From Candidatus Baltobacteraceae bacterium (GTDB taxonomy: Bacteria; Vulcanimicrobiota; Vulcanimicrobiia; Vulcanimicrobiales; Vulcanimicrobiaceae), in NCBI GenBank assembly GCA_036489885.1, contig DASXEW010000001.1:558001-622000 (forward strand): DNA of 64,000 nt. Reading direction: 5' to 3'. The notes under the pieces were generated by a model. It searched no databases, was not told where the DNA came from, and saw nothing but the letters and a program-made list of their open reading frames with translations. Made by a program: the position numbers and the translations under genes. This document shows, one piece after another, positions 1-64,000 of the stretch. Numbering within the stretch: position 1 is the stretch's first letter; each line of letters starts with the position of its first letter.

Positions 1-13
1 TCCGCATGGCGGC

Positions 14-34
14 GCGTAGTCGAGGGACAGCGAC
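14..34 (+). repeat. Partial copy of a dispersed intergenic repeat
   Basis: The stretch ends in GTCGAGGGACAGCGAC (19-34), whose exact reverse complement lies at 436-451. Both match the tail of the full element at 48301-48349. The 5' part of this copy is degenerate or lies before the window. The two copies form 16-bp inverted repeats around the first small ORFs. Confidence 0.55.
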
Positions 35-58
35 AACGAAGCAAGGTTAACGTATAAT
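30..58 (+). promoter_or_regulatory. Possible sigma70-type promoter
   Basis: A perfect TATAAT at 53-58 is preceded, after exactly 17 bases, by GCGACA (30-35), which matches four of six positions of TTGACA. The -35 half lies in the end of the dispersed repeat. Transcription would run into 65 onward. This is a motif match only. Confidence 0.3.
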
Positions 59-173
59 GTTGACGTTTGGCGGACAAGTGAGATCGATCGCCGGCGAGGT
101 GGCCTTCGTAGTTATTATGGTCCTAATGGCGAGTTTGTTCGCGTTCCGGAAAGATCTACGCCAAGCGCGATAG
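57..173 (+). CDS. Possible 38-residue membrane peptide
   Basis: The ATG at 57 opens a 38-codon frame ending in TAG at 171-173. The middle of the peptide (AFVVIMVLMASLFAF) is a plausible single transmembrane helix, followed by a basic tail. There is no Shine-Dalgarno sequence, and the ATG overlaps the TATAAT box at 53-58, so translation would need leaderless or downstream initiation. It may simply be a chance frame. Confidence 0.15.
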   Translation: MLTFGGQVRSIAGEVAFVVIMVLMASLFAFRKDLRQAR

Positions 174-203
174 CAGGCCGGAGGCGGCTGACGAGTTGTA
201 GAG

Positions 204-419
204 GTGACCCGAGGTTATGCAACAGCAAGCGGATTCAGGTTATCGTCCACCTTACGCCGGGATTTTCCGCGTTACAGGCGTGCCTTAGTTGTCGACACGC
301 TGCGGCTTAAGGCTGTCGCGATTTCTTGCGGCGTGGGATTGCTGCTTTTGGCAGCCGGGTTGATGTCAAGGTTTTATCCGGGTAGCCTGATCGACGATCT
401 GCTGCGGGGACCTTCCTGA
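204..419 (+). CDS. Small hypothetical membrane protein, possibly frameshifted
   Basis: A GTG-started frame of 71 codons ends at TGA 417-419. Its C-terminal half has one strong hydrophobic helix (ISCGVGLLLLAAGLM) followed by a short polar tail. The N-terminal half is arginine-rich and looks unnatural. A second frame starts with ATG at 217, reads MQQQADSGYRPPYAGIF and stops at 286-288. Joining it to the helix-containing frame with one indel would give a more protein-like sequence, so this may be a broken gene. I do not recognise a family. The rest of 1-665 contains only repeat copies and no further supported gene. Confidence 0.3.
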   Translation: MTRGYATASGFRLSSTLRRDFPRYRRALVVDTLRLKAVAISCGVGLLLLAAGLMSRFYPGSLIDDLLRGPS

Positions 420-435
420 TGACGGGAGCGAGATA

Positions 436-482
436 GTCGCTGTCCCTCGACTTCGCATTGCGTTGCTACGCTCGGGATGACA
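436..482 (-). repeat. Dispersed intergenic repeat, minus-strand copy
   Basis: Read on the minus strand, this begins TGTCATCCCGAGCGTAGC and ends GAAGTCGAGGGACAGCGAC. That is the same head and tail as the copy at 48301-48349, with a different and less structured middle. It lies between the small ORF at 204-419 and the secreted-protein gene at 666. Mobility or function cannot be judged from the sequence. Confidence 0.6.
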
Positions 483-665
483 TGCTCGTAATCGGTCCGA
501 GCAAAAACCGAACGCGCGCCCGGTAATCGCGACGCGTCTAATCTGCGTTCAATCTTGGGCGCCGATATGATTTAGAATCCGTTAGAAGCGAGCGGTTCAG
601 TGCACGCTTCCCAGTCTGGGTGCATATTCTCGTGGAGAAGCCGCTTAATTCGGAGGACTAATTTG

Positions 666-1010
666 ATGAAACGCCCCTCTCTTGGAATCGCACTGGCTCT
701 GGGCGTGCTGGCGTTTACAGCGCCGATGGTCGCACAGGCAAACCCAGTTGTCGACGAGCAGCCCGTCATCGTTGCGCAGCAAGCCGGTGGTCCGTTCGTC
801 GGCACGCATGAACTTCGCGGGACGGTAACCTATTTCAACGCGTTCACGATGGATATCCGTTCGGCCGGTGAAGTTGTTCCCGTGCATCTGCATCAGGGCA
901 CCATCATCAATCCGCGGGGATTGACCCTGCATCAGGGCATGTACATCCGCGTTTTCGGATTTTGGGCGAACGGAAATTTTCAAGCCGATCGCATCGGCCT
1001 GATTCGGTAG
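666..1010 (+). CDS. Small secreted protein, DUF5666-like
   Basis: A 114-residue protein. The ATG at 666 is chosen over the upstream GTG at 600 because GGAGG (652-656) lies nine bases before it and a signal peptide follows at once: basic MKRP, a hydrophobic core, and a likely cleavage after AQA near residue 25. The mature part is a short beta-rich domain (GTVTYFNAFTMDIR, then VHLHQGTIINPRGLTL and a GMYIRVFGFW strand) resembling DUF5666/OB-fold secreted proteins. No catalytic residues are evident. It is a single-gene unit closed by the terminator at 1022-1048. The family call is tentative; export is well supported. Confidence 0.75.
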   Translation: MKRPSLGIALALGVLAFTAPMVAQANPVVDEQPVIVAQQAGGPFVGTHELRGTVTYFNAFTMDIRSAGEVVPVHLHQGTIINPRGLTLHQGMYIRVFGFWANGNFQADRIGLIR

Positions 1011-1021
1011 CCGAAAAAGAA

Positions 1022-1048
1022 AGAGAGGCGTGCCGTGCACGCCTCTCT
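1022..1048. terminator. Bidirectional hairpin terminator
   Basis: A perfect 12-bp stem (1022-1033 with 1037-1048) closes a 3-base loop between two convergent genes. An A-rich stretch lies on the left (1014-1022), which would read as a U-tract for the minus-strand permease gene. It lacks a clear T-tract for the plus strand. Confidence 0.75.
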
Positions 1049-1059
1049 GCTTGAGCGCC

Positions 1060-2541
1060 TTATTCGGCTGTTAGATGGGCTGCGGCTTTGGCCGCGACGT
1101 TCGGGTCACGCTTGACCGCCGTCATGTAGATCCAGATCGCGATCAAGATCGAGATCAGACCTTGGAAGCTGGGTTGGAAATACCATGGAGCCTTCGGCAC
1201 CACGATCACGCTCGAAATCAGGATGATCGCGATGATGATCGCAAGCGGCGCCCAGAGCAGGACGTCCGGATGTTCTTTGACGACCCGCGCGAGCTCGCTG
1301 TTCTTCGCACTCCCGTACTTCATGTTGTAGATGCCGACGCCGACCATCCCGAATACGAGCACGAGACTGATCGAACGAACGACGACGCCGATCGACCAAC
1401 CAATGAACGTTGCTTCGAACAGAAACAGCGTATCGAGCAGAGCGATCGTCATGAGTGCGAGCTGCGGCGCTTTGTTTTTGTTCGTCTGACCGAACGCAGC
1501 GGGCAGCAGCCCGTCGTTGGCCCAGGCGAACAGATACCGCGAACAGTCGAGCATCCCCGGCGCAATCGTCTTGACGACGATGACTGCGACCAGGAAGTTG
1601 AGGAACGCGGACGCTACTTTGGGTGCGATTAGTCCGATTAAGCCGGGCGTTGTCGCGAGAGCTTGCTTCTTTGCGAGAATGAGCGGCCCGACTGCCCAGT
1701 ACGGAACTGCGTGGAAGAGTGCGAACGCGATCAGCGTGTAAAGCACGAGCGCCGTCGCGAAACCGTAGATGATGCCGCGTGGCATCGTCTTCTCGCGGGG
1801 TTCGCGCGCTTCGCCACCGAGCGACGTCGCAGCGGTCAACCCGCCGTACGCGAACATGAAGAGCGTTATCGTCGATATGAACGCGCTGATACTCGGCGGA
1901 GACGCATCCGGAGGCGTCGCGGTAATGCCGGGGACGATTGCCGAGACCCTTTGTATGAAGAAGTCCTGCGACGTCCCGAAACCGTAGGCGATCGTTAGCG
2001 CCGCTGCGATCAAAACGAGCACGAACATGACGGAGACGAACGTCGCGTAGTTTTGCACGCCCGAATTATGCAGAGCGAAAAGGATCCAAATCGCCGCCAA
2101 GCCGATGACGAGATGCCCGATCACCGTCGTGCACCAGCTGCCGTCGACGCCAATCGAGGTCAGAAACGACCCGATGAACGGCGAGCTTGCGTACGCGAGA
2201 AACCCGCCGGCTGCGCCAACGCCGACGAACCAAAGAAACGCAGCGATGAATCCGACCGGCAGATTCAGCGAGCGCGTCAACCACACGTAGCTCGAACCCG
2301 CGCGGGGTGCGATGGATGAGAGCCGTGCATACAATGCGACCTTGGGAATGAGTACGATTCCTGCAGCGAACATCGCCAATGGAACGAGCCACTTAACCGC
2401 CGGATATTGGCTAAGGCTGTTCACCATGACGAAGTTGATGCCGCTACCGTACTCTTGGGAAACAGCCGAAGCGCAGACCGCAAGAACCCCGGCGACTTTC
2501 GCAAGGCGAAAGGCATCCGTTGACCCAGAAACACTGGCCAT
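1060..2541 (-). CDS. APC-superfamily amino acid permease
   Basis: A 493-residue, strongly hydrophobic protein with about 12-14 predicted membrane helices. The N-terminal helix pair has the unwound-helix pattern of the APC fold (QEYGSGINFV). A central segment, GGLTAATSLGGEAREPREK, matches the 'GGEAxxPxKxxPR' loop typical of amino acid/polyamine permeases. It should import an amino acid or amine coupled to H+ or Na+; the substrate cannot be read from sequence. The start is well placed, with GGGAGG just upstream of the ATG. It is monocistronic and convergent with the secreted-protein gene. Confidence 0.85.
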   Translation of the reverse strand: MASVSGSTDAFRLAKVAGVLAVCASAVSQEYGSGINFVMVNSLSQYPAVKWLVPLAMFAAGIVLIPKVALYARLSSIAPRAGSSYVWLTRSLNLPVGFIAAFLWFVGVGAAGGFLAYASSPFIGSFLTSIGVDGSWCTTVIGHLVIGLAAIWILFALHNSGVQNYATFVSVMFVLVLIAAALTIAYGFGTSQDFFIQRVSAIVPGITATPPDASPPSISAFISTITLFMFAYGGLTAATSLGGEAREPREKTMPRGIIYGFATALVLYTLIAFALFHAVPYWAVGPLILAKKQALATTPGLIGLIAPKVASAFLNFLVAVIVVKTIAPGMLDCSRYLFAWANDGLLPAAFGQTNKNKAPQLALMTIALLDTLFLFEATFIGWSIGVVVRSISLVLVFGMVGVGIYNMKYGSAKNSELARVVKEHPDVLLWAPLAIIIAIILISSVIVVPKAPWYFQPSFQGLISILIAIWIYMTAVKRDPNVAAKAAAHLTAE

Positions 2542-2594
2542 GTGACCTCCCCTCAGAGTGAGGACGCCTTCGAAACCTGGACCGCTTGGCCTGC

Positions 2595-3314
2595 TTAGCG
2601 AAATCCCGGGATGGCGATCATCAGGGCCAGGAGAATCGCATTGTTCGCCGCGTGCACGATAATCGGCACGATCAAATTACCGCTGATGCGATAACAGATT
2701 GCTTGCAGTATCCCAAAGAGCGTGAGCGCCGGGAACAGTACGAGATCGCCGTGTCCGAGTCCGAACAACACACCACTGATGACCGCCGCCAGAAGGACGG
2801 GCATGCGTGACGCGAGCGCGTTAAAGATCAGGCCCCGAAAAAACAACTCCTCCGCAATCGGTGCGATGAGCGAGCCGGTTAGCAAAACCATGATCGCGGC
2901 GGCCGGCGAAACGACGCGGAAATGTTCGAAGCCGGCTTGGACATGATTCTCCTGATGGAAGGCGCCGAGGATTGCTTGATAGATGATTTGCATCAGCAGC
3001 AGCGCGACGAGCAAAATGGCGACGACGGCCCACGAGAACTTGTCGAGCGGCCGAACGCCGAGCTGCGAAAGCGAGCGGTGCGAAACACGTTCGAGCATCG
3101 GAACGAGCACGGCGAGTCCGCCGAGATAGAAGGCCGCTTCGACGATGTTGGCGCCGACATCGCCCGGGTTCATCGGTGTGCCGAGCGTGATGACGGTTGG
3201 GATACCGGCCACGATCATCGCGAAGAAGCCTGCACCCAGCACCAGAACGATTGTCCCGAGCGTCGGCCACAGCGGATACGGCCGGGACGGCGATGGAGCC
3301 GCTGTCGTCACCAC
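2595..3314 (-). CDS. CPBP-family intramembrane metalloprotease
   Basis: A membrane protein with the CPBP/Abi signature: EELFFRG (the Glu-Glu-x3-Arg motif), then FGLGHGD and HAANN, supplying the Glu and His residues of a transmembrane metal site. Such proteins include prenyl-endopeptidase relatives and bacteriocin self-immunity proteins; the substrate here is unknown. The open frame extends further upstream but would overlap def. The GTG at 3314 (or 3311) gives about 239 residues with a first helix near residue 17. No strong ribosome-binding site is visible, so the start is uncertain. It is divergent from def. Confidence 0.8.
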   Translation of the reverse strand: MVTTAAPSPSRPYPLWPTLGTIVLVLGAGFFAMIVAGIPTVITLGTPMNPGDVGANIVEAAFYLGGLAVLVPMLERVSHRSLSQLGVRPLDKFSWAVVAILLVALLLMQIIYQAILGAFHQENHVQAGFEHFRVVSPAAAIMVLLTGSLIAPIAEELFFRGLIFNALASRMPVLLAAVISGVLFGLGHGDLVLFPALTLFGILQAICYRISGNLIVPIIVHAANNAILLALMIAIPGFR

Positions 3315-3380
3315 GAGCCGCGCTTGCTTCGGGAGGCCCCGCAAACCTCTCGGCGCGAAACCTGTCTCATAAACGTTGCC

Positions 3381-3905
3381 ATGCCGTACATCCGACCGAT
3401 TCTGACCGACGATCATCCCACGCTGCGCAAGGTCGCGAGGAAAGTCGATCTCGACGAGCTTCGCGAGCCGCTCTTTCAGCAGTTGATCGATGACATGTTC
3501 GAGACAATGTACAACGCGCCCGGAATCGGACTGGCGGCGCCGCAAATCGACGTCGGCAAGCGGATATTCGTCATTCATTTGCACGACGACGACGAGAATC
3601 ACGGACCATTCGTGTTCATCAACCCGAAGTTCACGATCACGGAGGGCGAGATCGAGTCGGTCGAGGGCTGTCTTTCGGTGCCCGGATTCATCGGCGACCT
3701 CACGCGCTTCGAGCGAGTGGTGTGCGCAGGTCTCGATCGCAATGGCCGCAAGATTTCGGTCGAAGCCAGCGGCGATTTGTTTTCACGCTGCTTACAACAC
3801 GAAATGGATCACCTCGACGGGATCCTGTACGTCGACAAGGCCAAGAACATTCGACCGGCCGTCACCGAAGAAGAGCTCGAAGCAGCCGAAGCCGTCGAAA
3901 TCTAA
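3381..3905 (+). CDS. def: Peptide deformylase
   Basis: A 174-residue enzyme that removes the formyl group from the N-terminal methionine of nascent proteins. All three family motifs are present: GIGLAAPQ (residues 48-55), EGCLSVPG (95-102, metal-ligand Cys97) and HEMDHLDG (140-147, metal ligands His140 and His144, catalytic Glu141). The length is normal. It is the first gene of a plus-strand operon with fmt and rsmB, the usual grouping for formyl-Met metabolism. The reading frame is open upstream, but the conserved protein begins at this ATG. Confidence 0.97.
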   Translation: MPYIRPILTDDHPTLRKVARKVDLDELREPLFQQLIDDMFETMYNAPGIGLAAPQIDVGKRIFVIHLHDDDENHGPFVFINPKFTITEGEIESVEGCLSVPGFIGDLTRFERVVCAGLDRNGRKISVEASGDLFSRCLQHEMDHLDGILYVDKAKNIRPAVTEEELEAAEAVEI

Positions 3906-3958
3906 GGTGAACCTTTAAGAGCGTCTTCTTCGGGACGAGTCAATTTGCGGTCCCGAGT

Positions 3959-4834
3959 TTGCGAGCGTTGCGCGATGCGACGCAGGTTGTCGCCGTCGTC
4001 ACCCAACCGGACCGCCCGGCCGGACGCGGACAGAAGCTGCAAGCGCCTCCCGTCAAGATCCTTGCGTCCGAGTTCGGGATCGAAGTTTTGCAACCGGAGA
4101 GCGTGCGCGAGATCGCTCCGCAGCTGCGCGCAGTCGATGTGGAGCTCTTCGTTGTTGCCTCGTATGGCGAGATTCTGTCGCAAGCGGTGCTCGACATACC
4201 GCGCATCGGCGCCTTCAACGTGCATCCGAGCCTCTTGCCGCTCTACCGTGGGGCGACGCCGCTGCAAGCGCAGATTCGCGACCGCTGCACCGTCACGGGT
4301 GTAACGATCATCGCCATGGACGCCGGCATGGATACGGGCGACGTTTTGATTCGCGAGCAAGTGCCGCTCGGCGCTCGCGAAACCTACGGCGAGCTCGAAA
4401 CGCGATTGGCCGAGCTAGGTGCCCAGGCGCTCGTAAACGCGATTCGTCTCGCCGAGCGCGCGGAGCTCAAGCCGGTTGCGCAAGCCACGTTCGCGGCGCA
4501 AGCCGAGATCGATGCGACGCTCACGCGACCGCTGCGTTCTCCCGATCTTCGCATTGACTGGTCGCGACGTGCGATCGAGGTTGATGCGCTCGTCCGCTCG
4601 CTCTCGCCGCAACCATGCGCGCGGGGCGAGATCGAAGGCGTCGGCGCAAAGATCGTTGCGACCCATCCGCTCGAAACGAACGCCACACAGGCGCCCGGTA
4701 CGCCCTCCAAGATCCGGCACGGGTTGGCAGTCGCGTGCGGCGAGGGCGCCGTTGCAATCGACCGGATCGTTCCCGCCAATCGTTCCGTGATGAGCGGCGA
4801 GGCGTTCGCAGCCTCACTCTTCGCGCGTTCGTGA
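3959..4834 (+). CDS. fmt: Methionyl-tRNA formyltransferase with unresolved start
   Basis: Formylates initiator Met-tRNA using 10-formyl-THF. The frame shows QPDRPAGRGQ, then the catalytic core NVHPSLLPLYRGATP and AMDAGMDTGDV, then a C-terminal tRNA-binding domain, and ends in a GTGA overlap with rsmB. The coordinates use the first canonical start (TTG 3959). That cuts off the conserved N-terminus, because codons 3923-3958 read VFFGTSQFAVPS, typical of Fmt. The frame is open only back to a TGA at 3908-3910 and contains no ATG, GTG or TTG there. A GTG at 3907 in another frame reads GTG AAC CTT TAA, so a +1 slip at CTT would give MNLKSVFFGTS. A one-base indel, a programmed frameshift or a non-standard start are all possible. 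Confidence 0.93.
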   Translation: MRALRDATQVVAVVTQPDRPAGRGQKLQAPPVKILASEFGIEVLQPESVREIAPQLRAVDVELFVVASYGEILSQAVLDIPRIGAFNVHPSLLPLYRGATPLQAQIRDRCTVTGVTIIAMDAGMDTGDVLIREQVPLGARETYGELETRLAELGAQALVNAIRLAERAELKPVAQATFAAQAEIDATLTRPLRSPDLRIDWSRRAIEVDALVRSLSPQPCARGEIEGVGAKIVATHPLETNATQAPGTPSKIRHGLAVACGEGAVAIDRIVPANRSVMSGEAFAASLFARS

Positions 4835-6171
4835 GGGCGCGAGAGCTTGCCCTGGGCGTCGTGCGTGACGTGTTCGCACGCGACCGGCGTTTGCGTAGCG
4901 CGCACGAGTCGTTCGACTATCATGCTGGGCGCTCAAATCTCGACGCGCGCGACCGTGCCTTCGCAGCCGAACTTGCCTACGGCTCGATCAAAGCGCGGCG
5001 CTACTTGGATTGGCTGCTCGCGCCTTTCGTCGGAAAGCGCACGGCGGAGCTGCCGCCGACGATACTCGAGATCTTACGCTTGGGCGCATATCAGATCGCG
5101 CGCATGGCGGTGCCCACACACGCAGCCGTCAGTGAAACGGTCGGACTTGCGAAGCGACACGGGCATCGCGGTACGGCAGGGCTCGTCAATGCGGTGCTTC
5201 GCCGCCTTACGGAACTCGAACCGGAACGTCGCACGCCGCAGCGTGACACATTCGAATCGGACGACGATTTCTTGGGAACGCTGCATTCGTTTCCGACCTG
5301 GATTGTCGCGAGCGCGCGTGCCGTCTTTGGTGATTCGCAGCTCGAAGCGGTGCTGAGCGGCATGAACGAGCCGCCACAGACGGCGTTGCGCGTCAATTTG
5401 CTGCGCACGACGGCGGATGAAGCTCTTGACGTGTTGGCGTCGCGTTCGATCGGCGCAAAACGTTCAGATTTGGTGAGCGAGATCATCCTTGTCGACGGGG
5501 CAGCGCCCGAAGTGCTCGCCGATGCGGAGCAGCGCTGGGAACAACAAGGCGAGATCGCTGCCGTTCCCGTCGACGTCCTCGATCCGCAGCCGGAGATGCA
5601 CGGCGTCGAGCTCTGCAGTGGTCGCGGCAACAAAACGCTCGAGATCGTCGGCCGCACGCGCGATCGCGGAACGCTGGAAACAATCGAACACGACGCGCAC
5701 AAGATTGCGTTCGATCGTGCCCGGCTGCACGAGCTCGGGGTGCAGAGCGTGCGCCTGCACGAGGGTGATGCGACCCAGACGCAGGTCGCGCGGCAAGATG
5801 CCGACTTCGTGCTCGTCGATGCGCCGTGTTCGGGACTCGGAATCCTTGGACGCCAACCCGAAGCGCGCTGGCGCAAAGAACCGGGCGATCCGGCGCGCCT
5901 TGCCTCGCTCCAAAGCGAGCTGCTCGAAAGCGGATCGCAGCGTGTTCGTCCCGGTGGCCGCCTTGTCTATTCAGTCTGCACGTTCAGTCCGGTGGAGACC
6001 GGCGAACGGATAGAGACGTTTCTCCGCGAGCATCCGGAGTTTTCGCGGCCCGTCACCGCGCCGAAATACAGCGCGTGGCGTCTCGACTCGGGCGACTTGC
6101 GTTTCCCGCCCGGAATCGAGCGTCGCGACGGCTTCTACGTCGCGCTTCTCGAACGTCGTGAGCCGGCATGA
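4831..6171 (+). CDS. rsmB: 16S rRNA m5C967 methyltransferase
   Basis: A 446-residue enzyme that methylates C967 of 16S rRNA with S-adenosylmethionine. An N-terminal NusB-like RNA-binding domain (about 1-130, with RDRAFAAELAYGSIKARRYLDW) is followed by a Rossmann methyltransferase domain. That domain carries VELCSGRGNKTLEI (SAM loop), DAPCSGLGILGRQPEARW (the PCSG motif with one catalytic Cys) and VYSVCTFSPVETGE (the second Cys). GTG 4831 is preferred because it overlaps the fmt stop as GTGA and starts the NusB domain directly. It is third in the def-fmt-rsmB operon. Confidence 0.95.
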   Translation: MRARELALGVVRDVFARDRRLRSAHESFDYHAGRSNLDARDRAFAAELAYGSIKARRYLDWLLAPFVGKRTAELPPTILEILRLGAYQIARMAVPTHAAVSETVGLAKRHGHRGTAGLVNAVLRRLTELEPERRTPQRDTFESDDDFLGTLHSFPTWIVASARAVFGDSQLEAVLSGMNEPPQTALRVNLLRTTADEALDVLASRSIGAKRSDLVSEIILVDGAAPEVLADAEQRWEQQGEIAAVPVDVLDPQPEMHGVELCSGRGNKTLEIVGRTRDRGTLETIEHDAHKIAFDRARLHELGVQSVRLHEGDATQTQVARQDADFVLVDAPCSGLGILGRQPEARWRKEPGDPARLASLQSELLESGSQRVRPGGRLVYSVCTFSPVETGERIETFLREHPEFSRPVTAPKYSAWRLDSGDLRFPPGIERRDGFYVALLERREPA

Positions 6172-6821
6172 ACCCGTTTGCTGCAATCGAGGATGCCTGC
6201 GCCCAATTTGTCGAGCGCACGTTTGCACGCATCTTTCCGAGCGACGTCGCTCCGGCGCAAATTGCGCGCAAGCTCGTCGCGACGATGGAGAGCGCGCCGG
6301 CCGAAACGTATTTGGTGCGCTTGCACCCGCGCGATTTGGCGAGTTTGCACGCTGAGCGCGCCGAGCTCGAACGTGAGTGGAGCGCGTTACTCGAGCGGAC
6401 GACGTCAGCGCTGGGCCTCTCGATCGAGCGGAGCGCGCGGGTCATCCTGCACGCAGATGAATCCCTGGTCGCGGGCACCGTTGCTATCGATCCCGTCCAA
6501 GGTGACGAACAAGAAGCCTCCGCACGCGGCTATGCGATTCGCGTAAAACGTGGCGTGCCGCTCGGCGCAGCATGGCCGATCGAAGGCACGATCAGTATCG
6601 GCCGCGGTTCCGAAGACGGGATCGATCTCGTCGATCCGCGCGTCTCGCGCCGTCACGCTCGCCTGACGCGCACTGACGAAGGCGTCATTGTCGAAGATGC
6701 CGGCTCAACGAATGGGACGCAGGTCAACGGAATTCGAATTTCCGGCCCGACGCGTCTGGTTCCGGGTGACGTCGTCATCCTCGGCGACACCGAGCTTAGA
6801 GTAGAAATCGGTGATGGCTGA
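6168..6821 (+). CDS. DUF3662 plus FHA domain protein, FhaA-like
   Basis: A 217-residue protein starting in an ATGA overlap with rsmB. The N-terminal ~115 residues fit DUF3662, the N-terminal domain of actinobacterial FhaA (ERTFARIFPSDVAPAQIARKLVATME). The C-terminal FHA domain contains the phosphothreonine-binding pattern GRGSEDGIDLVDPRVSRRHA, then GSTNGTQVNG. In Actinobacteria this adaptor binds Thr-phosphorylated partners such as MviN and controls peptidoglycan synthesis. Here it is followed by a second FHA protein, a PP2C phosphatase and RodA, supporting the same role. No Ser/Thr kinase gene is present in the window. Confidence 0.88.
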   Translation: MNPFAAIEDACAQFVERTFARIFPSDVAPAQIARKLVATMESAPAETYLVRLHPRDLASLHAERAELEREWSALLERTTSALGLSIERSARVILHADESLVAGTVAIDPVQGDEQEASARGYAIRVKRGVPLGAAWPIEGTISIGRGSEDGIDLVDPRVSRRHARLTRTDEGVIVEDAGSTNGTQVNGIRISGPTRLVPGDVVILGDTELRVEIGDG

Positions 6822-7245
6822 CGCGCTCGCCAACCCCAGACTCTGGTCGCTGGGACTTGTGCTCGCGCTTGTACTGTTTGCCATTCTGACCGCGAGGCGG
6901 AGAATGTCCGACGTTGTCGCCTCTGAGGACTTGGGCGGCGCGCCGCTCGCGCTCGAGGTTGAGGTTGAGGACGATGGTGAGCGGAGGCGCTATCGGGCCG
7001 CTCATAGCCTGCTAATCGGCCGCTCTCCCAGCGCCGCGATCAGTCTTGCGGACCCGACGGTCAGCCGCGTGCACGCACGTATTGAAAGGCGGGGCATAGA
7101 CGCGTATGTTGAGGACCTGGGAAGCCGGAACGGTACGCTTCTGAATGGAACATCTCTCGTCCGCGAAGCGCTCCTTCATCCGGGGGATCGGGTAAGAATA
7201 GGTTCGACGGATGTTGTCTACGTAGGGGTGGACGAATGGAAATAG
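6814..7245 (+). CDS. Membrane-anchored FHA domain protein, FhaB-like
   Basis: A 143-residue protein from ATG 6814 (GTG 6811 directly before it is also possible). An N-terminal transmembrane helix (LWSLGLVLALVLFAILTA) is followed by one FHA domain with GRSPSAAISLADPTVSRVHA and LGSRNGTLLNGT. The layout matches actinobacterial FhaB/FipA, a phosphothreonine reader at the division site. It overlaps both neighbours by a few bases, so it is likely translationally coupled. It probably senses phosphorylation controlled by the phosphatase encoded next. Confidence 0.87.
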   Translation: MADALANPRLWSLGLVLALVLFAILTARRRMSDVVASEDLGGAPLALEVEVEDDGERRRYRAAHSLLIGRSPSAAISLADPTVSRVHARIERRGIDAYVEDLGSRNGTLLNGTSLVREALLHPGDRVRIGSTDVVYVGVDEWK

Positions 7246-8123
7246 CGGTCGGCTCCGAGCTCGGAATCTCGCAACATCAGCGTAGCGCCGATGCGTGTTG
7301 CTCGGAAGCGCTCGCGCCTGACGTCGCATTGATCGCGGTCGCCGATGGTTTTGGCACGATCGGACGAGGAAGCGTCGCCGATGCCGCGATCGCCAGCTTG
7401 CGCGATTTCTTTCGCCGCAAGATTCGTAGCGGGACGCTGGCGTCGCGCAATAACGGTTCGCTTACGCTGCGCCGTTTGATGCTCGCGGCTTTCGCGCATG
7501 CCAACAATCGTATTTACGCGCAGAGCGGCTCGCACGATGATTTCGTCGCCGCAGGCGCATCTCTGACCGCCGCACTCGTCGTCGGTGCGCACGTCTATGT
7601 CGGACACGTCGGAGAATCGCGCGCATATCTCGTACGTGAAGAAAAGCTTTCGCTGCTTACTGAAGACGATGCGATTGCACCAGAGGTCAGCGGCGGCGGA
7701 AAAATGACGATCGGTGCAGGCGCGCGATTGCGCAGCCTGCTCACGCGCACGCTCGGAACGCAACCGGCGCTCGAAGCGACCGTCACGAATTTCGAGCTCG
7801 GCGACGACGATCGTTTGATTCTGTGCAGCGACGGCGTTCATAAGACGCTCTCGAACGACGAGCTCGAGTTCGCGGCCAGCTCGCCGGGCAGCTCGGCAGA
7901 GGTCGTCGATCGTATCTTGGCGTTGCTGAAGATGCGTGGAAACCAAGACGGCGCGACGGTCATCGTCGGTCGCGATCTCACAGTTCCGATTTCGCTGGGT
8001 GCGGAGCTCGCCGCGCGCCGAAGTCTTTCCGGCGCGCTCGGCGTCGCATTTGTCGTGCTGGCCGTGATCGTTGTCGTCGCGCTCCTCTACGAGGCGCTGA
8101 TCCCGCTTCATATTGTTCGCTGA
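7236..8123 (+). CDS. pstP: PP2C-family Ser/Thr protein phosphatase with C-terminal membrane helix
   Basis: A 295-residue protein with PPM/PP2C features: VADGFGTIGRG (35-45, metal-binding Asp and Gly), VYVGHVGESRAYLV, LILCSDGVHKTL, and NQDGATVIV with the last metal Asp. A hydrophobic helix near the C-terminus (ALGVAFVVLAVIVVVALLY) anchors it, but only about a dozen residues follow, so the extracellular domain of actinobacterial PstP is missing. It should dephosphorylate Ser/Thr-phosphorylated envelope proteins. The gene starts inside the FHA gene and runs into rodA, which argues for one operon. The kinase partner is not encoded here. Confidence 0.9.
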   Translation: MEIAVGSELGISQHQRSADACCSEALAPDVALIAVADGFGTIGRGSVADAAIASLRDFFRRKIRSGTLASRNNGSLTLRRLMLAAFAHANNRIYAQSGSHDDFVAAGASLTAALVVGAHVYVGHVGESRAYLVREEKLSLLTEDDAIAPEVSGGGKMTIGAGARLRSLLTRTLGTQPALEATVTNFELGDDDRLILCSDGVHKTLSNDELEFAASSPGSSAEVVDRILALLKMRGNQDGATVIVGRDLTVPISLGAELAARRSLSGALGVAFVVLAVIVVVALLYEALIPLHIVR

Positions 8124-9357
8124 CATCCTCGGCGCCGGCCGCGCGGCCGCGCCGATGCTGGGCGCGTTGATTATCGGCGCGTTCGCTTTTGCGCTTGTTC
8201 CGCCGCCTGGACTCGGACCACACTGGCTCGTCATCGCGCTTGCGATTCTCGCACTCGCGTGGGTCGTCGCACGTCCCCCGGGCGAACGGCGCGACGACGT
8301 GCTGCCGGCGATCGCAATCGTGCTAACGTCTATCGGTCTCGTCACGATCGTGCGAGTCGATTCGGTGCTCGCAGCCCGGCAGCTCATCTGGCTGACGATT
8401 GCGCTCGTCGCTGCCATCGCGATAGGCCCGGCGCTACGCCGCTATCGCGTGCTCGCACGCTATAAGTACGTTTGGATTCTGGCGTCGATCGTCTTGTTCG
8501 TTCTCGTCGCGCTCTTCGGACAAGAGGTCAACGGCGCAAAACTGTGGATCCGCATCGGCGCGGTGCAATTCGAGCCGATCGAAGCCATCAAGCTGTTCGT
8601 CGTGTTGTTCATGGCTGCGTATCTGGCCGAAACCGGCGACGTCATCGCGGAAGCCCGGCCGTGGTCGTTGCGCGCGAATGCGAAATACCTCGGCCCGCTC
8701 TTCATCGGATGGGGAACATCCGTGGGCATACTCGTGTTCGAGCGCGACGTTGGTACCGCGGCGCTCTTGCTTGCGATTTTCTCGGCGATGCTCTATGTTG
8801 CGACGCGCCGCATCGACTTGATTGCGGGGAGCATAGCAGTGTTCGGTCTCGCGGCGTTTTGGGCAATGCATCACTACACGTACGTAGCGTTGCGTATTGC
8901 AGCGTGGAAGCATCCGTTAGCGGACCCGTACGGCAGCGGATATCAATCGCTGCAATCGCTATTTGCCCTTGCGGCCGGAGGCTTGTTTGGAACCGGCTAT
9001 GGCCTCGGCAAACCGGGCTACATTCCCGCGGTCGCGACTGACTACGTCTACGCGGCCTATAGCGAAGAATTCGGAGCCCTCGGCGGGATCGCGGTCTGCG
9101 CGCTTTTCCTCGCGCTCGTGCTCCGTGCGCTCGCCGTTGCCCGCGAGAAGCCTGATCTTTATGGAAGGCTGCTGGCGACAGGCCTTGCGGCGACGCTGGG
9201 ATTCCAAGTCTTCATCATCGTCGGGGGCGTGCTGCATCTGTTCCCGCTGACCGGGATCACGCTGCCGTTCTTTTCATATGGAGGAAGCTCGCTCGTCGCC
9301 AATTACCTCCTCGTGGCGTTTCTTTGGGCTCTGTCGGCTCGCGCGCCGGCGACGTGA
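8113..9357 (+). CDS. rodA: RodA/FtsW/SpoVE-family peptidoglycan glycosyltransferase
   Basis: A 414-residue SEDS protein with about ten or more membrane helices. Family landmarks are NGAKLWIRIG followed by EPIEAIKLFVV (the usual form is QPSELAK, so Ser is replaced by Ile here), the long loop DPYGSGYQSLQSLFAL with GTGYGLGK, and the C-terminal PLTGITLPFFSYGGSSL. It polymerises lipid II into glycan strands together with a class B penicillin-binding protein. RodA is chosen over FtsW from the FHA-PP2C context known in Actinobacteria. A partner PBP gene is expected next but is absent; a YibQ-like gene follows instead. The TTG start at 8113 overlaps the phosphatase gene by 11 bases. Confidence 0.9.
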   Translation: MFADILGAGRAAAPMLGALIIGAFAFALVPPPGLGPHWLVIALAILALAWVVARPPGERRDDVLPAIAIVLTSIGLVTIVRVDSVLAARQLIWLTIALVAAIAIGPALRRYRVLARYKYVWILASIVLFVLVALFGQEVNGAKLWIRIGAVQFEPIEAIKLFVVLFMAAYLAETGDVIAEARPWSLRANAKYLGPLFIGWGTSVGILVFERDVGTAALLLAIFSAMLYVATRRIDLIAGSIAVFGLAAFWAMHHYTYVALRIAAWKHPLADPYGSGYQSLQSLFALAAGGLFGTGYGLGKPGYIPAVATDYVYAAYSEEFGALGGIAVCALFLALVLRALAVAREKPDLYGRLLATGLAATLGFQVFIIVGGVLHLFPLTGITLPFFSYGGSSLVANYLLVAFLWALSARAPAT

Positions 9358-10202
9358 AGAACTTCGGCAACTGGTTCTGGGGGACGATCTTAGGAGTCGC
9401 CGTTCTTTCGATTGGCGGCGGGATGCTTGGCGGACAGCTGCAGCGTGTTGGGGCGATGCCGACCAGGATGCAGGTTCCCGAGATCGCGCCCGTTCCGATC
9501 CAACGCTCGCTCGTCGGCGCACGCGGACGCGAGGGCCAGCTCGATCCCTACGAGCCGTTCGTCGACGACGCGGTCGTCGAGCGCCCCGATGGTTGGGCGC
9601 CGGATAGCTCCCCGGCCGAAGGCGATAGCGTGCGCATGGCGATCGTCATCGATGGGATCGGCGCCGACGATACGCTCGACAAGCGCTTCATGCAGATCCC
9701 GTATCCGCTAACGTTTGCAGTTCCGGCGACCGGGGATGCGCCGTCGCAAACGCTTCGGACCGATCCGCACGAGCTGCTCGTCGATACGGACGGCGCGCGT
9801 TCGGTCGATCAAATTGAGAAGCGCTTGCACCAAATTCGGGGTGGCGGCGTGATAACGCCCCTCGCCGGGAATCCGCCGCGTCCCGGACCGCTCGTGCACG
9901 ACTTGGCGACATCAGGAGCGTTTCTCATCGACGGGATGGCTGGGGGCTCGCCTACTTACTTCGAAGTCGCACGTGGGCGCGTTCCGACTGCTTCGCGCGA
10001 CATCGTGATCGATGCGTATGATGAAGAAGGCTATGCTGCATACATGTTGCGGCAAGCGGTGCATCTCGCGCGCCGCACGGGCGTCGCGATCGTCGTCGCG
10101 CACGCCACTCCGGACACGTACGAAGCGCTTCGCACCAATCTCGTGCGGCTCACATCCGACAATGACGTGCAGATCGTGCCCGTGGGCGATCTCGTGAAGT
10201 AG
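9354..10202 (+). CDS. Divergent polysaccharide deacetylase, YibQ-like
   Basis: A 282-residue protein. GTG 9354 overlaps the rodA stop as GTGA. An N-terminal signal anchor (WGTILGVAVLSIGGGMLGG) and a linker precede a domain with MAIVIDGIGADDT, PYPLTFAVPATGD, FLIDGMAGG and VAIVVAHATPDTYEAL. This matches the divergent polysaccharide deacetylase family (PF04748, YibQ), a NodB-like barrel fold on the outer face of the membrane. It probably acts on cell-wall glycan, consistent with the SEDS gene upstream. The substrate and catalytic competence are unproven. Confidence 0.8.
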   Translation: MKNFGNWFWGTILGVAVLSIGGGMLGGQLQRVGAMPTRMQVPEIAPVPIQRSLVGARGREGQLDPYEPFVDDAVVERPDGWAPDSSPAEGDSVRMAIVIDGIGADDTLDKRFMQIPYPLTFAVPATGDAPSQTLRTDPHELLVDTDGARSVDQIEKRLHQIRGGGVITPLAGNPPRPGPLVHDLATSGAFLIDGMAGGSPTYFEVARGRVPTASRDIVIDAYDEEGYAAYMLRQAVHLARRTGVAIVVAHATPDTYEALRTNLVRLTSDNDVQIVPVGDLVK

Positions 10203-10329
10203 GTCTGTCCTTTCGGCCCAATGGCGGACGTCTGGTCCGAAGCGTTTGGTGCTTGTCGAAGGCGCAAACGGGCGCGAGGCGTTACGCTAGTCGCGTGAAG
10301 CTACTCTCGCACAGGGGGATAACTTTCTT

Positions 10330-11715
10330 TTGTTTTTAGCTGACGTAAACCCATACATTCCCGCGCCGCCGTATCTCAACTCTGGTGATACGGCGTGGCA
10401 ATTGACTGCCGCAACGTTTGTCGGCATGCAGAGCATTCCCGGACTCGCGATACTCTACGGCGGTTTGGTAAAGAAAAAATGGGCGCTGAATTCCGCCGTT
10501 ATGTGCTTCTATGCGTTTTCGATCGTGCTCGTGTGCTGGGTGCTGTGGGGCTACAATATGAGCTTCGGCGCACCGGCAATGCTCGGCGCCGGCATCCTTA
10601 GCCAGTTGATCGGGATTCCGCATTTCGCGCTGGATCCAAACCAGATCTTAGGGCAAGGAAATATCCCCCTTGCTGCGGCTGGAATGCCGCCATTGCGTTT
10701 TCCGGGCGCAGCGATGATGTATTTCCAATTCGTATTTGCCGCGATCACGCCGATCTTGATCGCGGGCTCGGTCTTCGCACGCATGAATTTCAAAGCGTGG
10801 ATGATCTTCGTTCCCCTTTGGAGCTCGCTCGTCTATACAGTCGGTGCGTACGCGATTTGGGGCGGCGGTTGGCTTTCGCAACTCGGCGCACTCGATTACT
10901 CCGGTGGTTACGTCATCCATTTGGCCGCCGGTGTATCGGGCTTTGTCGCGGCCGCCGTCGTCGGTCCGCGTTTGCTCGCCGATCGCCAAGAGTTCGAACC
11001 GAACAACTTGATCATGGCGCTCGCAGGCGCCGGCATCTTGTGGCTGGGTTGGAACGGTTTCAACGGTGGCGACCCGTACTTTGCGAACGCTGACGCAGCT
11101 GCAGCCGTGCTCAACACCAACGTCACGACGGCCGTTGCGCTGTTGTGCTGGCTGGTTCTCGATATGTGGTCGACGGGCAAACCGAATGCGGTCTCGATGA
11201 TCAACGGTATGATCGCCGGACTCGTGGGCATCACGCCTTGCGCCGGTTACGTCGACACGTTCGGCGCGATCATGGTCGGCTTGTGCGCCGGCATCATCCC
11301 GTGGCTGACGCTCAACCTGATCGGGCAACGTCCGTTCATGAAGCGCGTCGACGACACGTTCAGCGTCCTGCACACGCATGGCGTTGCGGGTCTGGTAGGC
11401 GGCCTGTGCGTCGGCATCTTCGCCAACGGCAACATGCTCGAGTACCTCAGCACGGACAAGAAGACGTCTGCCGTCTCCGCGACCGGCCTGTTCTATGGAG
11501 GCGGCTTCACGCAGCTGATCCACCAGGCCCAAGCCGCGGCATTCATCATCGTCTGGGATGCGATCGCGACGTTTATTATCCTAAAGCTCATCTCGCTCGT
11601 CATCCCTCTGAGGGCGAGTCAGCCGGAAATGGAGGACGGGGATCTCGCGATCCACGGCATCGATCCGATACCACCACACCCGGTTCTGGACGTCGTAAAG
11701 ACGGGAGCCACCTAA
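10330..11715 (+). CDS. amt: Ammonium transporter (Amt family)
   Basis: A 461-residue membrane channel with 11 expected helices. It starts at TTG 10330, with AGGGGG (about 10313-10318) upstream. Recognisable Amt segments are GLAILYGGLVKKKWALNS, LWGYNMSFG, GGYVIHLAAGVSGFVAAAVVGPR (first conserved His region), WLGWNGFNGGDP, and LHTHGVAGLVGGLCVGIFAN (second conserved His). It imports ammonium or ammonia. No GlnK/PII gene adjoins it. It fits the nitrogen-salvage theme of the window. A strong terminator follows at once. Confidence 0.95.
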   Translation: MFLADVNPYIPAPPYLNSGDTAWQLTAATFVGMQSIPGLAILYGGLVKKKWALNSAVMCFYAFSIVLVCWVLWGYNMSFGAPAMLGAGILSQLIGIPHFALDPNQILGQGNIPLAAAGMPPLRFPGAAMMYFQFVFAAITPILIAGSVFARMNFKAWMIFVPLWSSLVYTVGAYAIWGGGWLSQLGALDYSGGYVIHLAAGVSGFVAAAVVGPRLLADRQEFEPNNLIMALAGAGILWLGWNGFNGGDPYFANADAAAAVLNTNVTTAVALLCWLVLDMWSTGKPNAVSMINGMIAGLVGITPCAGYVDTFGAIMVGLCAGIIPWLTLNLIGQRPFMKRVDDTFSVLHTHGVAGLVGGLCVGIFANGNMLEYLSTDKKTSAVSATGLFYGGGFTQLIHQAQAAAFIIVWDAIATFIILKLISLVIPLRASQPEMEDGDLAIHGIDPIPPHPVLDVVKTGAT

Positions 11716-11721
11716 AACGAA

Positions 11722-11747
11722 AAGAGCCCCACTTCGGTGGGGCTCTT
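11722..11747 (+). terminator. Hairpin terminator of amt
   Basis: A perfect 11-bp stem (11722-11732 with 11737-11747) is capped by a TTCG tetraloop closed by C-G, an exceptionally stable loop. It begins seven bases after the amt stop. The following bases are only moderately T-rich. It separates amt from the liv operon. Confidence 0.85.
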
Positions 11748-11794
11748 CAACTTTGGCAGGATAATTGGGGCAGCCCCACCGAGTCGGGCGCTTG

Positions 11795-12664
11795 ATGGAT
11801 CAGCTGCTCCCGTCTGTCTTCAATGGTCTTATCCTGGGCGCGTTCTATGCGGTCGTTGCGCTGGGCTTGTCGTTGATCATGAACTTGACCGGCACGATCA
11901 ACCTTGCCCATACAAGTTTCTTGACGCTCGCTGGGTATCTCGCATTCTCGCTCGTGCTGGCCGGCTCGCCGTATTGGCTGGCGCTGATCCTCGCGCCGCT
12001 CTTGACTGTTGTCGTCGGCATTATCGCGGAACGCACGCTGATCCGTCCGCTGTACGGCCGCGACCCGATCTACAGCTTGCTGCTGACGTTCGGCCTCGCA
12101 CTCGTCGCCGAAGAAGCGTTCCGTTTGATTTGGGGAGCAAATGGCGTTCCGTTCACGCCGCCGCCTTCGCTCGCCGGAACGGTGCAGCTCGGCTTCATGG
12201 CGTATCCGGTTTACCGGCTGTTCATCGCGCTGGTGCTGATCATCGTCATCGCGGCGCTGACGCTCTTCTTGCGCGGGACGCAATTCGGACTTCGGCTGCG
12301 AGCGGCGGTTTTGGATTCGGAGATGATCGCGGCGCTCGGTACGAACACGCAGCTGCTGTACATGATCAACTTTGGTATCGGGATTCTGTTGGCCGGAGTT
12401 GCCGGTGTTCTCTCGGCCGGATTGCTCGGACTAAATCCCACCAGCGGCAACGCGCTCCTGATGCCGGCCTTCATTTGCGTCATCATCGGCGGTATGGGCA
12501 GCCTGCTCGGAAGCATCGCGGGCGGCATCCTTATCGGCGTTGTTATCGCGCTGACGACGCTCTACATCCCCGCAGCCAGCGAAGTCTCGATGTACATACT
12601 GATGGCGGTCGTGCTCTCGATTCGTCCGCGCGGTCTCTTCGGTGAAGAAGGGCTGTTCGGGTGA
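11795..12664 (+). CDS. livH: Branched-chain amino acid ABC transporter permease LivH
   Basis: A 289-residue inner-membrane permease from ATG 11795. It shows the LivH pattern FNGLILGAFYAVVALGLSLIMNLTGTINLAH and the coupling-region sequence RAAVLDSEMIAALGTNTQLL, where the usual Asn-Pro pair is changed. C-terminal GGMGSLLGSIAGGILIGV is the typical end segment. It is the first gene of livHMGF and overlaps livM as GTGA. No periplasmic binding protein (LivK) is encoded beside it, so the substrate could be amino acids, an amide or another small solute. Confidence 0.9.
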   Translation: MDQLLPSVFNGLILGAFYAVVALGLSLIMNLTGTINLAHTSFLTLAGYLAFSLVLAGSPYWLALILAPLLTVVVGIIAERTLIRPLYGRDPIYSLLLTFGLALVAEEAFRLIWGANGVPFTPPPSLAGTVQLGFMAYPVYRLFIALVLIIVIAALTLFLRGTQFGLRLRAAVLDSEMIAALGTNTQLLYMINFGIGILLAGVAGVLSAGLLGLNPTSGNALLMPAFICVIIGGMGSLLGSIAGGILIGVVIALTTLYIPAASEVSMYILMAVVLSIRPRGLFGEEGLFG

Positions 12665-13665
12665 ATCTGAAGCGTCTCGGCTATCTCAGCTCGGCCGTCG
12701 TCATCGTCATCATGCTCCTCGCGCCGCAGATCTCGCCGCACTTCGGCCTCGACATCTCGATCATCAGCGAGGTCGTCGTCTTTGCGATGGCCGCGATGAG
12801 CGTCAACGTAATGTTCGGCTACACCGGTCTTCCGCTGTTTGGAAGCGCCGCGCTCTTCGGTCTCGGCGCATACGGTGTGAGCTTGTCGATAACGTTTCTG
12901 CACGCGGGATTCGTTGTCTCGATCCTCTTCGGCGTCGTGCTTGCGCTGCTCGGAACGCTTCTCATCTCCTGGTTCTTGCTGCGCCGTCGCGGGATCTATT
13001 TCGGACTGTTGACGATTGCTTTCGGGCAGATCTTCTATTTTGTCGCTTATCGGATGAGAGACGTGACGGGCGGCGAGGACGGAATGACGTTTCAGCGCCC
13101 AGTGTTTCATCTCGCCGGCATGAACTTCGCCTTTCACGAGACGGCGCTCTATTATCTCACTCTCGGTATCTTCTTACTGACGCTGCTCGCGTTTTGGTAT
13201 CTCACGAAATCACCGTTTGGGCATACGCTCATCGCGATCAAGCAAAACGAAGTTCGCGTGCGGCACCTCGGTCTCAATAGCGACAGCTTCGTGCTCGTGG
13301 CGCTGCTCGTAGCGGGTGCCTATGCCGGCCTCGCCGGCGCGCTCTACGCAATTTCGATCCTCTTTACGTTTCCGCTCGAGCTCGACTGGCATCAGTCGGG
13401 CGATTTCTTTTTGATGGCCGTCCTTGGCGGCGCCGGCACCGTCTGGGGACCACTGCTCGGCGCACTGATCTACGTGTTAGGCAAAGAGATACTCTCGACG
13501 ATCACGCCGGCCTGGGAGATATTTTTGGGCGGCATTTTCATTGCATGCGTCATCGGTTTCCCGCGCGGGATTCTGGGAACGGTGATCGCAGCACTCGTCG
13601 CACGCAACGGCGGCGTAAAGCACGAGGAAGCTCCGGAAGCCGAGCCGGCGAGTATATCGGCATGA
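12661..13665 (+). CDS. livM: Branched-chain amino acid ABC transporter permease LivM
   Basis: A 334-residue partner permease starting at GTG 12661, inside the livH stop. Typical LivM features are AMAAMSVNVMFGYTGLPLFG, the GRRG-like cytoplasmic turn LLRRRGIYFGLLTIAFGQIFYF, TGGEDGM, and the coupling loop FGHTLIAIKQNEVRVRHLGL. C-terminal FLMAVLGGAGTVWGPLLGA is diagnostic. It pairs with LivH to form the membrane pore. ATG 13662 of livG overlaps its stop. Confidence 0.92.
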   Translation: MNLKRLGYLSSAVVIVIMLLAPQISPHFGLDISIISEVVVFAMAAMSVNVMFGYTGLPLFGSAALFGLGAYGVSLSITFLHAGFVVSILFGVVLALLGTLLISWFLLRRRGIYFGLLTIAFGQIFYFVAYRMRDVTGGEDGMTFQRPVFHLAGMNFAFHETALYYLTLGIFLLTLLAFWYLTKSPFGHTLIAIKQNEVRVRHLGLNSDSFVLVALLVAGAYAGLAGALYAISILFTFPLELDWHQSGDFFLMAVLGGAGTVWGPLLGALIYVLGKEILSTITPAWEIFLGGIFIACVIGFPRGILGTVIAALVARNGGVKHEEAPEAEPASISA

Positions 13666-14432
13666 GCGAAGTTCTTCTCGCCGCGCGCAACGTCTCGAAA
13701 AGCTTCGGGGGCTTGCAGGCCGTCAACGACGTTTCGATCGACGTCTGTTCAGGGACGATTCACGCGTTGATCGGTCCTAATGGCGCGGGAAAGACGACGT
13801 TTTTCAATACGCTCTCCGGCTATTATTATCCCGACGCCGGCGATGTTTCGTTTCGGGGCGCAGACATCACGCGCGAAGTTAGCTGGAAACGCATCCGCCG
13901 TGGTATGAGCCGGACCTTTCAGACGCCGAGTATTTTCCCGGAGCTGAGCGTTCATGAGAACTTGATGATCGGTGTGCAAGCGCAGCAGAACGTCGCGTTC
14001 GAAATGCGCGTGCCGTCCCGCTCGCAGCGAAAGAAGCTCGAGGAACGCGTTGAAGAACTGCTGGGCTTCGTCAATTTGACGCGTTACGCAAACCGCCTAG
14101 TCGCCGAGCTTTCGCACGGAAGCCAGCGCCTGTGTGAGATCGCTATGAGTCTCACCCCCGCTCCTGTTCTCGTTCTGCTGGACGAGCCGATGGCGGGTCT
14201 CGCGGAATCGGAAACATCGCGGGTGATCGACACCGTACGCGATCTGCGCGACCGGTTGGGATTAACCGTGCTCTTCGTCGAGCACAATATGCGCGTCGTG
14301 CTGAACGTCGCGGAGATCATCACCGTTCTGGATCGCGGCGCGAAGCTGGCCGAAGGAACACCCCAAGAGATTTCGTCGAACGAAGCAGTCCGCGAAGCGT
14401 ATCTGGGCCGCGAGGTGATCGCCCGTGTCTGA
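13662..14432 (+). CDS. livG: Branched-chain amino acid ABC transporter ATPase LivG
   Basis: A 256-residue ATPase. ATG 13662 overlaps the livM stop. Walker A is GPNGAGKTT, the signature is LSHGSQRLCEIA (the Gly-Gly of LSGGxQ is changed to His-Gly, common in LivG), Walker B is VLVLLDEPMAGL, and the switch His lies in FVEHNM. FGGLQAVNDVS near the N-terminus and the C-terminal YLGREV are characteristic of LivG. It drives transport with LivF. Confidence 0.94.
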   Translation: MSEVLLAARNVSKSFGGLQAVNDVSIDVCSGTIHALIGPNGAGKTTFFNTLSGYYYPDAGDVSFRGADITREVSWKRIRRGMSRTFQTPSIFPELSVHENLMIGVQAQQNVAFEMRVPSRSQRKKLEERVEELLGFVNLTRYANRLVAELSHGSQRLCEIAMSLTPAPVLVLLDEPMAGLAESETSRVIDTVRDLRDRLGLTVLFVEHNMRVVLNVAEIITVLDRGAKLAEGTPQEISSNEAVREAYLGREVIARV

Positions 14433-15144
14433 GTCGTTACTCGAAGTCCGGAATCTCGAGACGTTCTACGGCAAGAGCCACATTTTGCGTGACGTATCCT
14501 TGACGGTCGGCAAAGGTGAATTGGTCGCGCTGCTCGGGTTAAACGGCGCGGGCAAGTCGACGACGATGCGCAGCATTCTCGGTTTGACGCGCGCCCAATC
14601 GGGCTCGATCAAGCTCAGCGGTCAAGAGATTCTCGGCTGGCCCGCCTATCGGATCGCGCGCCTCGGCGTCGGCTACGTGCCCGAAGGCCGGCGTATGTTC
14701 AAATCGCTGACGACGTACGAGAATTTGGAGCTGGCACAGAACGGCCGCCCTGGAGTATGGTCGATCGCACGCGTGCTCGAGCATCTACCGAAACTCGCTG
14801 AGCTGCGACGGCGCAAAGCCGGCCGTCTCTCCGGCGGCGAGCAAGAGATGCTTGCGATCGGACGCGGCTTGGTTGCAAATCCGATGCTGCTGCTCGTCGA
14901 TGAGCCGTCACAAGGCCTCGCGCCGCTGATTGTCGAGGAAGTCTACCGCATTCTCGAGGAGATGAAGGCGCACGGCGTTTCGATTTTGCTGGTCGAGCAG
15001 AACGCACTCTTGGCACTCAAGATCGCCGATCGCGCATACGTGATGGATGACGGAAAGATCGTCTACGAAGGCGACGCGGCGCAGCTCCGCCGCGATCAAG
15101 AGCGCATTCGCACGCTAATGGGTCTTACCGACGTAGCTTCATGA
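14425..15144 (+). CDS. livF: Branched-chain amino acid ABC transporter ATPase LivF
   Basis: A 239-residue ATPase from GTG 14425, overlapping livG by eight bases. Walker A is GLNGAGKST, the signature LSGGEQEMLAIGRGL, Walker B LLLVDEPSQGLAP, and the H-loop region LLVEQN. LETFYGKSHILRDVS and GYVPEGRRMF are LivF hallmarks. It ends in an ATGA overlap with the following dehydrogenase, suggesting that the solute imported here is metabolised by the dehydrogenases downstream. Confidence 0.94.
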   Translation: MSESLLEVRNLETFYGKSHILRDVSLTVGKGELVALLGLNGAGKSTTMRSILGLTRAQSGSIKLSGQEILGWPAYRIARLGVGYVPEGRRMFKSLTTYENLELAQNGRPGVWSIARVLEHLPKLAELRRRKAGRLSGGEQEMLAIGRGLVANPMLLLVDEPSQGLAPLIVEEVYRILEEMKAHGVSILLVEQNALLALKIADRAYVMDDGKIVYEGDAAQLRRDQERIRTLMGLTDVAS

Positions 15145-16205
15145 AGGCCGCGGTGCTCTTCGGGCCGGGAGACATGCGAGTTGTCGACAAGCCCGTCCCC
15201 AAGCCCGGTCCCGGTGAAGTGCTCGTGCAGGTGGCGATGTGCGGCATGTGTGGGACCGATCTCAAAATATACGACGGCCATTTCCCGCTGACGCCGCCGT
15301 TCGGCGAATACACGCCCGGACACGAGTGGACGGGACGCGTCGCGGCAGTCGGTGCGAGCGTCGATGAACTCGCGGTCGGTGATGACGTTGCGATCGAAGC
15401 GCATCACGGCTGCGGACGCTGCGACAACTGCCTCGTCGGAAAATATACGGCGTGTCTCAACTATGGCAACCCGGCTAAGGGGCAGCGCGCAACCGGAATG
15501 ACAACCGATGGCGGTTTCGCGGAATACGCGTTGCATCACGTCGGCTCGCTCTACAAACTTCCAAAGCCGCTGACTTATAAAGACGCCGTCTTGATCATGA
15601 CGGCGGGCACGGGTTTGTACGGTCTCGACGTCGCCGGCGGATATATACTCGGCCAAGATGTCGCCGTGTGGGGACCCGGACCCGTCGGTCTCATGACGGT
15701 CCAAGCCGTGCACCAGCTCGGCGCCAATAGCGTTATCCTGGTCGGAACGCGTGACAGCCGTCTCGCGCTTGGGAAGAAACTTGGCGCGGATGAGATCGTC
15801 AACGCGCGAAACACCGATCCGGTCAAACGCATCATGGAGCTTACCGGTGGCAAAGGCGTCGATCTCGCGATTGAGGCATCCGGCGCTGTTGACGCGCCGC
15901 AGCAATGCGTCAGTGTCACGAAACGCGGCGGCAAGATACTCATCGTGGCGTTCTATCCGGGTCCTGTCACGGTTGATATGAGCGCAATCGTTCGCAGCGA
16001 CATCACGATTTATACGAGTCGCGGCGAAGGCGGAAACAACGTGAAGCGCGCGGTTTCGCTGGCACAACGCGGCCGTCTACGCTGCGAGGAGTTGGTGACG
16101 CACGAATTTCCGCTCGATCAGATCAGCGAAGCCTTGCGCGTCATGCGCGAGCGTGAGGGCGATCCGATGAAGATCGTCGTCGTTCCACCCGGCGCGCCGG
16201 CTTGA
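15141..16205 (+). CDS. Zinc-dependent medium-chain alcohol/polyol dehydrogenase
   Basis: A 354-residue MDR-family dehydrogenase. The catalytic zinc site shows CGMCGTDLKIYDG and GHEWTGRV. The structural zinc lobe carries CGRCDNCLVGKYTAC (four Cys). The NAD-binding fold has VAVWGPGPVGLMTVQ. It oxidises a secondary alcohol or polyol (sorbitol or threonine dehydrogenase type). The substrate is unknown. It is translationally coupled to livF by ATGA and followed directly by a 2-hydroxyacid dehydrogenase, so the two may act on one imported compound. Confidence 0.88.
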   Translation: MKAAVLFGPGDMRVVDKPVPKPGPGEVLVQVAMCGMCGTDLKIYDGHFPLTPPFGEYTPGHEWTGRVAAVGASVDELAVGDDVAIEAHHGCGRCDNCLVGKYTACLNYGNPAKGQRATGMTTDGGFAEYALHHVGSLYKLPKPLTYKDAVLIMTAGTGLYGLDVAGGYILGQDVAVWGPGPVGLMTVQAVHQLGANSVILVGTRDSRLALGKKLGADEIVNARNTDPVKRIMELTGGKGVDLAIEASGAVDAPQQCVSVTKRGGKILIVAFYPGPVTVDMSAIVRSDITIYTSRGEGGNNVKRAVSLAQRGRLRCEELVTHEFPLDQISEALRVMREREGDPMKIVVVPPGAPA

Positions 16206-16207
16206 GC

Positions 16208-17155
16208 ATGAACATCGCGGTTCTCGACGACTATCAAGGCGTGGCGCGCACGCTCGGAGACTGGGGTTCACTCGGGAAAAATGTCGGGGTTCGGTTCTTT
16301 CACGATCACGTCGAAAACGAGGATGAGCTGGTTCAACGGCTCTCGATGTTCGAGATCATTGCGATCATGCGCGAGCGCACCCCGTTCCCGCGGTCGTTGA
16401 TTCAGCAGCTTCCAAAGCTCAAGCTGATCGTCACGACCGGAAAACGCAACGCATCGGTCGACTTGGCTGCCTGCAAGGAACGCGGTATCACGGTCTGTGG
16501 TACGGCCGGCAGCGAAGGTTCGACGATCGAGCTGGCGTGGGGGTTGATTCTCGCCGTTGTGCGCGGGATTCCGCGCGAGGATCACGGCCTGCGCGAGCAT
16601 CGCTGGCAGATCGCCGTCGGCATGGAGTTGCGCAACAAGACACTCGGTGTCGTCGGCCTTGGGCGTCTCGGTTCGCAGGTTGCGCAGATTGGGCGCGCCT
16701 TCGGCATGCACGTCATCGCGTGGAGTCAAAATCTCACGAAAGAACGCGCCGTCGAACAAGGCGCCGAGCTCGTGACGAAGCGCCAGCTCTTCGAGCGTGC
16801 CGACGTGATCACGGTCCATCTCGTGTTGAGCGAGCGCACACGCAAGATCGTCAGCCACGAAGAGCTCGGCTGGATGAAGAAGACGGCGTATCTCGTCAAT
16901 ACCTCCCGTGGTCCGATCGTGGATACGTCGGCGCTCATCGGCGCCTTACATGCCGGCCAGATTGCAGGCGTCGGGATCGATGTGTACGATCACGAGCCGC
17001 TTCCGGCAGACGATCCGATTCTCCACGCGCCGAATACCGTTCTCACGCCGCACCTCGGATACGTTGCCGACGCCTCGTATCAAACGTTCTATCGCGAGAC
17101 AGTTGAAGACATCGCGGCTTGGCTTGCGGGCAAGCCGATAAGGGTGGTCGAGTGA
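16208..17155 (+). CDS. D-2-hydroxyacid dehydrogenase
   Basis: A 315-residue NAD-dependent dehydrogenase from ATG 16208 (TTG 16202 in the same frame is an alternative that overlaps the previous stop). The cofactor fold has GVVGLGRLGSQVAQIGRAFGM. The catalytic region has VNTSRGPIVDTSALIGAL (active-site Arg), GVGIDVYDHEPLP (Glu) and LTPHLGYV (His). It reduces 2-keto acids or oxidises D-2-hydroxy acids; GC-rich soil bacteria carry many such enzymes of unassigned substrate. It belongs to the liv operon by spacing. Confidence 0.88.
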   Translation: MNIAVLDDYQGVARTLGDWGSLGKNVGVRFFHDHVENEDELVQRLSMFEIIAIMRERTPFPRSLIQQLPKLKLIVTTGKRNASVDLAACKERGITVCGTAGSEGSTIELAWGLILAVVRGIPREDHGLREHRWQIAVGMELRNKTLGVVGLGRLGSQVAQIGRAFGMHVIAWSQNLTKERAVEQGAELVTKRQLFERADVITVHLVLSERTRKIVSHEELGWMKKTAYLVNTSRGPIVDTSALIGALHAGQIAGVGIDVYDHEPLPADDPILHAPNTVLTPHLGYVADASYQTFYRETVEDIAAWLAGKPIRVVE

Positions 17156-17604
17156 TGTTGTACCTGATCGTCAAGTTCATCCATGTGTTGCTGGCGATCG
17201 TCGCGCTCGGAACGAACGCGACCTACGCAGTCTGGCTCGCACGCCTAAAAACGAATCCTGAATCGGCAGAGACGATTCTGCGAGGCATCAAGATCCTTGA
17301 CGACCGTCTCGCGAATCCGGCCTACGGTTTGTTGCTCGTAACCGGATTGCTCGAGGTCTACCTCGGCGGCTACGGTCTGGGGACGAAGTGGATCGATATC
17401 GCGCTCGTCTTGTACGTCATCTTGGTGATCATCGCGGTCGCGTTCTACACGCCGACACTCAAGAATCAGATCGCGGCAATTGCGAGCGGCGGGATCAACA
17501 GCCCCGAAGCCGTCAAGTTAGCGTCGCGCGGCAATAGCATCGGCATGATCCTCGGCATCATCGCCGTTGTCATCGTCTTCGTGATGGTGGTCAAGCCGAG
17601 CTAA
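17155..17604 (+). CDS. DUF2269-family integral membrane protein
   Basis: A 149-residue protein with four predicted helices (LIVKFIHVLLAIVALGTNATYAVWL, YGLLLVTGLLEVYLGGYGL, DIALVLYVILVIIAVAFY, IGMILGIIAVVIVFVMVV). The N-terminal helix with its His matches DUF2269. ATG 17155 overlaps the last base of the dehydrogenase stop. The function is unknown. Its last 87 bases are overlapped, in the opposite direction, by the zincin-like gene. Confidence 0.82.
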   Translation: MLYLIVKFIHVLLAIVALGTNATYAVWLARLKTNPESAETILRGIKILDDRLANPAYGLLLVTGLLEVYLGGYGLGTKWIDIALVLYVILVIIAVAFYTPTLKNQIAAIASGGINSPEAVKLASRGNSIGMILGIIAVVIVFVMVVKPS

Positions 17605-18159
17605 CTCGCTACGGAATAAGCGGGCGACGATCTTCGCCATTTCCGGATCGACCATGCGCAGCCGCGCGCGAGTCGCTTCCGGCCACGGCGAGACCGGGTC
17701 GTTTGCGCCGATGTGGGCGCGGATCGCCTCGGCGAAATATTCGTCGATCCCGGAGGCCGCGTATGGCGTAACAAACGCCTTTGCGCGCGAGTAGGCCCGG
17801 CGTATAGCGGGATCGACCGCGGAGCGGTACGTTCCGCCCCCGAGCGCGCAGTCGAGAGCATGTCCAAACTCGTGCGCGACCGTCATCGCACCGAGCGCGC
17901 GCAGATAGACGCGGCGTTCTTCCACGACGAACAATCCCGCCGGTGGAGCGGGCCACGAATCGACGTCGATTCCAAGCCGTCGCAACGCGGGCGAAAGATC
18001 TCGATAGCGTTCGCCCTCGGCAAGGACGTGTACGCGAATGTTCGCGGTCGTTGCAAACTGCAATGCGCCGGAACCGAATCGTCGCAAGGTTTTGATCACT
18101 GCGCGGCGGCAGGCCGCGTCGGGCGCAGCAACGAGCTCGCGCACGAGCGTATCTGACAC
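17518..18159 (-). CDS. Zincin-type metallopeptidase-like protein
   Basis: A 213-residue protein with VAHEFGHALDCAL (HExxH near residue 98) and downstream DEYFAEAIRAHI, a plausible third zinc ligand Glu. This arrangement resembles anthrax lethal-factor-like (ATLF) gluzincins that are chaperone-sized and non-secreted. There is no signal peptide. The C-terminal tail (HHHEDDDNGDD) is encoded antisense to the 3' end of the DUF2269 gene, so it may be a read-through extension. Start GTG at 18159; no strong ribosome-binding site. The substrate is unknown. Confidence 0.7.
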   Translation of the reverse strand: MSDTLVRELVAAPDAACRRAVIKTLRRFGSGALQFATTANIRVHVLAEGERYRDLSPALRRLGIDVDSWPAPPAGLFVVEERRVYLRALGAMTVAHEFGHALDCALGGGTYRSAVDPAIRRAYSRAKAFVTPYAASGIDEYFAEAIRAHIGANDPVSPWPEATRARLRMVDPEMAKIVARLFRSELARLDHHHEDDDNGDDAEDHADAIAARR

Positions 18160-18213
18160 CGCGAGACGATACCGCCGAAGGGTGGCCGCGAAGTTGCCAG
18201 AAAGTCAGCGTTT

Positions 18214-18450
18214 ATGTCCGAGATCGGTCCGATCGACCTGATGAACGCCGTCGACAAGCAAGAGGCATCGCTTTCGCGCACGGCGTCAGACTCGATCGCG
18301 TCGCTCGCCGAAGGCGACGATGCTGACGCTGCCGATGAGATTCAGCAGTTCAATCTCGGTGACGTCGCCCGCAAAGCCGGCCTACAGGCGCTGGCGAAGC
18401 TCGACGATCAAGCCGGCGACGCGCTTGGGATACTCGATACAGAGGCCTAA
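18214..18450 (+). CDS. Small acidic hypothetical protein
   Basis: A 78-residue, soluble, acidic protein (DDADAADEIQQ) without recognisable domains. The ATG at 18214 lies 54 bases from the divergent zincin-like gene. Its stop overlaps the end of the diguanylate cyclase gene by four bases. Codon use resembles that of its neighbours, which supports a real gene, but no clear Shine-Dalgarno sequence is seen. Confidence 0.5.
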   Translation: MSEIGPIDLMNAVDKQEASLSRTASDSIASLAEGDDADAADEIQQFNLGDVARKAGLQALAKLDDQAGDALGILDTEA

Positions 18451-19721
18451 GCGGTCGCGGAGAAGTCCGGGACCTCGCTGACGACCTTGTTGCGTCCCAT
18501 TTCCTTGCCTTCATAGAGTCTGCGATCCGCGGCAAGAAGCAGCTCATCGGGCGTATAGCCGTCATCGCGCAGCATCGCAACGCCGATCGTGATCGTAACG
18601 CCCACGTTCTCTGCGACATTTTGCCGGGCACGCTCGGCAAGCTGTGTCGCCGCTTCGAAGTCCGTGTTGGGTAGGACGACGACAAACTCTTCACCACCGT
18701 AACGGCAGACATAGTCGGCGGAGCGGAATGTCATGGTCAGCGAGCTGCCGACGTCGTGCAGAACCCGGTCGCCGACGGCATGTCCTCGCGTATCGTTGAC
18801 GCGCTTGAAAAAGTCGATGTCCGCCATGAGAATCGAGAGCGTCCGCCCCGAACGCAGCGAGATCGACGCGGCCGAGTCCAAGATCTCATCGAGGAACCCG
18901 CGGTTGTAGAGCCCGGTGAGCGCGTCTTTATTCGTGTGCGCCAGAAGTACGTCAAATCGCTGACGATACGTGAGGACGCGAATTGTGTCCGTGATCGGAG
19001 CCTCGCCCGCACCGCTTGTCGTCTGCATCGCAAACCAGCGCAGATATATCGTGAGCGCCGCGGAGTAGATCACTCCAATGACGAGTTTGCCGATGATCTC
19101 GCTCTTGAGGATTGCCGTATACTCAGGCCGTTCGAATGCGATCCCCGTGACAAAGAGTAAGGTGTCGAACGCCAGCGTGATGCCGACCGCAACGTAGATG
19201 CGCAGAAAGAGAACCGAGATGAAGCGGCTCAGAACCTCGTAGGCGACGATGATCATCAGCGTGTCCGCGAACATTGCTAACAGGCTGACGGTCAGGATGC
19301 GCGGCTGCGTGACGAAGAGCCCGCTCGGCAGGTGGTACGGATTGATCGCTCCCGGCAATTGCAAGTGCACGGCGGTCAAATAGCCGACGACCGCGAGAAA
19401 GAGGTTCGTGGCGAGCAGCCCGGAGATCAGACGTCGCGCTTCCAGCGCGTCCTCGACGATGTAGATCGCGAGAACAACGAACAGCAGCGCAGGGAAGTAC
19501 GCGACGGAACCGGGTGAAACGACAATCGACGGCGCGACCTGAATGTAGACCGTTCCCGCCAAAAAGGATGCGAGATAGTAGATCACACCGGTCATCGCAT
19601 AAAGCGGTGCGAGACCTAGCCACGGACGTACACGGAAACATACGACGAAGAGCACTGATACGAACAGTGCCTCGCCGAGTATGAGCAGGATTTGGACTCC
19701 ATGAAACGACCCAGGGCCCAT
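18447..19721 (-). CDS. Membrane-bound diguanylate cyclase (GGDEF)
   Basis: A 424-residue protein from ATG 19721, chosen because membrane helices begin at once; the longer open frame upstream reads as polar, low-quality sequence. The N-terminal half has six to eight helices, a MASE-like sensor of unassigned type. The GGDEF domain starts near DALTGLYNRGFLDEIL and has the active site RYGGEEF. The inhibitory I-site RSAD lies five residues before it, so product feedback is likely. It synthesises cyclic di-GMP. It is monocistronic and convergent with the small acidic protein gene. Confidence 0.92.
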   Translation of the reverse strand: MGPGSFHGVQILLILGEALFVSVLFVVCFRVRPWLGLAPLYAMTGVIYYLASFLAGTVYIQVAPSIVVSPGSVAYFPALLFVVLAIYIVEDALEARRLISGLLATNLFLAVVGYLTAVHLQLPGAINPYHLPSGLFVTQPRILTVSLLAMFADTLMIIVAYEVLSRFISVLFLRIYVAVGITLAFDTLLFVTGIAFERPEYTAILKSEIIGKLVIGVIYSAALTIYLRWFAMQTTSGAGEAPITDTIRVLTYRQRFDVLLAHTNKDALTGLYNRGFLDEILDSAASISLRSGRTLSILMADIDFFKRVNDTRGHAVGDRVLHDVGSSLTMTFRSADYVCRYGGEEFVVVLPNTDFEAATQLAERARQNVAENVGVTITIGVAMLRDDGYTPDELLLAADRRLYEGKEMGRNKVVSEVPDFSATA

Positions 19722-19969
19722 GAAGAAGAATTTCTTCCCCGGACTCGCCTCTCCCGTGCGGTTCGACGCACAATTAGAGCTTGGGACCCCAGCCTGGGAA
19801 CGTCGAGCGGTCTTGGGACAGACCGTTTGGCAGAGTTCCACGTACCGGGACTGAGGGCTGACGAATCTGGATCGGGAGCGCGTGTGGTGATGCGAGCGTC
19901 ATTGTTTTTGTCCTTTCTTTTCCTACGGTCTATGTACGCCGCGACAGGGGGCATGTTTCGCGCGCGGCA

Positions 19970-21310
19970 GTGAAACATTCGAGCGGCCCGCACGGTAACG
20001 GGAACTCCATAGAAGCAGAGCCGAATGACGCGGCAATGTCTGCTGAAGAACAAACGCTGCAATATTTGCAGCGCATCGACGAGCTCGATGCGAAGATCGG
20101 AGCCTTTATTTACGTCGATCGCGAGCGTGCGCTCGCGACCGCACGCAGCCTCGATCGAATGCGCGATGCCGGAACGGTGCTCGGCCCGCTTCATGGTAAG
20201 ATCGTCGCCGTCAAGGATCATCTGGCCGTAACCGGGATGCCGACGCGCGCCGGAAGCGAGATGCCGATCGACGATCTGGTCCCGCCGGAAGGTCAGTTCG
20301 TGCAGAGTTTACGCGCGGCTGGTTGTGTGATTATCGGAAAGACGCGCGCTACGGAATTCGCGCTCGGCACATATAATCTCGAACGGCGTACGCCATGGAA
20401 TCCGTGCGATCTCGACGTGCACCGGATTCCGGGTGGCTCGAGCAATGGCTCTGCATGCGCAACCGCCGCCGGTTTTTGCGATTTCGCGATCGGCACCGAC
20501 ACGGGCGGCTCCGTTCGTGAGCCCGCGGCGCTCTGCGGACTCGTCGGATATCGGCCGAGTCCCGGCGTCTGGTCGATCGACGGCGTTTTTCCGCTGTCAC
20601 CCTTGCTCGATACGATCGGACCGTTGACGCGCAGCGTCCAAGACACGGTGCAAATCTTCGAAACGCTCACGCCTATGCGTACGCCTGAAGTCCGCATCGA
20701 TCGCTTGCGGTTCGGACGGCCGTCGCGGGTATTCTTCGACGATTTGGATCCTGACGTGAAGCGTTGCTCGGACGAAGCCATGGCGCGCCTCGAACGTGCG
20801 GGCGTCCGGATCGACGTCGTCGATCTGCCAGAGCTGGATCTGGTCGATTCGGTTTTTGCGAAAATGATTACCGCCGATCTCGTCGCGACGCTGGGTCGAG
20901 AGCGCGTTGAAAAGCACCTCGACGTTTTGGACTCCGTCGTGCGCCAGCGCATCGCCGGCGGTCTCGAAATCACGGCCAGCGACTATATCACGATGGTCCG
21001 GCGTTGCGGCGTCTTGGTCGCGGCTGCGGCGGAGCGGATGCGCGGCTTCGATGCGTGGATCAGCCCGACGAGCCCGACAATCCCTTTACCTGTTGCGGAG
21101 TGCAAGACGATCGAAGCTGCGGGAGCTTGGAATCGGCGCACCCTACGCAACACTCGTCCGGGCAACGTCTTCGGGCAGTGCGGGGTCTCGTTGCCGATCG
21201 GATCGTTTGGCTCGCGACTGCCGGTTGGTTTGCAACTGCTCGCAAGCGGCGGCGACGACGCCCGTTTGCTGGCGATTGCACGCAGCGTCGAAGATACGCT
21301 GCGTCACTAA
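19970..21310 (+). CDS. Amidase-signature family hydrolase
   Basis: A 446-residue amidase. The Ser-cisSer-Lys triad is visible: Lys in KIVAVKDHLAV, Ser in IPGGSSNGSACA, and the nucleophile Ser in GTDTGGSVREPAALCGLVGY. The GTG start at 19970 keeps the N-terminal helix (AAMSAEEQTLQYLQRI) that aligns with typical amidases; ATG 20036 would remove it. No ribosome-binding site is obvious for either. It hydrolyses an amide, not necessarily the GatA substrate, as gatB and gatC are absent. The substrate is unknown. Confidence 0.87.
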   Translation: MKHSSGPHGNGNSIEAEPNDAAMSAEEQTLQYLQRIDELDAKIGAFIYVDRERALATARSLDRMRDAGTVLGPLHGKIVAVKDHLAVTGMPTRAGSEMPIDDLVPPEGQFVQSLRAAGCVIIGKTRATEFALGTYNLERRTPWNPCDLDVHRIPGGSSNGSACATAAGFCDFAIGTDTGGSVREPAALCGLVGYRPSPGVWSIDGVFPLSPLLDTIGPLTRSVQDTVQIFETLTPMRTPEVRIDRLRFGRPSRVFFDDLDPDVKRCSDEAMARLERAGVRIDVVDLPELDLVDSVFAKMITADLVATLGRERVEKHLDVLDSVVRQRIAGGLEITASDYITMVRRCGVLVAAAAERMRGFDAWISPTSPTIPLPVAECKTIEAAGAWNRRTLRNTRPGNVFGQCGVSLPIGSFGSRLPVGLQLLASGGDDARLLAIARSVEDTLRH

Positions 21311-21359
21311 TGGAGCTTGCTTGCGAGGGTGTACCCCCAAGCGTGCAAAAGGACTCCGC

Positions 21360-21680
21360 ATGAACGATCAATTCATGGACGATCCCATTGCGGAATTGAG
21401 GGATGCCGCGGAAGCAAAACAAGTGGCGGAAGCAGTCAATGCAATAACCGCCGACTTGATTCGCAACGCCGCGAAATACCCGGCGCAGGTGCGGGATCTT
21501 CCTCGGCTCGTCACGGCCATGGAGAAGTCGATCAAAAGCGAGAACTACAAAGACGCGCTCACGCGTGGTCAGCAGCTCGATAAACACTTGGAATCATTCA
21601 CGCCGGCCGACGAACCCGCACGGGAGGCGAAACTCGTCCTCCGGCACCGGCTGCTCGTTCTCGCTAAGATCATGCAGTAG
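21360..21680 (+). CDS. Hypothetical 106-residue helical protein
   Basis: The ATG at 21360 is preceded by AAAGGA at good spacing, which fixes the start. The protein is charged and probably all-helical (DPIAELRDAAEAKQVAEAVNAI and MEKSIKSENYKDALTRGQQL), with no membrane segment and no known domain. It is followed six bases later by dtd, so the two are probably co-transcribed. The function is unknown. Confidence 0.65.
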   Translation: MNDQFMDDPIAELRDAAEAKQVAEAVNAITADLIRNAAKYPAQVRDLPRLVTAMEKSIKSENYKDALTRGQQLDKHLESFTPADEPAREAKLVLRHRLLVLAKIMQ

Positions 21681-21686
21681 GGCGCG

Positions 21687-22136
21687 ATGCGTGCCGTCGT
21701 CCAACGGGTGACGCGTGCGCAGGTGCGTGTCGACGAGGACGTCGTCGGCGTGATCGACGGTGGATTGCTGGTGCTCGTCGGCGTCGGGGTCGATGATGAC
21801 GTCGAAGACGCGGTTAGCCTCGGCCGAAAAATTGCGTCGCTGCGCATCTTCCGTGACGGCGAGGGCAATATGAATCGCGACGTTGCGGAAGCCGGTGGCG
21901 CCGTGCTCGTCATTTCGCAGTTCACGCTGCACGGCGACGTGCGTAAAGGCAGGCGTCCTTCGTTCATCGCGGCGGCGCGGCCGGAACAGGCCGAGCCGCT
22001 TTACGAACGGGTCGTTGCCGAGCTGCGTCTGCAGGGGCTCACAACTGCAACCGGCCGCTTCGGTGCGACGATGGCGATCGAGCTGGTAAACGATGGTCCG
22101 GTCACGATTCTACTCGACACAAAGCGCCTTTTCTGA
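21687..22136 (+). CDS. dtd: D-aminoacyl-tRNA deacylase
   Basis: A 149-residue enzyme that removes D-amino acids (and mischarged Gly) from tRNA. It starts MRAVVQRVTRAQVRVD and has the active-site motifs SQFTLHGDVRKGRRPSF and FGATMAIELVNDGPVTI. The GP dipeptide of the second motif enforces chirality in DTD. The length is normal for the family. Confidence 0.96.
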   Translation: MRAVVQRVTRAQVRVDEDVVGVIDGGLLVLVGVGVDDDVEDAVSLGRKIASLRIFRDGEGNMNRDVAEAGGAVLVISQFTLHGDVRKGRRPSFIAAARPEQAEPLYERVVAELRLQGLTTATGRFGATMAIELVNDGPVTILLDTKRLF

Positions 22137-22137
22137 T

Positions 22138-22172
22138 GCCGGAAGGGCGGCGTCCGGCAAGGGCGAACGCCC
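22138..22172 (+). promoter_or_regulatory. Two tandem small stem-loops in the fusA-like leader
   Basis: GCCGGA (22138-22143) pairs with TCCGGC (22153-22158). It is followed directly by GGGCG/CGCCC (22161-22165 with 22168-22172). They lie between dtd and the EF-G-like gene and could be a weak terminator of dtd or leader structure. There is no T-tract. Confidence 0.35.
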
Positions 22173-22202
22173 CCGTCCCACGCGTAATTCGGAGTCTCTG
22201 CC

Positions 22203-24251
22203 ATGCCGGAACTTTCACGCCTGAGGGACGTAGCGGTCGTCGGTCCGCACCATAGCGGCAAGACGACCCTGATTGAAGCGCTGCTCGCACATTGCGGCGC
22301 GATTCCACGACGCGGATCGGTACACGATGGGACAACCATCACCGATTTCGAGCCCGAATGTATCGGGCACGCGCAATCCACGTGCGTCAGCTTCGCCTAC
22401 ACAGCCTGTGGCAACGTCGAACTCAATTTAATCGACTGCCCGGGCTTCGTTGATTTTTTTGAGGAGACGAAGCAAGCACTGCTCGCTGCCGACGCCGCGA
22501 TCGTCGTCGTCGATCCCGATCCGACGCGCATCATGCAGACGCAGTCGCTGATCGATTTCATCGAATCGCGAAAGATGCCGCATCTTTTCGTGGTCAATAA
22601 GATGGATCGCGAAGGTGCGGATTACATCGGGACGCTTGCAGCGCTGCGCGATTCGTACGGACTGCACGTCATTCCCGAGCATTTGCCGATCGGCGCAGGT
22701 CCGGAGCTGCAAGGCTACGTCGATCTCGTCGAACAGGTCGCGTATGCGTTCGATCCTGACGGTAAAGAACACCAGGTCGAGATCAACGACGGCGTGCGTG
22801 ACAACGTGTCGCGCTTCCGGCGTGAGTTGCTCGAAGCACTTGGTGATTTCGACGATACATTGCTCGAGGAGCTGCTCGAAGACAAAGAGCCTTCTAGGGA
22901 AGAGGTCATCAGAGATCTCGCCGAGGACGCGACGCACGACCTCGTCGCGCCCGTGATGGTCGCAGCTGCGCTGAACGGTACGGGAATGAATGCGCTAGTC
23001 GCTGCAATCGATCGGCTCTGCCCGGCGCCGAATACGCTTCCGCACAACGACATTGACGGTCGTGACGTCAACGTGCGCCCTGATGGACCGATCGTTTTGC
23101 AAGTCTGCAAGACAACAGTCAATCAACAAGGCAAACTTTCGGTTGCGCGCGTTTTGACCGGAACGCTCAAACCCGATTCGCCCCTCGTCGTATCGTCGCG
23201 CAGCAACGCGGCGGTCAGAATGAGTGGTCTGTATCGTCTGCAAGGCAAGAAACAGAGCCCGGTCACGGAAGCCGGGCCCGGCAGCATCGTCGGTATTGCG
23301 CGCATGGACGGCGTCGGCACCGGAGATACGCTCGTCTCACCCGGGACCGACATCGTCATGCCGACCGTTCCGCTTTCGGATCCGGTGTTTGCCGTCGCGG
23401 TGAAGCCGAAGGAAAAGCTGGACGAAGCCAAGCTTTCGCAATCGCTCGCTCGATTGATCGAAGAAGACCCCAGCCTTCGCGTCGGACGCGCGGAATTCAC
23501 AAACGAACTACAACTGCTGGGCAGCGGCGAGGTGCACGTTTCGACCGCGCTCGAACGCCTTGCACGTAAGTACAATCTGAGTCTCGACGCCAAAGAGCCG
23601 TCGATCGCCTATCGTACGACAATCATCGGCGGCACGGAAGTTCATGCGCGGTACAAACACCAAACCGGTGGCCACGGACAATTTGCCGACGTGAAAATTC
23701 GCATCGAGGCGCGTCCACGCGGCAACGGCGTGACCTTCGAGGATAAAATCGTTGGCGGCGTGGTGCCGCGCAACTTCATACCGGCCGTCGAACGAGGCGT
23801 CCGCGAAGCACTCGAGCGCGGTCCCCTGGGCGGATATCCCGTCGTTGACGTGCACGTCACGCTTTACGACGGACAATATCATGACGTTGACTCGAGCGAC
23901 CAGGCGTTCCGAACGGCCGGCTCGATGGCGATGCGCGACGGAATTCCGAAGTGCAAGCCTGTCGTGCTCGAACCGATCGTGCGCCTCGACGCGGAGGTGC
24001 CGAATGCGTACGCCTCCAACGCCCTCTCGCAGGTAACGACGAAACGCGGACAAGTTCTCGCATTCGAGCCGTCGGAAAGGACGGGCTTCCATCATATAGC
24101 CGCATTCGTTCCGCAAGCCGAGCTCTCGCACTACATCACGGAGCTGCGAACGATCTCGCAAGGCCTCGGAACATTCCGTTGGAAGCACGATCGCTTTGAG
24201 ATCGCGCCGCAAAAAGTTGCCGATCAATTGATGGCGACCGCAGCAACATAA
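22203..24251 (+). CDS. EF-G-like translation GTPase (paralogue)
   Basis: A 682-residue protein with EF-G domain order: GTPase, EF-Tu-like beta barrel, then domains III-V ending in TKRGQVLAFEPSERTGFHHIAAFVPQAEL. ATG 22203 has GGAG upstream. The G motifs deviate from canonical EF-G: P-loop GPHHSGKTTL, DCPGFVDF in place of DTPGHVDF, then NKMD. The catalytic His after DTPG is thus Phe, as in the divergent EF-G2-like subfamily. It may be a ribosome-associated GTPase rather than the main translocase. It stands apart from the rpsL-rpsG-tuf context of true fusA. Confidence 0.88.
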   Translation: MPELSRLRDVAVVGPHHSGKTTLIEALLAHCGAIPRRGSVHDGTTITDFEPECIGHAQSTCVSFAYTACGNVELNLIDCPGFVDFFEETKQALLAADAAIVVVDPDPTRIMQTQSLIDFIESRKMPHLFVVNKMDREGADYIGTLAALRDSYGLHVIPEHLPIGAGPELQGYVDLVEQVAYAFDPDGKEHQVEINDGVRDNVSRFRRELLEALGDFDDTLLEELLEDKEPSREEVIRDLAEDATHDLVAPVMVAAALNGTGMNALVAAIDRLCPAPNTLPHNDIDGRDVNVRPDGPIVLQVCKTTVNQQGKLSVARVLTGTLKPDSPLVVSSRSNAAVRMSGLYRLQGKKQSPVTEAGPGSIVGIARMDGVGTGDTLVSPGTDIVMPTVPLSDPVFAVAVKPKEKLDEAKLSQSLARLIEEDPSLRVGRAEFTNELQLLGSGEVHVSTALERLARKYNLSLDAKEPSIAYRTTIIGGTEVHARYKHQTGGHGQFADVKIRIEARPRGNGVTFEDKIVGGVVPRNFIPAVERGVREALERGPLGGYPVVDVHVTLYDGQYHDVDSSDQAFRTAGSMAMRDGIPKCKPVVLEPIVRLDAEVPNAYASNALSQVTTKRGQVLAFEPSERTGFHHIAAFVPQAELSHYITELRTISQGLGTFRWKHDRFEIAPQKVADQLMATAAT

Positions 24252-24269
24252 GGGCGAGTCTGATCCCTC

Positions 24270-24303
24270 TTTTGTCATCCTTGCTACGCGCGGGATGACA
24301 AAA
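24270..24303 (+). terminator. Hairpin terminator related to the dispersed repeat
   Basis: TTTTGTCATCC (24270-24280) pairs perfectly with GGATGACAAAA (24293-24303), a stem of 11 bp. It lies 18 bases after the EF-G-like stop. The A/T-rich base of the stem supplies a short T-run on both strands. The sequences TGTCATCC and GCTACGC tie it to the repeat family at 48301-48349. Confidence 0.65.
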
Positions 24304-24343
24304 GCGAGCAAGTAACGAAAATTGCCGCAGAGGGGGGACTGCG

Positions 24344-25588
24344 ATGCGTTTAAGACGGCGCGAATTTCTCGTTGGGTCTGCGGCGGCTGGCGCCGCGTTT
24401 GCAACCACCGGACCGGTTGCGGCAGAAGAGAATTGGATCGAGCTCCCGATGCAAAACGGGAAGCGGCCGCTGCTAAAGTACCCGCAAAAACGCGTGATGA
24501 TCGTGCAATCGAGCCGGCCGGCGATTTTGGAGACCCCGTTCGAGGTCTTCGACCAAAGCGATGTCACGCCGAACGATGCTTTTTTCGTACGTTGGCACGA
24601 GGCGGGATTTCCGACGAGCGTCGACGCGACCAGTTTTAGGCTCAATGTTCACGGAATTGTCAAGAAGCCATTGTCGCTCAGTATCTCGGATCTCCGCACG
24701 CAATTCGAGCCGGCGGAAATCGTCGCAGTCAATCAGTGCTCAGGGAATAGTCGCGGTCTCTTCAACCCGCGCGTGGCCGGTGGTGAGTGGGCGAACGGCG
24801 GGATGGGCAACGCGCGCTGGAAGGGCGTGCGACTCGTCGACATTCTGAAGAAAGCCGGTGTCGATGCCGGCGCAAAGCAAGTTTCGCTACACGGGCTCGA
24901 TCACGGCGTGCTTCCGGCAACTCCGCGCTTTCAAAAAGCCTTCGACGTTGACGTCATTACCGCCAATCCCGACATGCTGGTCGCATACGAGATGAACGGC
25001 GAGGCGCTGCCGCTGCTCAACGGTTTCCCAGTTCGCTTGGTCGTGCCCGGCTGGTTCGCGACGTATTGGGTGAAGATGCTCACGGATATTGAGGTCATCG
25101 ATCACGTCGACGGCAATTTCTGGATGGCGACGGCTTATCGCATACCCGACACGCCGAACAATTCCGTGACGCCGGATCAGACCGGTTACAAGACGATTCC
25201 CATCAACAAGATGCGGGTTCGCTCGTTCGTCACGAACGTCCAGAACGGCAACTTCATTGCCGGTCTCGAGAAGCCCGATCCGATGTACCCCTACCGCTAC
25301 AGTGCCGAAGTTCGCGGGATTGCCTTCGATGGCGGCAGCGGAATCAAGATGGTCGAGTTCTCGGATGACGGCGGGAAAACGTGGCGAGAATCAAAGCTTG
25401 GCCGCGATCTCGGAAACTACAGCTTCCGCAGATGGACGGCGCACTGGACTACACGCGCCGGTACAGGCACGCACACGCTCGCATGCCGCGCCACGGCGAA
25501 CAATGGTGAAGTCCAGACGAACGTTGCGGTCTGGAATCCGGCCGGCTATCTGAAGAACAACATCGAGACATATGAGGTGACGGTATGA
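24344..25588 (+). CDS. Molybdopterin sulfite dehydrogenase, SorA-like
   Basis: A 414-residue Tat-exported enzyme: RRREFLVG with a following hydrophobic stretch. The sulfite-oxidase Moco domain carries NQCSGNSRG (about 129-137), with the molybdenum-ligand Cys. The C-terminal dimerisation domain reads GGSGIKMVEFSDDGGKTW. It oxidises sulfite to sulfate (or a related oxyanion) in the periplasm. Its stop overlaps the ATG of a small cytochrome c gene, matching the SorAB type, in which electrons pass to a c-type haem subunit. SoxC is the alternative, but no other sox genes are present. Confidence 0.87.
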   Translation: MRLRRREFLVGSAAAGAAFATTGPVAAEENWIELPMQNGKRPLLKYPQKRVMIVQSSRPAILETPFEVFDQSDVTPNDAFFVRWHEAGFPTSVDATSFRLNVHGIVKKPLSLSISDLRTQFEPAEIVAVNQCSGNSRGLFNPRVAGGEWANGGMGNARWKGVRLVDILKKAGVDAGAKQVSLHGLDHGVLPATPRFQKAFDVDVITANPDMLVAYEMNGEALPLLNGFPVRLVVPGWFATYWVKMLTDIEVIDHVDGNFWMATAYRIPDTPNNSVTPDQTGYKTIPINKMRVRSFVTNVQNGNFIAGLEKPDPMYPYRYSAEVRGIAFDGGSGIKMVEFSDDGGKTWRESKLGRDLGNYSFRRWTAHWTTRAGTGTHTLACRATANNGEVQTNVAVWNPAGYLKNNIETYEVTV

Positions 25589-25893
25589 TGCGTACGATCG
25601 TGCTCGGCGTCGCGGTTGTCCTCGGGCTCGTAGCGGCGGGTTTTCCAAAGAGCGAATCGATCACGCTTCCACCGTCGAGCATCATGTTCAAGGCGGGGCC
25701 GAATCTCGGGATCGTGCAAGCCAATTGTCTCGTTTGTCACAACGCCGACTACGTCTATTTTCAACCGGCTTTGACCCGGGCGCAATGGACGGCTGAGGTC
25801 AATAAGATGCGCGCCGCTTACAAAGCAACGATCGCCGACGATGACGTTCCCAAGATCGTCGACTACTTGATGTCGCAGAACGGCAAGACCTGA
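25585..25893 (+). CDS. Small periplasmic cytochrome c, SorB-like
   Basis: A 102-residue protein with a cleavable signal (MRTIVLGVAVVLGLVAAGF) and one haem site CLVCH (residues 48-52). A Met near residue 78 or 96 could be the distal ligand. The ATGA overlap with the upstream molybdoenzyme gene indicates co-translation, and the protein is the expected electron acceptor. Its last 31 bases overlap the convergent ureD gene. Confidence 0.86.
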   Translation: MMRTIVLGVAVVLGLVAAGFPKSESITLPPSSIMFKAGPNLGIVQANCLVCHNADYVYFQPALTRAQWTAEVNKMRAAYKATIADDDVPKIVDYLMSQNGKT

Positions 25894-26567
25894 GGCAACG
25901 AATACGCGGACGCTAGCCTCGCCCTGACGTCCCACACGCGCCGTCCGATTGCGCGAAGAAATAGTCCGCCTTGCAGCGTGGAGCCGGTGCCGATGCGAAC
26001 GGAATTATCGTCCGCGTCCGCTACGCGCAGCTCGCCCCCGAACCCGACGAACGTGCCCACCGCGCTACACTGAAGCCTTTCCGTATCGAGCGCGATCGCG
26101 TCGCGCAGCGCCAGACGCTCGCCGCGACGAATCGTCGTGATGAGTCGGGCGCGTGCTGGTGCGTTCTCGGCTTGCGCGATACATTCGAGCATCGATATTC
26201 GCGCGGTCGGCGCGAGCTCGATTTCGGTGCGGCCTTCGTAGCACGCGGTTCCGAATAGCAGCAGTGGTTCCGTGCGTAACTCGAGAGTCGCACCTTCCGC
26301 GACGGTCCAGTGCGCAAAGCATTTGGAGGTGCCCGGGCCGTAGATTTTCGTCGCGCTCTGGCTTTCTACGATCAGGTGCGCGCCTGCACCGACCTGTCCA
26401 ACGATTTGCAGCCGATCTCCACCGAGCGAGCCGGGTCCAAGCGTCGAAACGATGACGCGCGTTCCGATACCGTCGTCAAACGCGCGGCTCGAACGCGCTG
26501 TCCCTTCGTAGTAGACGCGGACGAGCCGCGTCGCGCCGGCGCGTTGCTCCGCGTCGAGGAGCAGCAA
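25863..26567 (-). CDS. ureD: Urease accessory protein UreD
   Basis: A 234-residue urease maturation scaffold that binds apo-urease with UreF and UreG for nickel delivery. Family segments are STLGPGSLGGDRLQI, SQSATKIYG and EPLLLFGTACYEGRTEIEL. TTG 26567 lies five bases after the ureG stop and is the only sensible start. It is the last gene of the urease operon and overlaps the 3' end of the cytochrome gene on the other strand. Confidence 0.9.
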   Translation of the reverse strand: MLLLDAEQRAGATRLVRVYYEGTARSSRAFDDGIGTRVIVSTLGPGSLGGDRLQIVGQVGAGAHLIVESQSATKIYGPGTSKCFAHWTVAEGATLELRTEPLLLFGTACYEGRTEIELAPTARISMLECIAQAENAPARARLITTIRRGERLALRDAIALDTERLQCSAVGTFVGFGGELRVADADDNSVRIGTGSTLQGGLFLRAIGRRVWDVRARLASAYSLPQVLPFCDIK

Positions 26568-26572
26568 GCCGT

Positions 26573-27184
26573 CTATGGCCGCGCGTCGAGCAACGTCGCG
26601 CGCTCGACGAACGCGACGACGGCATCGACGCCGACACCGTGCCGCATATCCGTAAACAGAAACGGACGCTCGCCACGCGCTACTTGCGCATCCCGTCGCA
26701 TCCGTTCGAGATCAGCACCGACGTGAGGTGCGAGGTCGATCTTGTTGATGACAAGCAGATCGGATCGGCTGATTCCGGGGCCGCCTTTCGCCGGAATCTT
26801 ATCACCTCCGGCAACATCGATGACGTAGACGGTGACGTCGGCGAGATCGGGGCTGAACGTCGCGGCCAAATTGTCGCCACCGCTTTCAACGATCACGAGC
26901 TCTAGGCCGGGAAACTTGCCTTCGAGATTCGCGATCGCTGCGAGATTGAGCGAGGCGTCTTCGCGAATCGCCGTGTGCGGACAGCCTCCGGTCTCGACCC
27001 CGAGGATTCGTTCCGATGGAAGGCACCCGCTACGCGTCAGTATCAATGCGTCTTCCTTCGTATAGATGTCGTTCGTCACCACGGCGAGGTTGAAACGCGG
27101 ATGGAATGCCCGTGCAAGCTGCTCGACGAGTGCAGTTTTCCCGGTTCCTACGGGGCCGCCGATACCGACGCGCAGTGCGCTCAC
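26573..27184 (-). CDS. ureG: Urease accessory GTPase UreG
   Basis: A 203-residue SIMIBI-class GTPase that delivers Ni2+ to urease. P-loop [17 protein letters not shown], the CPH metal motif in [32 protein letters not shown], and base-recognition [12 protein letters not shown] 27184 is chosen: it overlaps the ureF stop as GTGA and starts just before the P-loop; the longer open frame upstream is a shadow of ureF. Confidence 0.96.
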
Positions 27185-27852
27185 GAAGCGAACATTCTTC
27201 CGTCGAGCGACGCGTGGCGCATGGCGTCGATCTCGCAGGCAAAGGCCTGCGTGCGAAGATCCTCCGCGGACTCGACGCGCTGCGCGCGCTGTGCCGCTTC
27301 TTCGATTAACGATCGAAGCCGCCAAAGCACGTCGACTCCTGCGCGCTGGCCCAGCGGGATCGCGCGCACGGCTACCGACACGAGCGCGCTGACGGTACAC
27401 GAGAGATAGGCCCTCAATCCGTCACTCCATGGCACGGCGGCGGCGGCATAGCCAAGCCCGCAGGCCAGCGAGTGCACGCCGTACGCTTCGTTTCGTGCAA
27501 GCAAAGTGCTGTAGCGATCGAGGGCATCAGACTGAAGGCGCATCGCGTCGTAGCTCGCAAGCGTTGCCCGAGCCAGCTGGGCATTCGCAGCCCGGACCTC
27601 GTCGGCAACGATGGCCGCGCTTACGACTTCGTCAAGGGCGAGTACATCATTTCCATCGCGAGTTGCGAGAACGAAGGCTGCCGCGTCGAGCGTCGCGAGG
27701 CCGTCCAAAACAAATGACGATATCCAGGTCGCAATCGTATCGGCGTCGTACGCGCGGCCGTCGAGAATCGCAGTTTCCAAGCCGAATGAGTGCCCGAAAG
27801 CTCCCGTCGGAAATGCGCTGTCGGCCAGCACGAGAATTTGCACCAGGCTCAT
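27181..27852 (-). CDS. ureF: Urease accessory protein UreF
   Basis: A 223-residue all-helical urease assembly factor, partner of UreD and activator of UreG. It begins [21 protein letters not shown], the UreF hallmark, and has [20 protein letters not shown] and [12 protein letters not shown]. It overlaps ureE and ureG by four bases each. Confidence 0.94.
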
Positions 27853-28307
27853 TCGTGACCATGCGGTGCATGCGCGTGGCGAAAAGGCTCGGCAACGACG
27901 CGCGCTTCGCGCGAAAATGGAACGTTTTGTTCGCGTAGAAGCGCTTCGACGAGCGGATCGTATCGGACGAGGATCGCGTCGCCGTCGAACTGCGCGGGAA
28001 GATGCCGGTTTCCGAGCGCGTGCCCAATCGCAAGGGCTTGTCCGATGTCACGCGGCCGAATAACGAACAATTCGTCGGCTTCGACGCCGACGATCACGAC
28101 GAGATTCTCGTCCGCGTAGAGAACGTCGCCGTCGCGAAGCCTGCGCTCGTCATCGAAACGAATTCCGATTTCGCCGACGCTGCTTTCGAGGCGCAGGACG
28201 CGTTTTGCAAGATCGTCACTGCGGACGACGACGCGTTCGACGCGCCGCGCCCCGACATCGAAACGATCCAGATTGCCGAGCGGCGCGGGGATCGTGCGGA
28301 GCGTCAA
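27849..28307 (-). CDS. ureE: Urease nickel metallochaperone UreE
   Basis: A 152-residue nickel-binding chaperone. The TTG start at 28307 overlaps the ureC stop as TTGA; the longer frame lies inside ureC. The UreE core shows [36 protein letters not shown] (the conserved Ni-ligand His) and [13 protein letters not shown] His-rich tail (HAHAPHGHE) ends the protein, a common feature for nickel storage. Confidence 0.93.
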
Positions 28308-30022
28308 AACAGTGCATACCGCTGGGCTAGAGGAAGCTCGCGTGCGGGCTCGCATAGCAGCAGCTCGCCGTCGGCTCGTACCTCGTAGGTCCTCGGGTCG
28401 ACTTCGATACGGGGCGTCGCCGAGTTGCGGATCATGTCGCGCTTACCGATCGAGCGCGTGTTACGCACGGCAACCAGACGCCGTCCCGTTGCATGCCGCT
28501 CGGAAATGCCGGCGGCGAGCGATGCATTTGAGACGAAGCTAACCGCAATCGACTGTGGCATCCGCCCATACGTGCCCCACATCGGACGCATGCGAACGGG
28601 TTCTGGGGTTGGGATCGAAGCATTCGCGTCTCCCATCGCCGCCCACGCGATCGCGCCGCCTTTGATGACCAGCTCGGGACGCACGCCAAAGAACGCAGGC
28701 TTCCAGAGCACGAGGTCCGCAAGCTTGCCGACTTCGATCGAACCGACTTCGTGCGCTACTCCGTGCGTGATCGCGGGATTGATCGTGTATTTTGCTATAT
28801 ATCGCTTGACGCGCTCATTGTCGTTCTTGGCAGTATCGCCGGGCAAGGGACCTCGCTGCAGTTTCATTTTGTGCGCGGTTTGCCACGTTCGCATGATCAC
28901 TTCGCCGACGCGACCCATCGCTTGCGAATCTGATGAAAGCATCGAAAGCGCGCCGATGTCGTGCAAGATGTCCTCGGCCATTATCGTCTCGGCGCGGATA
29001 CGTGAATCTGCGAACGCGACGTCTTCGGGGATCCTAGGGTCGAGATGATGGCAGACCATCAGCATGTCGAGGTGCTCGGCGATCGTGTTGATTGTGTACG
29101 GACGTGTAGGATTCGTGGACGAGGGCAGAACATACGCTTCGCCCGCGATTCGGATTATGTCGGGTGCGTGTCCGCCGCCGGCGCCTTCCGTGTGATAGGT
29201 ATGGATCGGGCGGCCGGCGATCGCACGAATCGTTTCCTCGACGAAGCCCATCTCGTTGAGCGTGTCGGTGTGGATCGCAACTTGCACGTCGTATTCGTCG
29301 GCGACGCGCAAGGCGGTGTCGATCGCAGCAGGCGTCGTCCCCCAGTCCTCGTGCAACTTGAGACCCATCGCGCCGGCTTTGACTTGTTCGGCGAGCGGTG
29401 CCGTGTCGGATGCGTTACCTTTCCCGAGAAAGCCGACGTTCACGGCGAGTGAATCGACGGCTTCGAGCATCCGAGCGATGTGCCACGCGCCGGGCGTGCA
29501 GGTCGTCGCGTTCGTTCCCGAAGCAGGCCCGGTTCCGCCCCCGATCATCGTTGTTATCCCGCTTGCGATGGCGACGTCAACCTGCTGCGGACAGATGAAA
29601 TGTATGTGCGCGTCGATTGCCCCGGCAGTGAGCACGTGATTTTCGCCGGCGATCGCTTCAGTTGCCGCGCCGACGATCATCCCCGGCGTGACGCTTTCCA
29701 TCACCCATGGGTTCCCTGACTTTCCGATTCCCGCAATGCGCCCGTCGCGAATACCGACGTCGGCTTTATAAATGCCGCCGATGGCGTCGATGATGGTAAC
29801 GTTCGTGATCACCGTATCGAGAACGCCGTCGCCGTCGCGTGTTGCGGTCGGATGCTGACCCATCGCATCGCGAATCACTTTACCGCCACCGAAAACGGTC
29901 TCGTCGCCATACGTTCCGAGATCGCGCTCGATCTCGACGATGAGATCCGTATCGGCAAGTCGGAGGCGATCGCCTGTTGTCGGTCCGTACAAACGCGCGT
30001 ATGCCGCGCGATCGATCTTCAT
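28304..30022 (-). CDS. ureC: Urease alpha subunit UreC
   Basis: A 572-residue catalytic subunit that hydrolyses urea to ammonia and carbamate. ATG 30022 ([19 protein letters not shown]) is the conserved start. Ni ligands lie in [13 protein letters not shown] and [16 protein letters not shown]. The bridging carbamylated Lys is in [13 protein letters not shown], followed by IHTDTLNE and the flap [19 protein letters not shown]. It is directly preceded by the GC-rich leader hairpin at 30023-30060, which separates it from ureB by 69 bases. Confidence 0.98.
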
Positions 30023-30060
30023 TTTAAAGGCGCTCCGCCCCAGGCTCCACGCCCCCCATG
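30023..30060 (-). promoter_or_regulatory. Leader hairpin directly before ureC (copy A)
   Basis: Reading toward ureC, this is ATGGGGGGCGTGGAGCC followed by TGGGGCGGAGCGCC and TTTAAA, then the start codon. It is almost the same sequence as copy D at 57012-57050. GGCGT can pair with GCGCC (last pair U-G; C-G in copy D). GGAG near the end is a plausible ribosome-binding site about ten bases before ATG. An AATGTTG motif lies 64 bases before the start. Confidence 0.6.
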
Positions 30061-30091
30061 CCGACATTCCCCGAGGGGGCCCTCAACAACA

Positions 30092-30400
30092 TTAGTCTAG
30101 CTGTCCGTTTACTTTATTGCGCAGCCCGACGATGCGTCGCTCGCCGCCAATCGCTACGAGACCGGTTGGGCGTTCGATACCTGGCTCGAAACGAATCGCT
30201 GTACCCGCGGGAATGTCGAGGCACATGCCGTGAGCGGCGACTCGATCGAAGACGAGGGCATCGTTGACTTCGGCGAAGTGCGCATGCGAGCCGACTTGAA
30301 TCGGTCGGTCACCGGTGTTCTTGACGTCGACGGTGCGGCGCGTGCGGCCGGCGCGTAGCTCGATGTCCCCGGATGCCGGAAGCAATTCGCCGGGCTTCAC
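30092..30400 (-). CDS. ureB: Urease beta subunit UreB
   Basis: A 102-residue small urease subunit. It begins [19 protein letters not shown] and contains [18 protein letters not shown] and RFEPG, the standard UreB pattern. GTG 30400 overlaps the ureA stop as GTGA; a longer open frame upstream only shadows ureA. The C-terminus ([15 protein letters not shown]) is complete. Confidence 0.95.
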
Positions 30401-30699
30401 GGGATCGGCTCGTGGATCGTCACGAGCTTTGTTCCATCGGGGAAGGTTGCCTCGACTTGGACTTCGTGCAACATCTCGGGAATGCCGTCCATCACGTCTT
30501 CGCGCGCCAGAACATTCCGGCCGCGCTCCATGAGATCGGCGACGGGAACGCCGTCGCGTGCTCCTTCGAGAACGAAGGACGAAATGACGGCAATTGCCTC
30601 CGGGTAGTTGAGCCGCACGCCGCGCTTGCGCCGGCGCCATGCCAACTCAGCGGCGTACGAAAGCAGCAGCTTATCGCGTTCGACGTCTGAAAGATGCAC
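30397..30699 (-). CDS. ureA: Urease gamma subunit UreA
   Basis: A 100-residue structural subunit. It begins [20 protein letters not shown] and continues [18 protein letters not shown] and [17 protein letters not shown], the standard UreA pattern. It starts nine bases after the NCS1 permease stop, so urease follows the pyrimidine-salvage genes in one minus-strand transcript. Confidence 0.96.
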
Positions 30700-30708
30700 G
30701 TGGGAACC

Positions 30709-32190
30709 TCATACGACGGTGTCCGTAATTGCGTCAAATTCTCCAGAACGCAGCACCGACGGGTCCCCTCGCATCAGCAGCGCGTACGCGATCAATCCGC
30801 CAACGAGTCCGAAAAGCCATCCTCCGGACCATAGAAAGTGCAGCGCGGACGTCGTCAGCCCAAGAAGCGCGATCGCCCAGCCGATGACGACGGCAATCAA
30901 CGCACGCAGGTTGAGGCCCCGGGCGTAGTCATAGCGGCTTTTCTCCTGATAGAGCGCCCGCAAGTCGAGCTGCTTGTTCCGAACGAGCCAATAGTCGGCG
31001 ATTGCGATGCCGTCGATCGGACCTAGAAGTGCGCCATACGTGCCGAGCCAGGTGAAGATGTAGTTGCCGTAGTTCGCCAAGACGTACCACGGCTGCATCA
31101 AGAGCGAGAGCAAACCCGTGATGACGGCGCCGATCGCGAACGTGATCCGGCTGGGCCACAGATTTTCGAACGCGCGCGCAGGCGCCATAACGTTTGCGCC
31201 GACGTTGATCGTGATCGATGACATCATCACGATGATGCCGGCAATGACGACGACAACTGTCGGAAATTTCAGGATCAAGTCGATCGGATTCCACAAGGCT
31301 TTTCCGAAGAGCAGCACAGTGCTGGATGTGACCGCGATCCCGATGAAGGAGAATATCGCCATCGTCAAAGGCATTGAAAACGTTTGCCCGAGAGCCTGAC
31401 CGCGCTGCGTTATGGCGTAGCGCGTGTAATCCGGAATGTTCAGCGCCAGCGTTGCCCAGAACGCGATGACGCCGATCACCGATGGAAAGAACGCGGCCCA
31501 GAAGGTCGCGCCGTGCAGCGTCGGCGGCGCTGCAAGCATCGGTCCGAACCCGCCTGCGCTGCTGATTCCCCATGCAAAAAGAGCCAGCGCTGCAAGTGCG
31601 AGCGTTGGTGCTGATATTTGTGCGAGCCGTCCGATGGCTTGCGGTCCGCGTGATGCAACAGCGACGTTCAAGAGCCAAAAGACGCCGAAGGCGATTGCAA
31701 GATGGCCGTTCGTGGCGTTCCACGCTTCGACCAAACGCCCGAGAATCGCGTCGAGCGCGAGACCGCCGAACCACGAATTGATTCCGAACCATCCGGCGGC
31801 AATGACCGCTCGCGCGAGTGCCGGCAGGTGCGCTCCGCGCATCCCGAACCACAAGCGCGCGAACACGGGGTACGGGATACCGAAGCGCGTGCCGGCGTGC
31901 GACACCAAGAGAATCGGCACGAGTACGACGCAGCTTCCGACGAAGACCGTCAGCACGGCTTCTGACCAGTTCATACCGAGCGCGATCATTCCGCTGGCCA
32001 GCGAATACGTCGGAAGGCACAAGCACATGCCGATCCAGAGCGTGGAGAACTTCGGCCCGGGCCAATTGTGCTCGACAAGCGTACAAGGGCGGAGATCGTC
32101 GTTCCAGAGATCTCCGTTTCCACTCACCTCGGCGATTGCATCCGCTTCAAGGACGACGATGTCGCCGTGCTGCGCTTGTGTTTTCGCCAC
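30709..32190 (-). CDS. NCS1-family nucleobase/hydantoin/allantoin permease
   Basis: A 493-residue transporter with 12 predicted helices. The N-terminal signature NGDLWNDDLRP, then NWPGPKFSTLWIGM, MALNWSEA-type helix 2 and the NIPDYTRYA motif mark the NCS1 family (Mhp1, PucI, uracil/allantoin carriers). GTG 32190 shares its G with the stop of the upstream ureidopropionase gene; upstream sequence in the long frame is shadow. Placed after a hydantoinase and a ureidopropionase, uracil, thymine, dihydropyrimidine or hydantoin are the likeliest substrates. Confidence 0.92.
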   Translation of the reverse strand: MAKTQAQHGDIVVLEADAIAEVSGNGDLWNDDLRPCTLVEHNWPGPKFSTLWIGMCLCLPTYSLASGMIALGMNWSEAVLTVFVGSCVVLVPILLVSHAGTRFGIPYPVFARLWFGMRGAHLPALARAVIAAGWFGINSWFGGLALDAILGRLVEAWNATNGHLAIAFGVFWLLNVAVASRGPQAIGRLAQISAPTLALAALALFAWGISSAGGFGPMLAAPPTLHGATFWAAFFPSVIGVIAFWATLALNIPDYTRYAITQRGQALGQTFSMPLTMAIFSFIGIAVTSSTVLLFGKALWNPIDLILKFPTVVVVIAGIIVMMSSITINVGANVMAPARAFENLWPSRITFAIGAVITGLLSLLMQPWYVLANYGNYIFTWLGTYGALLGPIDGIAIADYWLVRNKQLDLRALYQEKSRYDYARGLNLRALIAVVIGWAIALLGLTTSALHFLWSGGWLFGLVGGLIAYALLMRGDPSVLRSGEFDAITDTVV

Positions 32191-33086
32191 TAGAGCTCGA
32201 CCATCGCGCCGTACGTTTCCGGACGGCGGTCGCGATAGAACTGCCAGGTGTCGCGCACCTCGCGAATGACGTTGCGGTCTAAATTTCCGACGATCGCCTC
32301 GTCGCGATCGCGCGAGGCTTGAACCACGAATTGTCCACGCGGATCGACGAGATACGATTGTCCGTAGAACTCGCCCATGTTCCACGGCCCCTCGACGCCG
32401 ACGCGATTGATGGCGCCGACGTAGTATCCGTTCGCGACGGCGTGCGCAGGCTGTTCGAGTTTCCAGAGATACTCCGAAAGCCCCGCGACGGTTGCCGACG
32501 GATTGAAAACGATTTCGGCTCCGGCAAGCCCGAGAAGTCGGGCGCCTTCGGGGAAGTGGCGGTCGTAGCAAATGTACACGCCGACTTTTGCGAACCGGGT
32601 TTCGAAGACGGGATAGCCGCTGTTACCCGGCTTGAAGTAATACTTCTCCCAAAAACCGCACGGCGCGGGTCCGGCCGCAACCTGCGGAAGATGATGTTTG
32701 CGATACTTGCCGAGGTATGAGCCGTCCGCGTCGATGACTGCGGCCGTGTTGTAATAAACGCCCGGCTGTTTTTCTTCGTACATCGGAACGACGAGCACCA
32801 CGCCGAGCTCAGCTGCAAGATCCTGCATCAGCTTTGTCGTCGGACCATCCGGAATCGGTTCGGTTGCCTCGTACCATTTCGGCGTTTGTTCGGTGCAGAA
32901 GTACGGGCCGTAAAAAAGCTCCTGAAGACAGACGATCTGGGCGCCCTTCTTCGCGGCTTCTCGGACGAGCCGCAGGTGCTTCTCGATCGCCTTCTGCTTG
33001 TGCACGGCGACCGGCTGGCCACCGTCGACGTCGTGATGGGTTTGAATGAGCCCGATCTTAACGATGTCGGGTCTGCTGTCGTTCAT
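32190..33086 (-). CDS. Beta-ureidopropionase / N-carbamoyl amino acid amidohydrolase
   Basis: A 298-residue nitrilase-superfamily enzyme. Catalytic Glu in CLQELFYGPYF, Lys in GKYRKHHLPQV and Cys in YICYDRHFPEGARLL. The close fit to the ureidopropionase group and position after the hydantoinase gene (ATGA-type overlap) indicate hydrolysis of N-carbamoyl-beta-alanine to beta-alanine, CO2 and NH3, the last step of reductive pyrimidine breakdown. Confidence 0.93.
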   Translation of the reverse strand: MNDSRPDIVKIGLIQTHHDVDGGQPVAVHKQKAIEKHLRLVREAAKKGAQIVCLQELFYGPYFCTEQTPKWYEATEPIPDGPTTKLMQDLAAELGVVLVVPMYEEKQPGVYYNTAAVIDADGSYLGKYRKHHLPQVAAGPAPCGFWEKYYFKPGNSGYPVFETRFAKVGVYICYDRHFPEGARLLGLAGAEIVFNPSATVAGLSEYLWKLEQPAHAVANGYYVGAINRVGVEGPWNMGEFYGQSYLVDPRGQFVVQASRDRDEAIVGNLDRNVIREVRDTWQFYRDRRPETYGAMVEL

Positions 33087-34474
33087 AATTGCACCGGCCG
33101 GAAGGGAGCTGAGCGAGTGAATTTACCGCGTCCGCGTTCGCCGACGAACGTACCATCGCGGACGATTTGCGAGCCGCGCGAAAAGACGTGCTTGGCGCGA
33201 CCGTGGACTTGCATGCCTTCGAAAATATTGTTGTCGACATTCATGTGATGCTCGCGTGCGCTGATCGTGCGCGTCGCTTTCGGATCCCAAATGACGATAT
33301 CGGCGTCGCTACCTATCGCAATCGTGCCTTTCTTGGGGAAGAGGCCGAAAAGGATCGCCGGATTCGTGCTGGCCAGCGCGACAAATTTGTTCAGCCCGAT
33401 GAGACCCGAGACGACGCCGCTGTTGTACAGAATCGCAACGCGGTCTTCGATCGTCGGCGCACCGTTCGGAATCTTCGAGAAGTCGTCTTTGCCAAGCTCC
33501 TTTTGTCCCTTGTGATTGAAGGAGCAGTGGTCCGAGCCGAAGGTTTGAAGCTCGAAGTTCTTGAGCTTTCCGAGCAGAGCTTGCTGGTTCCACTTTTCAC
33601 GCAGTGGCGGCGACATCACGTAGTTTGCTCCGGCGAAATCCGGCCGGTCGTAATCGTCGACGCTGCAAACGAGATACTGCGGACACGTCTCGCCGTAGAT
33701 CGGCAAACCACGCTTGCGTCCGTCGCTGATCGCGTCGGCTGCCATCGCGCTCGAAACGTGAACGACGTAGATCGGAGCCTCCGCGATTTCGGCAAGCCGA
33801 ACCGCGCGATGCGTCGCTTCGCCCTCGCATTCGACGGGACGTGTCAACGCATGGTATTTGGGCGCGCGCATGCCGTCGGCGCGAGCTTGCGCGACGATGC
33901 ATTCGATCACGTCGCCGTTCTCGGCGTGAACTTGCACGAGTCCACCGTGTTTCGCGGCCGCCTTGAGCACCTTGAAGATGGTCTCGTCGTCGACTTGCAA
34001 GATGCCCTTGTAGGCCATGAAGACCTTGAACGAGTTCACGCCCTCGTCCTCGATCATCCGCTGGATCTCGGCGATCGTCTCGGGGCGACCGTCGGCAATA
34101 GTTAGATGGAAGGCGTAGTCGATCACGGCCTTCTCGGCAGCCTTCTTGTGCCAGGTGTCGAGCGCGTTCTTGAGCGAGTCGCCTTTGGTGTGCAGTGCGA
34201 AGTCGACGATAGACGTTGTCCCGCCGAGCGCCGCTGCTTTGGTTCCCGTAAAGAAGTCGTCGGCGGTAACCGTGCCGCCGAACGGCATGTCGAGATGCGT
34301 ATGCGGGTCGATGAACCCCGGGAAAACGAGCATCCCTTTTGCGTCGATCGTCGTGTGCGAATCCGGCGGGATATTTGCCGCGATTGCGGCCACGGTCTCT
34401 CGTTCGATGAGGATGTCCGCCCTGCTGGTGTCCGTCGCAGTGACAACCGTTCCGCCCTTGATGATCGTCCCCAT
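33083..34474 (-). CDS. Dihydropyrimidinase / D-hydantoinase
   Basis: A 463-residue cyclic amidohydrolase. Zn ligands in GFIDPHTHLDMPF, the carbamylated Lys in SFKVFMAYKG, further His in QVHAENGDVIE and YVVHVSSAMAADAI, and Asp in GSDHCSFNHKGQK. It opens dihydrouracil to N-carbamoyl-beta-alanine. Leader copy B (34475-34500) lies immediately upstream, although preA ends within it. It is coupled to the ureidopropionase gene by a four-base overlap. Confidence 0.95.
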   Translation of the reverse strand: MGTIIKGGTVVTATDTSRADILIERETVAAIAANIPPDSHTTIDAKGMLVFPGFIDPHTHLDMPFGGTVTADDFFTGTKAAALGGTTSIVDFALHTKGDSLKNALDTWHKKAAEKAVIDYAFHLTIADGRPETIAEIQRMIEDEGVNSFKVFMAYKGILQVDDETIFKVLKAAAKHGGLVQVHAENGDVIECIVAQARADGMRAPKYHALTRPVECEGEATHRAVRLAEIAEAPIYVVHVSSAMAADAISDGRKRGLPIYGETCPQYLVCSVDDYDRPDFAGANYVMSPPLREKWNQQALLGKLKNFELQTFGSDHCSFNHKGQKELGKDDFSKIPNGAPTIEDRVAILYNSGVVSGLIGLNKFVALASTNPAILFGLFPKKGTIAIGSDADIVIWDPKATRTISAREHHMNVDNNIFEGMQVHGRAKHVFSRGSQIVRDGTFVGERGRGKFTRSAPFRPVQL

Positions 34475-34500
34475 TCTAAAGGCGCTCCGCCCCTAAAATC
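34475..34500 (-). promoter_or_regulatory. Leader element before the hydantoinase gene (copy B)
   Basis: Reading toward the gene: GATTTTA then GGGGCGGAGCGCCTTTA and GA before ATG. The 17-base core is identical to the ureC and TlpA-gene leaders. GGAG at about ten bases from ATG can serve as ribosome-binding site. The 5' hairpin arm seen in copies A and D is missing; only the short GGCG-GAG-CGCC stem remains. Confidence 0.55.
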
Positions 34501-35749
34501 ATACCTGTGTTGCCTCCACGTCGTGCCACGTTCTCGTTGAGCGCCCATCGTCGACGCGCACCATCGTTATGCAATCGTCGACTGGACAGACCATCTGGCA
34601 CAGATTGCAACCCACGCAATGCGATTCGTCGACGACGCAGTCGGTCGTGCCGTTGCGCGGTATCCGGTCGATACATTGGTGCGCGGCGTCCTCGCACGCA
34701 ATGTAGCATTTGTTGCAATGAATGCAGAGACTCTGATCGATCCGAGCCACGATTTTGTAGTCGAGGTTCAAATCGTTCCAGTCTACGAACTTCGGGACGG
34801 TTTTCCCGATGATGTCTTGGGCGCGTGCGATACCGCGTCCGTCGAGATAATTGTTCAAGCCCTCGATCATATCGCCCACGATCCGGAATCCGTGATGCAT
34901 CACCGCGGTGCAGACCTGAACGCTCGTCGCACCCATCAACATGAATTCGACGGCGTCGCTCCACGTGGCGATCCCGCCGATGCCGCTGAGGGGAATCCCG
35001 ATTTCGGAATCGCGGGCGCATTCGCCGACCATGTTGAGGGCGATCGGCTTGACCGCCGGGCCGCAGAATCCGCCGTGCGAGCTCTTTCCGTCGACGTGCG
35101 GAATAGGATTCCAGGTCTCGAGATCCACGCCCATGAGGCTATTGACCGTGTTGATGAGGCTGATGCCCGCGGCTTTCCCGCGCCGTGCGGCACGGCCCAT
35201 GTGCTTGATCGAGGTCACGTTCGGCGTGAGCTTTACGAGAACGGGAATGCGGGTAGCCTCGACGACCCACGAGGTGACTTCCTCGATCAATTCGGGATCT
35301 TGACCGACGGCCGAGCCCATGCCGCGCTCGCTCATGCCGTGCGGGCAACCGAAATTCAATTCGAGCCCATCGCAACCGGTTTGCTCCACGCGTGCAACGA
35401 GGTCGCGCCACCGCTCTCGTTTGCATTCCATCATCAGGGAAACGACGATCGCGCGATCGGGGAAGCGTTTCTTCACCTCCACGATCTCGCGGCAATTATC
35501 TTCGAGTGACCGATCCGTGATGAGCTCGATGTTGTTCATCCCGAACATCCGGTATCCGGCCGCATTGAGTCCGGCAAAGCGTGAAGTCACGTTGACGATC
35601 GGGTCGCCCAGCGTTTTCCAAACGGCGCCGCCCCAGCCGGCCTCGAATGCGCGCATGATTTGGTAACCGCTGTTCGTCGGGGGAGCCGAAGCAAGCCAAA
35701 ATGGATTGGGGCTTGCGATGCCCGCGAGATTCGTTCGCAGATCGGCCAT
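34499..35749 (-). CDS. preA: Dihydropyrimidine dehydrogenase subunit PreA
   Basis: A 416-residue NAD-dependent dihydropyrimidine dehydrogenase catalytic subunit. The FMN barrel shows NPFWLASAPPTNSGYQIMRAF, LELNFGCPHGMSERGMGSA and IPLSGIGGIATWSDAVEFM. Two C-terminal [4Fe-4S] clusters have CIHCNKCYIAC and CVGCNLCQMVCPVD. It reduces uracil and thymine to the dihydro forms. It follows preT with a one-base junction. Confidence 0.96.
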   Translation of the reverse strand: MADLRTNLAGIASPNPFWLASAPPTNSGYQIMRAFEAGWGGAVWKTLGDPIVNVTSRFAGLNAAGYRMFGMNNIELITDRSLEDNCREIVEVKKRFPDRAIVVSLMMECKRERWRDLVARVEQTGCDGLELNFGCPHGMSERGMGSAVGQDPELIEEVTSWVVEATRIPVLVKLTPNVTSIKHMGRAARRGKAAGISLINTVNSLMGVDLETWNPIPHVDGKSSHGGFCGPAVKPIALNMVGECARDSEIGIPLSGIGGIATWSDAVEFMLMGATSVQVCTAVMHHGFRIVGDMIEGLNNYLDGRGIARAQDIIGKTVPKFVDWNDLNLDYKIVARIDQSLCIHCNKCYIACEDAAHQCIDRIPRNGTTDCVVDESHCVGCNLCQMVCPVDDCITMVRVDDGRSTRTWHDVEATQV

Positions 35750-37062
35750 TATGAAATACCTCGGGATAAGAAACCGTCGATCGCGCGGGCTGCCAGTTTA
35801 CCTTGCTGAGCGGCCACGACGACCATCGCATCGGTGGTTCCGCTTCGAAACACGATGTCGCCGGCGCAGAAAACCTTGGGGTTCGAGGTCTGGAAATCGT
35901 CGTTGACGATCGCTACGCTGCCGTCGTGACGGACTTCGAAATCGTCGAGCAGCCGAAGAAGCCGCGTTTGACCGATCGCGCGAACGATGGTGTCGACTTC
36001 AACCGTGTATTCGGATCCGGGGATCGTTTCGAGTTTTGCATTTCTCGGCCCGGGCTTCGCACGTAAGAACTCGATCGCGCCGGCACGTCCGTTGCGTTCG
36101 AGAATGCGAACCGGAACGGCATGAAAGCGGAACTCGACGTCTTCGCTTTTCGCGAACTCAACTTCGAATTGATAAGCGGTCATCTCATCGGGGCCGCGAC
36201 GGTAGTACATCGTCACCGATCCGGCGTGCAGACGCCGGGAGCAGGTCGCAGCGTCGATCGCGGTGTTTCCGGCTCCGATGATCGCAACGCGATGACCGAG
36301 TTTCTCGATCGGCTTGCCGAGCTTCGCGCGCTCGATGAAGTCGAGCGCATCCCACACGCCCGGAAGTTCTTCGCCCGCAATCCCCAGCTGCGGAACGCTG
36401 CCCATCCCCATCGCAATGACGACGGCATCATAGTTCTCTAGGAGGTCTTGCGGGAGAACGTCCGTGCCGACGCGGGTTCCGAGGCGCATCTCGACGCCCA
36501 TATTCGCGACCTGTCGCGCTTCCCACAACGCAACCTCGATCGGTAGACGGAACGGAACGATCCCGTACGTATCGAGACCACCGGCTTCGGGTCTGCTCTC
36601 GAAGATCGTGACGTCGTGGCCCTTACGGCGCAGGTCGCGCGCTGCAGCAAGTCCCGCGGGTCCCCCGCCGACGATCGCGACACGGCGTCCGGTCGGCGTA
36701 CCCGCGGAGAAAAGCTCGACGTCGCCGTGATCGATCAGCCAGTCGGTCGCATAGCGTTGCAAATCGCCGATTCGAATTGGCGTGCCCTGATGTTCGTAGA
36801 CGCACGCGCCCTCGCACAGCTGTTCGGTTGGACACACCCGCGCGCAGCTCGCGCCGATAGGATTTGCATCCATGATGGTGCGCGCGCTCCCGAGTAGATC
36901 GCCGGTTGCGATCTTGCCGATGAACCCCGGGACGTCGATGTGCGTGGGACATGCCTGCGTGCAAGGCGCGTCATAACAGTACAAGCATCGGCTTGCCTCG
37001 AGAAATACATCGAGGGGCAAGAGGCGCTTTTGTATCGGCTCTCCCAGGCTCGATTCGGGCAT
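35749..37062 (-). CDS. preT: Dihydropyrimidine dehydrogenase subunit PreT
   Basis: A 437-residue FAD/NAD subunit. N-terminal Fe-S cysteines are in CLYCYDAPCTQACPTHID and ARVCPTEQLCEGACVY. The FAD site is VAIVGGGPAGLAAARDLR, the NAD site VAIIGAGNTAIDAA, and the C-terminal FAD segment KVFCAGDIV. It passes electrons from NAD(P)H to PreA. It heads the long minus-strand pyrimidine/urease operon and is divergent, by 88 bases, from the xanthine dehydrogenase gene. Confidence 0.95.
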   Translation of the reverse strand: MPESSLGEPIQKRLLPLDVFLEASRCLYCYDAPCTQACPTHIDVPGFIGKIATGDLLGSARTIMDANPIGASCARVCPTEQLCEGACVYEHQGTPIRIGDLQRYATDWLIDHGDVELFSAGTPTGRRVAIVGGGPAGLAAARDLRRKGHDVTIFESRPEAGGLDTYGIVPFRLPIEVALWEARQVANMGVEMRLGTRVGTDVLPQDLLENYDAVVIAMGMGSVPQLGIAGEELPGVWDALDFIERAKLGKPIEKLGHRVAIIGAGNTAIDAATCSRRLHAGSVTMYYRRGPDEMTAYQFEVEFAKSEDVEFRFHAVPVRILERNGRAGAIEFLRAKPGPRNAKLETIPGSEYTVEVDTIVRAIGQTRLLRLLDDFEVRHDGSVAIVNDDFQTSNPKVFCAGDIVFRSGTTDAMVVVAAQQGKLAARAIDGFLSRGIS

Positions 37063-37117
37063 AGAACGCGGTCAATTCGAGGGTTTCGCGCGGGAGCCCC
37101 CTGAACAATTATCGTCC

Positions 37118-37150
37118 AATGTTGTTACGAGGCCCCACGGGGGCGCCTTT
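37118..37150 (+). promoter_or_regulatory. Leader element before xanthine dehydrogenase (copy C, diverged)
   Basis: AATGTTGTTACGAGG is followed by GCCCC-AC-GGGGGC and GCGCCTTTA, then ATGATG. The hairpin sequence differs from copies A and D, but the position, the GCGCCTTTA end and the AATGTTG motif are kept. The 88-base gap also has to carry the promoter of the divergent preT operon. Confidence 0.45.
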
Positions 37151-40100
37151 ATGATGTGGAAAACGGTTAGCCGTCCGACGACGCTCGATCAGGCGCTGCG
37201 TGAGTTACGCGACGCGCCCGCCCGCACGCGACTCGTTGCCGGTGGCACCGACCTCATCGTCGAGCAGCAGCGCGGCGTTCGGCCGGCCGAACACCTCATC
37301 GATCTCACCGGAATCTGGGATCTCCGTTACGTGCGCCAAGACGGCGATGTCGTTCGGATCGGTGCGCTCGCGACGCACAATGATATCCTGCGCGAGCTCA
37401 ACCTGCGCGATGCGCTCTTGCCGCTCGCACAAGCATGTATAGAGGTAGGAGCGCCTCAGATTCGAGCGCGCGCGACGATCGCCGGCAATTTGGTGACCGC
37501 ATCGCCGGCCAACGACACGATTGCCCCGCTCGTCGCGCTTGGCGCGGAGATCGTACTCGCCAGTGCGGATGGGTCGCGCACGCTGCCCCTCGAGGATTTC
37601 TACACGGGTTTTCGTGCGACGGCGTTGCGGCCCGATGAGATCGTGCGAGAGATTCGCTTCCCCGCGCTCGACGTCGAACGCCGCGGCATATTCCTTAAGC
37701 TCGGACTACGCCGTGCGCAGGCCATCTCCGTCATTAACGTCGCAGTGGTGCTGCGCTTTGACGGCCTAAAGATCGAAGAAGCGTCGATCGCGCTCGGGTG
37801 TGTCGGGCCGACGATCGTTCGCGCACCGGAAGCCGAAGGCGTCTTGACCGGCAATACGCTCGAGCCTGCCACGATCGAACACGCCGCGAAGCTGGCCGTT
37901 GAGGCGATCGCGCCGATCAGCGACTTGCGCGGCTCAGCCGACTATCGGCGCCGCGCCGTGCGCGCGCTCATCATGCAGGCGCTTGAGACGCTCAAGGATG
38001 GTTCGGAGGCCGATGACTTTCCTGAAGACCCCGTATTGCTCGAAACCGAATCGCCCGTGCGCGCCGCGCTCCAGTTCGACGGACTGATCGAAGCGACGAT
38101 AAACGGTTCACCCTGCAGGCTCGACGATGCACAGAGCAAGACGCTCCTGGCCGCTTTGCGCGATTACGGTCTAACGGGCTCGAAAGAGGGCTGCGCAGAA
38201 GGCGAATGCGGCGCGTGTACGGTGTGGCTGGACGGGCAAGCCGTCATGTCGTGCCTCGTTCCGGCTGCGCAAGCGCATGGGGCGAGTATTACGACGATCG
38301 AGGGACTTGCCGGCGAGCGATTGCATCCGCTTCAGCAAGCGTACATCGATCGCGGTTCCGTCCAATGCGGGTTCTGCATCCCGGGCATGCTGATGGCCGG
38401 TGCGAAGTTTATGGAGGAGCGCGCGACGCCTACGCTCGACGATGCGCAGGTCGCGATTAGTGGAAATCTCTGCCGGTGCACCGGCTATCGCAAGATTCTT
38501 GATGCGATGGATGAGACGGTCGTCAAGCTCGAAAAGCCCCGTGCCGACGCGCTCGAGAAGGTAAACGGAACCGCGATGTATCCGGCCGATTTGATTCAGC
38601 CGGATATGCTGCACGCCGCCGCCGTCTTCGCGCATCGCGCACACGCACGAATCCTGCGCATCGACGCGTCCGCAGCACTTGCGCTCGCCGGCGTGCACGC
38701 GGTTTTGACGGCGCAAGACGTTCCGCGCAACCGGTTCGGTTTGATCGAGGCCGATCAGCCCCTGTTGTGCGAGGATATCGTTCGCTTCTACGGCGACCGC
38801 GTCGCGCTCGTCGTCGCGGACAGTGCGGAGATTGCACGCGAGGCGGTTGCGCTGGTCGGCGTCGAGTATGAAGATCTGGTGCCGCTGACCGACCCGCGCG
38901 CGGCGGCCGAGCCGGATGCACCACGCGTCCACGCCGATCGCGACAACATCTTGCTGCGGCAAAAGATCGTGCATGGTCCACCGGTCGAGGATGCGTTGCA
39001 ATCGGCAGACGTCGTCGTCGAAGCAACATTCACGACGGGTTGGCAAGAACACGCGTATCTCCAACCGGACGCGGCGGTCGCCTATTGGGAAGACGAACGC
39101 CTCGTCGTTGAGACGGCGGGTCAGTGGCTGCACGAAGACCGGCGACAGCTGGCCTCTTTGCTGTCGCTGCACGAGGACGACGTTATCGTTCGATATGCAA
39201 AGATCGGCGGCGCGTTCGGCGGACGCGAAGATCTTTCGCTAACGCCGCTGGCTGCGCTCGCAGCCTGGAAGCTGAAGCACTCCGTCGCAATGGCGTGGAC
39301 GCGCGACGAGTCGATAATCGGACATCACAAGCGCCACCCGTTCCAGATTACGACGAAATGGGGCGCGATGCGCGACGGTCGTATCGTCGCGGCAAAGACG
39401 TCGATGATTGCTGACGGAGGCGCGTACGCGTCGACTTCGGTCGAGGTTCTCAAGTGCGCATTGACGTTCGCCACGGGTCCGTACCGCGTTGAGAGCGTCG
39501 AAACCGATGCCTGTGTGACGTATACGAACAACATCCCCTCCGGCGCGTTCCGGGGATTCGGGTCGCCGCAAGCCCACTTTGCGGCTGAGTCGATGGTGAC
39601 GCGACTCGCACACGCACTCGAGATCGACCCGATCGAAGTGCGTCGCAAGAATCTCTATCGCGAAGGCGATATCGAGCCGACCGGTGAGCCGCTTCCCGAA
39701 GGCGTCAGCGCGCAAGCCGTCTTCGACCGCTGTATCAAAGAAGTGGCCAACCGCTTTGAGGCAGATCGCCGCTCGTCGAGGGACAGCGTCAAGCGCGGCA
39801 TCGGCGTCGCGTGCGGGATGAAGAACGTCGGATATTCGTTCGGCTTTCCCGATCAGGCCACGGCCACAGTTGCGCTCAACGTCCTGGGAGAGAAACTGCG
39901 CGGCGCGTCGGTCGCGATCGGAGCGGCCGAGGTCGGTCAAGGTTCGCACACGATCCTGCGCCAGATTGCGGCTCGGGTGCTCAACATCGACTTGAGCCTA
40001 ATCCGCATGATTGTCGATGATTCGAGCTTGTCTCCGAACGCGGGTTCGGCGTCGGCGTCGCGCATGACGTTGTTTGGCGGACGCGCGGTAAAGGATGCCT

Positions 40101-40828
40101 GCGAAGTGGCGCTCGCCGCCTGGCAGCGCGGCGATGCACCAAGCGCGACCGTCACCTACCAGCCCGGTGGAACGACGTCGCTCGATCCACAGACCGGGCA
40201 GGGCACCCCGCACTTTACGTATGGATACGCGGCGCAAGCGGTCGAAGTCGAAGTCGATATCCGAACAGGGGTAACGCGCGTCTTGCGCGTGATCACCGTG
40301 CACGACGTCGGCCGTGCGATCAATCGTCAGCTCGTGGAGGGACAGATCGAAGGGTGTCTCGCGCAAGCTCTCGGCTACGCGCTGACCGAAAACTTCATTT
40401 CGACGGACGGCAAAATCGAAACACCCTACTTCTCGACGTATCTGCTACCGACAGCGCTCGACATGCCGGCCGAAATCTATCCCGTGATTCTCGAAAACCC
40501 CGACCCGAACGGTCCGTTTGGTGCGCGCGGCGTTGCCGAGATGCCGTTGGTTCCGTTCGCGCCGGCCGTCGCAGCGGCAATTCACGATGCGACCGGCGTA
40601 TGGGTAACCGATTTGCCGATGACGCCTGAACGCATTCTGCGCGCTTTAGACCATCAAGTTCGAGATCTCGATCAGATTGAGATCGGGGTCGCGCACGTAA
40701 ACGGAGCGGATCGGACCTTGAGCACCGGTCTTGGCAACGGGTCCTTGCACAATGGCGACGCCGTTCGTCCGCAGAGTTTCAATGACGGTATCGAGCGGAA
40801 CCGAGGTCAAGAAGCAGAGATCACCTGA
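37151..40828 (+). CDS. Single-chain xanthine dehydrogenase with FAD–FeS–Mo domain order
   Basis: A 1225-residue fusion. Residues about 1-285 form the FAD domain (VAGGTDLIV, RARATIAGNLVTASPANDT). About 310-460 form the two [2Fe-2S] domains (CAEGECGACTVWLDG, CGFCIPG, CRCTGY). From about 465 comes the molybdopterin domain (GGAFGGRED, GAFRGFGSPQ and the catalytic Glu in GARGVAEMP). It oxidises hypoxanthine and xanthine to urate. The common single-chain order is FeS-FAD-Mo, so this arrangement is unusual. The conserved protein ends near TPERILRAL (residue 1165); the last 60 residues are antisense to the VOC gene and look like read-through. Confidence 0.92.
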   Translation: MMWKTVSRPTTLDQALRELRDAPARTRLVAGGTDLIVEQQRGVRPAEHLIDLTGIWDLRYVRQDGDVVRIGALATHNDILRELNLRDALLPLAQACIEVGAPQIRARATIAGNLVTASPANDTIAPLVALGAEIVLASADGSRTLPLEDFYTGFRATALRPDEIVREIRFPALDVERRGIFLKLGLRRAQAISVINVAVVLRFDGLKIEEASIALGCVGPTIVRAPEAEGVLTGNTLEPATIEHAAKLAVEAIAPISDLRGSADYRRRAVRALIMQALETLKDGSEADDFPEDPVLLETESPVRAALQFDGLIEATINGSPCRLDDAQSKTLLAALRDYGLTGSKEGCAEGECGACTVWLDGQAVMSCLVPAAQAHGASITTIEGLAGERLHPLQQAYIDRGSVQCGFCIPGMLMAGAKFMEERATPTLDDAQVAISGNLCRCTGYRKILDAMDETVVKLEKPRADALEKVNGTAMYPADLIQPDMLHAAAVFAHRAHARILRIDASAALALAGVHAVLTAQDVPRNRFGLIEADQPLLCEDIVRFYGDRVALVVADSAEIAREAVALVGVEYEDLVPLTDPRAAAEPDAPRVHADRDNILLRQKIVHGPPVEDALQSADVVVEATFTTGWQEHAYLQPDAAVAYWEDERLVVETAGQWLHEDRRQLASLLSLHEDDVIVRYAKIGGAFGGREDLSLTPLAALAAWKLKHSVAMAWTRDESIIGHHKRHPFQITTKWGAMRDGRIVAAKTSMIADGGAYASTSVEVLKCALTFATGPYRVESVETDACVTYTNNIPSGAFRGFGSPQAHFAAESMVTRLAHALEIDPIEVRRKNLYREGDIEPTGEPLPEGVSAQAVFDRCIKEVANRFEADRRSSRDSVKRGIGVACGMKNVGYSFGFPDQATATVALNVLGEKLRGASVAIGAAEVGQGSHTILRQIAARVLNIDLSLIRMIVDDSSLSPNAGSASASRMTLFGGRAVKDACEVALAAWQRGDAPSATVTYQPGGTTSLDPQTGQGTPHFTYGYAAQAVEVEVDIRTGVTRVLRVITVHDVGRAINRQLVEGQIEGCLAQALGYALTENFISTDGKIETPYFSTYLLPTALDMPAEIYPVILENPDPNGPFGARGVAEMPLVPFAPAVAAAIHDATGVWVTDLPMTPERILRALDHQVRDLDQIEIGVAHVNGADRTLSTGLGNGSLHNGDAVRPQSFNDGIERNRGQEAEIT

Positions 40829-41032
40829 TCCGGCTGTTGCACGGTTGGCCCTCGGCTCGAACTCCTTGCCGACGACGTGCAGATTGATCTTCTGCGTTCC
40901 GAAATGCACCGCGGTGCGGCCCTCTCCGAAAGTCTCGAATTTCATTCCGAGCACATCGCAATAAAACTTGCGGGTCGCCTCGAGATCGCGCACGGTTAGA
41001 ACGAGATGGTCGAGCGAGTCGATGACGATCAT
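40646..41032 (-). CDS. VOC-family (glyoxalase-like) protein
   Basis: A 128-residue two-module VOC protein: SLDHLVLTVRDLEATRKFYCDVLGM at the start and SVYVRDPDLNLIEISNL at the end, giving the His/Glu metal site of this fold. The reaction is not predictable. The coding sequence is overlapped over 183 bases by the 3' extension of the xanthine dehydrogenase frame. It lies ten bases after the deaminase gene, so it is probably in the same minus-strand unit. Confidence 0.85.
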   Translation of the reverse strand: MIVIDSLDHLVLTVRDLEATRKFYCDVLGMKFETFGEGRTAVHFGTQKINLHVVGKEFEPRANRATAGSGDLCFLTSVPLDTVIETLRTNGVAIVQGPVAKTGAQGPIRSVYVRDPDLNLIEISNLMV

Positions 41033-41041
41033 TGGTCTCCT

Positions 41042-42391
41042 TTAGACGAGTGCGCGAGCGAGTTCGTTGTGACGTTCGACGAGGGCGTCGACATCGACGC
41101 CGACGAGGCTTCCGTCGCGCACGCGGACGTTTCCCGCGATCACACTGAGATCGACGCGCGGCGTGCGACAAAAGACGAGTGCCGCAAGCGGATCGTGCAC
41201 GGCGCCGCCTGCGAGCGGAAGCGAATCGAGGCGAACGCCGATGAAATCCGCGGCCATGTTCGGCGCAAGGCAACCAATGTCGTCGCGCCCGAGCACGGAG
41301 GCGCCCCCGCGTGTCGCCAAGCGCAGGGCGTCCCGGGCCGACATTGCCTCGGCGCCGTGCACGACGCGCTGTAAGAGCATTGCTTGCCGCGTTTCTTCGA
41401 GAAGATGCGATGCATCGTTTGAGGCGGAACCGTCGACGCCGATGCCGACCCGCATTCCGGCGCGATGCTGCGCAAGAATCGGAGCGATACCGGAACCAAG
41501 ACGCATGTTGGAGCTCGGGCAATGGGCAACGCCCGTTCCCGATCGCCCGAGGAGCGCGATCTCGTCATCGTTCATCGCGATTCCGTGTGCGTACCAAACG
41601 TCGGGCCCTGTCCAGTCCAAGCCGGCGGCGAGTGCGATGGGACGTTTCCCAAAGTGCTCGAGACAGTACGTTTCCTCGTCCTTCGTCTCGCACAGATGCG
41701 TGTGCAGCGTCAAACCTCGAGCGCGCGCCAGTTCGGAGCTTGCCCGCATCAGATCGGTCGAGACGGAAAACGGCGAACACGGCGCGATGACGATGCGCGT
41801 CATCGCGAAACGCGCCGGATCGTGATGAGCATCGATGACACGAACGCAGTCGGCCATGATCGCGCCTTCGTCTTCGACCACGTCGTCAGGCGGAAGGCCG
41901 CCCTTGGACTGTCCGATCGACATCGATCCGCGCGATGCGTGGAAACGAAAGCCCATTTTGCGTGCGACGTCGATCTGATCGTCGACACGAGCGCCGTTCT
42001 TCCAGAGGTAGCCGTGATCGGCGGCAGTCGTGCATCCGGAAAGTATCAGCTCGGCGATCGCAATTGCAGTCGCCGAGCGAACGCCCTCAGCCGTGATGCA
42101 ACGCCAAATCGGATAGTGCGCGACCAGCCATGGAAAGAGCGGTGCGTCTTGAGCGATCGGGAGATTCCGCGTCAGTGTCTGGAAGAAATGATGGTGCGTG
42201 TTGATTAGGCCGGGAAGGACGACCATGCCGGTGGCATCGATCGTCTCGTCGGCGCCGGAGGGTAGGCCGTCGCTGGGGCCGACGTGCTCGATGACGCCGT
42301 CGCGCGCAAAGATTCCACCGTCCTCGAACGCACGATCGGCATCGTCGAAGGTTGCAAGCAGGTGCGCGTGGCGCAGGAGAAGCGTCGTCAT
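41042..42391 (-). CDS. Amidohydrolase, probably 8-oxoguanine deaminase
   Basis: A 449-residue metal-dependent deaminase of the AtzB/TrzN/8-oxoguanine deaminase group. It shows INTHHHFFQTLTRNLP (metal His), GFRFHASRGSMSIG, LHTHLCETKDEE, and GVGVDGSASNDAS-type metal Asp (read as GIGVDGSASND). The sequence DAPLFPWLVAHYPIW is typical of 8-oxoguanine deaminases. It would yield urate from 8-oxoguanine and so feed the adjacent urate pathway. Guanine deaminase is less likely. It diverges from uraD with 29 bases between the start codons. Confidence 0.83.
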   Translation of the reverse strand: MTTLLLRHAHLLATFDDADRAFEDGGIFARDGVIEHVGPSDGLPSGADETIDATGMVVLPGLINTHHHFFQTLTRNLPIAQDAPLFPWLVAHYPIWRCITAEGVRSATAIAIAELILSGCTTAADHGYLWKNGARVDDQIDVARKMGFRFHASRGSMSIGQSKGGLPPDDVVEDEGAIMADCVRVIDAHHDPARFAMTRIVIAPCSPFSVSTDLMRASSELARARGLTLHTHLCETKDEETYCLEHFGKRPIALAAGLDWTGPDVWYAHGIAMNDDEIALLGRSGTGVAHCPSSNMRLGSGIAPILAQHRAGMRVGIGVDGSASNDASHLLEETRQAMLLQRVVHGAEAMSARDALRLATRGGASVLGRDDIGCLAPNMAADFIGVRLDSLPLAGGAVHDPLAALVFCRTPRVDLSVIAGNVRVRDGSLVGVDVDALVERHNELARALV

Positions 42392-42420
42392 AGCGAAGAT
42401 GGCCGGATGCGGAGCGTGCG

Positions 42421-42924
42421 ATGACGATCGCCGATCTCAATGCGGCCGAGCGGACTTCGTTCGTCGCGGCCGTCGGGTTCGCTTTCGAGAGCTCACCGTG
42501 GGTCGCGGAGCTCGCGGCGGAGCAACGGCCATTTCCCGATCTCGACGCGCTGAGCGCGTGCATGAATGCGATCGTTGCAGAGAGTCCGTTCGAGCGACGC
42601 ATATCGCTCATCGCCGCCCATCCGGACTTGGCGGGCCGCGTGGCGCGCGAAGGCCGGTTGACGCCGGCTTCGACGAGCGAGCAGGCCTCAGCGGGTCTCG
42701 ACCGCCTGTCGCCCGAGGAGAATGCGCGGTTCGATGGGCTTAATGCTTCGTATCGCGAGCGTTTCGGGTTCCCATTCGTCATCTGCGTGCGTGGGCAGAC
42801 GAAGAGCTCGATCCTCGATGCGCTGGAACAGCGCGGACGCAACGATCGCAATACGGAGATCGCAACGGCACTCGGCGAGATCGGAAAGATCGCGCGCTTA
42901 CGACTGGATAACGTAATCGAATGA
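42421..42924 (+). CDS. uraD: OHCU decarboxylase
   Basis: A 167-residue enzyme that decarboxylates 2-oxo-4-hydroxy-4-carboxy-5-ureidoimidazoline to S-allantoin. The helical fold shows AAHPDLAGRVAREGRLTPAS (catalytic His), EQASAGLDRLSPEEN, and FGFPFVICVRGQTKSSIL. It overlaps puuD as ATGA, giving the third step of urate degradation beside the first. Confidence 0.94.
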   Translation: MTIADLNAAERTSFVAAVGFAFESSPWVAELAAEQRPFPDLDALSACMNAIVAESPFERRISLIAAHPDLAGRVAREGRLTPASTSEQASAGLDRLSPEENARFDGLNASYRERFGFPFVICVRGQTKSSILDALEQRGRNDRNTEIATALGEIGKIARLRLDNVIE

Positions 42925-44126
42925 TGCCCTACGTCCTCGACTGGCTCAATCTGCTGATGCGGTGGTTTCACATCACCGCGGGGATCTCGTGGATCGGCGC
43001 GTCGTTCTACTTCGTCTGGCTCGACAACAATTTGCTACCGGCCAAAGACCCTGCAGATACCGCGAACGGCGTCTCGGGTGAGCTGTGGTCGGTACACGGT
43101 GGCGGCTTCTATCACAATCAGAAGTATCCGACCGGCCCCAGGCGCGAGCCGTTGACGGAACATTTGCACTGGTTCAAGTGGGAAGCGTACTCGACATGGC
43201 TTTCCGGTATGGCGATGCTCGCCATCGTCTATTGGTCGAGCGCGAGCACGCTGCTGATTGATAAGAGCGTGCTCGATCTCTCGCCGCCGCAAGCGATTGG
43301 GATTAGCATTGCATCGATCGTCCTTGGATGGATGATCTACGATGCGCTCTGCAAAGTGCTTGAGCGCAATCCAATCGCGCTCGGCGTCGCCGTTTACGCC
43401 TTCCTCGTCTTGGCGGCGTGGGGACTCTTCCACGTTTTTGGTGCGCGCGCGGCCTACATTCATGTCGGCGCGATCATCGGGACGATCATGGTTGCGAACG
43501 TGTCTCACGTCATCATTCCGGGCCAGCGCAAAATGCTCGCACAAATTCGTCGCGGGGAGGAACCCGATCCGCGGCCGGGCTTGCTGGGCAAGATGCGCTC
43601 CGTCCATAACACGTATTTCACGCTGCCCGTGCTCTTCACGATGATCAGCAATCACTATCCGATGACGTACGGCAGTGCGTTCGGTTGGGAGGCGCTGGCG
43701 ATCCTGAGTCTGGCGTCGATTCTGGTGCGGCAATTTTTCTTGCTGACGCACAAGCAGCGCTACGTTCCATGGCTTCTCATCGGAGCCGGACTGCTGGTCA
43801 TCGTCGTTGCGCTTGCGCTGGCGCCTCGGCCCGCCGCGGTCTCGAAGACCGTCACATTCGCCGACGTCCAACCGATCTTCAAATTGCGATGCGCCGTCTG
43901 TCACGCGGAACATCCGATGCAGGCGGGCTTCACCTCAGCGCCGGAGGGTGTCTTACTCGACACGCCCGAGCACATAAAGGACAACGCTGCGCGCATCGAA
44001 GCCCAGGCCGTTCTCACGCAGAACATGCCTCTCGGAAATCTCACGAACATGACGAAGGACGAGCGCACGCAGATCGGAGCCTGGATCTCGGAAGGCGCGA
44101 AGATCGAAGGCGCAAAGCAACCGTAA
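42921..44126 (+). CDS. puuD: Membrane urate oxidase PuuD with cytochrome c domain
   Basis: A 401-residue membrane protein. Eight helices include WFHITAGISWIGASFYFVWLD and conserved His (WSVHGGGFYHNQKY, LHWFKWEAY) of the DUF989/PuuD family. The C-terminus is a periplasmic cytochrome c domain with CAVCH near residue 326 and a later Met (QNMPLGN). It oxidises urate to 5-hydroxyisourate, probably passing electrons to the respiratory chain instead of O2 directly. Soluble uricase (PucL/HpxO) is absent. It overlaps uraD and uraH. Confidence 0.9.
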   Translation: MMPYVLDWLNLLMRWFHITAGISWIGASFYFVWLDNNLLPAKDPADTANGVSGELWSVHGGGFYHNQKYPTGPRREPLTEHLHWFKWEAYSTWLSGMAMLAIVYWSSASTLLIDKSVLDLSPPQAIGISIASIVLGWMIYDALCKVLERNPIALGVAVYAFLVLAAWGLFHVFGARAAYIHVGAIIGTIMVANVSHVIIPGQRKMLAQIRRGEEPDPRPGLLGKMRSVHNTYFTLPVLFTMISNHYPMTYGSAFGWEALAILSLASILVRQFFLLTHKQRYVPWLLIGAGLLVIVVALALAPRPAAVSKTVTFADVQPIFKLRCAVCHAEHPMQAGFTSAPEGVLLDTPEHIKDNAARIEAQAVLTQNMPLGNLTNMTKDERTQIGAWISEGAKIEGAKQP

Positions 44127-44452
44127 TGCTTTCGACTCACGTGCTCGATACGTCGCTCGGGGAACCCGCGGCCGGCGTGGACGTCACCCTGTACCACGTC
44201 GGCAGTGAACGCAAAGAGCTTGCGCGCGCAACGACCGATGCTGATGGGCGTATCCCCTCACCGTTCGGCGGAAAGCTCGCATCCGGATGGTACGAGCTGG
44301 TCTTTGCCGTCGGAAAGTATTTTGCCGGCGCCGGAACAGCGGCGTTTTACGACGAGATTCCGGTGCGGTTTCGCATTGACGTCGGCGAGGAGCGGTATCA
44401 TGTGCCGCTACTTATCTCGCCGTGGGGCTACTCCACGTACAGGGGGAGCTAG
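44126..44452 (+). CDS. uraH: 5-hydroxyisourate hydrolase
   Basis: A 108-residue transthyretin-related hydrolase. The N-terminal STHVLDTSLGEPAAGVDVTL supplies the active-site His, the middle has the Arg of VGSERKELAR-type strand, and the protein ends in the diagnostic tetrapeptide YRGS. It converts 5-hydroxyisourate to OHCU. ATG 44126 shares a base with the puuD stop. The puuD-uraH-uraD trio covers urate to allantoin. Confidence 0.95.
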   Translation: MLSTHVLDTSLGEPAAGVDVTLYHVGSERKELARATTDADGRIPSPFGGKLASGWYELVFAVGKYFAGAGTAAFYDEIPVRFRIDVGEERYHVPLLISPWGYSTYRGS

Positions 44453-44826
44453 GAACTCTTCGCAGTTTTGTACGCGGCCCAGCTGCCGAAGTGCGAGATA
44501 TCCGGGTATCCGCGTTCCTCGATGAGCTTGCGCGGATAAATCATCGCCGACGCGGTTGAACCATCATCAAGGATGATCGTCCCTTCGTACAGATCGGGCG
44601 GCTCGTTCGCCAGCAAATGCTCGTGCTGTTCGGGCGTGAATTCATACAGCTCGCCGGCAATTGAGACGCCGCCGATGCCGACTTCGTAGATCCCCGGGTG
44701 CTGGTCTCGAACCGAGTGCAAACGATAGCGCGGGGCGGTATGCGCTTCCCGGACGAAGCGCGCGTCGCCCAGATTCTTGTGGTCAGGCTGGCCGCGAAGC
44801 GCCGAACCGCAAATGAAGAAGTTCAT
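44449..44826 (-). CDS. Stand-alone allophanate-hydrolase C-terminal-like / gamma-glutamylcyclotransferase-fold protein
   Basis: A 125-residue protein resembling 'allophanate hydrolase-related' proteins and the C-terminal domain of AtzF: MNFFICGSALRGQPDHKNL at the start, HTAPRYRLHSV, HPGIYEV, IAGELYEFTPEQHEHLLANEP. The fold is that of gamma-glutamylcyclotransferases. No amidase domain is attached. Its place between uraH and the allantoate amidohydrolase gene implies a role in ureide breakdown, but the reaction is unknown. Confidence 0.75.
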   Translation of the reverse strand: MNFFICGSALRGQPDHKNLGDARFVREAHTAPRYRLHSVRDQHPGIYEVGIGGVSIAGELYEFTPEQHEHLLANEPPDLYEGTIILDDGSTASAMIYPRKLIEERGYPDISHFGSWAAYKTAKSS

Positions 44827-44837
44827 CCGCCGAGGGA

Positions 44838-46061
44838 TTACGCCCTTAGGTCGCGGTCAACCTCGACCAGCGCCGCCGCCAGCGCCTCGACCCCGAGCTC
44901 AAGGTCCGCGTCCGAGGTTTTCTCAATGCCGACATGACTGACGCCACCGATGCTCGGCACGAAGATCATCGCCACAGGCGCAATCGTGGCGATGCACATC
45001 GTATCGTGGCCCGCGCCGCTGGGAACGTCCATGCTGTGCTCGCCGGTCGAGTTTGCCGCGCGCCGGATCGCTTCTCGCATGCGTGGCGTCATCGGGGTCG
45101 CTTTGCGTCCTTCGAGTCCTTCGAGCTCGGCGCGAACCCCACGCGTTGACATGGCTCGCGCGATCGCATCGCGTAACGTTTGTTCGATCGCATCGACGTG
45201 CGCATCGTGCGGAGACCGCATGTCGACGCTAAACGTCACGCGCGCCGGAATCACGTTCGTCGAGCCCGGCTCGACCGTCATCCGGCCAACGGTGACGACG
45301 GCTTCGCCAAGTTCGCGCGCAGTCGACTCGATCGCGAGAATGATTTCGGCAGCGCCGCCGAGTGAATCGGAACGAATCCCCATCGGCACGGTTCCGGCGT
45401 GTCCGCTCTCGCCTTCGAGCGTCACACGAAAACGTCTCTGCGACGCGATCGCCGTCACGATGCCCAGACGCGCGCCCGCGCGTTCGAGGAGCGGCCCCTG
45501 CTCGACGTGCAGCTCGACGTAGCCGGCGACATCATTACTCGCGCGCTGCGGTACGTCGCGCAACAACCCCCCGGCATCCTGCGCAAGCGCAGCACCAAGT
45601 GTGGTTCCGGTTTCATCGGCAAGAGCGAGCGCATCGTTCGCGGATGTCAAGCCCGCGAAGACCGCGCTTCCCAAACATCCGAGCGGAAAGCGGCTTCCCT
45701 CCTCGCCAACCCACGCGGTCGCTTCGAGCGGATGGTCGGTCGTGATATTGCGTGCATCCAGAAGCTCGAGCGCGCACATCGCGCCGACGACACCGTACGC
45801 GCCGTCGTACGCGCCACCCGTCTTCACCGTGTCGAGATGCGAACCGGCCAGAATCGGCGCGGCATCTTTGCGCTGTCCTTCACGGCGTGCAAACAGATTT
45901 CCGACGCGGTCTTGCGACAGCGAGTATTTATTTGCGCGTGCCCAGCTTGCGAAGTGCTCGCGTGCCGCTCGCTCTTGCGGCGTTGCCAAGCCGCGATCGA
46001 TCCCGCCTTCGTAGCGTCCGAGAATGGAAAGCTGCGCGAGACGTTCGACAACCTTACTGAT
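44838..46061 (-). CDS. allC: Allantoate amidohydrolase (M20 family), ATC start proposed
   Basis: A metal-dependent hydrolase releasing ammonia and CO2 from allantoate. Metal motifs: LAGSHLDTVKTGGAYDGAYG, VGEEGSRFPLGCLGS, VELHVEQGPLLE, and C-terminal SGAGHDTMCIATIAPVAM with GGVSHVG. The first canonical start (TTG 45989) would drop conserved N-terminal sequence reading VVERLAQLSILGRYEGGIDR. That stretch is open back to ATC 46061, which has GGAGGAG six bases upstream and gives 407 residues, the usual length. Hydantoinase/carbamoylase activity on N-carbamoyl amino acids is the alternative function. Confidence 0.87.
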   Translation of the reverse strand: MSKVVERLAQLSILGRYEGGIDRGLATPQERAAREHFASWARANKYSLSQDRVGNLFARREGQRKDAAPILAGSHLDTVKTGGAYDGAYGVVGAMCALELLDARNITTDHPLEATAWVGEEGSRFPLGCLGSAVFAGLTSANDALALADETGTTLGAALAQDAGGLLRDVPQRASNDVAGYVELHVEQGPLLERAGARLGIVTAIASQRRFRVTLEGESGHAGTVPMGIRSDSLGGAAEIILAIESTARELGEAVVTVGRMTVEPGSTNVIPARVTFSVDMRSPHDAHVDAIEQTLRDAIARAMSTRGVRAELEGLEGRKATPMTPRMREAIRRAANSTGEHSMDVPSGAGHDTMCIATIAPVAMIFVPSIGGVSHVGIEKTSDADLELGVEALAAALVEVDRDLRA

Positions 46062-46962
46062 GGCGCTCCTCCGGCGGATGGTTTGCGATCCAATGGCGCG
46101 CGATGTCGACGCGCTTGCACACCCACACGTCTTCGTGTTTTGCGACGTGATCGAGGAACCGTTCGAGCGCGGCCGTGCGCCCCGGCCTTCCGGCCAAGCG
46201 ACAGTGCAATCCGATCGACATCATCTTGGGCGAGGTCCTACCCTCGCGATACAGCACGTCGAAAGCGTCGCGCATGTACTCGAAATAGCCGCTCGGCGAC
46301 GAGAATCCGGGCGCCACGGAAAACTTCATATCGTTGACGTCAAGCGTATACGGAATAACGAGATGATCTTTTCCCGAGACCTTCACCCAGTATGGCAGAT
46401 CGTCGTTGTAGGCGTCCGAATCATAGAGAAAGCCGCCTTCTTCGACGACGAGGCGCCGCGTGTTCAAGCTCGGTGCGTAGCGACAATACCATCCGTAGGG
46501 TCGCTCGCCGATCAGTTTCTCGATCGACGCGACGGCGCGGCGCATCTGGTCGCGTTCTTCGGACTCGCTCATGTCCGTAAAGCCGATCCAGCGCCAACCA
46601 TGCGAGCAGACTTCGTGTCCTGCGGTTCGGATCGCGGCCGCCGCTTGCGGATTGCGTTCGAGCGCCAGCGCGGCTCCGAACACGGTGACGTTGAGCTTGC
46701 GCTCCTCGAAGATGCGCATCAAGCGCCAGAAGCCGGCACGGCTTCCGTATTCGTAGACGGACTCGACGATCAAATCGCGTTTTCCCGGGCCGAGCGTCGC
46801 GCCCGGCACTTCCGAGAGATAGGTTTCGGAAGCGGCGTCACCGTCACCGATTGCGTATTCCGAGCCTTCCTCGTAGTTCATCACGATCTGTACCGCGAGC
46901 CGTGCACCGTTCGGCCAACGCGGATCGGGCGGCTGCGCGCCATATCCGAAGAAATCCCGCAT
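46054..46962 (-). CDS. puuE: Allantoinase PuuE (polysaccharide-deacetylase fold)
   Basis: A 302-residue protein of the NodB-fold allantoinase group. RDFFGYGAQPPDPRWPNGAR and VMNYEEGSEYAI are PuuE hallmarks, with EVCSHGWRWIGF and YCRYAPSLNTRRLVVEEGGF in the barrel. It hydrolyses allantoin to allantoate without the classical AllB fold. Its 3' end carries the ribosome-binding site of allC and overlaps it. It is divergent from the VOC gene at 47001 with 38 bases between them. Confidence 0.93.
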   Translation of the reverse strand: MRDFFGYGAQPPDPRWPNGARLAVQIVMNYEEGSEYAIGDGDAASETYLSEVPGATLGPGKRDLIVESVYEYGSRAGFWRLMRIFEERKLNVTVFGAALALERNPQAAAAIRTAGHEVCSHGWRWIGFTDMSESEERDQMRRAVASIEKLIGERPYGWYCRYAPSLNTRRLVVEEGGFLYDSDAYNDDLPYWVKVSGKDHLVIPYTLDVNDMKFSVAPGFSSPSGYFEYMRDAFDVLYREGRTSPKMMSIGLHCRLAGRPGRTAALERFLDHVAKHEDVWVCKRVDIARHWIANHPPEERHQ

Positions 46963-47000
46963 CGACGGGGTCGTTTCGGCGCCGCGCCGTAGTGTCCGCC

Positions 47001-47393
47001 ATGGCTTGGAAACTCGGCGAAGTCGGTCATTTCGGGATACGCGTTCGCGATCCGAAGAAAAGCGCGCATTGGTGGGTGCAGAACGTTGGGATGCGCGTAG
47101 CGTTTGAGTTCGATGACGGCGTAGCCATCCAGAGCGATGCGGTCACGATCGTGTTGCACGAAGGCGTTCCGCATCCGGGAACCCTCGGTCACATGTCGTT
47201 CCACCTCAACTCGATGGACGAGCTGCGGGAAGCGCTCGAAGACCTGCGCGGAAAAGGCGTGAAGCTCGAGGATCCGGGTGACGAGATCGGCCCCGAAGCT
47301 CCGGGCTCGCCGCATATGGGTTTGTGGTTCCACGACCCTGACGGTTACCGGTGGGAACTGTCCGTGCAAAACGGCGCGAAGGAAAGACGCTGA
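47001..47393 (+). CDS. VOC-family dioxygenase/glyoxalase-like protein
   Basis: A 130-residue VOC protein: VGHFGIRVRDPKKSAHWWVQNVGM, LGHMSFHLNSMDELREAL and GLWFHDPDGYRWELSV supply two His and one Glu for a metal. Fused ring-cleavage dioxygenases and glyoxalases share this form. ATG 47001 is preferred over GTG 46992. Its stop overlaps the proposed CTG start of ppx. Confidence 0.85.
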   Translation: MAWKLGEVGHFGIRVRDPKKSAHWWVQNVGMRVAFEFDDGVAIQSDAVTIVLHEGVPHPGTLGHMSFHLNSMDELREALEDLRGKGVKLEDPGDEIGPEAPGSPHMGLWFHDPDGYRWELSVQNGAKERR

Positions 47394-48298
47394 GCCTTCA
47401 CGCGATTGTTTCAATCGGAACGAACTCGACGCGTCTTTTGATCGTCCGAGAAAGTGTCGATGGAAGACTCGAACCGATCGTTCATCGTTCGATTGGTACG
47501 CGACTGGGCGCAAACCTCAAGGAGGCCGGACCACTCGATCCCGAGGCGAGGGAGCGGACGCTCAGCGTGATCAACGATTATGCACGCGAGATGCAGAGCT
47601 ACGGCGCGGACGCGAGCGCTATCGCGACGAGTGCGATGCGCCGCGCCTCGGACGGGGAGGGGTTTGCGCGTGAAGTCGAGCGTCGTGTCGGGGCGCGGCT
47701 CGAAATTCTTTCAGGTCCGCGCGAAGCAGAGCTGTCGTTCGTCGGTGCAACGGCGAGTCGAACGCATCACGATCTTGTCGGAGTAATCGACATCGGCGGC
47801 GGAAGCACCGAGTATGCGTCGGGCAAAGCACAGGTCGAAGCGCGCGTGTCGTGCGAGATCGGCGCGGTGCGCCTATCCGAAGCGATTCCTGCGTTGCTCG
47901 GCGCGCAAGTGCCGGGTGACATTCCGGCGCTGGAAGAAGAAGCGCGCAGTTTCGCGCGCGCGCGCCTTGCGCCGCTGACCGACTTCTTGCGCCCGAGCAG
48001 GGTCTTCGCCGTCGGCGGAACGATGTTCAACGCTGCGGCGATCGTGACTGACCGAGATCGCGAGGACATCGACGGCATGGTCCTCACGCGCACAGCGCTA
48101 ACCGAGCTCGCGCACAAGTTTCTTGCCATGGACGCTCCGGTGCGCCGCGTGCAGGCGCGGATCAGTCCGCAGCGCGCCGATATCTTTCCAGCGGGACTCC
48201 TGATCGCCGATGAAGCGCTCGGCATCCTCAGCCTCGCCGAATGCACCGTCTCGCAACGCGATCTTTTGTATGGCTATCTGATCGTGAAGTTTGGCTGA
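47390..48298 (+). CDS. ppx: Ppx/GppA phosphatase family protein, CTG start proposed
   Basis: A 302-residue exopolyphosphatase/guanosine pentaphosphatase of the ASKHA fold. It has SIGTNSTRLLIV (first phosphate loop; Asp replaced by Ser-Ile-Gly-Thr), VIDIGGGSTEY (second loop) and VFAVGGTMFNAAAI. The only canonical start, GTG 47351, lies inside the VOC gene without a ribosome-binding site. CTG 47390 overlaps the previous stop as CTGA, has AAGGA six bases upstream, and puts SLHAIVSIGTNS directly at the N-terminus, as in homologues. It lacks the C-terminal HD domain of long Ppx. Confidence 0.9.
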   Translation: MSLHAIVSIGTNSTRLLIVRESVDGRLEPIVHRSIGTRLGANLKEAGPLDPEARERTLSVINDYAREMQSYGADASAIATSAMRRASDGEGFAREVERRVGARLEILSGPREAELSFVGATASRTHHDLVGVIDIGGGSTEYASGKAQVEARVSCEIGAVRLSEAIPALLGAQVPGDIPALEEEARSFARARLAPLTDFLRPSRVFAVGGTMFNAAAIVTDRDREDIDGMVLTRTALTELAHKFLAMDAPVRRVQARISPQRADIFPAGLLIADEALGILSLAECTVSQRDLLYGYLIVKFG

Positions 48299-48300
48299 TC

Positions 48301-48349
48301 TGTCATCCTGAGCGTAGCGCCCGAAGGGCGCGAAGTCGAAGGACAGCGA
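48301..48349 (+). repeat. Dispersed intergenic repeat, full copy
   Basis: Head TGTCATCCTGAGCGTAGC, a perfect internal hairpin GCGCCC-GAA-GGGCGC, and tail GAAGTCGAAGGACAGCG. Related copies are at 14-34, 436-482 and, as a reduced palindrome, 24270-24303. It starts three bases after the ppx stop and could act as its terminator. Similar sequences are common between genes in many metagenome-derived bacteria; this is recollection, not a search. Confidence 0.65.
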
Positions 48350-48367
48350 AAGGGTCGCACGTCACCA

Positions 48368-48660
48368 GGGGTGGTGGCGGAATCGGTAGACGCAGCAGAC
48401 TTTTATGGAGCCAATCGTTCGGAAACGGCGATTGGGATGCGCTCAAATTCGGTGAACTCTTCCGTCGTGCAGACGATGACAACGCCGAGCCAAGCCGTTT
48501 AGACGGAAGGTGTAGAGACTGGACGGGCGCGGCCTACGTGAGAACCTCATATGGTCAAGGCACAGTCCGGACCACAAAACGTGAAGCGGTGGCGAAAGCC
48601 ATAGTGGTAAGAAAATCTGCAGCCCGAAAGGGCGTCCGAGTTCAAGTCTCGGCCACCCCA
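48368..48660 (+). tRNA. tRNA-Leu(UAA) interrupted by a group I intron
   Basis: Exon 1 is 48368-48402 and exon 2 48612-48660. The spliced 84-nt tRNA has acceptor GGGGTGG/CCACCCC, D-arm GCGGAATCGGTAGACGC, anticodon stem GCAGA/TCTGC with loop CTTAAAA (anticodon TAA), a long class II variable arm GCCCGAAAGGGC, and T-arm CCGAG-TTCAAGT-CTCGG. The discriminator base is A; CCA is not encoded. The intron sits between the first and second anticodon bases, the same site as in cyanobacterial and plastid tRNA-Leu(UAA). Confidence 0.95.
48403..48611 (+). ncRNA. Group I self-splicing intron, 209 nt
   Basis: The 5' exon ends in CTT, paired with the intron guide GAG (48408-48410) to give the U·G splice-site pair. 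P2 is 48411-48417 with 48429-48435. The core contains GCCGAGCCAAGCCG (48484-48497) and GGAAGGTGTAGAGACT (48505-48520). P7 can pair GACT (48517-48520) with AGTC (48564-48567). A GAAA-capped TGGC/GCCA hairpin lies near the end, and the intron ends in G (48611). These are IC3-type features known from cyanobacterial tRNA-Leu introns. It is too short to encode a homing endonuclease. Confidence 0.92.
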
Positions 48661-48703
48661 TTTATAGCCGAAACAAATAGCGCGCACTGCCTGTAGGCCG
48701 AGG

Positions 48704-49504
48704 ATGACGACTGTGCTTCGTGTCCTTAAACGACTTGGCCTTATGATGCTCGGGATCGTCGTGTTTACGGCAGTCCTTGTCGGCTTGCAATGGCTGCTCC
48801 AGAAGTTCCACACGCCGGCCGTTATCGTCGCGATCATCACCTTGGTGTTGGCGCTCGTCGTGTATTGGGGCTACGAGCGCTACACCGAGCGCCGCATCCC
48901 GGCGGAGGTTGCGCCGAAGCGCATGCTGCGGTTGACGATCCTCGGCTTGTTGTTCGGACTCGTCATCTTTTCGATAACGATCGGAGTCATCGCGCTTGCC
49001 GGCGACTATCGCATCATCGGCTCAGCGTGGAGTACGGCGCTCCTCGTCGCCTTCGTCGCGCTTCTTGCGGACGCCGCGGCTGAAGAGATCATCTTTCGCG
49101 GATTCATCTTCCGGACGTGCCGAGATCTGTGGGGACCGTGGATTGCGCTCGCGATATCCGCGGTGCTTTTCGGCGCAATCCATGCGTTCAATCCGCACGC
49201 GACGGTCGTCAGCAGTGTTGCAATCGCGATCGAGGCCGGCGTGTTGCTCGCGGTCGCGTACGCCGTAACCGAAAGTTTGTGGTTCCCGATCGGAATTCAT
49301 GCGGGCTGGAATTTCTCGGAAAGCATGATCTACGGTACGAATGTCTCGGGCATCGTCGTGCACGACACGCTTTTTAGCTCGAGGCTCGCCGGACCCGATG
49401 TCCTCACCGGGGGCTCGTTCGGCCCCGAAGCTTCAATCGTCGCCGTCGCGGTCTGTTTGGTCGCGAGTCTCGCGTTAGGATGGTCACGCCGCCGAATCGC
49501 GTAA
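48704..49504 (+). CDS. CPBP-family intramembrane metalloprotease
   Basis: A 266-residue membrane protein with the family motifs EEIIFRGFIFRT (about 126-137), FGAIHAFNP (about 156) and HAGWNFSES (about 200). About eight helices. The second CPBP protease of this window, but not close in sequence to the one at 2595. The substrate is unknown. A monocistronic gene directly downstream of the tRNA. Confidence 0.88.
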   Translation: MTTVLRVLKRLGLMMLGIVVFTAVLVGLQWLLQKFHTPAVIVAIITLVLALVVYWGYERYTERRIPAEVAPKRMLRLTILGLLFGLVIFSITIGVIALAGDYRIIGSAWSTALLVAFVALLADAAAEEIIFRGFIFRTCRDLWGPWIALAISAVLFGAIHAFNPHATVVSSVAIAIEAGVLLAVAYAVTESLWFPIGIHAGWNFSESMIYGTNVSGIVVHDTLFSSRLAGPDVLTGGSFGPEASIVAVAVCLVASLALGWSRRRIA

Positions 49505-49545
49505 CGTAACAACATTCACGGACGTTGATGGACGGGAGGGGACCT

Positions 49546-50532
49546 ATGCACGACACGTTTACACGGCGCGCGATTCTTGCCGGGGGTGCCGCGGCGTTTT
49601 CGGCCGCCGCACTGCCGAAACCGGCACTTGCCGCGGACCCGCCGCTGCCCTCGACAATGACGATCGCAATTCAGCCCGGAATCGGCTACGGCAACCTGTT
49701 GGTGATGAAATACCAGAAGGTTCTCGAGAAAAAATATCCCGGCACGACGTTCGACTGGCCGGTTCTCACCAACGGCGATGCGATTCGCGACGGAATTATC
49801 TCCGGCAACATCGCGATCGGCTCCGGCGGATCTGGACCATTTCTTATCGGTTGGGATCGCGGGGTCGGTTATAAGTTGATCGGCGGCCTCGACTTGATGG
49901 ATCTCTGGATGGTTTCAAAAAATCCGGCGATCAAGACTCTGCGGGACATCAAGCCGGGGATGAAGATCGGGATGCCGTCGCCCGACGCGATTCAAGCCAT
50001 CGCGCTACGTATGGGCGCTCAGCAGCAACTTGGCAACGCCAAAGCGCTCGACACGAACATCATTGCGATACAACACCCACTGGGTCTCGTCGCGCTCAAG
50101 AACGGACAGCTCGACGCACACATGAGCTCGCCGCCGTTCCAATTCGAAGAAGTTGCCGATGGCGGCCACGTTGTGTTTCGCAGCTGGCAAGCGACGGGGC
50201 GAATGACTTTCAACTGCGTCTATACGACGGACGCGTTCAACAACAAATATCCGGAATTCGTGCGCTATTTTGCCGAGCAGCTCGGACGCGCGACCGACTA
50301 CATTCACAAGAGTCCCGGCGGTTTCGCCGACATCTTGATGCAAGATTCGGGCGGCAAGGTTCCCGCCGGTCAGTACCTGGGCTGGCTGCGCGAGCCCGGG
50401 CTCGAGTACTCGACGGTTCCACGCGGTTTCGTCAAAGTAGCGACGTTCATGAAAGATATCGGAATGCTAAACAAAGCGCCGGGTTCGATTCGCGATCTGG
50501 AGCTGCCGCTGATGAATGGGGCCGGCGACTGA
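49546..50532 (+). CDS. ABC importer substrate-binding protein, TauA/SsuA-like
   Basis: A 328-residue periplasmic protein. ATG 49546 has GGGAGGGG upstream. A Tat-like signal (TRRAILAGGAAAFSAAALP) ends near ALA. The NMT1/THI5-like fold shows GIGYGNLLVMKYQKVLEKKYP, SGNIAIGSGGSGPFLIGWDRG and GMKIGMPSPDAIQAIALRMG. This group binds sulfonates, nitrate, pyrimidine precursors or aromatic acids; the ligand is not evident. First gene of a three-gene importer operon. Confidence 0.88.
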   Translation: MHDTFTRRAILAGGAAAFSAAALPKPALAADPPLPSTMTIAIQPGIGYGNLLVMKYQKVLEKKYPGTTFDWPVLTNGDAIRDGIISGNIAIGSGGSGPFLIGWDRGVGYKLIGGLDLMDLWMVSKNPAIKTLRDIKPGMKIGMPSPDAIQAIALRMGAQQQLGNAKALDTNIIAIQHPLGLVALKNGQLDAHMSSPPFQFEEVADGGHVVFRSWQATGRMTFNCVYTTDAFNNKYPEFVRYFAEQLGRATDYIHKSPGGFADILMQDSGGKVPAGQYLGWLREPGLEYSTVPRGFVKVATFMKDIGMLNKAPGSIRDLELPLMNGAGD

Positions 50533-51281
50533 ACGGCAACTCCGCCGTCGTCGTCGCGCGCGACTTGACGATGACGTACCGCGAACGCACCGGAAAGCGC
50601 GTCGTCGCAGTCGACGGCATTTCGTTTGAGGTGGGTCGCGGCGAGAAGTTCGTCGTCATCGGTCCCTCCGGCTGCGGAAAGACGACGTTGCTCAAAGCAA
50701 TCGGCGGGTTTATGCGGCCGAGCGCGGGGCGTCTGACAATCGAAGGGCGGCCGATTGCATCGGCCGGTCCCGATCGCATGGTCGTCTTCCAGGATTTCGA
50801 CCAGCTCTTTCCGTGGCATACGATTCGCGGTAACGTCGCGTACGCGCTGCGCGTCACGAAAAGCGGAGTCTCAAAAGAAGAGGCGCTCAAGCGGGCTGAT
50901 TCCGTTCTCGATCTCGTCGGCATCGGTCATGCCGGCGATCGTTATCCACACCAGCTCTCCGGTGGAATGAAGCAGCGCGCTGCGATCGCGCGCGCCATCG
51001 CGCTCGAGCCGACGTTGCTGCTGCTCGACGAACCGTTTGGCGCACTCGATGCGATCACGCGCACGAAGATGCAGCGCGAGCTGCTTGCGATCCACGAGCG
51101 TCTCGGACTTTCGATCGTATTGATCACCCACTCGATCGAAGAAGCCGCAGCGGTCGGCGATCGGGTTCTCGTTCTCACGCGCGGTCCCGGACGCGTGCGT
51201 GAGATCGTCGACGTCAAAGCAACCGGTTCGAACGCCGTGGCGTACTTGCATCAACTACTGGACGAAGGCGCGGCGGCATGA
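50529..51281 (+). CDS. ABC importer ATPase, TauB/SsuB-like, CTG start proposed
   Basis: A 250-residue nucleotide-binding subunit. Walker A GPSGCGKTTLL, Q-loop VVFQDFDQLFPW, signature LSGGMKQRAAIARAIAL, Walker B LLLLDEPFGALD, switch THSIEEA. The first canonical start, TTG 50565, would cut the beta-strand VVVARDLTMTY in its middle. The frame is open to CTG 50529, which overlaps the previous stop as CTGA and gives a normal N-terminus. Confidence 0.92.
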   Translation: MNGNSAVVVARDLTMTYRERTGKRVVAVDGISFEVGRGEKFVVIGPSGCGKTTLLKAIGGFMRPSAGRLTIEGRPIASAGPDRMVVFQDFDQLFPWHTIRGNVAYALRVTKSGVSKEEALKRADSVLDLVGIGHAGDRYPHQLSGGMKQRAAIARAIALEPTLLLLDEPFGALDAITRTKMQRELLAIHERLGLSIVLITHSIEEAAAVGDRVLVLTRGPGRVREIVDVKATGSNAVAYLHQLLDEGAAA

Positions 51282-52132
51282 CGCCTCGCTGGACGAATCT
51301 TCCGCCATTCGCCCGGCGCGTGATTCTCGTCGTTGGGATCGTCGTCGTCTGGCAAATCTGGGTGATGGCGTTCCACATTCCGCAACTACTCTTTGCCGCG
51401 CCCTCGGATGTCGCGCAAACGTTTGTTGTCGACATCGCCAACGGGTCGCTGGTCAGCGCGACGGTCCATACGCTCGAGATTCTTATCATCGGGATGGCAA
51501 TCGGGGCCGCGTGCGGCATCTTGCTCGCTGCCTTCGGCGTTCTCTCGAGCGTCGGCCATGATTTGCTGCGTGTCTTGACGTCGGCGTTCAACCCGCTTCC
51601 CGCAGTCGCGGTCCTTCCGCTTGCGATGTTATGGTTCGGACTGACGCCGCGCTCGATTATCTTCGTCGTCGCGCTCGCCGCGGTTTGGCCGATCGCGCTC
51701 AACACCGAGAGTGGTTTCCGTACGATTTCGTCGACGTTGCGGATGGTCGCACAGAATCTTGGCTTGCGCGGGCCGCGCTTGGTTTTCGACGTGTTGCTTC
51801 CGGGTGCGCTTCCGCAGATCATCACGGGCGCAAAAACGTCGTGGGCGTTCGGCTGGCGCACCGTCGTCGCAGCCGAGCTCGTTTTCGGTGTTGCCGGCGC
51901 AGCGGGTGGGCTGGGTTGGTACATCAGCAACGCACGCTATTACTTGCAAACGCCTGCGATGTTTGCGGGTCTCGTGACGATCTCAGCGCTAGGTCTCTTG
52001 GTTGAAGCGTTGTTCAACGCGGTTGAAGCGCGAACGGTCGTACGCTGGGGAATGTCGCTGGCCGCCGAGACACGCGAAGAACCGACGGAAGTGGCCGAGG
52101 AAGAAACCGCCGCAATTCTCGTCGCGCACTAA
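51278..52132 (+). CDS. ABC importer permease, TauC/SsuC-like
   Basis: A 284-residue permease with six helices. The coupling-helix signature of this family is seen in EALFN-terminated C-term and the EAA-like loop (TLRMVAQNLGLRGPRLVFDVLLPGALPQIITGAKTSWAFGWRTVVAAEL). ATGA overlap with the ATPase gene. The acidic C-terminal tail (REEPTEVAEEET) is longer than usual. Confidence 0.91.
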   Translation: MTPRWTNLPPFARRVILVVGIVVVWQIWVMAFHIPQLLFAAPSDVAQTFVVDIANGSLVSATVHTLEILIIGMAIGAACGILLAAFGVLSSVGHDLLRVLTSAFNPLPAVAVLPLAMLWFGLTPRSIIFVVALAAVWPIALNTESGFRTISSTLRMVAQNLGLRGPRLVFDVLLPGALPQIITGAKTSWAFGWRTVVAAELVFGVAGAAGGLGWYISNARYYLQTPAMFAGLVTISALGLLVEALFNAVEARTVVRWGMSLAAETREEPTEVAEEETAAILVAH

Positions 52133-52195
52133 GGGTAGGAGTCACCCTTTCCCGGCCCGAATCGGCCCCGGTTTGGCAATGCTGGCGATAATAAA

Positions 52196-52984
52196 ATGAA
52201 AATCATTGTAACCGTGAAGTTGGTGCCGGACACCAACGCCGATAAGCGCATCGATCCTGGGACGAAGCGCCTCGTGCGCACCGGCGTCGAGAACGTGCTC
52301 AATCCATTCGACGAATATGCGATCGAAGCGGCGCTTCAGTTGCGTGAAAAGCGCAACGACGGCTCGACCGTTACGATTTTTACGATGGCTCCCGAGAGCG
52401 GAAAAGAGATCGTGCGCAAAGCGCTCGCGATGGGCGCAGACGATGCGGTGATGCTGAGCGACCCGAAGCTCGAAGGCTCGGATATTGCGGGGACCGCGCA
52501 CGCAATGGCCGCCGCGCTGAAGAAGACCGGATTCGACTTGATTTTATGCGGTACGCAGTCAACTGACGCAATCACCGGTGAGGTCCCCGGGTTTCTCGCC
52601 GAAGTTCTCGGCGTTCCGGGATTGACGTACGTTCGTAAGCTCGATTCCGATGGAACTACGATCAACGCACAGCGTGAAACTGATTTGGGTTACGTCGACG
52701 TCAGCGTCGCGACGCCGGCGCTCGTGTCGGTGACGAAAGCGATCAACGAGCCGCGCTATCCATCGCTCAAAGGCATCATGGGCGCGAAGAAAAAGGAAAT
52801 TAAAATGTTCTCGCTTGCCGATGTCGATTTCACGCGCGCAGCCGGCAGCGATGGCGCGAAAACCGAGCTGCTGGAGCTTGCGACACCGCCTGCCCGCCAA
52901 AAGGGACGCGTCGTCAATGCCGCCGACGGCACCGAAGGCGCAGGCGCGATCTTTGATTTCCTGCGCGAGAAGAAGTTGCTTTGA
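52196..52984 (+). CDS. etfB: Electron transfer flavoprotein beta subunit
   Basis: A 262-residue ETF subunit. KIIVTVKLVPDTNADKRID and VENVLNPFDEYAIEAAL at the N-terminus, LILCGTQSTDAITGEVPGFLAE, and SVTKAINEPRYPSLKGIMGAKKKEI, the recognition-loop region. It carries electrons from acyl-CoA or other flavin dehydrogenases. One-base overlap with etfA. Confidence 0.96.
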   Translation: MKIIVTVKLVPDTNADKRIDPGTKRLVRTGVENVLNPFDEYAIEAALQLREKRNDGSTVTIFTMAPESGKEIVRKALAMGADDAVMLSDPKLEGSDIAGTAHAMAAALKKTGFDLILCGTQSTDAITGEVPGFLAEVLGVPGLTYVRKLDSDGTTINAQRETDLGYVDVSVATPALVSVTKAINEPRYPSLKGIMGAKKKEIKMFSLADVDFTRAAGSDGAKTELLELATPPARQKGRVVNAADGTEGAGAIFDFLREKKLL

Positions 52985-53964
52985 TGCGCGACGTCATCGT
53001 TTTTATCGAACAGCGTGCGGGTGCACCGCGCCGCGTTTCGCTCGAGCTGGCAACAAAAGCGCAAGATCTTGCAACTGCACTTGGCGGAAAGACGCACGGT
53101 GTCGTCGCGGGCGCGGGCGCGTCGCAAGCCGCCGAAGCGACGAAGGCGTTCGGTCTGGGCACCCTGCATGTCGCCGAGGGCGGAGTCACGGCAGAGTATT
53201 TGATCGATCCGCTGGTCGATGCGCTCGAAGCCGCAGCAAAGGCGGCAGGCCCGGCCCTGATCCTCGTCCCCAACACGATGATCGGGCGTGACGTCGGCAG
53301 CCGCGTGGCGGCTCGACTCGATGCGGGGATCACTTCCGACGCAACGGACGTTACCGTAGCAAATGGCAAGGTCAGCACGGTCTCGCCGAAGCTGGGTGGT
53401 TTGACGATTACGACGTGCGCATTCAAGAACACGGAGTATGGGGTCGTTAGCGTGCGCCCGAATGTCTTTGCGGCTAAGCCGGCTGCCTCACCGACCTCGA
53501 GCCTCGAAACGCTTACGCTGCCCGCAAAGAAGTACGGAATGAAAATGGGTGCCGAGGTCGAGGAAGCTGCGCCTGAATTGGGCGTCGAGGAAGCCTCGAC
53601 GGTGGTCTCGGGAGGACGCGGCCTGGGCGGACCGGAGCCGTTTACGACCCTCATCAAGCCGCTGGCCGAAGCGCTCGGCGGGGCGGTTGGGGCTTCCCGT
53701 GCGGCAGTCGATGCAGGCTGGATCCCGCATGCCCACCAGGTAGGACAGACCGGAAAGACGATTAGTCCTTCCTTGTATATCGCCGTCGGGATTTCAGGCG
53801 CGATTCAACACAAAGTCGGCATGCGCACGGCTGGTACTATCGTCGCCATCAATAAAGACGCGAACGTTCCAATCGCTGATTTTGCCGACTTGCTGGTCGT
53901 CGGCGACCTATTTCAAATCATCCCCGAGCTGACCAAACGCGTCGAGGCTGAGAAGGTACATTGA
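52984..53964 (+). CDS. etfA: Electron transfer flavoprotein alpha subunit
   Basis: A 326-residue subunit binding FAD in its C-terminal domain: VVSGGRGLGGPE, GASRAAVDAGWIPHAHQVGQTGK, TISPSLYIAVGISGAIQHKVGM, and INKDANVPIADFADLLVVGD. ATG 52984 is preferred over the adjacent TTG. It pairs with EtfB; no ETF:quinone oxidoreductase or acyl-CoA dehydrogenase gene is adjacent. Confidence 0.97.
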   Translation: MRDVIVFIEQRAGAPRRVSLELATKAQDLATALGGKTHGVVAGAGASQAAEATKAFGLGTLHVAEGGVTAEYLIDPLVDALEAAAKAAGPALILVPNTMIGRDVGSRVAARLDAGITSDATDVTVANGKVSTVSPKLGGLTITTCAFKNTEYGVVSVRPNVFAAKPAASPTSSLETLTLPAKKYGMKMGAEVEEAAPELGVEEASTVVSGGRGLGGPEPFTTLIKPLAEALGGAVGASRAAVDAGWIPHAHQVGQTGKTISPSLYIAVGISGAIQHKVGMRTAGTIVAINKDANVPIADFADLLVVGDLFQIIPELTKRVEAEKVH

Positions 53965-55466
53965 GATTCGTTTTTGCGTTCATCGCCGCCGTGGCGATCG
54001 TTGCGGCGTTCATGAGCGCGCCCTCCGTTGGCATAGCGGCGGGCAAAGCAACACCCTCGCCCTCGGCCTCACCGACAGCGACACCCGAGCCTCCAGAGGT
54101 TGCGATCCCACATCTACAAGCGCGATTGAAGGCCAATGCCAACGATCGCGAGGCGCTCATCGGTTTGGCCGGCAATTTCTTGCAGATCAACAGGCCGGAT
54201 CTTGCGGAGGCCGCCGCGCAGCGACTGCTGCAGCTCGGGACGAAAACGAGTCAGGTCTACTACCTCAGCGGCTATGCGAATCTGCAATTAAATAGGCTCC
54301 CGCAAGCGACAGCCGATCTCGAAAACGCGACGAACCAGGAGCCGACGAACCTCAGCATCCTCTCTGCGCTCGCCGACGCCTATACGCGCCAGAACCGTTT
54401 TGCCGACGCCGAACGCGTCGGCAAGCGCGCCCTGACGTTCAATAAGGACGATAAAAGCGCGTACGAGATGTACGGTGGCGTGCTCGAGGGCGAGCAAAAA
54501 TACGATGACGCGCGAGTGCAGTATGAGACCGCGGCGAAGATGGATCCCAAAGATCCGCAACCGGTTCTGCTCGAAGCGCGCTCGTACCTCAAACAAAATG
54601 CGATCGCGCTCGCCGGACCGATCTTCGATCGCGCGCTGACGATCGATCCCAACAACATCGACGCATTAAACGGCAAGGCTCAGACGCTCGCGGCTCAGCA
54701 CGACGTCAAGGGTGCGATAGCGACGTTCGAGCGCATTCGCACGTTGCTGCCCAGTACCGAGGAAAAAGCCAGCGTTTCCGTCGACGAAGCGCGGATCTAT
54801 GCCAACGAAAAAATGAACGATTTAGCGGTGCAAACGTTCAAGACTGCGATCGCGCAGTTTCCGAGCGTGCTTGCGCTTCATCTCGCATACGGCGACTATC
54901 TCGCCGGTCAAAAAGATCTCGACGGCGCAGCCGCGGAATGGCAACTGGCGGTTGGGCCCAATCGCGACAACAAGGATGCGCTTGGACGTATGGGCACCTA
55001 CTACGCGGACAAAAAAGACTATCCGAAGGCGGCTGACGATCTCAAACGACTGACGGAGATTGCGCCCAACGATCCACGCGGCTGGAGCATCCTCGGTAGC
55101 GTCTATGCGTCGCAAACGAATTGGAAAGACGCGCACGATGCGTTCCGGCATGCTTACGATCTGACGCACGCACCCGACGTTCTCAAAGCGGTCGGTCAAA
55201 CCGATCTCAATCTGCGTAATTATAAAGAGGCGCAGCAGATCTTCGAAACGATCGAAAAAAGCGGCGGCGATTACGTCAAGCAGGATCCAAGCGTGATCTA
55301 CATGCTCGGGCAGTCATATCAGAAGCAGGGACAAAACGCTCAGGCCAAGAGCGCGTATCAGCGATTCCTTGCCTACTTGAAGCCGGGCACGCAAGCTTAT
55401 ACCGAAGTGCAGAAGATGATTCAAGACATCGACAAGCCCTCGGGGCAGAAGAAGCAACAGGGGTAA
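53961..55466 (+). CDS. Secreted tetratricopeptide-repeat protein
   Basis: A 501-residue protein starting at TTG 53961 in a TTGA overlap with etfA. A signal peptide (FVFAFIAAVAIVAAF) is followed by a Ser/Pro/Thr linker (TPSPSASPTATPEPP) and about a dozen TPR units (for example RQNRFADAERVGKRALTFN and KKDYPKAADDLKRLTEIAPNDP). It is probably an exported or periplasmic scaffold. The partner is unknown. Confidence 0.87.
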   Translation: MRFVFAFIAAVAIVAAFMSAPSVGIAAGKATPSPSASPTATPEPPEVAIPHLQARLKANANDREALIGLAGNFLQINRPDLAEAAAQRLLQLGTKTSQVYYLSGYANLQLNRLPQATADLENATNQEPTNLSILSALADAYTRQNRFADAERVGKRALTFNKDDKSAYEMYGGVLEGEQKYDDARVQYETAAKMDPKDPQPVLLEARSYLKQNAIALAGPIFDRALTIDPNNIDALNGKAQTLAAQHDVKGAIATFERIRTLLPSTEEKASVSVDEARIYANEKMNDLAVQTFKTAIAQFPSVLALHLAYGDYLAGQKDLDGAAAEWQLAVGPNRDNKDALGRMGTYYADKKDYPKAADDLKRLTEIAPNDPRGWSILGSVYASQTNWKDAHDAFRHAYDLTHAPDVLKAVGQTDLNLRNYKEAQQIFETIEKSGGDYVKQDPSVIYMLGQSYQKQGQNAQAKSAYQRFLAYLKPGTQAYTEVQKMIQDIDKPSGQKKQQG

Positions 55467-55470
55467 ACAA

Positions 55471-56475
55471 CTGCTCGTCGTCGGCGATGAACGCTGCAGC
55501 GCGCACCTAGAAGGGATAGCGCATCCCGAGTCACCCGCACGTTTGCTTACGCTACTCCGTCATCTCGAGCGAACCGGCCTCGCCGCGGATCGTCGTGAAG
55601 CCCGTGACGCCACGCGCGAAGAGCTCACGCTCGTGCATCCCGGGTCGTACGTCGATCTCGTTCACGACGAAATCGAGCGTCTGCACTCTTCGGTTCAGGC
55701 TGCGTATCTCTCGACCGGCGATACGATCATCGATCGTACCTCATGGAACGCTGCGGTGCGAGCCGCCGGCGCAACCCTGACTGCCCTGGACGCCGCAATC
55801 AATGAAAATCGTGCAGCGTTCGCCGTCGTGCGTCCACCGGGGCATCACGCCGAGCCGCGCCGGGGAATGGGTTTCTGTCTCTTCAACAATGCCGGCATCG
55901 CGGCTCGCGCCTTCGTTGCAAGGAGCGGCGGCCGCGCACTCGTCGTCGACTTCGATTATCACCACGGGAACGGGACGGAGGCGCTCGTGGGTGGCGGCGT
56001 CTCATACGTCTCGACGCACGCATCGCCGGCGTATCCCGGCACTGGTTCGGGCCGCGAAAACCGCGTCGATGAAAATGGAACGCTGATCGACTTTCCGCTG
56101 GGCTTGAGCTATAACACCGAAGGTTTCGCCGCGCTCTGGCAGGAGACGCTGCGCCGCTTGTGTGCTCGTATCAGACCCGACATGCTCGTAGTCAGCGCGG
56201 GATATGACTTTGCAGCGGGCGATCCGGTCGGCGACCTAGGCGTCGATATCGGCGTGTCGAGTGCGCTCGGCGCATGTTTCCGCGAGATCGCCGACGAGTT
56301 TTGCGAGGGCCGGGCGGTCTTCGTTCTCGAGGGTGGTTACGATCTGGGATTGCTGTGCTCGGGCGTCGAGCAAACGATTCGCGCGTACGATGCCGGCGCC
56401 TCAAAAATCGGCCAACCTTCGCAAGAAGCGATCCCGGCGCAGCAGCGCGACGCGCTTGCGCGCGCTTTGCAATGA
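55471..56475 (+). CDS. Histone-deacetylase-like metal hydrolase, CTG start proposed
   Basis: A 334-residue arginase-fold deacylase. Motifs: VRPPGHHAEPRRGMGFCLFNNAGIAAR (two active-site His), VVDFDYHHGNGTEAL (zinc Asp/His), SAGYDFAAGDPVGDL (zinc Asp) and LEGGYDL. It could deacetylate acetylpolyamines or acetate esters. TTG 55543 would drop the conserved AHPESPAR segment. The frame is open to CTG 55471, which has AGGGG seven bases upstream and lies four bases after the TPR stop. Confidence 0.9.
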   Translation: MLVVGDERCSAHLEGIAHPESPARLLTLLRHLERTGLAADRREARDATREELTLVHPGSYVDLVHDEIERLHSSVQAAYLSTGDTIIDRTSWNAAVRAAGATLTALDAAINENRAAFAVVRPPGHHAEPRRGMGFCLFNNAGIAARAFVARSGGRALVVDFDYHHGNGTEALVGGGVSYVSTHASPAYPGTGSGRENRVDENGTLIDFPLGLSYNTEGFAALWQETLRRLCARIRPDMLVVSAGYDFAAGDPVGDLGVDIGVSSALGACFREIADEFCEGRAVFVLEGGYDLGLLCSGVEQTIRAYDAGASKIGQPSQEAIPAQQRDALARALQ

Positions 56476-56915
56476 AGTTTGTATCGCTCCTGGCGCGCAT
56501 CATCGTGGGCGGGACGTTGCTCGCCGCGGGAGCTCTCAAGCTTGGTCACTTCGATGCGCTCGCGAGCACGATCGCGTCGTATCGGATCCCGTATATCGCG
56601 CCGGCGGTCATCGCGCCCGTCTCGGTTGCGATCCCGCTGATAGAAGTACTGCTGGGCGCCTACCTTCTGATCGGGCTCTACACGCGTCTCATCGGCGCTC
56701 TCGCGCTGTGCGAGTTCGCTATTTTTGCGGCTGCGGTCGCATCGGTCGTAATCCGCGGAATTCCGGCATCCTGCGGCTGCTTCGGTCCGGGAGATACGCG
56801 GCCGGCGTCTTGGGTCGAGGTTGCACGCGACATTGGCCTTGCATTACTGGCTGCACTGATCGTTTGGCGCGGTCCCGGGGTCCTCGCACTCGATGAGAGA
56901 ATCCAAAATCAATAG
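56472..56915 (+). CDS. MauE/DoxX-family membrane protein
   Basis: A 147-residue protein with four helices, starting in an ATGA overlap with the deacylase gene. RIIVGGTLLAAGALKLGHF and PASCGCFGPGD identify the MauE group; the paired Cys of SCGCFG may exchange disulfides across the membrane. The TlpA-like thiol protein encoded 136 bases downstream is a probable partner, as MauE and MauD are in methylamine dehydrogenase maturation. Confidence 0.86.
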   Translation: MKFVSLLARIIVGGTLLAAGALKLGHFDALASTIASYRIPYIAPAVIAPVSVAIPLIEVLLGAYLLIGLYTRLIGALALCEFAIFAAAVASVVIRGIPASCGCFGPGDTRPASWVEVARDIGLALLAALIVWRGPGVLALDERIQNQ

Positions 56916-57011
56916 CATGAAAGAATCGGGCATCTTGAAAGACACAACGGCGTTATTGCGAGGCCGGCGAAATAATGTTGGCATGAATGGAATGTTGATG
57001 GGCCGAGCGCA

Positions 57012-57050
57012 AATGGGGGGGCGCGGAGCCTGGGGCGGAGCGCCTTTAGA
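57012..57050 (+). promoter_or_regulatory. Leader hairpin directly before the TlpA-like gene (copy D)
   Basis: ATGGGGGGGCGCGGAGCC is followed by TGGGGCGGAGCGCC and TTTAGA, then ATG. GGCGC (57021-57025) can pair with GCGCC (57040-57044). The sequence matches copy A before ureC almost base for base. AATGTTG motifs occur upstream at 56973-56979 and 56991-56997. Confidence 0.6.
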
Positions 57051-57665
57051 ATGAGCAAGAGATCGATCATCGCGCCCGCGGAAGTGAACCGGCGGGCACA
57101 GCGCAACCGACTATTCTTGTACCTGACACTCGGATTGGTCATTCTGATCATCATCGCGGTCGTTGCGTTTTATTCGCGCGTTCCGGAGTCCGCGACGTCA
57201 GCTCCGATTCAATCGGGCATCAAGGTGGGCCAAGTCGCGCCTGAGTTCACCGTTGCGACGACCGACGGACCATTCGATCTCAAAACGGCAGAGGGCACCG
57301 GCAAACCGGTTCTTTTGGAGATCTTCGCGACCTGGTGTCCGCACTGTCAGCATGAGGTCCCTACGATCGACGCGCTCTACAAGAAGTACGGTAGTCAGGT
57401 CGATTTCGTCGGCGTCTCGGGAAGCCCGACGGGAATGGATGGACAGTCGCAGTCTTCACAACTGGACGTCGTCAATTTCCAGAAGACGTTCGGGGTCACG
57501 TATCCGATCGCGTACGATCCGCAGCTCGACGTCGCCGGCAAGTACATGCTCGACGGTTATCCGTCGATCATCCTTATCGACAAGAGCGGTAAGGTCGCGT
57601 GGCTCGCCAGCGGCGAGGTTAGCGATAAGACCCTGAAGACGGAAATCAATAAAGCACTAAAGTGA
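57051..57665 (+). CDS. TlpA/ResA-like membrane-anchored thioredoxin
   Basis: A 204-residue protein with an N-terminal anchor (LFLYLTLGLVILIIIAVVAFY) and an extracytoplasmic thioredoxin domain. Active site FATWCPHCQHEVP, with GQVAPEFTVATTDG before it and the cis-Pro in DGYPSIILID. It acts as a thiol-disulfide oxidoreductase on exported Cys proteins, perhaps with the MauE-like protein. It overlaps aceE as GTGA. Confidence 0.92.
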   Translation: MSKRSIIAPAEVNRRAQRNRLFLYLTLGLVILIIIAVVAFYSRVPESATSAPIQSGIKVGQVAPEFTVATTDGPFDLKTAEGTGKPVLLEIFATWCPHCQHEVPTIDALYKKYGSQVDFVGVSGSPTGMDGQSQSSQLDVVNFQKTFGVTYPIAYDPQLDVAGKYMLDGYPSIILIDKSGKVAWLASGEVSDKTLKTEINKALK

Positions 57666-60226
57666 TCGAGCACGGGCTCTTCTCACTGAACGGAGATCCC
57701 GACCCCACCGAAACACAGGACTGGCGAGAGGCAATCGAGTCGGTCATTCGTACGGGCGGGCCGGAGCGTGCTGCTTTCGTGCTTGGGCACGCGCTCGAAC
57801 ACGCAAGCCGTCTCGGCGTGCATTTGCGTTCTGGACGCACGCCGTACCGCAACACGATTCCGCCACGCCGCCAACCGCCTTATCCCGGCGATCTGCAGCT
57901 CGAAAGCCGCATCACCGGACTCATTCGATGGAATGCGCTTGCGATGGTGGTGCGTGCGAACCAACAGCATCCCGAGTTGGGCGGCCACATTGCAACGTAT
58001 GCCTCGATCGCCGAGCTGTTCGAGACGGGCTTCAATCATTTCTTTCGCGCCGGACGCGAGGGCGATCTCGTCTTTTTCCAGCCGCATGCAGCGCCCGGGA
58101 TTTATGCGCGTGCCTTTCTGGAAGGCCGCCTCACCGAAGAGAACCTCGAACATTTTCGCCGGGAGACGTCGGGCAAAGGGCTCTCGTCCTATTGTCACAC
58201 GTTCTTGATGCCGCATTTCTGGCAATTTCCAAACGCATCGATGGGGCTCGGGCCGATCAATGCAATCTATCAAGCTCGCTTCATGCGGTATCTGCAAAAT
58301 CGCGGACTCATCGATGCGGCAGATCGCCGCGTTTGGGCGTTCATCGGTGACGGAGAGATGGACGAGCCTGAAAGCCTCGGCGGACTCTCGATCGCCGCGC
58401 GTGAGGAGCTCGACAACCTCGTCTTCGTCATCAACTGCAACCTGCAACGTCTCGATGGTCCGGTACGCGGTAACGGCTCGATCGTGCAAGAGCTCGAGGG
58501 TCTGTTCAACGGATACGGTTGGAACGTGATCAAGCTTCTATGGGGATCGGATTGGGACCCGATCTTTGCGCGTGACAAGAACGACGTGCTGCTGCGGCGC
58601 TTCGAAGAAACCGTCGACGGTCAGATGCAGACGTACGCGGCGACCGATGCGCAGTTCAACCGCGAGCATTTCTTCAACAAATATCCGGAACTAGCTGAGC
58701 TGATCGACGATCTTTCGGATGAAAACGTCGAGAATCTCCAGCGCGGCGGACATGATCCCGTCAAAATCTTCGCTGCATACGACGCAGCAATCAAGACACG
58801 CGGACGTCCCACCGTTATCCTCGCGCAAACCAAGAAGGGGTTCGGCATGGGGCGCTGGGGCCAAGGAAAGATGACCGCCCATCAGCGCAAGAAACTCGAA
58901 TACGAAGCGCTCGTCGAGTTTCGGGATCGATTCGATCTGCCGCTAAGCGAAACCGATCTTCGCGGGCTGCGTTTCTACCGTCCGGCCGATGATTCACCGG
59001 AGATGCAGTACCTGCACTCACGCCGCGAACAGCTGGGCGGATATCTTCCGGCGCGTGACTCATCGGCGCCGATCGTGACCGTACCGCAGCTCGAAACGCT
59101 CGACGCTCTCATCAACGGCAGTGGCGAACGCGAGTTCTCGACGACAATGGCCTTCGTGCAGCTCTTGCGCCAATTCTTGCGCGATCCCGAGGTCCGCGAC
59201 CGGCTCGTGCCGATCGTCGCCGACGAAGCGCGCACATTCGGGATGGAAGCGCTCTTCCGGCAAATCGGGATCTACTCGCCCTTCGGACAGCTCTACGATC
59301 CCGAAGACAAAGACCAGCTCTCGTATTATAAGGAAGCCCGCGAAGGACAGATACTCGAGGAAGGGATCACGGAAGCCGGCGCGCTCTCGTCATGGATTGC
59401 AGCAGCGACGAGCTATGCAGTGCACGGCAAGGCGATGCTGCCGTACTACATCTTTTATTCGATGTTCGGTTTTCAACGTGTCGGCGACTTAATTTGGGCG
59501 GCTGCCGACTCACGCTCGCGCGGATTCCTGATCGGCGCGACCGCGGGCAGGACGACTCTCTCGGGCGAGGGTTTGCAACATCAGGACGGTAGCAGTCATT
59601 TGATCGCGTCGACTATTCCCACGTGCAAAGCCTACGATCCAGGCTTTGCGCATGAGCTTGCCGTGATCGTCCGCGACGGAATGCGCCGCATGCTCGAAGC
59701 GCAAGAAGACGTCTTCTATTACGTGACGGTCATGAACGAAAACTACGTACACCCTGCGCTTCCTCCGCAGAGCGAGCAAGGGATCTTGCGCGGAATGTAT
59801 CTGCTCCGAGGAGCGGAGCGAGCAAAAGCACAGCTGCTTGCGAGCGGGACGATTCTGCGCCAAGCGCTGCTCGCAGCCGATCAATTGCAATGCGATGGTA
59901 TACCGGTGAACGTCTGGAGCGTCACGAGCTGGACGGAACTACGCTGGGACGGGATAAGAAAGAGTGAAGAAGGTCGCGAGCAGCCTTGGATTACCGCGTC
60001 GCTCGCTTCAACGCGTGGACCAATTTTTGCAGCTAGCGATTACGTTAGCGCGCTTCCGGACCTCGTGCGATCCTGGATTCCAGCTGGGAAAAAATTTGTG
60101 ACGCTCGGCACAGATGGCTTCGGTATGAGCGACACTCGCGCAGCGCTGCGCGATCATTTCGGCGTTAGCGCAAATGCAATTGCACAACGCGTTCGTTCAG
60201 AGTTTATTCATTCAAGCGTGATATAA
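57662..60226 (+). CDS. aceE: Pyruvate dehydrogenase E1 component, homodimeric type
   Basis: An 854-residue AceE-type enzyme (E. coli about 887). The thiamine diphosphate motif GDGEMDEPESLGGL ends in INCNLQRLDGPV. Other landmarks are FFQPHAAPGIYARAFLEGRL, GKGLSSYCHTFLMP, KKGFGMGRWGQGKM, GRTTLSGEGLQHQDG and GTDGFGMSDTRAALR. It decarboxylates pyruvate and acetylates E2 lipoate. E2 and E3 genes are not in the window. GTG 57662 overlaps the thioredoxin stop. TATAAT at 60222-60227 spans its end. Confidence 0.95.
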   Translation: MIEHGLFSLNGDPDPTETQDWREAIESVIRTGGPERAAFVLGHALEHASRLGVHLRSGRTPYRNTIPPRRQPPYPGDLQLESRITGLIRWNALAMVVRANQQHPELGGHIATYASIAELFETGFNHFFRAGREGDLVFFQPHAAPGIYARAFLEGRLTEENLEHFRRETSGKGLSSYCHTFLMPHFWQFPNASMGLGPINAIYQARFMRYLQNRGLIDAADRRVWAFIGDGEMDEPESLGGLSIAAREELDNLVFVINCNLQRLDGPVRGNGSIVQELEGLFNGYGWNVIKLLWGSDWDPIFARDKNDVLLRRFEETVDGQMQTYAATDAQFNREHFFNKYPELAELIDDLSDENVENLQRGGHDPVKIFAAYDAAIKTRGRPTVILAQTKKGFGMGRWGQGKMTAHQRKKLEYEALVEFRDRFDLPLSETDLRGLRFYRPADDSPEMQYLHSRREQLGGYLPARDSSAPIVTVPQLETLDALINGSGEREFSTTMAFVQLLRQFLRDPEVRDRLVPIVADEARTFGMEALFRQIGIYSPFGQLYDPEDKDQLSYYKEAREGQILEEGITEAGALSSWIAAATSYAVHGKAMLPYYIFYSMFGFQRVGDLIWAAADSRSRGFLIGATAGRTTLSGEGLQHQDGSSHLIASTIPTCKAYDPGFAHELAVIVRDGMRRMLEAQEDVFYYVTVMNENYVHPALPPQSEQGILRGMYLLRGAERAKAQLLASGTILRQALLAADQLQCDGIPVNVWSVTSWTELRWDGIRKSEEGREQPWITASLASTRGPIFAASDYVSALPDLVRSWIPAGKKFVTLGTDGFGMSDTRAALRDHFGVSANAIAQRVRSEFIHSSVI

Positions 60227-60312
60227 TAACGTACGAAAGAAAGTTATCGTATGTACTCTTAGTCGAGTCATTACGGTTACGTCTTTGTAATACACGCATC
60301 CGTGGCAGGGTG

Positions 60313-60326
60313 TCAGGAGGTCCTGA
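60313..60326. promoter_or_regulatory. Short palindrome in the leader of the chemotaxis operon
   Basis: TCAGGA-GG-TCCTGA is a perfect 6-bp inverted repeat in the 144-base gap between aceE and cheW. It could be an operator or a small hairpin; nothing more supports a specific role. A TATAAT at 60222-60227 lies upstream but lacks a matching -35 box. Confidence 0.3.
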
Positions 60327-60370
60327 TCACACGCTACACTTGGATTTGTTAGGGTTAAGGGGTCGCAGCC

Positions 60371-60853
60371 TTGACAGCAATCCAATCGAAAACTCTCAAT
60401 TCCCACGTCGATGCCCTTGCGTTCGAGTTGGACGATCTTTGCATCGCCATCTCTACGCAACCGGTTGTTGAGATTCTGCGTGCCGTAGCGTACCGTCCGA
60501 TCGCAGGACAGCCGCCATTCGTCCCCGGTGTGATCGATGTGCGCGGAGTTGTCATTCCGCTGATGGACATGCGCGCGCGTTTCGGTCGTCCCGTACAACC
60601 GCTTTCACCCGAACATCGCTTTATTCTCGTGCAGACGCACAGCCGTCCGATCGCGATGTGGGTCGATGGTGTTATCGGTATCCTGACATACGATCCGAAT
60701 TCGTTGATTGGTTCGGAAGGATTGCTTGTCGGAACGCGCAGCTTTGAGGGAATCCTTCGGACGCCCGAGGGGCTTGTCGTGATTCACGATCCCGAAGCGT
60801 TCATCAGCGAGTCGGAGCTCGATGCGGTTTCGGAAGCGAGTTTGACAACGTGA
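60371..60853 (+). CDS. cheW: Chemotaxis coupling protein CheW
   Basis: A 160-residue CheW adaptor that links receptors to CheA. It shows VDALAFELDDLCIAISTQPVVEILR, PPFVPGVIDVRGVVIPLMDMRARFG and IAMWVDGVIGI. TTG 60371 has AAGGGG upstream. First gene of an operon with cheR, a second cheW and an MCP. Confidence 0.92.
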   Translation: MTAIQSKTLNSHVDALAFELDDLCIAISTQPVVEILRAVAYRPIAGQPPFVPGVIDVRGVVIPLMDMRARFGRPVQPLSPEHRFILVQTHSRPIAMWVDGVIGILTYDPNSLIGSEGLLVGTRSFEGILRTPEGLVVIHDPEAFISESELDAVSEASLTT

Positions 60854-62049
60854 CCTGGAGCACAGCGGCTTTCGCCGACATTGCTTCGCTCCTTACAGAG
60901 CGGAGCGGTTTGTCGTTCCCTCCGGCGCGACGCGCCTTTGCGGAAGCCGGCATTGCGCGCGCAATGACGCGAGCGCGCGCGAAAGACCCGATGGTATACC
61001 TGAATCGCGTGTACAACGATCTTGACGCTTTCGAGACGTTGCTGAGCGAGATTACCGTTGGAGAGACGTACTTCTATCGCGATCCAAAGCAGTTTGAATT
61101 TATCAAAGAGGCTGTGCTTCCGGCATTCAGTCGCTCGATTCGTGTTTGGTCCGCGGGCTGCGCGACCGGTGAAGAAGCGTATTCGCTTGCAATCGCTTTG
61201 GAACAGTGCGGTCTCGAATCGCGTTCGCAAGTTCTCGGTTCCGATATCTCAACGGTTGCAATTGCTACGGCTCGTGAAGGCGTCTACGGTGATTGGTCGT
61301 TTCGCGAGATCGACTCGATGTGGCGTGCACGATACTTTTCGCGCGCTGCCAAAAACCGTTGGAAGATTGCGCCCCGTATTGCGTCACGCGTCACGTTCGA
61401 ATCGCGCAATCTGGCGAGTGCGATGACGGCCGAGGGATTCGACGTGATCTTGTGCCGCAACGTCTTGATGTACCTCGAATCCGATGTCGTCGCGCGCGTC
61501 ACATCTCTTCTTACGTCGGCGTTGCGTGAAGGCGGGTGGCTGTTCACGTCACCGTCCGATCCGATCATCTCGGATGCGAACATCGAGATTGTTACGACGC
61601 CGTCGGGACTTGCGTACCGGCGTGGAGCTGCGCAGGTTTTGTTTTCGATTGGAGCGCCTCGTCATGATGACATTTCCCTCGACGGACGTTCGTATCGGGA
61701 AACGTCATCACGCCCAGCCGCTCCAATCGCCGCACCAGTCATAGCCATCGTTGATGAAACACTTGATCCGCAACGGTATGTAAGGGAAGCGATGGAGCTT
61801 CTCGACGAGGATCGGGCCGGAGAAGCTGCGATTGCGGCGCGGCGTGCGATCTTTTTGGATCGGACGGGTGCGTTCGCGCATTTGTTGTTGGGCCGGGCGC
61901 TTCGTTTAGGTGGGCGCACGGTCGCGGCGCGCAGGGCGCTCGGCCGCGCGCACCGGCTCAGCGAGGACGGGGACGGTATTGGGGCGTCGGTCCAGGCGGA
62001 GCTGTCGCTGCTTCGGACGCGTCCTTCCAGGATTGGAGCAGGCGTATGA
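60850..62049 (+). CDS. cheR: CheR methyltransferase with C-terminal extension
   Basis: A 399-residue receptor methyltransferase: SEITVGETYFYRDPKQF, SAGCATGEEAYSLAIAL (SAM loop), VLGSDISTVAIATAREGVY and VILCRNVLMYL. About 130 residues after the catalytic domain contain a TPR-like helical pair (AGEAAIAARRAIFLDRTGAFAHLLLG), as in many CheR proteins of CheW-rich operons. GTG 60850 overlaps cheW. Confidence 0.93.
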   Translation: MTWSTAAFADIASLLTERSGLSFPPARRAFAEAGIARAMTRARAKDPMVYLNRVYNDLDAFETLLSEITVGETYFYRDPKQFEFIKEAVLPAFSRSIRVWSAGCATGEEAYSLAIALEQCGLESRSQVLGSDISTVAIATAREGVYGDWSFREIDSMWRARYFSRAAKNRWKIAPRIASRVTFESRNLASAMTAEGFDVILCRNVLMYLESDVVARVTSLLTSALREGGWLFTSPSDPIISDANIEIVTTPSGLAYRRGAAQVLFSIGAPRHDDISLDGRSYRETSSRPAAPIAAPVIAIVDETLDPQRYVREAMELLDEDRAGEAAIAARRAIFLDRTGAFAHLLLGRALRLGGRTVAARRALGRAHRLSEDGDGIGASVQAELSLLRTRPSRIGAGV

Positions 62050-62558
62050 GTGCACAAGAGGTTCTCATTCGGCGTGCGGAGCGGCTCTCGCAGTCGGCGG
62101 CTCTCCGCGAACCGACCCGTTTGGTCGAGCTCCTCTGCTTTCAGATTGGCGGCGAGCGGTACGCGATCGAGACGCGCTTCACGTTCAGCGTATTGCAGCG
62201 GGCGAGGCCCGCAGCACTGCCGGGATCTCCCGCGCACTTTCTCGGTATACTCGGTGTCCAAGGTGACATCGTCCCGGCAATCGATCTCGCCCGGATCTGG
62301 GGTACCCAGCCGGTTCGGTCCGAGGCCCTGTCGGCCGTGATTCTTGGTGTCGACGAGCCGGAGTTTGCTATCGTTGCCGACAGCCTTGATGAGCTCGTCC
62401 GCTTCCCCGAATCGGAAATTGCCGCGGCGCCTGCGCTCGAGGACCATCACGAGTTCGTAGCGCGCCTGTTTCGCGAGATGTTGCTTTTGGACGGCAAGGC
62501 GCTACTGCAGGACGGCCGCTTTGCGATTCGCTCTTCGGCCGAAGAAAGGGACACCTAA
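62046..62558 (+). CDS. cheW: Second CheW-domain protein
   Basis: A 170-residue CheW paralogue: [49 protein letters not shown], and [20 protein letters not shown] overlap with cheR. Less similar to canonical CheW than the first copy; it may serve a specific receptor or array. Confidence 0.9.
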
Positions 62559-64000
62559 TGCGCCGCTGGAGTATCGCGCGTAAGCTAGCTCTCGTTTTTG
62601 CGCTCGGGCCGCTAGCGATCGTGGCGCTGGCTCTTCTGGGCTACGCGAGTACCCAAAACTTGCTTATCGCAAGAGGGTGGGTGCTGCACACCTACGACGT
62701 GCGCTATTCGATCGCATCGATGGAGATACAGGCAACCAAGTCCCTCGCCGATGAGCGCGCGTATCTCCTATCGGGGCGCCAGAGTGTCGCAGAAGCGTAC
62801 CTCAATGACGTCGCGGCATTTCACGCATCGCTCGGAACTTTTACGCGTCTTAGTGTGGACAATCCGCGCCAGCAAGAGCGAGCGCGCATGCTGCGCGATA
62901 CATTCGATGCAGAGCAACGCGTTCGAGCGCAAGCAATGGCCGTGCGCCGCGCGAAAGGTCTCGCGGGATTACTGAAGACCGTCACACCCGGTCTTGCCAA
63001 CGATCTGAGCGCGCGTGTTCAAAGGACACTGCAGGAGGCCGACGACGAAGAAAACCGGCTGCAAGCTGAACGTGACGTCGACGCGCAAAACGCGACCAAT
63101 TTGACGCTCAACGCGATCGCTTTTGGTGGAGCTGCAGCAATTCTGGTGCTCATCGTCATCGGGTTTATCGCGATTCGTAATCTAAGCGCGCCGATCGAGG
63201 AGGCCATCGCAACACTTTCAGCGGCGACGGCGGAGATCGTCGCCGGGACGACCCAACAGGCAGCTGGCGTGCAAGAGCAGGCCGCAGCCGTTGCGCAGAC
63301 GGTCGCCACCGTCGAAGAAATCACGCAAACCGCAGAACAATCGAACGAGCGCGCCAAAGCAGTCGTTGATTCTTCGCGACGTGCTACCGATGGCGGCGCG
63401 GTCGGGCGGCGTTCGGTCGAGAGCACGATCGTCGTGATGGGCGACATAAAAACGCGCACGGAGTCGATCGCAAAAAGCATCTTGGCGCTCGCCGAACAGG
63501 CGCAGGCGATCGGCGAGATCATCGCGGTCGTCAACGATCTTGCCGAGCAAACAAATATTCTGGCGCTCAATGCTTCGATCGAAGCGACGCGTGCCGGTGA
63601 CCAGGGCAAAGGCTTCAGCGTCGTCGCTGCAGAGATCAAAGCACTCGCCGATCAATCGAAGAAGGCGACCGTACAAGTTCGCCAGATTCTTGCCGAGATT
63701 CAGAAGTCGACGAATGCTGCCGTCATGGCGACGGAACAAGGTACGAAGAGTGTCGACGAAGCGATGCGAATCGTCAACGAAGCCGACGAAGCAATTCGGC
63801 TGCTCGTCGACACGATCGTCGAAGCGGCTCAAGCCTCGACCTCGATCAGCACCTCCGTCGGCCAGCAAGTCGTCGGAATGTCGCAGATCCAGTCGGCGAT
63901 GCGTAACATCGACCAAGCGACGTCGCAGAATCTCGCATCGACGCAACAATCGGAACAAGCTGCCCGAAATCTCGAGGGCATAGGTTCTCGCTTGCGGCTG
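62558..64000 (+). CDS. Methyl-accepting chemotaxis protein (3' end beyond the window)
   Basis: At least 481 residues; the frame is still open at the window end. The start ATG 62558 shares a base with the cheW stop. Helix 1 is near residues 9-31, a helical sensor region of CHASE3 type follows ([16 protein letters not shown]), and helix 2 is near 186-208. A full HAMP domain is not evident. The signalling hairpin tip is at about 325-345 ([22 protein letters not shown]), then [21 protein letters not shown]. Flanking Gln/Glu pairs are likely CheR methylation sites. Confidence 0.93.

Follow-up and report, generated by a model that had tools for sequence, protein, structure and literature searches.

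A group I intron in the tRNA-Leu(UAA) gene of a Candidatus Eremiobacterota bacterium and its same-site relatives in other bacterial phyla

The group I intron that interrupts tRNA-Leu(UAA) in cyanobacteria and plastids is a textbook marker intron. The window analysed here, a 64-kb stretch of DNA from a member of the phylum Candidatus Eremiobacterota, carries what a preliminary description took for an intron at the same site, which raises the question of whether such an element is functional in this host and how it came to reside there. When introns were allowed, ARAGORN placed a split tRNA-Leu(UAA) gene at 48368-48660 on the plus strand, the strand of all window features given below. The 5' exon (48368-48402) ends in ...GACTT, the last two bases being U33 and U34, and the 3' exon (48612-48660) starts with AAAATC and does not encode CCA. 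Removal of the intervening 209 nt (48403-48611), which hold no ORF of their own, leaves a standard 84-nt cloverleaf with the anticodon TAA, and the junction GACTT/AAAAT sets the insertion between U34 and A35, the position of the bacterial tRNA-Leu(UAA) intron of subgroup IC3; the intact tRNA and the insertion after the first anticodon base had thus both been read correctly. With introns disallowed, ARAGORN reported no tRNA across the 64-kb window.

The intervening sequence has the anatomy of group I, with a P3-P9 core, U.G at the 5' splice site, a guide and a terminal G. The guide GAG (48408-48410) faces the exon CUU (48400-48402) and, like the terminal G at 48611, is invariant in 16 relatives, so that both elements stand as first described. 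Beyond the guide lie the P2 hairpin (48411-48435; GAAA loop at 48422-48425) and then, placed by alignment and pair counts, the 5' strand of P3, GCGCTC (48439-48444), with its partner GGGCGC (48525-48530), and the P4-P5 domain (48449-48488), in which 48449-48454 pairs with 48483-48488 to form P4. The P6 hairpin (48495-48506) is followed by the guanosine-binding helix P7, whose 5' strand G-A(bulge)-GACT (48515-48520; placed by alignment, with A48516 bulged) is matched by the 3' strand AGTCC (48564-48568; alignment and pair count), completing the P3/P7 pseudoknot around the P8 hairpin (48531-48556). The P9 domain (48571-48608; alignment and pair count) precedes the terminal G. Standard pairs fill 97.0% of cells across this structure in the 16 relatives, and sliding the partners by one to three columns lowers pairing to 28-39%. 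Moreover, 23 pairs have changed on both sides, spread over P2 (seven pairs), P5, P6 (all five), P8 (all five of its outer part) and P9, and covariation reaches 0.384 against 0.128 after shuffling, none of 500 shuffles being as high. The structure is therefore beyond chance, and the claim of group I membership, with the small tRNA-type plan, is borne out. P3 and P7, 100% paired, are untouched by the covariation evidence because they do not vary in these relatives, an invariance consistent with a catalytic core. We infer that the intron is a ribozyme and not protein-only in nature. Its length had been thought close to the minimum; it is indeed small, but ordinary for its type, the lower end of its relatives lying at 202-204 nt among the matches listed.

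The comparison with Rfam that had been proposed as a check gave a divided result. In a search of 421 bases, Intron_gpI (RF00028) aligned to 48393-48583 and scored 27.0 bits (E=5.3e-5), but the curated cut-off is 50 bits, and default Rfam scans of the window and of the genome therefore overlook the intron. We treat the low score as a limit of a general model that is weak for subgroup IC3; the intron was therefore classed by its anatomy, and our own covariance model (R1), built from Eremiobacterota introns, was used in place of Rfam. Likewise, tRNAscan-SE 2.0 misses group I introns of bacterial tRNAs (fMet, Ile2; PMC8450103). Because default tRNA and Rfam scans miss intron-bearing genes, genomes appear to lack tRNA-Leu(UAA), and routine annotation overlooks these genes. 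A separate Rfam match in the window, to 5_ureB_sRNA at 29572-29870 (+; 40.6 bits, cut-off 40), is probably due to chance or coding similarity.

To follow the intron through the host phylum we used a sample of 149 species, 99 of which, in 38 genera, belong to the host's family. Model R1 located the Leu intron in two families of one class, in 43 of the 99 species of the host's family and in 7 species of the second (counted by hand from the tables, leaving out introns of tRNA-fMet, tRNA-Tyr and tRNA-Asn, which the model picks up as well). An uninterrupted UAA gene is present in 36 species of the host's family, none of whose members holds both forms in one genome. A literature search returned no paper linking group I introns with Eremiobacterota. 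Directly upstream of the window's tRNA lies a Ppx/GppA-like gene (47351-48298; named by resemblance), and tblastn on the relatives' loci found it at 24 intron-bearing and 16 intronless loci; it is thus one orthologous locus that gains or loses the intron. Distances between introns track those between the upstream genes (r=0.86 within the host's family, n=23) and also those of the unlinked recA (r=0.63, n=22), each correlation exceeding all 5000 permutations, and the introns conflict with the host genes at a single well-supported point. Presence and absence, on the other hand, switch 13 times on a tree built from the upstream gene of 40 genomes and are as patchy as shuffled labels; being unclustered on the host tree, they do not let us claim any single loss or gain.

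Such patchiness could also be produced by present-day homing of the intron into the intronless tRNA-Leu(UAA) of related species, a process with which the 13 changes, no better than shuffled labels, would agree, as would the HNH genes found in Leu introns elsewhere (Gammaproteobacteria, Bacilli and Chloroflexi). However, no endonuclease is encoded in any of the 30 Leu introns (206-358 nt) that were read from Eremiobacterota, and intron sequences follow the host genes save for the one conflict. Loss thus explains the patchiness more simply, and homing is unlikely, although some transfers are possible. One such transfer may have linked the two families, since the second family's introns, four in the tree, form one clade nested inside those of the first, and the intron possibly entered the second family sideways. 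The simplest reading of these comparisons is that of an old intron, inherited and many times lost. The suggestion of an old intron in a second deep lineage would accordingly keep its first half, the intron tracking host gene trees within the family, and lose its second, this lineage being one of many.

How many became apparent from a pattern combining the core with the Leu 3' exon, which favours non-cyanobacterial introns and matches at least 119 genome contigs. Removal of the intron yields a tRNA-Leu(UAA) cloverleaf in at least 104 of these contigs, from eight or more phyla, and the record titles among the matches listed include Alpha-, Beta- and Gammaproteobacteria, Bdellovibrionales (Bdellovibrionota), Acidobacteria (Acidobacteriota), Bacteroidetes (Bacteroidota), Chloroflexi (Chloroflexota), Bacilli and Clostridia (Bacillota), Planctomycetia (Planctomycetota) and Eremiobacterota. 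Interrupted tRNA-Leu-TAA genes have been described in Beggiatoaceae (Gammaproteobacteria; PMC4853749), and a literature search returned no paper joining tRNALeu, group I introns and Alphaproteobacteria. With these same-tRNA introns in view, the insertion point between U34 and A35 is no cyanobacterial and plastid speciality, as the preliminary description had supposed. The Leu(UAA) introns of Proteobacteria, Acidobacteriota, Bacteroidota and other phyla share tRNA and insertion point with those of Eremiobacterota and score 60-160 bits with the Eremiobacterota model; they form lineages of their own, and some contain HNH endonuclease genes. Leu(UAA) introns of about 680-700 nt occur in L171 and L183 (Gammaproteobacteria), L189 and L220 (Bacilli) and L174 (Chloroflexi), with HNH ORFs confirmed in L171, L189 and L174 and recognized by eye in L183; the HNH-bearing ones are this kind of intron in mobile form.

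Recent horizontal transfer from cyanobacteria, for which the presence of the intron in this host had seemed to call, would account for the features shared with the well-known cyanobacterial intron, namely the tRNA, the point between U34 and A35, the CUU/GAG pairing of P1 and the small IC3 plan. The two differ in the core, which reads GGTGTAGAGACTGGACGGGCGC here and presumably GGTGCAGAGACTCGACGGGAGC in the Anabaena intron. In our tree, moreover, the 30 Eremiobacterota Leu introns make up a single clade (support 1.00) that stands away from all other lineages included, cyanobacteria being represented by a single Anabaena intron which, like the Azoarcus sequence, serves as a label only. The non-Eremiobacterota introns cluster largely by host phylum, the 198 columns not fixing the deep order. 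On this comparison with one cyanobacterial sequence, and since the intron tree also agrees with the host genes inside the family, recent transfer from cyanobacteria is unsupported and appears highly improbable. The accepted history of the cyanobacterial intron, an old origin with several losses (PMC4476775), resembles that proposed here for the Eremiobacterota intron. For the whole intron set, of which the window's gene is one example, we can tentatively envisage, as a possibility that falls somewhat short of probable, that group I introns have resided for a long time, and across bacteria as a whole, between U34 and A35 of tRNA-Leu(UAA), being inherited mostly vertically within phyla and often lost; the cyanobacterial and plastid intron would be one branch of this set, and the intron may predate several phyla. 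The tRNA-Leu(UAA) intron itself is a type already known, to which this copy is newly added.

The question of function turns on the remaining tRNA genes of the host. Its genome (3.48 Mb) carries further tRNA-Leu genes with the anticodons TAG, CAA, GAG and CAG, and an intact second tRNA-Leu(UAA), the finding that had been named as speaking against a working intron, was sought with the tRNA model and with the uninterrupted-gene pattern; neither detected one in this 95.9%-complete sequence. UUA codons amount to 2.3 per 1000 and are present in 29 of the 43 long ORFs of the window, and they would be without any tRNA if the gene were left unspliced. Because these searches leave the interrupted gene as the sole UAA gene, its intron must be removed for UUA to be read, and we infer with strong confidence that it is spliced in the cell. 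In the predicted reaction the exon CUU would pair with the intron GAG, a guanosine bound in P7 would attack after U34, and the freed exon would then attack after the terminal G, ligating U34 to A35 to give a normal tRNA. A decayed insertion in a pseudogene, with another tRNA serving UUA, would fit the Rfam score under the cut-off, but it is the least probable explanation of all given the lack of another UAA gene in the genome searches, the intact cloverleaf formed by the exons, the invariant core and the stems preserved by compensation in relatives. Taken together, the locus very probably holds a functional group I intron that is spliced, vertically inherited with the host family and often lost; it would have passed down with the tRNA locus as the family diversified, encoding no endonuclease and disappearing many times.

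A textbook marker intron of cyanobacteria and plastids thus has same-site relatives in many bacterial phyla. In the host group, which comprises dozens of species, the interrupted and the uninterrupted gene share an orthologous locus and the trees agree with those of the host, so that the age and the loss rate of a tRNA intron can be measured there.

Introns of other tRNAs resemble the one described here to different extents. Those of Azoarcus tRNA-Ile(CAU) and alphaproteobacterial tRNA-Arg(CCU) have the same small IC3 plan and a similar core, the Arg introns L186 and L197 scoring 139 and 157 bits with the Eremiobacterota model, but they reside in other tRNAs and their guides fit other anticodon loops. 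The intron of the initiator tRNA-fMet (Synechocystis type) is also found in other Eremiobacterota (L111, L112 and L114-L116; 88-105 bits with the model) and differs in its tRNA, its separate clade and its PD-(D/E)XK endonuclease gene, carried by L115 (PF11645, E=1.4e-29), which is of the type known from Synechocystis. Two genomes placed in the same phylum have group I introns in tRNA-Tyr(GUA) (L117 in G107, 227 nt) and tRNA-Asn(GUU) (L118 in G108, 256 nt), although the contigs are short and a binning error is possible. The genome of the window contains a second group I intron, of 317 nt (85 bits), in the 23S rRNA gene (L050:2142-2458, minus strand, corresponding to C1:1060641-1060957), inserted after U1931 in E. 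coli numbering as judged from the flanks CCTAAGGT and AGCGAAAT.

Mobile replicons provided further instances. In clinical plasmids the aac(3)-IId resistance region includes a tRNA-Leu(UAA) gene that is intact, carries a group I intron and has escaped annotation (L283:5994-6292, from pCTX-M3, NC_004464.2, at about 61.8 kb; also L284 and L285). Matches to the window's gene occur in 1264 plasmid records, and the plasmid gene is present in 635 of 5426 complete E. coli genomes. In the tree the plasmid intron groups with the Hyphomicrobiales introns L165 and L210, which hints at the origin of the plasmid DNA. Intron-bearing tRNA-Leu(UAA) genes were also seen in three contigs of 89-150 kb from a virus collection (L280, L281 and L282); according to a review, the phage group I introns then known were all in protein genes (PMC3984707). 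Finally, positions 48300-48346 of the window, upstream of the tRNA, hold a short palindromic repeat of the type CATCCTGAGC...GAAGTCGAAGGA, and similar repeats are found within outer loops of the introns L073, L074, L124 and L130.
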